Assembly (NCBI GenBank): GCA_019695115.1
Contig: JAIBAP010000060.1
Coordinates: 1 to 36,305 of the forward strand
Source: Caldilineales bacterium
GTDB lineage: Bacteria; Chloroflexota; Anaerolineae; J102
Length of the DNA: 36,305 nt
Reading direction: 5' to 3'
Numbering within the stretch: the stretch's first letter is position 1; each line of letters begins with the position of its first letter. The translations under genes and the position numbers were made by a program. Positions 1 to 36,305 of this stretch are shown here, one piece after another. The notes below the pieces were generated by a model. It did no database searches, was not told the DNA's origin, and saw only the letters and a list, made by a program, of their open reading frames with translations.

Positions 1-103
1 CCCCACCTCCCACTCGCCGTACTCACTCTCCTGCGCCCGACCACCCTTGGCGCCGTTCTCCCATTGGCCGCGCTCGCTTTCGTCCCTCCCACTCTGCTCA
101 ACC

Positions 104-125
104 CGGGAAACTTTGACGCTCACCC
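104..125 (+). repeat. 22-nt motif shared with the folC upstream region
   Basis: The 16-mer CGGGAAACTTTGACGC followed by TCACCC recurs on the minus strand at 36202-36181 with one mismatch (CCACCC). Both copies point towards the downstream gene and lie 16-19 nt before a likely -35 box, here that of rpsF. It could be an upstream regulatory site or a dispersed repeat. The rest of 1-144 is pyrimidine-rich and shows no gene. Confidence 0.5.
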
Positions 126-144
126 GCGAATCTGGGGCGCGAAT

Positions 145-173
145 TTGGCGGCGACGCAAGGGCATGGCATAAT
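145..173 (+). promoter_or_regulatory. Likely sigma-70 promoter of the rpsF operon
   Basis: TTGGCG (145-150) and CATAAT (168-173) are separated by 17 nt, with an extended -10 TG at 165-166. Transcription would start near 180, giving a leader of about 110 nt before rpsF. It was recognised by eye only. Confidence 0.5.
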
Positions 174-186
174 TGGCCCCTTGTCA

Positions 187-220
187 CGAGGGAGCGAAAC
201 GTCGCCCCTCGTTCTTTCTG
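187..220 (+). terminator. Leader hairpin of the rpsF operon, possible attenuator
   Basis: CGAGGG (187-192) pairs with CCCTCG (206-211), with an inner GCG/CGC helix and a short loop. The T-rich run TTCTTTCTG follows directly. In a ribosomal protein leader this could be an attenuator. Operons containing rpsF and rpsR often carry an S6:S18-binding leader motif, but I could not convincingly place its conserved CCG element. Confidence 0.35.
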
Positions 221-304
221 TCAGCGGTCTCCTTGTCCGTGTCCTGTCAACCGGCCGGGGATTGATCGCCGACAAACCCATAGAAAGGAGAAATGAAAAA
301 CACA

Positions 305-595
305 ATGACAGACTACGAACTCGTAGCGATTCTGCACCCGCGCCTGGATGATGACGGCGTGGTCAAAATGACCGAGTGGGTGCAGGGCCGAATCGCTGAC
401 CTGGGTGGACAGGTGGCCGCAACAACGCCGTGGGGCCGGCGCACGCTTTCCTATCCCATCCGCAAGCAGAACGAAGCCACCTACGTCCAATTCGATTTTC
501 AATTGGAGGGGACGAAGCTGGCCGAGTTGACCCGCGCCTTGCGGTTGCAGGAGGATGTCCTCCGCCATCTGGCCGTGCGCAAATCGGACCGCTAA
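305..595 (+). CDS. rpsF: 30S ribosomal protein S6
   Basis: S6 is a small-subunit protein that binds the central domain of 16S rRNA as a heterodimer with S18, encoded two genes downstream. The N-terminus MTDYELVAILHP matches the family start, and the length of 96 residues is normal. The Met at 305 is preferred because S6 proteins begin one to three residues before the YEL motif. An in-frame ATG at 293 would add MKNT, but it lies only 2 nt after the strong Shine-Dalgarno AGAAAGGAG (282-290); the 305 start lies 14 nt after it, so neither spacing is ideal. It is the first gene of rpsF-ssb-rpsR. Confidence 0.95.
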   Translation: MTDYELVAILHPRLDDDGVVKMTEWVQGRIADLGGQVAATTPWGRRTLSYPIRKQNEATYVQFDFQLEGTKLAELTRALRLQEDVLRHLAVRKSDR

Positions 596-662
596 CACAA
601 ACCCCCAACGACCTCGACCATCATCCGGTAAGCGAACAACCTCTTCTTAAGGAGTCGAAACT

Positions 663-1067
663 ATGTCTCGTGGCTTGAACAAGGTCATGGTCATTGGCAA
701 TCTGGGCCGCGACCCTGAAATTCGGTATACCAGCAACGGCAAACCACAGACCACCTTCAGTGTGGCCACCAGCCGCACTTGGGTGACATCGGACGGCGAC
801 CGGCGCGAGGCCACCGAGTGGTTCAGTGTGGTCACTTGGGGCCAGTTGGCCGAGATCTGCGCCCAGTATCTGCGTAAGGCCTCGCGCGTCTATGTCGAAG
901 GCCATCTGCAGACCCGTCAGTGGGAAGACGCCGATGGCAACAAACACTATCGCACCGAACTGGTGGCCAATGAGATGCTCATCCTCGACCCCCGCCATCC
1001 CGCCGGTGTGCGCGAGGAAGAAAAAGAAGAATTCTACGTCAACGACGAGCCGGATTTGCCGTTCTAG
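663..1067 (+). CDS. ssb: Single-stranded DNA-binding protein
   Basis: SSB coats single-stranded DNA during replication, repair and recombination and recruits partner proteins through its C-terminal tip. The 134-residue product has a complete OB fold: an N-terminal strand ending in VIGNLGRDPEIRYT, the TEWFSVVTWGQLAE segment, and VYVEGHLQTRQW. The C-terminus is acidic and ends in DLPF, close to the canonical DDIPF interaction tip. The spacer after the OB fold is very short, about 20 residues, so this is a compact SSB. TAAGGAG lies 8 nt before the ATG. The position between rpsF and rpsR is the widely conserved arrangement. Confidence 0.96.
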   Translation: MSRGLNKVMVIGNLGRDPEIRYTSNGKPQTTFSVATSRTWVTSDGDRREATEWFSVVTWGQLAEICAQYLRKASRVYVEGHLQTRQWEDADGNKHYRTELVANEMLILDPRHPAGVREEEKEEFYVNDEPDLPF

Positions 1068-1103
1068 GACGCCGGCTGACGCCACTACTTTCTGGAGAAA
1101 ACC

Positions 1104-1478
1104 ATGATTGATGACAGTCGCCGGTCTTCCGGCGGTTATGATGATTTCGGATTGGATGACGATATGCCCAGTGGCCGGCGAGGCCGCGGTCGCGGCGGCG
1201 CCACTCAGCGCCGGCGCCCGCCCATGGGCGAACGCGTGCCCACGCAGCGGGTGTGCTCGTTCTGCGTCGAGCGGTCGAAATTCATCGACTACAAGCGGCC
1301 CCAGGGCCTGGCCCAATACGTAGCCTCGACCGGCAAGATCGTCAGCCGTCGGCGCACCGGCACGTGCGCCCGTCACCAACGCCGCCTGGTGGTGGCGATC
1401 AAGCGGGCGCGCTATCTGGCCTTGCTGCCCTACACCTCGGGTCACAAGACGCTGTACGGTCGCGAAGCGACCGAATGA
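1104..1478 (+). CDS. rpsR: 30S ribosomal protein S18, zinc-binding form with N-terminal extension
   Basis: S18 pairs with S6 on the 30S platform. The conserved S18 body occupies about residues 50-118. It is the zinc-binding (C+) version, with Cys51-x2-Cys54 and Cys88-x2-His91 as the probable ligands; many bacteria carry the cysteine-free form. At 124 residues it is longer than the usual 75-95 because of about 45 N-terminal residues, first acidic and glycine-rich, then Arg/Gly-rich. GGAG at 1094-1097 supports the start. The gene follows ssb after 36 nt. Confidence 0.95.
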   Translation: MIDDSRRSSGGYDDFGLDDDMPSGRRGRGRGGATQRRRPPMGERVPTQRVCSFCVERSKFIDYKRPQGLAQYVASTGKIVSRRRTGTCARHQRRLVVAIKRARYLALLPYTSGHKTLYGREATE

Positions 1479-1496
1479 CCCGCACCCCGATCCGCT

Positions 1497-2813
1497 ATGG
1501 CAAAACAACCAGCCAAGAATGAATCCGCTCCCCCCAAGGAGCTTTCCCGCAAGCACCGGCGCTTGCAGCAGCAGGAGCAAGTACGGCAGCGCTGGCTACT
1601 GATCGGCGTCGGCCTGGTCGTCGGCCTTGCGCTTGTCGTGCTGCTGGCAGGACAGATCAACGAGTCGGTGGTCAAGCCACGCCGCGCCGTCGCCCTTGTT
1701 CAGGGTGAGCCGATCTCGGTGGCTGCTTTCCAGCGCCGCCTCCGCTTTGCCCAGGACAACACCGCCAGCCAGATCAACCAGTACATCCAATTCGGCGAGC
1801 AGTTCGCCAGCGCCGGCAGTGGCAACCCCTTTGCGCAGTCGATCCAGCAGTTGGCGGCCGATCTTTCGGCGCCGGAAACGATGTCGCTGACGGTGTTGGA
1901 TGACATGATCCGCGAGAAATTCGTCCTGCAATTGGCAGCGGCGCAGAGCCTGAGCGTCACCGAGGACGAGGTGCAACAGGAGGTCGAGAAGCAGTTTGGC
2001 TACGAGCGCAACCCCACACCCACCCCAACCCCCGACCCCACCATCACCAACACCAACCCCGTTAGCGCCACCGTGGTGACAGCTGATGAATTTCAGAAGA
2101 ACTATCAGGATGCGATCAAACGCTTTTCCGATAGCCACAGTCTGAACGAGGCCGAATTCCGCAACCTGTATCGCTATCAGCTTCTGAATCAGAAGCTACA
2201 GGATGCGGCGCCCCTGGATGTTCCGACCACCGAAGAACAGGTGCATGCCCGCCACATCCTGGTGCGTCTGCCTGAGGTGGGCGCAGACAGGACCCAGCAG
2301 CAGGCCGAAGTCGAGGCCCTGACCAAGATCAAAGCCATCCGCGAGCGCATCGTCAAGGGCGAGAAGTTCGAGGACGTGGCCAAGGAGGTCTCGGACGACA
2401 CCTCGAACAAGGACAAGGGCGGCGATCTGGATTGGTTTGGCCGCGGCCAGATGGTCAAGGAGTTCGAGGACGCCGCTTTCTCGCTCGAACCGGGCGTACT
2501 CAGCGAGCCGGTCAAGACTTCGTTTGGCTACCATCTGATCGAAGTGATCGAGAAGGACGCCAATCGTCCGGTAGAAGAAAGCGTGCTGAAGCAACGGCGC
2601 AGCCAGGCCTACGAGGAGTGGCTGAAGGCGAAACAAGACGCCGCCAGTATCGAGCGCCGCTGGACATCGAACCTGGTGCCGGCTTTGCCCAATGACATCC
2701 AGACTTTCCTCAGTCAGGTCGGCGGCGTTCTGGCGCAACAGGCCAGCCAGTCGACGGCAACGCCTGAAGCCCCGGCCTCGACACCGGCAGCCACGAGCAC
2801 GCCAGGATCATAG
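1497..2813 (+). CDS. Membrane-anchored peptidyl-prolyl isomerase, SurA/PrsA-like foldase
   Basis: This is a parvulin-type (PpiC) isomerase that would help secreted proteins fold outside the membrane. A basic cytoplasmic N-terminus precedes one membrane helix at about residues 33-52, with no lipobox cysteine, so it is anchored by an uncleaved helix. A SurA_N-like helical region follows. The parvulin domain lies at about 248-352, starting at HARHILVR, with GGDLDWFGRGQM and the closing FGYHLIEV. Residues around 172-185 form a Pro/Thr insertion and the C-terminus is a low-complexity Pro/Thr/Ala tail. The gene starts 18 nt after rpsR without a clear Shine-Dalgarno, so read-through from the ribosomal operon is likely. 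Confidence 0.85.
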   Translation: MAKQPAKNESAPPKELSRKHRRLQQQEQVRQRWLLIGVGLVVGLALVVLLAGQINESVVKPRRAVALVQGEPISVAAFQRRLRFAQDNTASQINQYIQFGEQFASAGSGNPFAQSIQQLAADLSAPETMSLTVLDDMIREKFVLQLAAAQSLSVTEDEVQQEVEKQFGYERNPTPTPTPDPTITNTNPVSATVVTADEFQKNYQDAIKRFSDSHSLNEAEFRNLYRYQLLNQKLQDAAPLDVPTTEEQVHARHILVRLPEVGADRTQQQAEVEALTKIKAIRERIVKGEKFEDVAKEVSDDTSNKDKGGDLDWFGRGQMVKEFEDAAFSLEPGVLSEPVKTSFGYHLIEVIEKDANRPVEESVLKQRRSQAYEEWLKAKQDAASIERRWTSNLVPALPNDIQTFLSQVGGVLAQQASQSTATPEAPASTPAATSTPGS

Positions 2814-2820
2814 CATTCAA

Positions 2821-2858
2821 GACCTGAGAGGTTTTCCCGCCGGAGAACCTCTCAGGTT
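2821..2858. terminator. Hairpin between convergent genes, ACCTGAGAGGTT type
   Basis: A perfect 12-bp stem, ACCTGAGAGGTT (2822-2833) with AACCTCTCAGGT (2846-2857), closes a 12-nt loop. It separates the foldase gene from the convergent membrane-protein gene, whose stop is 4 nt away, so it could terminate both. There is no long T-run. The sequence resembles the ACCTGTCAGGT pair at 22653-22717, which suggests a dispersed repeat used as a terminator. Confidence 0.6.
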
Positions 2859-2861
2859 CTT

Positions 2862-3887
2862 TCAGGGGCCATTCCCGGCATGGCTGGTTTGGGCGGGGGC
2901 TTGCAGCCGGCGGAAGATTTCGGCGTACATCGTCAGGCCAAGCGTCTGCAAAACAGCGCTGGTCAGCCAGGTGGCCAGGCCGAAGAACAGCCCAAGGAGA
3001 TAGAAGCTCGTTTGTTCCAGGCCCGATGGTGGCGCCGGGGGGATGCCGTTGGCCAGGTTCTCGGTGATGGCGGCCCATCTAAAGGCCCAGAAGCCGCTCA
3101 GGGGTGTGGTGAAGAGTTGGATACTGAAGCTGAGGGCGACCCCCAGCCCGGTGAGAAAGAGGAGAAAGATGAACATGGGGCCGAGATGGGCGCGGGCCAG
3201 CCTGCCGCCCATCCGGATCGCCTGGCCCAGGCTGGCGTTTTCTTGGGCTGCCGCCTGATACATCAACGGCGCCAACAAGCCGCGGGCGATGACAAACAGC
3301 AGCCCCACCAGGCTCAGGCAGCCGATGCTACCGAAGATCAGGCCAAAAACGCCGACGAAATCGGCGGCAATGCCGGATGGATCCTGGCTATTGACCCCGC
3401 GCACCAACCCGGCCAGGACGACGAAGACGAAGGCGACAGCGCCAATTGCAAGGACGACACCCGGAAGCCACCACAGCAGATCGATGACGAAGAACGAGAG
3501 CGCCTTTCTGGCCCCGGCTGCCAGACCGCGCTCGGATTGGCAGTGTTCGCCGGCCAGGGCGCGGCTCGCCTCGGTGACAGTGGCCGCGCGCATGACCAGG
3601 TTGACGACATAGCCGATCAGCCCGATGCAGGCCAGAGCGCCCCAGACCCCGGCCAGCCCCCTCAGCCCGCCGGTGAGGATGCGCATCACCGACAGATAGT
3701 CGGGTTGCTGGTTCATCGTCAGGGCCATGAGTTGGGTCAAGAAGGACTGCTGCCAGACCAGGATGCCGCCGAAATAGAGGCCGGCGCCGAGCGCGGGCAA
3801 CAATGTCCCCAACAGACCAAACAACCACAGGGGTTTCTGGCGCCAGAGGGTGCGAAAGCCAAGTCTGATGATTTCGTTGTAAGGCAT
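2862..3887 (-). CDS. Multi-pass membrane protein of unknown function
   Basis: The 341-residue product has about six hydrophobic segments: near residues 20-45, 75-100, 130-165, 175-210, 235-260 and 300-320. The N-terminal PYNEIIRLGFRTLWRQKPLWLFGLL resembles the start of the DUF7544/GPDPase-membrane-domain type of integral protein seen in many GC-rich bacteria, but no catalytic motif is visible. The start lies 8 nt downstream of the isomerase stop, so the two genes are probably co-transcribed and this is the last gene of a minus-strand unit. I assign no function. Confidence 0.8.
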   Translation of the reverse strand: MPYNEIIRLGFRTLWRQKPLWLFGLLGTLLPALGAGLYFGGILVWQQSFLTQLMALTMNQQPDYLSVMRILTGGLRGLAGVWGALACIGLIGYVVNLVMRAATVTEASRALAGEHCQSERGLAAGARKALSFFVIDLLWWLPGVVLAIGAVAFVFVVLAGLVRGVNSQDPSGIAADFVGVFGLIFGSIGCLSLVGLLFVIARGLLAPLMYQAAAQENASLGQAIRMGGRLARAHLGPMFIFLLFLTGLGVALSFSIQLFTTPLSGFWAFRWAAITENLANGIPPAPPSGLEQTSFYLLGLFFGLATWLTSAVLQTLGLTMYAEIFRRLQAPAQTSHAGNGP

Positions 3888-3895
3888 GGTTTCAT

Positions 3896-4678
3896 CTACC
3901 TCCCGACAAAGTGAGGGGCGCGTTTGCCCAGGAAAGCGGCCACCCCCTCGTGGTGGTCGGCGGTGCCGATGGCGATGTCCTGCACCTGAGCCTCGTAGTC
4001 CAGGGCCTCGGCCAGGGTGAGGCCGGCCGCCCGATGCAGGGTGCGCTTGGTCAGGCCGATGCCGCGGGTGGGGGCCTGGGCCAGACGCCGGGCCAAAGCG
4101 AGGACGGTCGGCTCCAGGTCCTCGGCCGGCGTCACCTGGTTGGCCAGGCCCAGGCGTAGGGCGTCAGGCGCCTCGATCACCCCGCCGCTCGCCAGCATCT
4201 CGAAGGCTTTGGCTGGCCCCAGCAAGCGCGGCAGAAGCCAACTGACGCCGCTATCAGGGGCGAGACCGATGCCAATGAAGGCGGCGGCAAAGCGGGCCTT
4301 GTCCGCAGCGATGCGCAGGTCGGTTGCCAGGGCGATGCCCAACCCCGCGCCGGCGGCCACGCCGTTGATCTGGCCGATGACCGGTTTCTCGAGGTTGTAC
4401 AGGCCGAGGATGATCTGGTTGAAACCGCGGCGCAGATGATCCCCCACCGTCTCTGGCCCTGCCAGCGCCTGGAATTCCTCCAAATCCTGCCCGGCGCAGA
4501 AGCCCCGCCCCGCTCCGGTGACGATCAGGCAGCGGATGGCGTCGTCGCGAGCGCAGAGTTTGATCGCTTCGATGATCTCTGCCGTCATTGCTCTGGTCAG
4601 GGCGTTCAGGCGGTCGGGGCGGTTGAGGGTCAGGGTAGCGACGCCGTCCGCGACGGCGAAACGAACGAACTCGAACAT
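3896..4678 (-). CDS. Enoyl-CoA hydratase/isomerase family protein, PaaG-like
   Basis: This crotonase-fold enzyme would act on a CoA thioester. Oxyanion-hole segments are GRGFCAGQD (about 57-65) and NGVAAGAG (105-112). Asp142 sits in LAPDSG, where PaaG (1,2-epoxyphenylacetyl-CoA isomerase) has its catalytic Asp, and no hydratase-type glutamate pair is evident. The C-terminus, EGVAAFLGKRAPHFVGR, closely resembles the E. coli PaaG tail. The 260-residue length is typical. An isomerase role in aromatic or unsaturated acyl-CoA catabolism is likely, yet no other paa genes are nearby, so the substrate is uncertain. AGAGGTG lies just before the ATG. Confidence 0.85.
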   Translation of the reverse strand: MFEFVRFAVADGVATLTLNRPDRLNALTRAMTAEIIEAIKLCARDDAIRCLIVTGAGRGFCAGQDLEEFQALAGPETVGDHLRRGFNQIILGLYNLEKPVIGQINGVAAGAGLGIALATDLRIAADKARFAAAFIGIGLAPDSGVSWLLPRLLGPAKAFEMLASGGVIEAPDALRLGLANQVTPAEDLEPTVLALARRLAQAPTRGIGLTKRTLHRAAGLTLAEALDYEAQVQDIAIGTADHHEGVAAFLGKRAPHFVGR

Positions 4679-4708
4679 GATTTCACCTCTTTCTCTGCCT
4701 GGGGACGA

Positions 4709-5401
4709 TCAAACGGCATCGTCGGCCTCATCTTCGCTCTCATCGGCGTCTACGAGCATGGCTCCGGGGGGAAGATCGTCCGCTTGCAGCGGCACGAGGT
4801 AGTGGAACCCGTCCGGGCCGAGTTTTAGGGTCAAGCGATCGATGATCTGCTGCCAATTGTCGAAAGGCCCGGCGAAATAGAACGGTTTGCCATCGCTGCC
4901 GCCAACGGGGATCTCGATATCGCAGGCATCGGGATCGGCATCACCGAGCACGATCATGGCATCGCGGTAATCAGGGTCAGGACGAAAACCCAGTTCGCCG
5001 GCATAGGCGATAGCCTGGCGCACGATTTTCGCCACCAGGTTCAAGTCGGCGCGGATCAGGCGTTGGTTGTCGGTCATCTTTTGTCTGGTCTCGGCGTAGG
5101 TCAAGCTATCGACGACGCGACCGTAGGCAGTCTTGACGCCCAGACAACCGAGATCGACCATGAAGGCGCCGACGGCCAGGTATCCAGACGGGCCGCGGCG
5201 CGAAACCAGGATTTGAATCAGGTTTTCCGTGTCACGCCAGGTCTGCGTGATCAAAGCTTCGTGCAGCGGCCAGTCGCGTGTTTTGGTCAGCGATGGCGCC
5301 CGGTGCGCGATGTTTCTCTGCACAGTCTGCTGCTGCTTCTCCTTGCGCCTGGCGTTTTGTCGTTGCAGGCGTTGTTGTCGTTTCTTGGGGTCTTGGGCCA
5401 T
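4709..5401 (-). CDS. Conserved hypothetical protein with basic N-terminus and acidic tail
   Basis: I do not recognise a named family. The start at 5401 (MAQDPKKRQQRLQ) has CAGGAG six nt upstream; the frame stays open further but runs into the preceding glycosyltransferase gene. The 230-residue product opens with about 30 strongly basic residues rich in Lys/Arg/Gln. A globular region with the segment AFMVDLGCLGVKTAYG follows. The last 20 residues are highly acidic. The basic start suggests nucleic-acid or ribosome contact, but this is a guess. It lies 17 nt downstream of the GT39 gene. Confidence 0.75.
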   Translation of the reverse strand: MAQDPKKRQQRLQRQNARRKEKQQQTVQRNIAHRAPSLTKTRDWPLHEALITQTWRDTENLIQILVSRRGPSGYLAVGAFMVDLGCLGVKTAYGRVVDSLTYAETRQKMTDNQRLIRADLNLVAKIVRQAIAYAGELGFRPDPDYRDAMIVLGDADPDACDIEIPVGGSDGKPFYFAGPFDNWQQIIDRLTLKLGPDGFHYLVPLQADDLPPGAMLVDADESEDEADDAV

Positions 5402-5418
5402 GTGTGACTCCTGCCGGT

Positions 5419-7308
5419 TCAGGGGAGGGTGACATCGATTGCGGCCAACTCCTTCTGGGTGGCATCGTAGAGTGTCAATTCTATCATCGCCGGCTCTCCC
5501 GCGCCGATCTTCATCCAGACCGGGTAGCTTTCTCCAGCCTGCCAACTCGTGGTCGGGAAGTCGAAGCCGGCCGGGCGGCCATCCTGCCGCGCAAGCACGC
5601 TGCCGGTGGCATCGCGCACGACAACCGCCGTTCTCAGGTCGGGAAGATCGGGCTGCAATGCCTGCCAGTAAAGCCAGAGGCCGCCGGGGGTTTGCTCCAC
5701 ACCTGTCAGGCGCAGCCAGGCGCCGAGATCAGCGCCCGGTTGGGTGGCGGGCGGCTGTTTGGGAAAGAGACGGTCGGGCCGGAGGCGGTAGTGGCGCAGG
5801 CCCAGGTAAGGGAAGCTGGGCGTGGGCAGGGGGTCGGCAAAACGGTCCAGCAGGGTGGTCACAACCTGGGCCGGGTCCACCACCTCGTCTTGCCACAAGA
5901 ACAGCCACACCCCGCTCCTCCCGGCCAGATCCCGGTTGAGCGCGCGCGCCGTCTCCTCCCATCCCAACACCTGGCTGACATCCAGGATTTCGATCTCGGG
6001 CAGGCGGTAGCGCGGCACACCCAGGTCGGCCGGCAGATAGGCGTCGAAGACCGGGTAGGCATGGCCCGACACCAGCAGCGCCGCTTCGCCGGGTGCGCGG
6101 TTGAAATACATCTCGGCGATGGCGTCGCGCCAGTCCGATTTGGCGAAGTTGGGGTTGCCGAACCAGTTTGCCAGCCCAACTGCCTGCGCCGCCAGGACGA
6201 GGGCAAAGGTGACGACGCACAGGAAACGCGAGATCGCTTGCGCCATCCAGCTTTCGCCGCCGCCCAAACCAGGCGACCATAGCGATCCCAGGCCGCCGCC
6301 GATGAACAATGCCCAGGCCGGCCAGGCGATCAGCAGGTAACGCGGGTTGAATTTGGGCGTGCGCCAGGCCAGCAGCAGGACAAGGGCGATGGGCAGCAGT
6401 CCCCACAAGACGAGCAGGAGCAGGGGGCGTTGCGGCTTCGGCCGTGGCCGTGACGACAACGCCGACAGCCAGGCCAGCCCCGCCACGACAAAGCCAAACA
6501 GCCAGGCGCCAGCATCCCCTTCCAGCATGACCTCGGTGGCGCCGGCGGTGAAATTGGCGGCGAGGTCGAAGCTCGCCTCGCCCAGCTTGAGTGCGCCAGC
6601 CCAGTAGCTGCTATCGACTTGAAAGCGGTCGAGCATGGCCGGCAACCAGGGCGAGAAGCCAAGCAGGACGAACAGATTGGCCAGGATGAATGGCCGCAGA
6701 GTCTGCCGCCCCCTTCCCCATCGCCGCCACTGGATCAACCAGTAAAGCGACAGGCCCAGCAGTGCAAAACCGGCGAAGTAGTGGGTATAGAGCGCAGCCA
6801 GCCCGGCGAAGGCGTAGAGAAGCCAATCGCCGCGCTGGCCTGTCCGCCCCCAACTCGCCGTCTGCCTGACCACCGCCAGCGCCGCCAAACCCACCAACAC
6901 CATCAGCAGCGCATACATGCGCGCTTCCTGGCCATAGTACACCAGGAGAGGCGCTGCTGTCGCGGCCCAGGCTGCCAGCAGGCCCGCCCGCTCGTCCCAC
7001 AGCCGGCGACCGATGGCCCATAGCAATGGGGTCAGCAGGAGGCCGAAGCCGGCCGAGAGGAAGCGCAGGACATAGGCCAGCGACCCGGCCCACGGCTGCA
7101 ACAGCCGCAGCCATCCCCCCACCACCAGATAATAGAGCGGCGGCTGAATGTCAGCCGCCGTCCAGCCCGCCAGTTGTCGCATCCCCAGGCGGGCGACCTG
7201 GGCCGTGACCCCTTCGTCGTACCACAGGCTCTGGACGTCCAGATGGTGTAGGCGCAGTCCCCAGGCCAGCAGCATGAAAGCCAGGAGCAAGAGCCGCAGT
7301 CGCTTCAT
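5419..7308 (-). CDS. GT39-type membrane glycosyltransferase (ArnT/PMT-like)
   Basis: A GT-C fold enzyme that would transfer sugar from a polyprenyl-phosphate donor to a lipid, glycan or protein outside the membrane. The first loop holds SLWYDEG with the Asp31-Glu32 pair expected of the family. QPPLYYLVVGGWL and the YGQEARMYALL helix start, typical of ArnT/PMT-like enzymes, follow. About ten membrane segments occupy residues 1-400. The C-terminal 220 residues are soluble and beta-rich, probably extracytoplasmic. The acceptor cannot be told from sequence. It starts 6 nt after the mazG-like stop. Confidence 0.85.
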   Translation of the reverse strand: MKRLRLLLLAFMLLAWGLRLHHLDVQSLWYDEGVTAQVARLGMRQLAGWTAADIQPPLYYLVVGGWLRLLQPWAGSLAYVLRFLSAGFGLLLTPLLWAIGRRLWDERAGLLAAWAATAAPLLVYYGQEARMYALLMVLVGLAALAVVRQTASWGRTGQRGDWLLYAFAGLAALYTHYFAGFALLGLSLYWLIQWRRWGRGRQTLRPFILANLFVLLGFSPWLPAMLDRFQVDSSYWAGALKLGEASFDLAANFTAGATEVMLEGDAGAWLFGFVVAGLAWLSALSSRPRPKPQRPLLLLVLWGLLPIALVLLLAWRTPKFNPRYLLIAWPAWALFIGGGLGSLWSPGLGGGESWMAQAISRFLCVVTFALVLAAQAVGLANWFGNPNFAKSDWRDAIAEMYFNRAPGEAALLVSGHAYPVFDAYLPADLGVPRYRLPEIEILDVSQVLGWEETARALNRDLAGRSGVWLFLWQDEVVDPAQVVTTLLDRFADPLPTPSFPYLGLRHYRLRPDRLFPKQPPATQPGADLGAWLRLTGVEQTPGGLWLYWQALQPDLPDLRTAVVVRDATGSVLARQDGRPAGFDFPTTSWQAGESYPVWMKIGAGEPAMIELTLYDATQKELAAIDVTLP

Positions 7309-7314
7309 GCGCCT

Positions 7315-7641
7315 CTATTCGGCGCGCCGCCGCGAACGCTCGGCCGAAAAGCCTTCGGGATAACGGCGGGCGAGCTTGTCGATATTGTCCTGGGCGACCT
7401 CGTCCAACGACCAGTCCATGGCCTTGGCCATGACCGCCACATACCAGAGGACATCGCCCAACTCCTTCTTCAGCTTGTCCGCCTCCAGGTCGTGGCCGTG
7501 GAAGAAGGTCTTCTTGACCAATTCTGCCGTCTCGCCAGCTTCGCCGTTGAGGCCCAGGGCGGTATAGATGAGCGTGCGCTCGAAATCGCCGTGGTTGCCG
7601 GCGGTGCGCAGGGCCAGTTGTTGGTAGTCGTCTAGAGTCAC
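7315..7641 (-). CDS. MazG-like nucleotide pyrophosphohydrolase
   Basis: A short single-domain member (108 residues) of the all-alpha NTP pyrophosphatase superfamily, which cleaves NTPs or modified dNTPs to monophosphates and pyrophosphate as house-cleaning. The metal-binding signature is complete: Glu37-x2-Glu40 within GLNGEAGETAELVKK and Glu60-x2-Asp63 in KELGDVLWYVAV. Full-length MazG has two such domains, whereas this is the small phage/MazG-C type and probably works as a dimer or tetramer. It lies 6 nt after the Rpn-like gene, so both are likely on one transcript. Confidence 0.88.
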   Translation of the reverse strand: MTLDDYQQLALRTAGNHGDFERTLIYTALGLNGEAGETAELVKKTFFHGHDLEADKLKKELGDVLWYVAVMAKAMDWSLDEVAQDNIDKLARRYPEGFSAERSRRRAE

Positions 7642-7647
7642 GGTCGA

Positions 7648-8592
7648 TCAGGGCTTGGCCAGGAGGTGTTTTTGCGCCAGGTGATAGCGCATCTCTTCGA
7701 GAGTGGTGATATCTATGGCAACGTTGATCAGGGGCTGGAGTTCGTGCGACTGCAACTGGCCAAGCGCCTGGGTCAGGTCGTCCGGCAGGGGGCCAAAACG
7801 ATGGTTGAGCATGCCGAGGACGCTTTGGAGGAATGCCTCTCTTTGGCCCTCGTTCCGCCCTTCTTCCAGGCCCTCGTTCCGGCCCTCGTTCCGGCCCTCT
7901 TCCAGGCCCTCTTGCAGGCCCTCCAGCCGGCCCTCTTGCAGGATCTCAAGATACCATGGTGATTCGCGTAAAACGGTCATATCCCACCTCATGATACGGT
8001 GAACCAGATCCGTCTCCAGGACGAAGCTGGCAAAGAAGGCTAACAAGGTCTCCAACTGCGAGATCTCAGGGCTGGTGCGCAACAGGCTCAGCGCCCGTTC
8101 GATCCTGGCTATCTCATCGCCGCCTTTGAGAATGGGGATGAATGGCAGGAGAGGCAGCAGGGATTGTTGCAACGCCAGTTCGGCCGGGACTTCCCAGAGA
8201 TTGAGCAGGCGGAAATCTTGCCGGGCGACGAGGCCGAGGAATTCATATTCGAAACGAGTCACAAGGGCAGACTCGTCAGCAGGCGGCAAGATATTGACGA
8301 CGACCGGGACGACCGGAACTTGATAGCGGTCGTGAGCAAGGGCAGCATAAGCAGCCACGCGACGGCCGATGTTGCGGTCGGGCCGCAACTGGATTTCGTT
8401 GAGAACGAGAAAGCCGCCATGAACGGGGCTGTAGACACGCAGCAGGGCGTCGGTCTCGCGACTGACCCACTGCAGATCTGCCGCCAGCATGTCGATGACC
8501 TCGACCGTATCATCTTGCAGCAGCCAACGCACCCAGGCGGTGGGCGCCAGGCTGATGAGTTTCTTGCTGCCAATGTCGGCGGTCCTGGCCAT
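7648..8592 (-). CDS. Rpn-like PD-(D/E)XK protein with EG-rich repeat and DUF4351-like tail
   Basis: A member of the Rpn/transposase-derived nuclease group common in cyanobacteria and Chloroflexota. The N-terminal half carries a plausible PD-(D/E)XK core: Asp48 in ETDALLRV, Glu66-x-Gln68 in VLNEIQLRPD, then an Arg and YAALAHDRY helix. Residues about 216-248 are a repetitive EGRLEGLQEG-type linker. The last 60 residues (LNHRFGPLPDDL onwards) resemble DUF4351. Known relatives promote RecA-independent recombination or act in phage defence; the role here is inferred. It leads its transcription unit and has its own promoter overlapping the end of the preceding gene. Confidence 0.78.
   Translation of the reverse strand: MARTADIGSKKLISLAPTAWVRWLLQDDTVEVIDMLAADLQWVSRETDALLRVYSPVHGGFLVLNEIQLRPDRNIGRRVAAYAALAHDRYQVPVVPVVVNILPPADESALVTRFEYEFLGLVARQDFRLLNLWEVPAELALQQSLLPLLPFIPILKGGDEIARIERALSLLRTSPEISQLETLLAFFASFVLETDLVHRIMRWDMTVLRESPWYLEILQEGRLEGLQEGLEEGRNEGRNEGLEEGRNEGQREAFLQSVLGMLNHRFGPLPDDLTQALGQLQSHELQPLINVAIDITTLEEMRYHLAQKHLLAKP
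7848..7945 (-). repeat. In-gene repeat encoding E/G-rich linker
   Basis: Imperfect 12-24-nt units (core ttccaggccct/ttccggccct on the plus strand) encode tandem EG(L/R)xEG units in the Rpn-like protein. Such tracts change length easily, so the linker probably varies between strains. Confidence 0.7.
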
Positions 8593-8623
8593 TGTTCACG
8601 TTCCTGCGCGCTTGCGCTCGTAC

Positions 8624-8653
8624 ATTATAGCCCAACGGTGGGTGTAGTCTCAA
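8624..8653 (-). promoter_or_regulatory. Promoter of the Rpn-mazG-GT39 unit
   Basis: On the minus strand TTGAGA (8653-8648) and a perfect TATAAT (8629-8624) are separated by 18 nt. The predicted start is near 8617, leaving a 25-nt leader with CAGGAA before the ATG at 8592. The box overlaps the stop codon of the upstream epimerase gene and splits the minus-strand genes into two units. Confidence 0.65.
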
Positions 8654-9608
8654 CTTTGGCTGCGGGCAGCCAGACGTCCTTGTACCAGGCCCAGGTGGCG
8701 GCCAGACCCTGGCGCAGCGGCATCTCTGGCGCCCAGCCCAGGTTCTTGCCGGCGGCGGTGATGTCGAGCACCAGGCGGGGGACATCGAACGGCCGGGGTG
8801 AGGCGCGATGGATCTCAACCGAGTATTCCGGCTCTGCCAGCTCACACAGCAACCCCACCAGATGGTTCAGGCTGACTGGCCGGCCGCCGCCGATGTTGAA
8901 GACGCCGGTCGGCTTGTTGTGCCCGGCCGCCAGCACTGCCGCCCGCGCCAGATCCGAGACATGGAAGAAATCGCGCACGATGGCATCACCATCGCCCCAC
9001 AGCGTGATCGGCCGGCCGGTGAGGATGTTGCCGATGAAGACCGACACCGCCCCCTGCCTTCCCAGCGGATCCTGGCCGGGGCCATAGGGTACGGACGGGC
9101 GCAGGATGGCATAGCTGAGGCCATGCAGATGGTGGTAGAGATCGATGTATTTTTCGGCGGCCAGCTTGGTGACGCCATAGGCCGAGATCGGTCGCGGGGG
9201 ATGACTTTCGGTCACGGGCAGGCGTCGCACCCGCCCATAGATGGCGCCGCCGGTGGAGAGGAAGACCAGACGGCGGACGCGATGCTCGACGCAGCCCTGG
9301 AGCAGCCGGATGGTGGGGATCAGGTTGGCCTGGATGTCGCCGACAGGATGCTGGGTGGCCGATTCGGGGATGTGCGCCCAGGCCAGATGGTAGACGGTGT
9401 CAACTTCGTCGAGCAGGTGGCCCGCGGTCAGGAGGTCTACCAACTCACCCCGGCGCCATTCGATGCCCGGCGCATCCACAAGCCAGGGTGGCAACGGCTG
9501 CCGGTCGCAGATGACGACCCGCTGGCCCAGGCGGCTGAGGAGGGCGACCAGATGGCTGCCGATGAAGCCGCAGCCGCCGGTGACGAGGACGCACTGGGGG
9601 GTGGTCAT
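8625..9608 (-). CDS. NAD-dependent epimerase/dehydratase, UDP-glucose 4-epimerase-like
   Basis: An extended short-chain dehydrogenase acting on a nucleotide sugar. The Rossmann motif TGGCGFIGSH lies at residues 10-19. The catalytic STGGAIYG segment (118-125) and Tyr144-x3-Lys148 (YGVTK) are intact. RPSVPYGPGQ and the VRDFFHVSDLARA segment match GalE/WbpP-like enzymes. The start at 9608 is chosen because its ATG overlaps the stop of the DUF2079 gene as ATGA, which points to translational coupling. The sugar cannot be specified. With its two upstream neighbours it suggests synthesis of a surface polysaccharide or glycolipid. Confidence 0.88.
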   Translation of the reverse strand: MTTPQCVLVTGGCGFIGSHLVALLSRLGQRVVICDRQPLPPWLVDAPGIEWRRGELVDLLTAGHLLDEVDTVYHLAWAHIPESATQHPVGDIQANLIPTIRLLQGCVEHRVRRLVFLSTGGAIYGRVRRLPVTESHPPRPISAYGVTKLAAEKYIDLYHHLHGLSYAILRPSVPYGPGQDPLGRQGAVSVFIGNILTGRPITLWGDGDAIVRDFFHVSDLARAAVLAAGHNKPTGVFNIGGGRPVSLNHLVGLLCELAEPEYSVEIHRASPRPFDVPRLVLDITAAGKNLGWAPEMPLRQGLAATWAWYKDVWLPAAKVETTPTVGL

Positions 9609-12070
9609 GGCTGGGCGGCGCAGGTGGCGGGAATGAGGGCGCACGCCTGATCGGGGAGGGGGGGGCGTGCAAGCATGACCTGGCCGAGGTTCAGTTCGTT
9701 GCCCGCGGGCCGGCCGTCGGCGTCTGCCAGATCCAGGCGGCTGCCATCGGCCAGGCTGTACAATCCGGCCACCACGTGCAGGCGGGTTCCGGGCGAAAAG
9801 CTGGGCGGGATGGGCAGTTGTCGCCAGTCGTTGGCCGGCCTGGCGCCTGGTTGGGTGAGAAAGAGGCGGGGCGGGCCATCGGCCTGGGAGATGGTTTCGT
9901 CGCCGTGGCGCAGATGGACGAAGGCGACATAACCATCGGGAATGCCGTCGGGCCAGCGCAGCCAGAGGTCGAGCGGCTTGCCCGCTTGAGCGTTGCCCCC
10001 GGGCAGCCGGGCCTGCAGAGCGATGGCGTCGCCCGAAGGCATCAGGAAGCGGGCCTGGGTGGATGTGACCGTGGGTGCAAGGCCGGCGCCGAAATCGGCC
10101 GCAAGGAAGGCTTCCGGGGCAAGGGGTCGGATGTCGCCATCGGCGTGGCGACGGTAGGCGGCCACCAGCGCCAACCTGTCGCCCTGCAGCAGGGTCGGGG
10201 TGGCAAAGGACCCGGTAAGCGGCAGGCGGTTGCCAGGCTGCAAAGGGTTGGGGCCATGAGCGATGCCGGCGGCGACCCCCCAGGTGCGTGGGAGCGCGAG
10301 GGGGGTGGTGGCAATGGTGACGATCTCACCCGGACGCCAATCGCCGGGCGGATGCCAGACCAGGGCGGGCGGGGCCAGGTCGTCGAAGGCGTAGACCCGC
10401 TCGTTGTTGGGGGTCAGAATCTCGACCCAGGGCCGCAGATCGGACGTAAATCCCGCGCCCACCTGCCAGCGGGTGATGATCTGGCTCTGACGCCAGAGGG
10501 GACGGTCGCTGATCTCGACTGCGAGCAGGGTCAAGGGGGTGGCCGGGGTCTGGGCGGACGACTGTCGGGTGAAGTCGTAGAAGCTGGGGGGGATGGTTTT
10601 TGCGGACGCGCCCTTGTGAAGCAGGAGGATGCCATCGGCGGCATCGACCACGCCCCATTCCCCGGCCAGCATCCCGACGATGGTGTCGCGCACATCACCA
10701 GGGGCCATGTCGGTGGCGGTCGTGACGTCGATCAAGGCCCAATCGGCCTGACCAGGGGCCTGTACACCGTTGGGGAAAGGGTAGGCAAAACGGCGATGGC
10801 TGATGTGAGGGTGGACGGCGGCCGTAGCCGACACGGCGGCGTAGGCGGGAAGCTGCTGGGTGAAGCGGTTCAACAGGCGGTGGTGGGCCGTGATGGTGGC
10901 GGGATCGTAGCGCCCGCCCAGCGGCCCTCGCCCGGCCAACCCATACAGCCCCACCGCCCAGGCTAACAGCCAGAGGATCAAGAGGCGATTGGGAAGACGC
11001 AGCTTCAGCAAGCGCCCGCTGCCATAGGCGGCGGCGACGGCAAAATAGGGGAGCAGTGGGGCGGTGTAGTGGAATTCACCGTAGTATTGGGCGGGGTAGG
11101 CGCTGAGCAGATTGGCCAGCAAGAGCGGCAGGCAGAGGACGATGGCATCCAGCCCTGCCAGGCCGAGGAAGCCGAAGGCGGCGAGAAGGCTGAGAAGATA
11201 GCGGAGGCGGGCCGGTTCGAGCAGGATGTCGGCGATCAAGCCGGGGCGGAGGATCAGGCTCTTGAGAATATCGGTCAGACTGTCGCCGAGGGCGCCGTAG
11301 CGGTGGAAGTAGATCGAGGCATCGACGCCGTAGACGCCGGCGGCATAGGCCGGGACGATGACAAAGGTGGCCAGGAGGAACCAGGCCAGCGCCACCAGCG
11401 CCAGGATCAGGCCAACCACCCATCCCCTCTTCGCCCGGCCGCCATCTTCTGCCCGCAGCCGCTGGCGGCCTGCCACCCAAAGCGCCCACAGACCCAAACC
11501 CGCCGCCAACAACGCCGCCTCTTCTTTGACCGCGGTCAACAAGAGGGCGGCAACGGCGAATTGCCCCCATCGGCGGGCTTCGACCGCCCAAAACGCCCAC
11601 AAAATGAAGGGGACGGCCAGCGGGATGGCGTGGAAATCGGTGAGCAGGGCCGATTGCAGCGGCGGAGCCAGGAACCAGGCGGCGGCCAGGGCCAGCGCCA
11701 GGTTGGGCGAGCTTCTGCGGCGAGCCAGGGCATAGAGCGGCCACGCGCCCGCGGCCACGAACACGGCCTGGAGGACCAGGAGCGCCCGCACATCGTCCCA
11801 CAGCCAGAAAAGGGGACTGATGAGCACGAAGATCGGCTCGACGTGGTCAGTCAGTCGGATCGACTGGCGCTCGTCTTTGGTGAACTCCAACAAGCGCCCG
11901 CGGCTGCTGTTCCAGATCGCCTGATCGATCTGGCCGAGGTCAGCCTGATGCGTGCGCATGGCCGCATGTTGGTCGAACGCCAGCTTGCCAAAAACCAGGA
12001 TGTAAGTCAGCGACAGGGCCAGCAGCAGCAGTCTGCGCCGCCGTTCGGCCTGGTCCGTGTTCTCAGCCAT
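9605..12070 (-). CDS. DUF2079 domain membrane protein
   Basis: A large polytopic protein of the DUF2079 family, thought to be GT-C-like and common in actinobacteria and Chloroflexota. The family start is visible in DLGQIDQAIWNSSRGR, followed by RLTDHVEPIFVLISPLFWLW; the acidic and His residues there may be catalytic, which is inference. About ten helices fill residues 15-420, and a soluble C-terminal half of about 400 residues with beta-sandwich character follows. The ATG at 12070 overlaps the flippase-like gene by 8 nt; a longer in-frame extension would run further into that gene. It is coupled to the epimerase downstream. Confidence 0.85.
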   Translation of the reverse strand: MAENTDQAERRRRLLLLALSLTYILVFGKLAFDQHAAMRTHQADLGQIDQAIWNSSRGRLLEFTKDERQSIRLTDHVEPIFVLISPLFWLWDDVRALLVLQAVFVAAGAWPLYALARRRSSPNLALALAAAWFLAPPLQSALLTDFHAIPLAVPFILWAFWAVEARRWGQFAVAALLLTAVKEEAALLAAGLGLWALWVAGRQRLRAEDGGRAKRGWVVGLILALVALAWFLLATFVIVPAYAAGVYGVDASIYFHRYGALGDSLTDILKSLILRPGLIADILLEPARLRYLLSLLAAFGFLGLAGLDAIVLCLPLLLANLLSAYPAQYYGEFHYTAPLLPYFAVAAAYGSGRLLKLRLPNRLLILWLLAWAVGLYGLAGRGPLGGRYDPATITAHHRLLNRFTQQLPAYAAVSATAAVHPHISHRRFAYPFPNGVQAPGQADWALIDVTTATDMAPGDVRDTIVGMLAGEWGVVDAADGILLLHKGASAKTIPPSFYDFTRQSSAQTPATPLTLLAVEISDRPLWRQSQIITRWQVGAGFTSDLRPWVEILTPNNERVYAFDDLAPPALVWHPPGDWRPGEIVTIATTPLALPRTWGVAAGIAHGPNPLQPGNRLPLTGSFATPTLLQGDRLALVAAYRRHADGDIRPLAPEAFLAADFGAGLAPTVTSTQARFLMPSGDAIALQARLPGGNAQAGKPLDLWLRWPDGIPDGYVAFVHLRHGDETISQADGPPRLFLTQPGARPANDWRQLPIPPSFSPGTRLHVVAGLYSLADGSRLDLADADGRPAGNELNLGQVMLARPPLPDQACALIPATCAAQP

Positions 12071-13058
12071 CGCCCGCAGACGCCCCCATCGCGCCGATCC
12101 CACCCCGGCCCAGGGGTAAGCGACCCGGCCAGGTGAGCAGGCTGAGGCCCGCCGCCACGAACTCGCAGAGGATCAACCAGATGCGCATGGCCAGCGCCGC
12201 CACGGTGATCACACCGGCCCCTACCACCGGCCCCGCCAGCAACACCATCACGCCCTCGCGCACGGCCAGCCCGCTGGGGGTGAGGAAGCTGAGATAGCCG
12301 ACAGCGTAGGCGATGGGGTAGCCGGCGACCAGGTGGATGGCTTTGCCGCCGAGACCGGTCAGGCTCCAGTCGGTCAGTGACATGGTCAGGGCCGCGAAGC
12401 TGAGGCCCAACAGCAGCCAGGCCGCCATCTCCAGGGCAACCGCAACTAGCAACGCGCCTGGGGTCAGGGCCACGGCCAGGGGCGGGCGCTTGATCAGTCG
12501 CAAGCCCCAGTTGAGCAGGTGGATGAGCCATTGCGGCCGGAGGAAGAAGACAATCACCGGCAAGGCGAGGAGAAGGGGGAGAGAGCGCAGGTGGACGGAT
12601 GAAGGGAGGATATCCTCCAGCAGGCCCCGGTTGGCCGTCAGGGCGAAGTAGGCGGCGGCGATGAGGGCGGCCGAAAGCAGGTTGACGACCTGGTAGAGGG
12701 CGACGCTGGCGACGGTGGCTTCGGGGCGCAGGCCCTGCCGATGGGCCAACACCGTCATCCCTAGCGGCTGCCAGACATTGCCGGGGATGTAGCGCATGAT
12801 GGCGCTGACGAACCAGATGCGGAAGCCCATGCTGAAGCCGATGTGGCCACCCAACAGCCGCACCAGCCGTCGCCAGATCACGATCTCGAACAGCCAACTC
12901 ACCCCCAGGGCCAGGACAGAAGGGATCAGCCAGACTGGGCGCACATGCCAGGAAAAGGTGCGCAGCTCATCCCACTGACTCCACACCAGCAAGGCCATGA
13001 AGATCAAGGCCAACAGCAGGAAAAACACCTGGGCGGGCCGTCGCAACCGTGAAAGCAT
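12063..13058 (-). CDS. Flippase-like membrane protein (LPG-synthase TM region / UPF0104)
   Basis: An integral membrane protein of the family that includes the transmembrane part of lysylphosphatidylglycerol synthase and AglD-like proteins. It has about eight helices and the hallmark segments RYIPGNVWQPLG (about 89-100) and TPSGLAVREGVMVLL (about 260-274). No synthase domain is attached at 331 residues. It probably moves or handles lipid-linked intermediates for the glycan genes that follow. It is the first gene of the three-gene unit. A -10-like TAGAAT ends 7 nt before the ATG, so the mRNA may be leaderless. Confidence 0.85.
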   Translation of the reverse strand: MLSRLRRPAQVFFLLLALIFMALLVWSQWDELRTFSWHVRPVWLIPSVLALGVSWLFEIVIWRRLVRLLGGHIGFSMGFRIWFVSAIMRYIPGNVWQPLGMTVLAHRQGLRPEATVASVALYQVVNLLSAALIAAAYFALTANRGLLEDILPSSVHLRSLPLLLALPVIVFFLRPQWLIHLLNWGLRLIKRPPLAVALTPGALLVAVALEMAAWLLLGLSFAALTMSLTDWSLTGLGGKAIHLVAGYPIAYAVGYLSFLTPSGLAVREGVMVLLAGPVVGAGVITVAALAMRIWLILCEFVAAGLSLLTWPGRLPLGRGGIGAMGASAGDG

Positions 13059-13064
13059 GGGGGC

Positions 13065-13070
13065 ATTCTA
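13065..13070 (-). promoter_or_regulatory. -10 box for leaderless flippase/DUF2079/epimerase transcript
   Basis: TAGAAT on the minus strand is placed so that a start 7 nt downstream falls on the A of the ATG at 13058. No good -35 box is visible. The string TAGAATGCCC recurs before folC (36141-36132). Confidence 0.4.
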
Positions 13071-13194
13071 CACCAGCCCGGCGAGGTTGTGGAAAGGGCG
13101 CAGGGAAACGATACGCGCATCCGTGCACGCGTGCCCGTCGCGACCCGCCGCCGCCTCTCTACGTAATGCACTCCATAAACACACACCGTCGCCC

Positions 13195-13249
13195 ACTGCC
13201 CACTGACTACTGACTCTGACTACTGCCCACTGACCACTGCCCCCTGCCC
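13195..13249 (+). repeat. Heptamer tandem array ACTGCCC/ACTGACT
   Basis: Eight tandem units, variants of ACTGNCY, are seven nt long except one of six. The array ends just before the Shine-Dalgarno of yccF. It is one of six period-7 arrays in the window. The rest of 13071-13194 holds nothing recognisable. Confidence 0.85.
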
Positions 13250-13264
13250 CCCCGGAGTCCTCCC

Positions 13265-13633
13265 TTGTCCTGTCTCGGCAACCTCATCTGGCTCATCTTC
13301 GGCGGCTTCTTCGCCGGGCTGGGCTACATCATCGGCGGGCTGCTGCTCTGCCTCACCATCATCGGCATCCCCTTCGGCGTCCAGTCGATCAAACTGGGCG
13401 TCGCCACCTTCGCGCCCTTTGGCAAGGCCATCGTCGAAACCGGCGACCCCTGGAGCGGCGCCAACCTGCTGCTCAACCTCCTCTGGGCCGTCCTCTTTGG
13501 CTGGGAGATCACCGTCGTTCACCTGACCGCGGCCCTCATCCTGGCCATCAGCATCATCGGCCTTCCCTTTGCCAAACAACATCTCAAACTGATCCCCCTG
13601 GCCCTGCTGCCCTTTGGTCGCGACCTGGTCTGA
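13265..13633 (+). CDS. YccF domain membrane protein
   Basis: A small inner-membrane protein (122 residues) of the YccF/DUF307 family. Two copies of the family half-repeat are visible: LGNLIWLIFGGFFAGLGYII with CLTIIGIPFGVQ (1-50), then LLNLLWAVLFGWEI with AISIIGLPFAKQ (67-105). The start is TTG at 13265, with GGAG seven nt upstream (13254-13257); the conserved MSCLGNLIW begins directly there and no ATG fits. The function of the family is unknown. It faces the convergent molybdopterin-domain gene with only 3 nt between stops. Confidence 0.85.
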   Translation: MSCLGNLIWLIFGGFFAGLGYIIGGLLLCLTIIGIPFGVQSIKLGVATFAPFGKAIVETGDPWSGANLLLNLLWAVLFGWEITVVHLTAALILAISIIGLPFAKQHLKLIPLALLPFGRDLV

Positions 13634-13636
13634 ACC

Positions 13637-14110
13637 TCAGCCCACCACCCGCACGGTGCGCACCCATTTCACCTGTTTCAAAGCATCATCGCTTTCGCCG
13701 GGGACGATCAGCCGCACCATGCCCCGCTGTCGCGTCATCATCACGCCGTCGATGGCAAAGGCAAGCAGGATCGGCCCACCTCCGCCCTCCCCCTCAATCT
13801 CGCGCCTGTGCAAACGCGTCCCAAAGCCGTCCTCGCCGAGGACCTCCACCTGCGCCCAGACATCCCCTGGCGACAGGTGGGCGGCCAACAGGTCTCGCAA
13901 CAGCGCCCCGCCAAAGGCAAACGGCCCCGAGGTCCCATGTCCGGTGCTGACGATGAAACAGCCGGCCGCCGTCGCGCCCGGCAGCTGGCGCAGGTCGGCT
14001 ACCGTCACAACCCGCTCGCTGCCACCAGGCAACAGCAGGCGAAAGGTGGGGTCGTCGGACGGCGGGCTGGGGTTGGGGTCATGCGGGTGGGGCGAGGGAG
14101 GATCGTGCAT
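13637..14110 (-). CDS. Small molybdopterin-binding-domain (sulfite oxidase-like) protein
   Basis: A single-domain protein of the oxidoreductase molybdopterin-binding (SUOX) fold, 157 residues. Recognisable segments are GGALLRDLL, QVEVLGEDGFGTRL, DGVMMTRQRGMVRLIVPGE and KQVKWVRTVRV. A Cys before STGHGTSGPF is in about the place of the Mo-ligand cysteine, but the domain is shorter than true sulfite oxidases and lacks dimerisation and haem domains, so it may be non-catalytic. The ATG at 14110 is preferred: an upstream in-frame TTG (14149) overlaps the likely promoter, whose -10 TACACT lies 8 nt before this ATG. A near-leaderless mRNA is inferred. Confidence 0.75.
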   Translation of the reverse strand: MHDPPSPHPHDPNPSPPSDDPTFRLLLPGGSERVVTVADLRQLPGATAAGCFIVSTGHGTSGPFAFGGALLRDLLAAHLSPGDVWAQVEVLGEDGFGTRLHRREIEGEGGGGPILLAFAIDGVMMTRQRGMVRLIVPGESDDALKQVKWVRTVRVVG

Positions 14111-14118
14111 GGCCGGGC

Positions 14119-14127
14119 AGTGTAGCA
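14119..14127 (-). promoter_or_regulatory. Extended -10 of the molybdopterin-domain gene
   Basis: TGC-TACACT on the minus strand (14127-14119) is an extended -10 box with predicted start near 14112, two nt from the ATG at 14110. It is divergent from the similar TGC-TACAAT at 14181-14189. Confidence 0.5.
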
Positions 14128-14180
14128 TGTCCCGCGGCCAGATCGACAACAGCAGCGCCTACGGATTTCGACGCTGCTTG

Positions 14181-14189
14181 TGCTACAAT
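14181..14189 (+). promoter_or_regulatory. Extended -10 of the DUF2207-SPFH cassette
   Basis: TGC-TACAAT is an extended -10 with predicted start near 14196. It favours the ATG at 14242 over the upstream in-frame ATG at 14188, which overlaps the box. No clear -35 is visible. Confidence 0.5.
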
Positions 14190-14241
14190 GACATCGCTGT
14201 ATGGTTCAAATCCTCAATTCTCCGGTGGAGTCTTAGCAAAG

Positions 14242-16212
<1,971 letters not shown>

Positions 16213-16216
16213 TAAC

Positions 16217-16274
16217 AACCAATAACCAATAACTAATAACCGGTTATTGGTTATTGGTTATTGGTTATTGGTTA
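16217..16274. repeat. Inverted heptamer array (AACCAAT)3 / (GGTTATT)4
   Basis: Three AACCAAT-type units (16217-16241) abut four and a half units of the reverse-complement heptamer GGTTATT (16242-16274), centred on AACC/GGTT. The RNA would form a long A/U-rich hairpin right after the DUF2207 stop codon, so it may terminate, attenuate or stabilise the cassette transcript. Confidence 0.85.
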
Positions 16275-16330
16275 GCGATAGTTCGACGACCTTCTGCATA
16301 TTTGCATCATTCGCTCAGGAATCTCGCTTT

Positions 16331-16861
16331 ATGAACACAGGACGCATCGTTGGCATTATCCTCATCGTCTTGGCGGCCGCCATCCTGGTCGTAGCCGGGG
16401 CCTGGCTGCTGACCGCAGGCGCCACTGAAGGCAGTGCTTCGGCCGGCGGACAGGTGCTTGGCTTTGCCCTGGTCTTCATCTTTCTCTTCTTGCCCCTGGC
16501 CGCAGTTGGCGTCTATTTGCTCATGCAGGGGCGCGGCGAGGAAGCGCAGATGGCAAAAGCCCGCCAGGAGCGCAAGCTCCTCAACATGGTGCTGACGCAA
16601 GGCAAGGTCCGGCTGGACGAGGTGGCCGTCGAACTGAATCTGACCCGTGACGAGGTCGAGGACACCGTGCGCGACCTCGTTGGCAAACAACTTTTCACCG
16701 GCGCCGTCAATTGGAAGGAGGGCTTACTCTATTCCAAGGAGGCGGCCCAACTCAAAGCCGACCGCAAGTGCCCCAACTGCGGCGGCGAACTCCAGCTGGC
16801 AGGCAAGGGCGTCATCCAGTGCCCTTACTGCGGCTCAGAAGTTTTCATGCATCTGGCATAG
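16331..16861 (+). CDS. Membrane protein with winged-helix-like and zinc-ribbon domains
   Basis: A 176-residue protein of unknown function. Two membrane helices occupy about residues 5-28 and 41-63. A predicted winged-helix (RKLLNMVLTQGKVRLDEVAVELNLTRDEVEDTVRDLVGKQLFTGAVNW, about 82-130) follows, then a zinc ribbon, CPNCGG...CPYCG, with four cysteines near the C-terminus. The start at 16331 (MNTGRI) has AGGA ten nt upstream; a longer in-frame extension would read through the heptamer array and is rejected. The arrangement suggests a membrane-tethered sensor or adaptor, perhaps signalling from the envelope. It is the second gene of the cassette. Confidence 0.8.
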   Translation: MNTGRIVGIILIVLAAAILVVAGAWLLTAGATEGSASAGGQVLGFALVFIFLFLPLAAVGVYLLMQGRGEEAQMAKARQERKLLNMVLTQGKVRLDEVAVELNLTRDEVEDTVRDLVGKQLFTGAVNWKEGLLYSKEAAQLKADRKCPNCGGELQLAGKGVIQCPYCGSEVFMHLA

Positions 16862-16909
16862 GCGGCAGGTCGCAGGTGGCAGGTCGCAGGCGGCAGGTCG
16901 CAGGCGGCC
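16861..16909 (+). repeat. Heptamer tandem array GGYSGCA
   Basis: Seven units, alternating GGCGGCA or GGTGGCA with GGTCGCA, start on the last base of the preceding stop codon. Related units occur upstream of lon, including the shared 14-mer GTGGCAGGTCGCAG. Confidence 0.9.
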
Positions 16910-16951
16910 AGCCTATTCCACCACCTCAGACATCCAGCCTCGCCGAAGCCA

Positions 16952-16979
16952 GAACACGGAACACGGAACACGCAACACA
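16952..16979 (+). repeat. Heptamer tandem array GAACACG
   Basis: Three exact units GAACACG and one degenerate CAACACA lie about 36 nt before the coiled-coil gene. The sequence is unrelated to the adjacent array, but the period is the same seven. Confidence 0.85.
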
Positions 16980-17014
16980 CCCAACCCATCCACTTCTCTC
17001 GGAGGAATACAGCC

Positions 17015-17593
17015 ATGAGTCTTGCTGATAGCGCCAAGAGCGGCCTCACTGCCGCCGGTGGTCTTCTCGACAAACTTCCCGTCATCGGCGCCTACCGCGC
17101 CAAAGAGATGCGCCGCGAGGCCGACAAACGCCTGCGCGAGACCGTCGCCCGGCGCCTGGAATCCTACCGCCGCAAGCTGACCGGCATGGAGCGAGATCTG
17201 GTCTCGGCCGGCCGGCTACGCAGCCTGCCTGACCTGGAACGGGCCGTCGGCCGGCTCCAGCTTCTGATCGACCGCATCCGCACCGCCGCCTATGGCTACG
17301 CCCCCTTCTTCGACCTCAACAAGGTGCGCGAGCCTGAACTCGAACGACTGATCGGCTTCGACCAGGCCATCGGCGAAAAAGTCGACGAGATCAACACCCG
17401 CATCGAGGCGTTGAACGCCGCCATGCAAACGGGCGAGGGCCACCAGAAGGCGCTGGATGAACTGATGGACGCTCTCAACGCCCTGCACGCTGATTTCGAC
17501 CAACGCTCACAGGCCATGATCGGCGCCGCCGTCAGCCCGGCGATGCCCGACCCCAGCCTTGACGCTCTCCCTTCCCCCGACGCCGGCCACTAA
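17015..17593 (+). CDS. Coiled-coil protein of unknown function, partner of SPFH gene
   Basis: A soluble, largely helical 192-residue protein. Heptad-like charged helices cover about residues 28-65 (YRAKEMRREADKRLRETVARRL), 70-90 and 118-165. A middle segment, TAAYGYAPFFDLNKVREPELERLI, is distinctive. The last 25 residues are Pro/Ala-rich. In size and helicity it recalls PspA/IM30 proteins (about 220 residues), but their N-terminal amphipathic signature is not present and I do not call it PspA. The ATG at 17015 has TCGGAGGAA about 10 nt upstream. It is 36 nt before the SPFH gene, so a functional pair is likely. Confidence 0.8.
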   Translation: MSLADSAKSGLTAAGGLLDKLPVIGAYRAKEMRREADKRLRETVARRLESYRRKLTGMERDLVSAGRLRSLPDLERAVGRLQLLIDRIRTAAYGYAPFFDLNKVREPELERLIGFDQAIGEKVDEINTRIEALNAAMQTGEGHQKALDELMDALNALHADFDQRSQAMIGAAVSPAMPDPSLDALPSPDAGH

Positions 17594-17629
17594 CCCATCC
17601 ACCTGCACCTCCCAAAGGAGAAAACCACC

Positions 17630-18676
17630 ATGCCACGGATCTTCGACATCGTTCAGGCGCCCAACCAGCGACCTGACCAACTCGTTCTGCGCGTCCCCGA
17701 AAAGGACTGGGGCGATATCCGCCTGGGTTCGCAACTCGTCGTCGGCGAAAGCCAGAACGCCGTTTTCTTCCGCGACGGCAAAGCCCTGGACACCTTCCAT
17801 GCCGGACGCCACACTCTCACCACCGCCAACATCCCGCTGCTGATCAACCTGCTTGGCAAGTTGTTCAAAAGCGAATCGCCTTTCAAGGCCTCGGTCTACT
17901 TCGTCAACATGGTCGATCTGCTCGACCAGAAATGGGGCACCTCCGAACCGATCGCCCTGCGCGACAAAGACCTGGGCATGGTGCGGCTGCGCGGCTTCGG
18001 CTCCTACTCGATGGCCGTCAGTGACGCCCAGCGTTTCGTCGCCCAGATCGTCGGGCAGCGCGGCTTCTACAACACCAGCGAGATCAGCGACTGGCTGCGC
18101 GGGCAGATCGTCTCCGCTTTCGCCGACCTGCTGGGCAGCACCCAGGCCGGCCTCTTCGACCTGCCTGCCCTCACCGATGAACTGAGTGTCGGGCTGAAGG
18201 CCAAAGTCGCGGAATCGTTCGAGCAGGTGGGCATCACCCTTAAACAACTCTTCCTGCAATCGGTGAGCGCCACCGAAGAAACGGTCAAGGCGATCGACGA
18301 GCGGGCGCAGATGGGCGCCATCGGCGACATGGACGCCTATCTGCGCTTCAAGGCGGCGCGAGCGATGGGCGATGCCGCCGCAGCCACGGGCCAGGGCGGC
18401 GGCACGGGCAGCGACTTGGTGGGGGCAGGGGTCGGCCTGGGCGCAGGCATGGGGCTGGGCGGGGGCATGGGGGCGATCATCGCCCAGGCCATGGCCGGCG
18501 CCACCCAACCCCGGCCGCAGACCGCCAGCGCCGCCCCGGCCAATCCCACCACCCCGGCCGAAATCCAGGCCCTGCTCGACAACCTGGACATGCGCCTGGC
18601 CAACGGTGAGATCAGCGAGGCAACCTACAACACGCTTGCTGCCAAATGGCAAAAGCGCCTGGCGGACATGAGCTAG
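17630..18676 (+). CDS. SPFH domain protein, YdjI-like
   Basis: A 348-residue member of the SPFH/Band-7 superfamily branch that includes B. subtilis YdjI. The N-terminus ([34 protein letters not shown]) is the characteristic start, followed by the SPFH body to about residue 215 and a helix ([36 protein letters not shown]). A Gly-rich low-complexity stretch (about 255-290) and an Ala/Pro linker follow, and the final 35 residues form a SHOCT-like short helical module ([26 protein letters not shown]). YdjI helps place the PspA homologue YdjF at stressed membrane; a scaffolding role here is inferred. AAAGGAG precedes the ATG. Confidence 0.88.
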
Positions 18677-18708
18677 ACGCGCCCCGGCTGACCGGGTGTG
18701 TCATTCGT

Positions 18709-18742
18709 CTCGGCGGCAAACTCGATCGAGTTTGCCGCCGAG
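18709..18742. terminator. 34-nt perfect palindrome, probable terminator of the SPFH cassette
   Basis: CTCGGCGGCAAACTCGA and its exact reverse complement are directly joined, giving a hairpin with up to 17 bp less the turn. It follows the SPFH stop by 33 nt. The short AAATTCT after it is not a classical U-tract, so termination is probable but not certain. A protein-binding palindrome is the alternative. Confidence 0.6.
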
Positions 18743-18785
18743 AAATTCTCCCCCCTTTGCACCTGCCCTTTCACCTTTCCAGCCA

Positions 18786-19169
18786 ATGCCCTCCCCCGCT
18801 GACGACGCCCCCAGCCAGGCCCCCTATGCCTGCCACATCTTTCTCTGCGTGGGCGAATACTGCGACCCCCAGCGCCGTAGCCCGGCCCTCTGGCGCACCC
18901 TCAGCCGCGAACTGGGCGATCTGGGAAAATACGACAACCCCCTGCGCGTCAAACGCAGCCTCACCTCGTGCCTGGGTGTGTGCTACAACGGGCCGCTGAT
19001 GGTCGTTTACCCGGAGGGGATCTGGTACCACAGCGTCGATGAGGCCGTGCTTCGGCGCATCATCCACGAGCACCTGGCGGAGGGCCGCCCGGTGGAGGAG
19101 TACATCTTTCATCGCCTGGAAGACAACCCCTTCCTGGATGCCTCCGCCGACGGCGAGGCTGCTGCGTAA
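18786..19169 (+). CDS. (2Fe-2S) ferredoxin domain protein, thioredoxin-like
   Basis: A 127-residue protein of the thioredoxin-like [2Fe-2S] ferredoxin family. Cluster ligands are Cys21-x4-Cys26 ([11 protein letters not shown]) and Cys62-x3-Cys66 ([10 protein letters not shown]). The segments [34 protein letters not shown] are typical of the family, which includes cyanobacterial and clostridial small ferredoxins and the N-terminal domains of NADH dehydrogenase/hydrogenase subunits. The start at 18786 is chosen because a longer extension would read into the palindrome; no clear Shine-Dalgarno is seen. No hydrogenase genes are nearby, so its redox partner is unknown. Confidence 0.85.
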
Positions 19170-19171
19170 GT

Positions 19172-19200
19172 TTGCGCCAGGCCGGGCATTCGGCTATAAT
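19172..19200 (+). promoter_or_regulatory. Promoter of tRNA-Val and probably of the T-box leader
   Basis: TTGCGC (19172-19177), 17 nt, then perfect TATAAT (19195-19200); predicted start near 19207, five nt before the tRNA. Only 26 nt separate the tRNA from T-box stem I and hold no credible promoter. Confidence 0.75.
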
Positions 19201-19211
19201 CGAAAGCTAAT

Positions 19212-19285
19212 GGGTGGTTAGCTCAGGTGGCTAGAGCGCATGCTTGACATGCATGAGGTCACAAGTTCAAGTCTTGTACCGCCCA
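19212..19285 (+). tRNA. tRNA-Val (anticodon GAC)
   Basis: A full 74-nt cloverleaf: acceptor GGGTGGT/ACCGCCC with one G-U pair, D stem GCTC/GAGC, anticodon stem CATGC/GCATG with loop TTGACAT (anticodon GAC, reading GTC and GTT), variable loop AGGTC, T stem ACAAG/CTTGT with loop TTCAAGT, discriminator A. CCA is not encoded. The next element, a T-box leader, begins about 27 nt downstream, apparently within the same transcript. Confidence 0.96.
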
Positions 19286-19311
19286 CTTTTCATCATAAGT
19301 AACACGCTGAT

Positions 19312-19544
19312 CGGGACGAGTAACAGGCGCTGTCATGCCAGAGAGTGGAGGCCACCGGCTGAAAGCCTCCACCATACCAGCCCTGCCAAAACCCCCCGTG
19401 AGTGAAAAGGGGAACGGCCACACGCCCACTAACCTTTTCCGGCTGGCCCCGTTAACGGCCCCCAGAGATGACCGGCAAAGGCCGGTCGAATTGGGTGGAA
19501 CCACGCGGCCCTGCGTCCCAATGGATGGCAGGGCTTTTGTTTTG
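19312..19544 (+). promoter_or_regulatory. T-box riboswitch, threonine-specific (specifier ACC)
   Basis: Stem I is recognisable: base CGGG/CCCG, GAGTAA opposite the specifier loop, CAGG(C)GCTG (19324-19332) paired with CAGCCCTG (19378-19385), the AGAGAG motif (19340-19345) and a terminal hairpin TGGAGGC/GCCTCCA. The specifier loop CCAAAACCC (19386-19394) offers ACC (Thr) at 19391-19393. A stem GAAAAGG/CCTTTTC (19404-19439) and stem III GACCGGC/GCCGGTC (19470-19487) follow. The T-box core GGGTGGAACCACG lies at 19493-19505. The terminator GCCCTGC/GCAGGGC (19508-19534) ends in TTTTGTTTTG. Uncharged tRNA-Thr should allow read-through. The expected target thrS is 1.27 kb downstream, beyond an opposing gene. 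Confidence 0.92.
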
Positions 19545-19588
19545 CCCCCAACGTACTTTGTCAACCGCATACATCCCAAACAACAACT

Positions 19589-19617
19589 TTGACTTCTTTT
19601 CCCAGTTTAGGTATGAT
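19589..19617 (+). promoter_or_regulatory. Promoter-like sequence after the T-box terminator
   Basis: TTGACT, 17 nt, TATGAT, with predicted start near 19624. Its transcript would run antisense to the gene at 19773-20321 and on towards the small membrane gene and thrS. The stretch 19545-19772 otherwise shows no gene on either strand. Confidence 0.5.
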
Positions 19618-19772
19618 AGCTTACTGACCTGTCACGCATCCATCCGCACCTTTCCCCGGCATCGACTCAACCCGGCCGTCCCAGTTCACTGGTAGTCTCG
19701 CCCGGCCCTCGGTTGAAGAAGTGACCGGGGCGATGGCCGTTGCCCGGTCAGCCGGCCGATCGTCGGTTTCGG

Positions 19773-20321
19773 TCACAGCAAACGTCGCTCCACTTCCTCC
19801 AGCACCGAGTCGATAGACGATGAACGGTCGCCCCGCCGCTTCGAGGCGCTGCCATGATGACCTTCGGGTGCGAAGCCCGGTCTTCGCTCTGCAGGCCGCT
19901 CGCTCCATGCCGGGGGCATCCAGCCCGGCGCATGGCGGGCCGGATAGGCGGCGTTGCGCGAGTCGAACGTGGCGCTCTCGAGTTGCACCCCGGCCTGCAC
20001 CAGCAGATACTCGGCCCAGCGCGCCTGGCGTTGCTTGACATGGAAATACATGCAGCGGGCGTCGTGTGTGCGACCGAAGATGGCGATGCCGTACTTCTTC
20101 AGCAGCGCCTCGACTTCGTTCAGGCTGTAGGCGCCAGCGCGAGGGATGGCAAAGGTGTGCGTGTTGGTCATGAACAGGCTGCTGACCAGTTCGGCGGCGA
20201 AACCGGCCAGACCGTCCTTGCGGGCCTGACCGTAATCGCCATGTCGCAGCGACATGACCCAGCCTTCGATGCGATCGAGGTAGTTGAGATGGCCGAGAAG
20301 GTCATCGATGATGCCGCTCAT
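19773..20321 (-). CDS. Protein of unknown function under a LexA-type operator
   Basis: I do not recognise the family of this 182-residue protein. The first 115 residues look globular: a helical start with RIEGWVMSLRHGDYGQARKDGLAGFA, then LLKKYGIAIFGRTHDARCMYFHVKQRQARWAEYLL. The remainder is Pro/Arg/Ser-rich and likely flexible, with a short terminal helix (SVLEEVERRLL). No signal peptide or membrane helix is seen. Start: GGAGG four nt before the ATG, and a promoter with an operator palindrome 33 nt upstream. It lies opposite to all its neighbours, between the T-box and thrS. DNA-damage induction is inferred from the operator; the biochemical role is unknown. Confidence 0.75.
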   Translation of the reverse strand: MSGIIDDLLGHLNYLDRIEGWVMSLRHGDYGQARKDGLAGFAAELVSSLFMTNTHTFAIPRAGAYSLNEVEALLKKYGIAIFGRTHDARCMYFHVKQRQARWAEYLLVQAGVQLESATFDSRNAAYPARHAPGWMPPAWSERPAERRPGFAPEGHHGSASKRRGDRSSSIDSVLEEVERRLL

Positions 20322-20353
20322 GTTGCCTCCAAGATCATAGGAATGGTGCCGAG

Positions 20354-20383
20354 AGTATACAGAACATATGTTCTATTCTGCAA
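20354..20383 (-). promoter_or_regulatory. Promoter with GAAC-N4-GTTC palindrome (LexA/SOS-box type)
   Basis: On the minus strand, TTGCAG (20383-20378), 18 nt, TATACT (20359-20354). The palindrome AGAACATATGTTCT (20361-20374) fills the spacer. It matches the B. subtilis/mycobacterial LexA consensus CGAACRNRYGTTCG in all eight core positions and sits where repressor would block RNA polymerase. Predicted start is near 20347. No lexA gene is in the window. Confidence 0.7.
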
Positions 20384-20473
20384 ATCGTCCAGAGCGCCGA
20401 TGTGGGCGGCGCGGCGCCTGGAAACGGCTGCGTCAGCCAGGCAACTGCTGCGATAGCCAGCAGGAGGCGTATC

Positions 20474-20797
20474 GTGGAAGAGACGATCAGAACTTTTGGC
20501 GAGCGCATTTTCGATATGTCCGGCTACATTGTGTTGGGCCTGGCGCTGCTCGGTCTGGCCGGCTATTTTCAGCGACTGTATGCCAGCGGCAAGAAGAACT
20601 ATGACAAGATGTGGGCGCCGGTTGCCCCCACCTTGGAAGCCAGGCCGTCGCCGATCGATCAAGTCGTCAAGGGTGGGATGGGATGTGTGCAGGCAGTGAT
20701 CGCCATTTTCTTAGTTCTCATTGCTCTTTTCTTGGCCTTCGATGCCATGTTCAATCGCTTCGAGTTTCTCTTCTCCATCCTGAATGGAACCCAATGA
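20474..20797 (+). CDS. Small two-helix membrane protein
   Basis: A 108-residue protein of unknown function. The GTG at 20474 is preferred because AGGAGG (20462-20467) lies six nt before it; the frame is open further upstream with no better signal. One helix at about residues 15-32 (MSGYIVLGLALLGLAGYFQ) and a second at about 73-95 (VQAVIAIFLVLIALFLAFDAM) flank a basic loop with YASGKKNYDKMW. It ends 16 nt before thrS and is probably co-transcribed with it. I can propose no function. Confidence 0.7.
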   Translation: MEETIRTFGERIFDMSGYIVLGLALLGLAGYFQRLYASGKKNYDKMWAPVAPTLEARPSPIDQVVKGGMGCVQAVIAIFLVLIALFLAFDAMFNRFEFLFSILNGTQ

Positions 20798-20813
20798 GTC
20801 TGGCAGGTGCATG

Positions 20814-22637
20814 ATGTCAAGTCAATCCGGTCAATCCGCCGACAGTCCCTACGACGAGTACTATCGTCTTCGCCATTCCGCTGCCCATGTCATGGCGCAG
20901 GCCGTGTTGGAACGCTTCCCTCAGGCCAAGATCGCCATCGGCCCCCCAATCAAGGAGGGGTTTTACTACGATTTCGATCTGGGCCGTGAGGTTGACGGCA
21001 GCCTGCGCACTTTCACGCCCGAAGACCTTGAAGCGATCGAGAAGCGTATGCGACAGATCGTGTCCGGGCGGCATCCCTTTTCCAAGCGCGTCGTTGCAGC
21101 CGACGAAGCGCGGGCCCTGTTCGCCGGGCAACCGTACAAGATCGAGTTGATCGATGGCCTGGCAGCAGGCGGCGTCGATGAATATGGCGAGCGGGTCGAG
21201 GGCGCGGTCGAGATCTCGACCTATCGCCAGGATACGTTCGAGGACCTGTGCCGGGGTCCGCACGTCGAGCACACGGGTCAGATTCCACCGGACGGGTTCA
21301 AGCTGCTGCAGGTGGCCGGCGCCTACTGGCGCGGCGACGAAAAGCGCCCGATGCTCCAACGTATCTACGGCACGGCCTGGAAAAACAAGAAGGAATTGGA
21401 CGCCTATCTTCAGCGTCTGGAAGAAGCGCGGCTGCGCGACCACCGCAAGCTGGGCAAGGAACTGGATCTGTTCAGCACCAACCACGAGATGGTGGGCGGT
21501 GGGCTGATCCTGTGGCACCCCAAGGGCGGGTTGATGCGCTATCTGGCCGAGGAGCATTCCAAGAAGATGCACCTGGAGGGCGGCTACCAATTCGTCTATA
21601 CGCCGCACATCGGGCGTTCGGTGCTTTGGGAAACGAGCGGGCATCTCGGTTTCTACAAGGAGAATATGTACTCGCCCATCGACATCGAGGGCCAGGAGTA
21701 CTATCTGAAGCCGATGAACTGCCCCTTCCACTGCCATATCTTCAAGAGCAGTGTGCGTTCGTATCGCGACCTGCCGATGCGGCTGGCAGAATGGGGGACG
21801 GTGTATCGTTTCGAGCGGTCGGGTGTGTTGCACGGGCTGACGCGTGTGCGCGGGTTCACGCAGGACGACGCCCATCTGTTCTGCTCACCCGAACAAATGC
21901 CAGAAGAGATCGACAAAGTGCTGGCCTTTAGTATTGGCCTGCTGCGTGACTTCGGTTTCGACAAGTTCCAGATGTACCTCAGCACGCGTCCAGCCAAGCG
22001 CGTCGGCGATGAATCGAAGTGGGATGCAGCGGAGTCGGCGCTGCTGAATGCCATCCAGCGTTCAGGCCATCCCTATGCCATCCATGAGGGCGACGGCGCC
22101 TTTTACGGACCCAAGATCGACATCTATGTCACGGACGCGCTGGAACGGCCCTGGCAGCTCAGCACCATCCAGTTCGATTTCAACATGGCAGAGCGTTTCG
22201 AATTGGCCTACGTCGGCGCGGACGGCGGCCAGCACCGGCCCTATATGATCCATCGCGCCCTGATGGGCAGCATGGAGCGTTTCTTTGGCGTCTTGATCGA
22301 ACACTACGGCGGCAATTTCCCGGTCTGGCTGACGCCCGTGCAAGCGAAGGTCATCCCCATCACCAGCGAGCAGAACGACTACGCCGTTCAGGTCGCGGGC
22401 CAGCTGGCAGCGGCAGGGCTGCGGGTCGAGGTCGATGAGGGTGAGGAGCGGATGAACGCCAAGATCCGCAACGCCCAACTGCAAAAAATCCCCTACATGC
22501 TCGTCCTGGGCGGGCAGGAGATGGCAGCCGAGACGGTCAATGTCCGGCTGCGCAGCGGCGAGCGGGCCGGCACGATGTCGGTTGCCGATTTCACAAGCCT
22601 TGTTCAAGAGGCGGTGGCGAAGCGGGTTGCTATCTGA
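20814..22637 (+). CDS. thrS: Threonyl-tRNA synthetase lacking the TGS domain
   Basis: ThrRS charges tRNA-Thr with threonine and edits mischarged serine. The editing domain has His21-x3-His25 (RHSAAHVM) and Cys146-x3-His150 (CRGPH). The catalytic zinc site is Cys303, His354 and His480; the spacings of 51 and 126 residues equal those of E. coli Cys334, His385 and His511. The anticodon-binding domain is complete at the C-terminus. The protein is 608 residues and starts about 20 residues before the editing domain, so the N-terminal TGS domain is absent. ATGATG at 20811/20814: the second start has GCAGGTG four nt upstream. The Thr T-box is 1.27 kb upstream. Confidence 0.95.
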   Translation: MSSQSGQSADSPYDEYYRLRHSAAHVMAQAVLERFPQAKIAIGPPIKEGFYYDFDLGREVDGSLRTFTPEDLEAIEKRMRQIVSGRHPFSKRVVAADEARALFAGQPYKIELIDGLAAGGVDEYGERVEGAVEISTYRQDTFEDLCRGPHVEHTGQIPPDGFKLLQVAGAYWRGDEKRPMLQRIYGTAWKNKKELDAYLQRLEEARLRDHRKLGKELDLFSTNHEMVGGGLILWHPKGGLMRYLAEEHSKKMHLEGGYQFVYTPHIGRSVLWETSGHLGFYKENMYSPIDIEGQEYYLKPMNCPFHCHIFKSSVRSYRDLPMRLAEWGTVYRFERSGVLHGLTRVRGFTQDDAHLFCSPEQMPEEIDKVLAFSIGLLRDFGFDKFQMYLSTRPAKRVGDESKWDAAESALLNAIQRSGHPYAIHEGDGAFYGPKIDIYVTDALERPWQLSTIQFDFNMAERFELAYVGADGGQHRPYMIHRALMGSMERFFGVLIEHYGGNFPVWLTPVQAKVIPITSEQNDYAVQVAGQLAAAGLRVEVDEGEERMNAKIRNAQLQKIPYMLVLGGQEMAAETVNVRLRSGERAGTMSVADFTSLVQEAVAKRVAI

Positions 22638-22652
22638 ACGTGTCTCTGTCCA

Positions 22653-22717
22653 CACCTGTCAGGTCGAGTGAAGCGCGGCAGCTGGGCCGTGCGTCTGCGC
22701 CGAAGACCTGACAGGTG
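22653..22717. repeat. Inverted repeat CACCTGTCAGGTC, possible thrS terminator
   Basis: CACCTGTCAGGTC (22653-22665) and its exact complement GACCTGACAGGTG (22705-22717) enclose 39 nt. Each arm is itself almost palindromic. It lies between thrS and the infC promoter. Together with 2822-2857 it suggests a family of ACCTGNNAGGT repeats. No U-tract follows. Confidence 0.6.
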
Positions 22718-22735
22718 CGGAAGTGGCGCGTCGAT

Positions 22736-22765
22736 TTGGCGTTTTCGAGAGCATTGTGCTATTCT
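22736..22765 (+). promoter_or_regulatory. Promoter of infC-rpmI-rplT
   Basis: TTGGCG (22736-22741), 18 nt, TATTCT (22760-22765) with extended TG at 22757-22758. Start near 22772 leaves a 74-nt leader before the proposed infC start. Confidence 0.55.
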
Positions 22766-22772
22766 CCTCCGT

Positions 22773-22816
22773 CGCAACGGAAGTTGTTGCGATTCTGGTC
22801 GCGCGTGAGCGCGACC
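22773..22816 (+). promoter_or_regulatory. Structured infC leader, two hairpins
   Basis: Hairpin 1: CGCAAC (22773-22778) with GTTGCG (22786-22791). Hairpin 2: GGTCGCGC-GTGA-GCGCGACC (22797-22816), an 8-bp stem with a GNRA-type tetraloop. infC-rpmI-rplT leaders are often bound by L20 or attenuated; which applies here cannot be told by eye. Confidence 0.45.
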
Positions 22817-22845
22817 TCATTTGTACCACTCAAGCGAGGAACACA

Positions 22846-23397
22846 ATCGTTCGACGAGTTGAACAGACATCCCAACAGACAGCGGGCGTTCGCATCAATG
22901 AACGCATTCGCGTCCCCGAAGTGCGAGTCATCGATGAAAATGGCGTGCAGTTGGGGATCATGCCGCCAGCCGAGGCGCTTAGGTTAGCCGTTGCTCGCGA
23001 GTTGGACCTGGTCGAGGTGGCGCCGGGCGCGCAACCGCCCGTCTGCCGTCTGATGAACTTTGGCAAGTATCAATACGAGCAAACGAAGCGCGAACGGCAG
23101 GCGCGGCGGGCGCAGAAGCAGATCGAGGTCAAGGAGGTGCGTCTGCGCCCCAAGACCGGTGATCATGACACCGAAGTGCGGATGCGGCAGGCGCGCAGGT
23201 TCCTGGAGGATGGCAACAAGGTCAAGGTGCGTGTGCGCTTCCGTGGCCGCGAGATTTACCATCCCGAATTGGCGACCGAGATCTTGGCCGAGTTCGCGCA
23301 GCGGCTGGCCGATGTGGGTCAGGTCGAGCAGCAGGCCAATATGGAAGGGCCGAGTATGCTGATGATCATGGCGCCGCTGCCCAGCAAACACAAGTAG
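22846..23397 (+). CDS. infC: Translation initiation factor IF-3, probable ATC start
   Basis: IF3 binds the 30S subunit and enforces correct start-codon selection. The N-domain (RINERIRVPEVRVIDENGVQLGI), linker (YEQTKRERQARRAQKQIEVKEVRLRPKTGDHD) and C-domain (VRVRFRGREI to SMLMIMAPLP) are complete. A GTG at 22723 would give 224 residues but lies upstream of the likely promoter, and its extension is not IF3-like. AGGA (22837-22840) stands five nt before ATC at 22846, giving 184 codons with stop and a normal IF3 length of 183. Non-AUG starts (AUU in E. coli, AUC and AUA elsewhere) are known for infC and serve autoregulation. Confidence 0.9.
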   Translation: MVRRVEQTSQQTAGVRINERIRVPEVRVIDENGVQLGIMPPAEALRLAVARELDLVEVAPGAQPPVCRLMNFGKYQYEQTKRERQARRAQKQIEVKEVRLRPKTGDHDTEVRMRQARRFLEDGNKVKVRVRFRGREIYHPELATEILAEFAQRLADVGQVEQQANMEGPSMLMIMAPLPSKHK

Positions 23398-23454
23398 TCC
23401 CGTCTGCGCGGTCATTCCCCTCGCGCATTTCTGTTCCAAACTACATAACATCAC

Positions 23455-23503
23455 AAAGAGGGTGCTTCGCCGGGTTCGTCCCCGCGTTCGTTGCTCCCTC
23501 TTT
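23455..23503 (+). promoter_or_regulatory. Hairpin in the infC-rpmI spacer
   Basis: AAAGAGGG (23455-23462) pairs with CCCTCTTT (23496-23503) around a GC-rich loop, then ATTTGTC and the rpmI Shine-Dalgarno AGGAG. It may attenuate, or form an L20-binding site. Confidence 0.45.
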
Positions 23504-23525
23504 ATTTGTCAGGAGTTTTCATATC

Positions 23526-23735
23526 ATGCCGAAAATCAAGACCTACAAAGGCGCAGCCAAACGGTTCACCGTTTCTGCCAATGGCAAACTTCGCCGCATC
23601 CACCAGGGCAAAGGCCATCTGAAGCGCCGCACGCCCAAGCGCACCAAGCGCCAGTTCGATAAATTGATGACCGATGAGCTGCGCACCCACAAGACGATGG
23701 TGCAGCGTTTGGCGCCGTATCTGAAGAACGACTGA
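23526..23735 (+). CDS. rpmI: 50S ribosomal protein L35
   Basis: A 69-residue large-subunit protein of standard length. The start [13 protein letters not shown] and the basic core [24 protein letters not shown] are diagnostic. It sits between infC and rplT in the universally common order. AGGAG lies ten nt before the ATG. Translation may be coupled to L20-mediated regulation of the operon as in other bacteria. Confidence 0.96.
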
Positions 23736-23749
23736 GGTTTATTGCTGCC

Positions 23750-24109
23750 ATGACCCGTATCAAACGCGGCGTGACAACGCACGCCCGCCACAAAAAAGTC
23801 CTCAAATTCACTTCCGGGCACTTTGGCGCCCGCCATCGCCTCTATCGGGTGGCGAATGAATCGATGATTCACGCCCGCGTTTATGCCTACCGCGACCGCC
23901 GCAACCGCAAGCGCGAGTTCCGGCGGCTGTGGATCACCCGCATCAACGCCGCCAGCCGACTGCAGGGCCTGAGCTACAGCCGGCTGATGAACGGCCTCAA
24001 GCGGGCCGACGTCCATCTCGACCGCAAGATCCTGGCTGATCTGGCCGTGCGCGAGCCGCAGGCTTTTGCGGCCGTGGCCGATGTGGCGAAGGTGGCGTTG
24101 AGTTCGTGA
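23750..24109 (+). CDS. rplT: 50S ribosomal protein L20
   Basis: A 119-residue 23S rRNA-binding assembly protein. The basic N-terminal extension [18 protein letters not shown] and the core [28 protein letters not shown], followed by [25 protein letters not shown], are all typical. The start is 14 nt after the rpmI stop. L20 commonly represses its own operon by binding the leader mRNA. Confidence 0.97.
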
Positions 24110-24192
24110 CGGCTGAGGCGTGAAGTTTGTGCGTCAGCCTGGCGCGGTGCGCGTTGCAGCGCTTGCGCCTGCCAGACGTGTGGGCGGCCGGT

Positions 24193-24984
24193 ATGACCGA
24201 CCTCATCACCAGCCCCGCCAATCCTCGCTATAAGCTGGCCCGCTCGCTGCTCAGCCGGCGGGGCCGCTACAAACACCGCCGCCTGTTGCTCGAAGGCGTG
24301 CGGCTCATCGATGACAGTATCAGCGCCGGTTTTCCACCGGCGCTGGTCTTTTTCGATGCCGAGGCGCTGGGCCGGCAGGCCGGCCTGGACGAGTTGCTAA
24401 AGCGAGCGACCTCGTCCGGGGCGGAGGTGTGGGCGTTGGCTCCCACGCTGCTGGCCGAGTTGGTCGAGACGATGTCGCCGCAGGGGGTGGCGGCGGTGGG
24501 GCCGTGGCCGGGATTGCAGCCAGGGAGCCAGGGCCTGAGTGTGCTGGTCGATGGTTTGCAGGACCCTGGCAATCTGGGCGCGCTGTTGCGGACGGCGGCG
24601 GCGGCGGGCGCCGATCAGGTGATCCTGCTGCCAGGTGTAACCGATGCCTGGGCGCCGCGGGTGTTGCGGGCGGGGATGGGGGCGCACTATCGCCTGGCCA
24701 TTCGGCAGGCGCGGGGGCTGGCCGAGGCCGAGGCATGGATCGGGCAGGCGCAGCGGCTGTTGGCAGCGGCAGGCGCGCCTGAGCTGTACACCGAGGTGGA
24801 TTGGACTCTGCCGAGCTTGCTGATCGTTGGCGGCGAGGCGCACGGGGCCAGGGTTACGGCCGGCTGGCCGGGCGTCCACCCCATCGCTATCCCCATGGCG
24901 GCGGGGGTGGAGTCGTTGAACGCGGCCATGGCGGCCGGGGTGATGTTGTTCGAGGCGAGGAGGCAGAGGGGGAGGAACGACTGA
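24193..24984 (+). CDS. TrmH/SpoU-family RNA 2'-O-methyltransferase
   Basis: A SPOUT-class enzyme that would 2'-O-methylate ribose in rRNA or tRNA with S-adenosylmethionine. The substrate-binding domain covers about residues 1-100 (TSPANPRYKLARSL, RRLLLEGVRLIDD). The knotted catalytic domain has motif 1 DGLQDPGNLGALLRTA (120-135), motif 2 IVGGEAHGA (211-219) and motif 3 IPMAAGVESLNAAMA (233-247). The ATG at 24193 is preferred over an upstream in-frame TTG because family members begin with this TSxxNP motif. Substrate unknown; RlmB- or TsnR-like roles are possible. The last codons lie in a hairpin. Confidence 0.88.
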   Translation: MTDLITSPANPRYKLARSLLSRRGRYKHRRLLLEGVRLIDDSISAGFPPALVFFDAEALGRQAGLDELLKRATSSGAEVWALAPTLLAELVETMSPQGVAAVGPWPGLQPGSQGLSVLVDGLQDPGNLGALLRTAAAAGADQVILLPGVTDAWAPRVLRAGMGAHYRLAIRQARGLAEAEAWIGQAQRLLAAAGAPELYTEVDWTLPSLLIVGGEAHGARVTAGWPGVHPIAIPMAAGVESLNAAMAAGVMLFEARRQRGRND

Positions 24985-24991
24985 AGTCGTT
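24976..24991. repeat. Hairpin repeat AACGACT-GA-AGTCGTT
   Basis: A near-perfect palindrome spans the methyltransferase stop codon between two convergent genes, followed by TTACTAC repeated 12 nt apart. It may end both transcripts. Similar strings are, as I recall, dispersed in cyanobacterial genomes. Confidence 0.5.
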
Positions 24992-25027
24992 ACTACAAGG
25001 CTTACTACTATGAGACAAGGTGGAGGG

Positions 25028-25792
25028 TTAGCGCCGGGCGATGCACAGGAGTGATTGGCCCACGGGCGCGTCCCAGAGGCGGCGGAGGAGGCGTTCACTG
25101 GCGACAAAGAACGGGGCCAGGCGGTTGAACCAGGCGAGTTGACCCTGTGGAAGCAGGTTGCGCTTGAGAACGCGGCTGTTGAGCCACCAGCCGGGGATGC
25201 CGGCCAGGTTGAGATAGCCCAGGCGTTCGATGCTGAGGCCGGCCTCCAGGACTTGGCGGCGCAGGCCGGCCAGGTCGTAGCGCCGGAAATGGCCCAGGGC
25301 GGTGTCGAGGCTGCCATACATGTAGCCGCCTGCCGGCACAAAGAGCAGCAGCCGCCCGCCGTCGATCAGGACATCGCGCATGTGGGCCAGGGCGATCTGG
25401 TCGGCGCGGATGTGTTCGAGCACGTTCAGGCAGAGGACGGTGTCGAAGGCGCAGGCGCGGAGATCCGGCAGGAGGTCGGGGTCGGTGATGTCGCCGAGTT
25501 GGGCAAGGACGTTGTCGTGGCGAAGATGGCGGCGTCGCGTCAGTTCGACGCTGGCCGGGAGCATGTCCAGCCCCACAAGTAGTTCGCGATCGACGAAGTA
25601 CTCACTCATGTTGCCGATGCCGCAGCCGACTTCGAGCAGGCGTTGGCCGGCATAGGGGGCGATCTCTTCGTAGATCCAATCGTTGTAGCGGCCAACCGTG
25701 GCCATTCGGCGCAGGGTTTCGACGCCGATGGGGTCATCGGCGGCGGCGGTGGCGAGAAGGTCGTGGTGGGCGGCGATGGCGTCGATGGTCAT
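25028..25792 (-). CDS. Class I SAM-dependent methyltransferase
   Basis: A 254-residue Rossmann-fold methyltransferase. Motif I is RLLEVGCGIGNMSEYF (about 51-66), the acidic residue after strand 2 is in LLVGLDML, and CLNVLEHIRAD (about 121-131) marks motif IV, as in the methyltransf_11/12 group. GGRLLLFVPAGGYMYGSLDTALGHFRRYD is typical of enzymes acting on lipids, quinones or glycan-linked sugars, but the substrate cannot be determined. It lies 27 nt downstream of dgkA and ends the minus-strand unit, convergent with the SPOUT gene. Confidence 0.85.
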   Translation of the reverse strand: MTIDAIAAHHDLLATAAADDPIGVETLRRMATVGRYNDWIYEEIAPYAGQRLLEVGCGIGNMSEYFVDRELLVGLDMLPASVELTRRRHLRHDNVLAQLGDITDPDLLPDLRACAFDTVLCLNVLEHIRADQIALAHMRDVLIDGGRLLLFVPAGGYMYGSLDTALGHFRRYDLAGLRRQVLEAGLSIERLGYLNLAGIPGWWLNSRVLKRNLLPQGQLAWFNRLAPFFVASERLLRRLWDAPVGQSLLCIARR

Positions 25793-25819
25793 GCAAGGGA
25801 GGCTGAGGCGATGATGCGG

Positions 25820-26209
25820 TCAGGAGCCAGGCCGGTTTAGCAGCCGCGGCAGGAAGAGGAAGGCGGCGACGGCCAGGGCAGTGATGGCGGCGATGAGGAC
25901 GGCGCCGGCGGCGGTGTCTTTGGCAACTTTGGCCAGGGGATGATGGTCGGCGCTGATGCGGTCGAGCGCGGCTTCGACGGCGGTGTTCAGGGCCTCGGAG
26001 GCGAGGACGAAGCCGATGGTAAGGGCGAGGATGGCCCACTCGGCGGCGCTGAGGCCCAGCCAGAGCGCCAGGCACACCGCCAGCAGGGTCAGGGTCAGGT
26101 GGATGCGGGCGTTGCGCTGGCTGCGAAAGAGGTGGCGCAGACCGGCGCCGGCATGGCCAAAAGAGCGGAAAAAGGCGCGGTGGGAGGGCAAAGGCGGACG
26201 ATCAGGCAT
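25820..26209 (-). CDS. dgkA: Diacylglycerol/undecaprenol kinase family protein
   Basis: A small three-helix membrane kinase (129 residues). In Gram-positive-type bacteria this family phosphorylates undecaprenol, recycling the lipid carrier for wall and glycan synthesis. The signature SEALNTAVEAALDRI (Glu72, Asn75, Glu79) and HPLAKVAKDTAAGAVL (Lys94, Asp98) is intact. The ATG overlaps the ybeY stop by 8 nt. The order pgpH-ybeY-dgkA is the same as in Firmicutes, which supports the undecaprenol kinase role. The gene symbol is by family; substrate preference is inferred. Confidence 0.9.
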   Translation of the reverse strand: MPDRPPLPSHRAFFRSFGHAGAGLRHLFRSQRNARIHLTLTLLAVCLALWLGLSAAEWAILALTIGFVLASEALNTAVEAALDRISADHHPLAKVAKDTAAGAVLIAAITALAVAAFLFLPRLLNRPGS

Positions 26210-26672
26210 TGCAGAGGCGGCGGAGGAGGCGAAGGTCGCGCAAGATGGCGTCCTGGCGGGCCCACATGATAGCCTCTTCGTCGGCTTCGGCGTGGTCGTA
26301 GCCCAACAGGTGGAGGGCGCCGTGGACGGCCAGCAGGTCGAGTTCGTCGCCTACCTCGCGGCCCAGGGCCTCGGCCTGGCGTTGTGTGAAGGGAAAGGCG
26401 ATGATGATGTCGCCCAGGTAGGGGGCGGCATCAGGGGGCAGGACGAAGCCCGAGTTTGACTCATCCTCGGCGGGGAAGCTGAGGACGTCGGTGGGGCCGT
26501 CCTGACCGAGAAAACGCCGGTTGAGGTCGGTGATGGCGGCGTCGTCGGCGATCAGCAGGGTGACGTCGCCGGAGGCGTGTTCTTGTTCGAGGACGGTCTC
26601 CAGAGCCAGTTCCAGACGAGCGGCCGAGACGAGACCCCTGAATGGCTCCAGGATTTCGATGCTGATGGGCAT
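26202..26672 (-). CDS. ybeY: Endoribonuclease YbeY
   Basis: A metal-dependent single-strand endoribonuclease that matures the 16S rRNA 3' end and takes part in ribosome quality control. The zinc-binding motif HGALHLLGYDH gives His117, His121 and His127. LNRRFLGQDGPTDVLSFP is the conserved N-terminal segment, and YLGDIIIA is intact. The length of 156 residues is typical. It lies 11 nt after pgpH and overlaps dgkA by 8 nt. Confidence 0.96.
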   Translation of the reverse strand: MPISIEILEPFRGLVSAARLELALETVLEQEHASGDVTLLIADDAAITDLNRRFLGQDGPTDVLSFPAEDESNSGFVLPPDAAPYLGDIIIAFPFTQRQAEALGREVGDELDLLAVHGALHLLGYDHAEADEEAIMWARQDAILRDLRLLRRLCNA

Positions 26673-26683
26673 GGCGAGGGCTG

Positions 26684-28873
26684 CTAGGGGGCGGGGACGA
26701 GGGGGGCGGGGGCAAGCGTGGGTGTGGGCGTCAGCGGGCGGGCGGGCGGGTTGTCGGGGTAGCGCACGCGGGGGTGGTGGATGCCCTTGAGCACGCGCCC
26801 GAAGGCTTCGGAGATGCGGGCCAGGTCGCTGAGGGTCAGCCCCGAATCCTCCAGCTGGCCCAGCATCAGGCGGCGACTGACTACGCTTTGGATCAGGTCA
26901 GCCATTTCTTGGGGGGTGCGCGGGCTCATGGCCCGCACGGTGGCTTCGCAGCCGTCGGCCAGCATGAGGACAGCGGTTTCGCGGCTGCGCGGCTTGGGGC
27001 CAGCGTAGCGAAAAGCGTTCTCGTCCACATCTTCGGGCGCGCTTGCTTCCTGGCAGGCCTGGTGATAGAAGTATTCGACGCGGGTGGTGCCGTGGTGTTC
27101 GCGGATGAAGTCGATGATCGGACGGGGCAGTTTGTATTTCTTGGCCAGTTCGACGCCGTCGGCGACATGGCTGATGATGATGCGGGCGCTGGTGTAGGGG
27201 TCCAGGCGCTCGTGCGGGTTGACGCTTTCGGTGTAGTTCTCGATGAAGAAGTAGGGGCGCACGGTCTTGCCGACATCGTGGTAATAGGCGCCCACACGGG
27301 CCAGCAGGGCGTCGGCGCCGATGGCCGTAGCCGCTTCCTCGACCATGTTGCCGACGATGAGGGTGTGATAGTAGGTGCCCGGCGCCTTGAGCAGGAGCTG
27401 GCGCAGCAGGGGGTGGGTGGGGCGAGAGAGATCGAGGAGTTGGAGGCTGGTGGTCAGGCCGAGCACCTGGCCCAGCAGATAGAAGATGACGAGGGTGAAG
27501 CTGCTGGCAAAGATGCCGTTGACGATGGCGGCGGTGGTCAGTTCCAGCAGGCCGCTGGTGTTGGCCACTTTGAGCAGGGGGAGGCGGAAGATGGTGAGCG
27601 CCGCCAGGTTGGCCAGGACGATCCAGGCGCCGGCGCGGGCAAAAGCATTGAGTCGCTCGGCCCGCCCTAACGCCAGGGTTCCGGCCAGGGCGCCGCCGAC
27701 GGCATACACGGTCACCTCCACCTCGCCGCCCGTAAAGACAAGGATGAGAATGCCAGCAACCAATGTCGTCATCGTGGCCAGGGGCAGATCGATCAGGGCG
27801 CCGATCAGCATGGTCATGGCCGCCAACGGAAACAGGTAGGCCACTACCGTGGGCAGCGGCGTCATGATTTTGGCCAGGAAGATGAAGCTGACGATACAGG
27901 CGCCCAAGAGCAGCACGCGCAGGCCCTCGACCCAGAACAAGCGCAGCCGGGCGTCTACAAAGGCGACCAGGAGGCCGGTGATGAACAGGCTGAGCACGGC
28001 GGCGGCGGCGTAGTTGTGCCAGGTGCGGGTGCTTTGCAGCAGGTTGAGCGCGCTCAGGGCCTCGATGTCCAGGGCTTCGACGCGGTCGCCGGCGCGGACG
28101 ATGGTCTCGCCAGCGGCGATGGTTCGTTCCACCGGCTGGACGTGGGCGGCGGCTTCGGCTCTGGCGGCCTCGGTGCGTTCGGCGTTGTAGACGGAATTGG
28201 GCCGGATCAGCCCCTGCACCAGGACGCTGACGATGCCGGCTTCGGCATCGCTGAGGCCAAACCCGACCAGGCTGGGCACCGATCGCTGCACCGTCTGCAA
28301 CTCACCCTCGCGGATGAGGCTGCGCATGGCAGCATCGAGCACGCGCACGGTTTCTTCGGCCACGATCGGCCAGCGTTGGTCGGGAATGGAAAGGATGGCG
28401 GCGGCGATAGCTTCGTCGATGGGGGCGGGGGCGATGGCCTGTAGCCAGGCGATCTTCTGTTCGTCGCTGGCCAGGGCATCGCCGCGCACCTGTTTGATGA
28501 AATCGAGCACCTGCACAGCCAGGGTGAGCTGTTGGCGGGCGACGCGTGTCTGGGGAGGATCATAGATCTTGGCCACGCCGGCCGAGGCTCGCGCCCTGGC
28601 TTCGTCGGTCAGGATGGGGCTGGTGTAGGTGGTGGGCTGGGGGGCGCGGAGGTCGATCGGGCTGATGTCGCCGGTCTGGATGGTGAGATTGCCGGCCAGG
28701 GGCCAATCGACGACTTGGGCGATGAAGATGGCGACGGCGACGGCTGCGGCAAAGAAGGCCACATGCCAACGCCCGCGCCAACGCCCAGGGTCGCGACTCC
28801 AGCGGGCGAGGAAACCCTCGCCCGGCGAGGGCGCTTCGGTGGCGGCCATCATCAGCGGCTGGGGGTCGGTCAC
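26684..28873 (-). CDS. pgpH: 7TM-HD phosphohydrolase, PgpH-type c-di-AMP phosphodiesterase
   Basis: This membrane enzyme hydrolyses the second messenger c-di-AMP in the cytoplasm. After an N-terminal helix (about 38-58), the extracellular 7TMR-HDED domain runs to about residue 280 (DISPIDLRAPQPTTYTSPI, AGETIVRAGDRV). Seven helices follow to about 490, then the HD domain: His503 in TYYHTLIVGNM, His532-Asp533 in YYHDVGK, SHVADGVELAKKYKLP and FIREHHG. The start is probably GTG at 28873, 3 nt after the yqeY stop; an ATGATG seven codons in is an alternative. A Pro/Thr-rich tail ends the protein. Confidence 0.93.
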   Translation of the reverse strand: MTDPQPLMMAATEAPSPGEGFLARWSRDPGRWRGRWHVAFFAAAVAVAIFIAQVVDWPLAGNLTIQTGDISPIDLRAPQPTTYTSPILTDEARARASAGVAKIYDPPQTRVARQQLTLAVQVLDFIKQVRGDALASDEQKIAWLQAIAPAPIDEAIAAAILSIPDQRWPIVAEETVRVLDAAMRSLIREGELQTVQRSVPSLVGFGLSDAEAGIVSVLVQGLIRPNSVYNAERTEAARAEAAAHVQPVERTIAAGETIVRAGDRVEALDIEALSALNLLQSTRTWHNYAAAAVLSLFITGLLVAFVDARLRLFWVEGLRVLLLGACIVSFIFLAKIMTPLPTVVAYLFPLAAMTMLIGALIDLPLATMTTLVAGILILVFTGGEVEVTVYAVGGALAGTLALGRAERLNAFARAGAWIVLANLAALTIFRLPLLKVANTSGLLELTTAAIVNGIFASSFTLVIFYLLGQVLGLTTSLQLLDLSRPTHPLLRQLLLKAPGTYYHTLIVGNMVEEAATAIGADALLARVGAYYHDVGKTVRPYFFIENYTESVNPHERLDPYTSARIIISHVADGVELAKKYKLPRPIIDFIREHHGTTRVEYFYHQACQEASAPEDVDENAFRYAGPKPRSRETAVLMLADGCEATVRAMSPRTPQEMADLIQSVVSRRLMLGQLEDSGLTLSDLARISEAFGRVLKGIHHPRVRYPDNPPARPLTPTPTLAPAPLVPAP

Positions 28874-28876
28874 GGC

Positions 28877-29329
28877 TCAGGTTCCGCTCAGGAGTTCCTT
28901 CACGATCTGGTTGACCAGGCGACCATCCGCCCGCCCGGCCAGCTGCGGCATGAGTTTGGACATCACTTTGCCCATATCGCGCGGCCCGGTTGCGCCCAAC
29001 TCGGCGATGATGGCGGCAGCCGCCTGCCGGATGGCGTCGGCGTCCAGGCTGGCGGGCAGGTAGGCGGTGATCACAGCCATCTCGGCCTCTTCGGCCGCGG
29101 CCAGGTCGGGGCGATTGCCCTGCTGGAAGGCGGCGATGCTGTCCTGGCGCTGCTTGAGTTCTTTGCGCAGGACGGCGATGATCTCGGCATCGCTCAGGGT
29201 GTGGCCGTCTTCCTGTTTTTCCAGGCGGGTGATGGCGGCTTTGACGCCGCGCAGGGTGAGTTTTTTGGTTTCGTCGCCGCTTCTCATGGCGGCCTTGAGG
29301 TCAGCGTTGAGGGTGTCGAGCAGGGTCAT
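28877..29329 (-). CDS. yqeY: GatB/YqeY domain-containing protein
   Basis: A 150-residue helical protein homologous to the tRNA-binding C-terminal domain of GatB. Family features: MTLLDTLNADLKAAMRSGDETKKLTLRGVKAAI at the start, AYLPASLD in the middle and ATGPRDMGKVMSKLMPQLAGRADGRLVNQIVKELL at the end. It may bind tRNA, but its role is not settled. yqeY typically lies close to phoH, pgpH, ybeY and dgkA, as here, although phoH is not in this cluster. Confidence 0.95.
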   Translation of the reverse strand: MTLLDTLNADLKAAMRSGDETKKLTLRGVKAAITRLEKQEDGHTLSDAEIIAVLRKELKQRQDSIAAFQQGNRPDLAAAEEAEMAVITAYLPASLDADAIRQAAAAIIAELGATGPRDMGKVMSKLMPQLAGRADGRLVNQIVKELLSGT

Positions 29330-29336
29330 GGTCGGC

Positions 29337-30734
29337 TCATTTGAGGACGTAGTAGGTGGCGCGTTTTTCGCCGATCTTGAGCAGGAGACCGCGATCGACC
29401 AGATCGGCCAGGTCGCGACGCAGGGTTTCGGGGCTGGCGTCGGGGCAGAGCGACTGGTAGTCGCTGTTGGTGATGCGGCGATTGGTCTGGAGGAAGGTGA
29501 GGGCTTGTTCCTGGCGTGGGTTCAGGTTCAGGTGTGGCCATAGGCCCTGGGGTGGGGGGGCGCCGATCAGTTCGAGGCCGTGGCCGAAGATGGTCACCCG
29601 GAAACCGGCGGCGGTTTCGGCAAAGACCGGTCGGGGGAGTCCCTCGCGCTCGCAGGCGGCGATCATGCGGTCGATGCCATAGCCCAGGCGTTCGATGAAG
29701 CCCATCTCGGCCAATACCTGGACGATGGCGGCGTTGCGGCTGAAGCGTTCGTCGATCAGGTTTTGCAGGGTGACGTGGCCAGCCAGACGGCCGGGCGAGT
29801 AGACTTCCAGCCGGTCGCTGAACATGAGGACGCGGGTATCGTCGCCGCGGATGCCGTAGTCGCGGTGGGCGATGGCGTTGACGATGGCCTCGCGCACGAC
29901 GGCGATAGGGTATTCGGGGATCTCCTCGCGGGCCAGGCCGCGCAAGCGGGCGCCGCGCCGCATGTTGGCAGCCACAAAAGCCTCGGCGCGCCGGATTTGT
30001 TCGGGCAGGACGCCGTTCACATCCTCGCGCACGTAGGCGTCGGTCATGGTCTGGCTGGCGTAGCGCACACAGGTGATGGTGGCGCCGCGCAGCCATCGCT
30101 GCGGTTCGCGGCCAAAGAGGAGCAGACCGGCGATGGTGGGGCGCAGCTGTGGGGCGGAGTCGACCAGGCAGCCGCGGTTGAGCAGCAGGGCGGTGGGGCT
30201 GCGACCGGCAGCCGACGAGAGAAGATCCTGGTAGGCGGCGATGCGGTCGGGGTCGAGGTCGTCTTTGCTGGCGTCGTCCGGGGTCTGGGCTTCGAAGCTG
30301 GCCTGGCTGCGGTTGAGCAGCAACCGTCTCAGTTCATCGGCCGGCAAGGGGCGGTTGTGGCGGCCCGACCGGGTCAGATACTGGCCCTTGAGGCTGTAGA
30401 CATGGGGCAGGCCGGGGGGGATGAGGACGACGAGCAGGCTACGGCCGTCCAGGTCGAGACGCTGCGGCAGGGGGGTGATCAGCGGTGGTTCAAGGGTCAA
30501 CAGGGCGGCGGCAACCATTTCGCCATCGGCCTCCGCCGGCTGACCGGCGACTTTGTCTTCGCCGGCGCCCAGGATCAGCAAGCCGCCCTGCGAATTGGCC
30601 AGAGCGGTGAGGGTTTCGGCCACCTGGCGTTGGCCGGCGCGGGCGCTCAGCAGGGCAACGCGCTCGTTGGCGCCGGCAGCGATGAGGGCGCGCAGATCGC
30701 CGGGCGTGGGGAACTGGCTGACGATGGCGCTCAT
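29337..30734 (-). CDS. AlbA_2/Schlafen-type ATP-binding regulator with C-terminal winged helix
   Basis: A 465-residue protein often annotated as an ATP-dependent DNA helicase RecG-like or transcriptional regulator, although no helicase motifs exist. The AlbA_2 domain covers about residues 10-125 (TALANSQGGLLILGAGED, PPGLPHVYSLKGQYLTRSG). An HATPase_c_4-like domain covers about 245-375 (YPIAVVREAIVNAIAHRDYG, DRLEVYSPGRL, RNAAIVQVLAEMGFIERLGYGIDRM). The C-terminus is a winged helix (LNPRQEQALTFLQTNRRITNSDYQSL). The start at 30734 is chosen by domain homology; a much longer in-frame extension crosses the upstream gene. No good Shine-Dalgarno. Related proteins act in regulation and some in phage defence. 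Confidence 0.85.
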   Translation of the reverse strand: MSAIVSQFPTPGDLRALIAAGANERVALLSARAGQRQVAETLTALANSQGGLLILGAGEDKVAGQPAEADGEMVAAALLTLEPPLITPLPQRLDLDGRSLLVVLIPPGLPHVYSLKGQYLTRSGRHNRPLPADELRRLLLNRSQASFEAQTPDDASKDDLDPDRIAAYQDLLSSAAGRSPTALLLNRGCLVDSAPQLRPTIAGLLLFGREPQRWLRGATITCVRYASQTMTDAYVREDVNGVLPEQIRRAEAFVAANMRRGARLRGLAREEIPEYPIAVVREAIVNAIAHRDYGIRGDDTRVLMFSDRLEVYSPGRLAGHVTLQNLIDERFSRNAAIVQVLAEMGFIERLGYGIDRMIAACEREGLPRPVFAETAAGFRVTIFGHGLELIGAPPPQGLWPHLNLNPRQEQALTFLQTNRRITNSDYQSLCPDASPETLRRDLADLVDRGLLLKIGEKRATYYVLK

Positions 30735-30751
30735 GGGCCGGGCGAGGCCGC

Positions 30752-31825
30752 TCAGCGGGGGACCAGGCGGAGGATCCGCCAGTGCACCTGGTCGCGGATG
30801 GAGGCCGGCGACAGCATCTCGGCCGACCATTGCATCCGCTTGGCGAGGTTGTCGGCGATGAAGTCGACCTCGCCGGAGGCGACGATGCGACCATCTTTCT
30901 GGGTGCTGAGGTCGGCGGGGGTGGAGAGGCGCTGCACCTGGGCGCCGGTGTAGCGCGGGACATTCATGGCCGATGAGCTGAGACGGCTGTCGGCCGGCTG
31001 CAACAGCCAGGCCAAGACCTGGGCTTCGGGATAGGCGGGGTCGGCGGGGACGTCGCCGCTGCAGAAGCTGAGATCGGCGACGGCGTCGTTGCGGGCGAAG
31101 CCGCCCGGCGGCGTAACCTGTTCGCCGCCAGCCAGGGTGACGGGCACGCGCCGGCAGATGTTCGAGCGGCTCTCCAGCGGCTCCCAGGCCCATAGCTGAA
31201 TGATGGGTTTTTCGTTGGTCCAGGCCGCCCAGTCATAGGGGGCGTCACGCGAGAGGCTGAACCAGCCGGGGGTGCTGGTGGTGGCGCCGCCATAGCCGCG
31301 CGGGTCTTCGAGCCACCAGAAGGCCGAGAAACGGGTGGTGCGGCCGCGAAAGTCGCCGCGCACCTGGATGCGGTCGCGCGAGACGGTGAGTGGGGCGGCC
31401 TTGTCGCCATCGCTGCGCACATACACATCCTGCCAGGCGACCCGGTCGTTGCCGAGGTAGTCGCTGGGTTTGCTGCTGACATAGTCGGGCAGGAGGCGAT
31501 AGGGAACCAGGTAGGCGGGCGCCTGGTTGGGAGCGGTGACGTTGGGGTCGCCGCGGGGCTGGTTCTGACCATCGTAGATGACGCCGCCCCATAGTCCGCC
31601 GTCGTAGGTGTAGAAGAGGGCATACTCGATGTCAGGGTCGCCATCGATGTTGATGTCTTCCAGCCCGCCCGGCCCTGGCTGCCAACTGTCAGGGGTGATG
31701 GCCCTGATGTCGATGTTGAGGCTGGGCAGGGCGTCGCGGAACAGGCCGAAGTAATTCCGCAGCACGAAAACGGCAAACAAAGCGACGACGACAACGACCA
31801 AGATGGCGGTGATGATTCTGGGCAT
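30752..31825 (-). CDS. Membrane-anchored extracytoplasmic protein of unknown function
   Basis: Not recognised as a named family. A single N-terminal helix (IITAILVVVVVALFAVFVLRNYFG, about 4-27) without cleavage motif anchors a 330-residue extracytoplasmic domain. NINDIDGDPDIEYALFYTYD-like segments with Asp-rich turns (about 57-75) recall FG-GAP/EF-type calcium loops, which is weak inference. Cys residues near 226 and 253 could form a disulfide. Strong AGGAGGAG lies nine nt before the ATG. It lies between lon and the AlbA_2 gene; a lineage-specific envelope protein is most likely. Confidence 0.75.
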   Translation of the reverse strand: MPRIITAILVVVVVALFAVFVLRNYFGLFRDALPSLNIDIRAITPDSWQPGPGGLEDINIDGDPDIEYALFYTYDGGLWGGVIYDGQNQPRGDPNVTAPNQAPAYLVPYRLLPDYVSSKPSDYLGNDRVAWQDVYVRSDGDKAAPLTVSRDRIQVRGDFRGRTTRFSAFWWLEDPRGYGGATTSTPGWFSLSRDAPYDWAAWTNEKPIIQLWAWEPLESRSNICRRVPVTLAGGEQVTPPGGFARNDAVADLSFCSGDVPADPAYPEAQVLAWLLQPADSRLSSSAMNVPRYTGAQVQRLSTPADLSTQKDGRIVASGEVDFIADNLAKRMQWSAEMLSPASIRDQVHWRILRLVPR

Positions 31826-31862
31826 GGCAGCGCTCTCCTCCTGGCCAGGCGATGGTAGACGC

Positions 31863-34430
<2,568 letters not shown>

Positions 34431-34437
34431 GTGGGGA

Positions 34438-34479
34438 GGTGGGGGGTGGCGGGTGACGGGTGGCAGGTGGCAAGTGGCA
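34438..34479. repeat. Heptamer tandem array GGTGGCA before lon
   Basis: Six units (GGTGGGG, GGTGGCG, GGTGACG, GGTGGCA twice, AGTGGCA) read on the plus strand, followed by GAGCTTG. The array sits 7 nt upstream of the lon start codon, where a ribosome-binding site would be expected. Confidence 0.85.
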
Positions 34480-34609
34480 GAGCTTGTCCCTTCGCTCCGC
34501 TCAGGGCAGGCTCTGAGTGAAACGAAGGATCGCAGGTGGTAAGTGGCAGGTCGCAGAGCTTGTTCTGGGTGCAGCGAAGGATCGTGGGCGACAAGCCGCC
34601 TGGTCGCTG
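34480..34609. repeat. Dispersed GAGCTTGT...GAAGGATCG elements with a short heptamer array
   Basis: Two related elements, 34480-34532 and 34556-34587, run from GAGCTTGT to GAAGGATCG. The first contains the dyad CCCTTCGCTCCGCTCAGGG, whose frame encodes the peptide ACPERSEG, widely seen as a repeat-derived false translation. Between them, 34528-34555 is GATCGCA GGTGGTA AGTGGCA GGTCGCA. There is no gene between folC and lon. Confidence 0.75.
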
Positions 34610-36010
34610 CTACCGCATGGGTGTGAAAGAGCCATCGATCGGTTCCGAGAAATGAACCCAATCGTCGGCAGGAAATGCTTCGGGATGGCGTTCGCTCCAG
34701 GCTGCGCGCAGATCGGCGACGACGAAGATGGAGCCAACGCCGAGGATGAGGTCGCCAGGTTGGTGGAGGGCCAGGGCCAGTTCGAGCGCCTCGTGGGCCG
34801 AATCGGTGAGCCGAACCGGGAGGTCCGGGAGGGTCTGGCTTGCCAGGTCGGCCAGGAGGCGGGGGTTGGCTGCGCGCGGGTGGTAGCTGCGGGTGATGAT
34901 GATGACGGCCGCATGGGGGCCAAGCACTTCTAACATGCCTTTGATGTCTTTGTCGGCGGAAGCGCCAAAGATGATGAGGAGGCGGTCGTGGGGGAAGAGT
35001 GCAAGTGCGGCCTCGATTTGTTCGGCGCTGTGCCGGTTGTGGGCGCTATCGACGACAAGGTAGGGGTTCTGGCACAGGCGCTCCAGCCGTCCGGGCCAAT
35101 GGACGGTGGCCAGGCCCTGGCGGATGGCGGCTTCGCCCACCTTTTCGCCCTGTCGCCCCAGCTCGTGCGTCAGGGCGACGGCCACGCTGGCATTGGCGGC
35201 CTGATGGCGACCGGTCAGCCCGACCCGCAGTTGGCGAAAGTCGGCGTCAGGGCCAGAGAGGTCGAGCAGGAGTTCCGAGGCGACGGCGCTCTGCACCGCC
35301 CACCGCCAATCGCCGTGGACGGCGTCGACCGTTGCCAGGGGCGCGCCCTGCTCGTCCGCTCGCCTGACGATCACCGCCAGCGCTTCCGGCTCCTGCGGCC
35401 CACAGACCACCGGCGCGCCGGGCTTGATGATGCCGGCTTTTTCAGCGGCGATCAGGCTGAGGGTGTCGCCGAGCAATTCGGTGTGCTCGAAGCTGATCGG
35501 GGTGATGGCGCAGACGCGGGGCCAGACGACGTTGGTGGCATCCAGCCGCCCCCCTAGCCCCACCTCGATCACCGCCCACTCGACCTGTTCCTGCTGGAAG
35601 TAGAGGAAAGCCAGCGCCGTGATGATCTCGAAGGCCGTCGTTTGGTGCAGGGCCTCGGCATGGGGCCGGATCTGCGCCCACAAATCCACCAGGCGATCTT
35701 GCGGGACGAGCTGGCCGTCCAGCCGAATGCGTTCGCGAAAGCTGTGGAGATGGGGCGAGGTGTAAAGCCCGGTGCGAAATCCGGCAGCCTGGAGGATGGC
35801 GGCGGTCATGGCGGCGGTCGAGCCTTTGCCCTTGCTGCCGGCGATATGCACGACCTGCAAGCTGTCTTGGGGATTGCCCAGACGGGCGCACAAGGCGGTC
35901 ATTCTTTCCAGATTGTAGGCCTCAGCAGAATACGGGGGCGCCTGTCGGGTGCGGCTGTAATCGATATAGCGGTAGATGGCCTCCAGGGCCTGTTGATAGG
36001 GGGTGGGCAT
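34610..36010 (-). CDS. folC: Bifunctional folylpolyglutamate synthase/dihydrofolate synthase
   Basis: A Mur-ligase-fold enzyme that adds glutamate to dihydropteroate and folates. The ATP loop is HIAGSKGKGSTAAM (GSKGKGS at 58-64). GLYTSPHLHSFRERIRLDG (omega-loop region), EVGLGGRLDATN, ITPISFEHTELLGDT and VDSAHNRHS are all family motifs. Start at 36010 (MPTPYQQALEAIYRYI, 466 residues) is by homology, although no Shine-Dalgarno precedes it. An in-frame ATG at 36124, five nt after the predicted transcription start, would add 38 residues and be nearly leaderless. It is the first gene of the lon-side unit. Confidence 0.93.
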   Translation of the reverse strand: MPTPYQQALEAIYRYIDYSRTRQAPPYSAEAYNLERMTALCARLGNPQDSLQVVHIAGSKGKGSTAAMTAAILQAAGFRTGLYTSPHLHSFRERIRLDGQLVPQDRLVDLWAQIRPHAEALHQTTAFEIITALAFLYFQQEQVEWAVIEVGLGGRLDATNVVWPRVCAITPISFEHTELLGDTLSLIAAEKAGIIKPGAPVVCGPQEPEALAVIVRRADEQGAPLATVDAVHGDWRWAVQSAVASELLLDLSGPDADFRQLRVGLTGRHQAANASVAVALTHELGRQGEKVGEAAIRQGLATVHWPGRLERLCQNPYLVVDSAHNRHSAEQIEAALALFPHDRLLIIFGASADKDIKGMLEVLGPHAAVIIITRSYHPRAANPRLLADLASQTLPDLPVRLTDSAHEALELALALHQPGDLILGVGSIFVVADLRAAWSERHPEAFPADDWVHFSEPIDGSFTPMR

Positions 36011-36135
36011 GGCGAGAGCGGGTTGGCGCGAGGCCAGCGGTTGCGGTGGATGAGAACAAGAGGGCGATGCGATCTCGCCGGACTCGCCCTTCCTCGGCAG
36101 GGAGGTGCGAAGCGACGGCCTCATGGCAACAGGGC

Positions 36136-36164
36136 ATTCTAGCCGATGGGCAGGCAAAAGTAAA
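36136..36164 (-). promoter_or_regulatory. Promoter of folC
   Basis: Minus strand: TTTACT (36164-36159), 17 nt, TAGAAT (36141-36136), start near 36129. It likely serves folC and possibly the following genes. Confidence 0.6.
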
Positions 36165-36180
36165 CTGATCTGGGCGCTTG

Positions 36181-36202
36181 GGGTGGGCGTCAAAGTTTCC
36201 CG
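36181..36202 (-). repeat. Second copy of the 22-nt motif upstream of folC
   Basis: Minus-strand CGGGAAACTTTGACGC plus CCACCC, 16 nt before the folC -35. It matches 104-125 except for one base, in the same orientation relative to the gene. Confidence 0.5.
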
Positions 36203-36243
36203 AAGAGAGGGAGATGAGTTAAAGTAGGCGGAACTCACATAAT

Positions 36244-36290
36244 CCAGGCAGGGGCGCAAACGCCGGCTCGGCCGAGCAGTCGACACCTGG
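36244..36290. other. Compact multi-stem structure at the window edge
   Basis: Outer stem CCAGG/CCTGG (36244-36248 with 36286-36290) encloses the hairpin GGCG-CAAA-CGCC (36253-36264) and the palindrome GCTCGGCCGAGC (36266-36277). It could be part of an RNA element or a protein site. The rest of 36203-36305 shows no gene. Confidence 0.3.
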
Positions 36291-36305
36291 CATCAAAGTA
36301 GGCTG

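Follow-up and report, generated by a model that had tools for sequence, protein, structure and literature searches.

Why does a threonine-responsive T-box riboswitch lie directly behind a gene for a valine tRNA, and from which promoter is it transcribed? T-boxes are usually regarded as leaders with their own promoter. The window analysed here, a stretch of 36,305 nt from a Caldilineales bacterium, is one entire contig of a 5.99-Mb genome, and a preliminary description of its sequence had proposed that tRNA-Val and the T-box share a primary transcript. Our analysis points to the same reading, with a probability of roughly 88%: tRNA-Val(GAC) and the Thr T-box would form one transcription unit read from the tRNA promoter at 19172–19200. 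More broadly, in many Chloroflexota the Thr T-box before thrS appears to lack a promoter of its own and to be carried on the transcript of an upstream tRNA-Val gene. The features on which this reading rests in the window are the following.

19172–19200, forward strand: predicted promoter of the tRNA-Val/T-box transcript (sequence and consensus match)
19212–19285, forward strand: tRNA-Val, anticodon GAC (ARAGORN; RF00005, 64.7 bits)
19286–19303, forward strand: junction between tRNA-Val and T-box, without promoter or terminator (promoter scan, terminator scans, gap lengths of relatives)
19298–19543, forward strand: threonine T-box riboswitch (RF00230 match at 19298–19523 plus terminator hairpin and U-run; fold)
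19391–19393, forward strand: ACC, the Thr specifier codon, in the specifier loop of stem I (45 linked T-boxes aligned)
19490–19522, forward strand: antiterminator with T-box bulge (sequence, RF00230 alignment, bulge conservation)
19508–19543, forward strand: intrinsic terminator of the T-box (sequence; minimum free energy fold)

The tRNA gene has a recognizable promoter, with the −35 element TTGCGC (19172–19177) separated by 17 nt from the −10 element TATAAT (19195–19200), and transcription is predicted to start at about 19207, 5 nt upstream of tRNA-Val. The preliminary description had called this a near-consensus promoter 5 nt upstream of the tRNA; the distance fits the predicted start and the −10 hexamer is perfect, but the −35 hexamer agrees with the consensus at only 3 of 6 positions, so that the wording was generous. 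Among 47 linked loci, that is, loci with both tRNA-Val and T-box, TATAAT occurs at the equivalent place in 36, the rest having TATACT, TATATT, and similar hexamers, and the −10 sits 8–18 nt (median 12) upstream of the tRNA. A promoter precedes the tRNA in all linked loci with sufficient flanking sequence, and is weak in one. The tRNA itself, the sole tRNA gene with a GAC anticodon found in the genome inventory, ends in A73 followed by CTTTTC, and its CCA is not encoded.

The identity of the second element rests on several lines of evidence. The RF00230 match aligns the full model (positions 1–219) with 87.3 bits and an E-value of 1.2e-19; this score is below the RF00230 gathering score of 93, and the T-box was found in E-value mode and missed by the default Rfam scan, as many relatives' T-boxes likewise score below that value. 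The sequence AGTA at 19319–19322 forms the opposite strand of the specifier loop, and the specifier, set in the context AAA-ACC-C in the window and GAAA-ACC-A/C in relatives, is a threonine codon and so matches thrS as the target gene; ACC is kept in the 45 aligned linked T-boxes, except that one row has a gap in place of the third base. In the antiterminator, ATTGGG (19490–19495) pairs with CCCAAT (19517–19522), and the conserved bulge UGGAACC (19496–19502) is complementary to the U73-CCA end of tRNA-Thr(GGU). The genome's own tRNA-Thr(GGU) does carry U73, matching UGGA. The terminator consists of GCCCTGC...GCAGGGC followed by TTTTGTTTT and overlaps the 3′ arm of the antiterminator, so that the antiterminator and the terminator (19508–19534 plus U-run) are mutually exclusive by position. 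On the covariance match, specifier, bulge, and these exclusive structures, we identify the element as a T-box riboswitch, with read-through predicted in response to uncharged tRNA-Thr. The neighboring tRNA-Val was considered as a ligand and rejected, since its anticodon is no match for the specifier, nor its A73 for UGGA.

The two elements are very close to each other. ARAGORN, RF00005, and RF00230 agree on the order tRNA-Val then Thr T-box that had been noticed from the sequence, and 12 nt separate the end of the tRNA from the start of the Rfam model, or about 19 nt from the outermost stem I pairs. The previously given distance of 26 nt to the base of stem I holds if counted to CGGG at 19312, whereas the covariance search places the start of the element nearer. 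No sigma70-like promoter was found in the gap by the promoter scan, as had been suspected; the top-scoring pair nearby, TTGACA in the anticodon arm with TCAAGT in the T-loop, would start transcription within the tRNA. In addition, terminator scans of the window identified no terminator between tRNA-Val and the terminator of the T-box, which is the first one downstream of the tRNA. When tRNA and T-box are folded jointly, the minimum-energy structure mixes both, which says little on co-transcriptional folding.

The preliminary description had proposed looking for the same junction in relatives, and it is present there. About 20 families of the class share the order tRNA-Val(GAC), Thr T-box, thrS, which is also present in the named strain Longilinea arvoryzae KOME-1 and in one Dehalococcoidia genome. 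In KOME-1 the gap between tRNA and T-box is 9 nt, and thrS comes immediately behind the T-box. A query with tRNA plus T-box matched 49 of 61 relatives, many of these matches being to the tRNA alone, and a scan of the DNA upstream of thrS from 80 genomes of the class brought the total, including loci found before, to 49 with both elements. The gap from A73 to the start of the T-box model is 10–27 nt at 19 of these loci (10 families), 38–51 nt at 14, 75–128 nt at 11, and more than 200 nt at five. A pattern scan of ~85,000 GTDB species genomes returned at least 117 stretches, and among the matches listed, thrS follows on the same strand in 53, whose record titles all name Chloroflexota or one of its subgroups. 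Outside this phylum (Planctomycetes, Prevotella, Meiothermus, and others), the matches had no thrS downstream and were taken as chance. Because it is conserved across the class, the junction is not a chance adjacency, and, beyond what the preliminary description had claimed for a single locus, its conservation extends to the phylum. Individual loci vary. For example, in one Dehalococcoidia sequence (CP070630.1) two copies of tRNA-Val(GAC) both have T-box stem I sequence behind them (L193 and L199), with the full T-box and thrS only at L199, while L193 resembles a truncated copy. In another genome (G055; L030/L068), tRNA-Val(GAC) lies ~110 nt upstream of thrS with a terminator and no detectable T-box. 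At two loci of one family (f24; L092 and L094), tRNA-Val and T-box are 0.65–1.27 kb apart, with similar sequence just downstream of the tRNA in both and no promoter seen near the T-box by the promoter scan.

The comparison of linked and unlinked loci is the most informative regarding the shared transcript. Our promoter scan scored the sigma70 consensus only, allowed the predicted start to fall within a 34-nt window at the T-box, and counted scores of ≥6.8 as strong. For thrS T-boxes not linked to a tRNA, a strong promoter was found within this 34-nt window in 20 of 23 cases and within 75 nt in all 23, mostly TTGACA-16/17-TATAAT with a median score of 8.16 (n = 23), against control windows inside the T-box, where the median was 4.2 and the highest score 5.8. 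At linked loci with short gaps (≤27 nt), no promoter was found in any of 19; the top score, 6.41, came from invariant tRNA sequence with a start inside the tRNA. With the whole gap scanned, one of the 14 mid-gap loci (38–51 nt) has a promoter (L066). Taken together, 1/33 linked versus 23/23 unlinked T-boxes have a promoter (Fisher p = 8e-15, ignoring phylogeny), and for terminators the picture is complementary: an intrinsic terminator lies within 85 nt of six of the nine tRNA-Val(GAC) genes without a T-box, against 0/19 short-gap loci (p = 2e-4). Both p values overstate the significance, since loci from one family do not count as independent. Of the nine tRNA genes, two more (L023, L024) look terminated by eye, with loops longer than the rule permits.

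Because unlinked T-boxes have their own promoters and linked ones do not, and because unlinked tRNA-Val genes are usually terminated and linked ones are not, the idea of a shared primary transcript is strongly supported by this comparison, and a common RNA would be the expected product. Four families (f1, f16, f20, f23) contain both unlinked members with a promoter and linked members without one. In a sister genus in the window's own family (L019, L022, L031, L039), the gap of 80–94 nt contains an intrinsic terminator and a near-perfect promoter, and at L045 (f31), where tRNA and T-box are 853 nt apart, a terminator and a perfect promoter are present. Linkage is thus widespread, and lineages that have lost it show the sequence change expected. 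At some loci with gaps of 75–128 nt or more, the junction is not clean and no promoter is recognizable. In most mid-gap loci, a hairpin of 7–14 pairs with no clear U-run stands between tRNA-Val and T-box, and strong gap hairpins were seen at L058, L059, L076, L077, L015, L053, L060, L071, and L103; these mid-gap hairpins are possible insulators or 5′ protectors.

We infer from sequence that a single RNA is made, which enzymes process it, and that antitermination takes place, and the proposed course of events is as follows. Polymerase would start near 19207, pass through tRNA-Val and the short terminator-free spacer, and enter the T-box. When tRNA-Thr(GGU) is charged, the RNA would end at the T-box terminator, which would therefore also serve as the terminator of the tRNA-Val gene. 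When tRNA-Thr is uncharged, its GGU anticodon would bind ACC and its UCCA end the UGGA bulge; the antiterminator would then form and transcription would proceed toward thrS, infC, and rplT. The tRNA would be released by RNase P at its 5′ end and by RNase Z at its 3′ end, so that the T-box RNA would begin near 19286, directly after A73 (19285/19286), and its end would be a processed one instead of a triphosphate. The preliminary description had credited RNase P and RNase Z jointly with creating this end; RNase P would make the 5′ end of the tRNA and drops out of that role, and RNase Z is plausible in this genome because the tRNA-Val has no encoded CCA and an RNase Z homologue is present (307 aa; 277 bits, just under the curated cut-off of 293). 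In about a dozen relatives the CCA is encoded in the tRNA, so another processing route may be needed there.

Downstream of the T-box, the arrangement in the window is less simple than the T-box/thrS pairing suggests.

19773–20321, reverse strand: 182-aa gene oriented opposite to thrS, between T-box and thrS (positional homologues)
20516–20797, forward strand: small ORF of ~93 aa with hydrophobic stretches, directly upstream of thrS (ORF list)
20784–22637, forward strand: thrS, threonyl-tRNA synthetase, presumed T-box target (TIGR00418, 690 bits; Pfam; order in relatives)
22723–23397: infC, after thrS
23750–24109: rplT, after infC

The start of thrS lies 1.24 kb downstream of the T-box terminator, with the opposite gene and the small ORF between, a distance and an intervening gene that the preliminary description had not included. 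The encoded ThrRS has SAD, class II core, and anticodon domains only, with no Pfam match to a TGS domain. The 182-aa gene has no Pfam or NCBIfam match and belongs to no known family, and its homologues occupy the same place in the congeners (G001/G002), in several members of another genus in the family, and in G073 from another family; the small ORF is at the equivalent place in G001, G002, G007, G014, and G016. In five other genomes of the window's family (G003, G005, G008, G009, G018), thrS directly follows the T-box, and in other families DMT-type transporter-like genes (putative, from translations) or other sense genes lie between T-box and thrS. Read-through RNA from the T-box would be antisense to the 182-aa gene. 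The start region of this gene contains GAACATATGTTC (20362–20373), an SOS-box-like (LexA/SOS-like) palindrome that the genome contains at ten sites, and some sites of this type adjoin genes that, from their translations, read like putative ssb, lexA, and recA/imuA. Just downstream of the T-box terminator, at 19589–19617, is a promoter-like TTGACT-17-TATGAT, which could bypass the T-box; the congener G001 has TTGACG-17-TATGAT.

Other sources of the T-box RNA have to be weighed against the tRNA promoter. If the T-box had its own promoter within or overlapping the tRNA gene, either the TTGACA with a −10 in the T-arm or one of a non-sigma70 type, the adjacency would be incidental. The TTGACA in the tRNA is indeed perfect and stands 17 nt from TCAAGT, giving the score of 6.41; however, position 2 of TCAAGT is not the essential A, transcription would begin within the tRNA, and tRNA function dictates the letters of both hexamers. 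Since the unlinked T-boxes of the class use ordinary consensus promoters, a special class of promoter for the linked ones is unlikely, and we consider this explanation very improbable. Hardly any weight falls on the idea that the RNA comes mostly from other starts or from read-through of the ferredoxin-like gene upstream (18696–19169), with the linkage playing a minor part. That gene ends 3 nt before the −35 element, leaving no room for a terminator, but it lies upstream in only one congener, while promoter, tRNA, and T-box are conserved, and the short gaps contain no hairpin with a U-run; a conserved upstream operon was rejected as the source of the RNA for the same reason of distribution.

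A different concern, compatible with co-transcription, is that the T-box may be uncoupled from thrS in this genome and would only terminate the tRNA-Val transcript or make antisense RNA. Both the promoter-like site after the terminator, shared with G001, and the oppositely oriented gene would fit such a role, but the T-box core, specifier, and bulge are intact, and other genomes retain the order T-box, opposite gene, small ORF, thrS, mostly without the promoter-like site. We regard uncoupling as unlikely. Returning to the shared transcript from the tRNA promoter, its widest form would be that, phylum-wide, the T-box terminator decides whether a single tRNA promoter yields tRNA-Val alone or tRNA-Val together with thrS-infC-rplT, that tRNA supply caps synthetase transcription, that the 5′ end of the T-box derives from tRNA processing, and that read-through is here antisense to an SOS-controlled gene. 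This combined proposal is tentative, and we think it rather unlikely to hold as a whole.

In Clostridium, thrS-infC-rpmI-rplT is described under T-boxes (PMC12452182), and for the two Dehalococcoides genomes that it covered, PMC2494555 names only ile and trp T-boxes. In a partial search of the T-box literature, with term searches in PMC2494555, PMC12452182, PMC3766115, PMC7583486, and PMC7778990, no T-box preceded by a tRNA gene came up, and no transcript map of any Anaerolineae species was found in the literature searched. What is unusual in the present locus is that the promoter belongs to the tRNA gene, in a state found in about 20 families and from which sister lineages deviate in expected ways. 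The linked and unlinked lineages provide a natural experiment on riboswitch function from a processed 5′ end, and also on tying tRNA supply to synthetase supply.

Compared with known T-box riboswitches of aminoacyl-tRNA synthetase genes (RF00230; the thrS T-boxes of Bacillota), the element in the window has the same stem I with an AGUA loop, specifier ACC, UGGN bulge, antiterminator/terminator switch, and thrS downstream. It differs in being without its own promoter, in following the gene of a tRNA other than its ligand, and in a 5′ end that is a predicted processing product. The E. coli tRNA-tufB operon produces a tRNA-mRNA dicistronic transcript. As in that operon, a tRNA and a protein gene would share one promoter and be separated by tRNA processing; unlike it, the window has a leader with a conditional terminator between the two, so that the tRNA would always be made and the mRNA on demand. 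Finally, tandem riboswitch leaders (PMC12452182) likewise place two structured RNAs in series upstream of thrS, but in the window the first of the two is a tRNA and not a second sensor.
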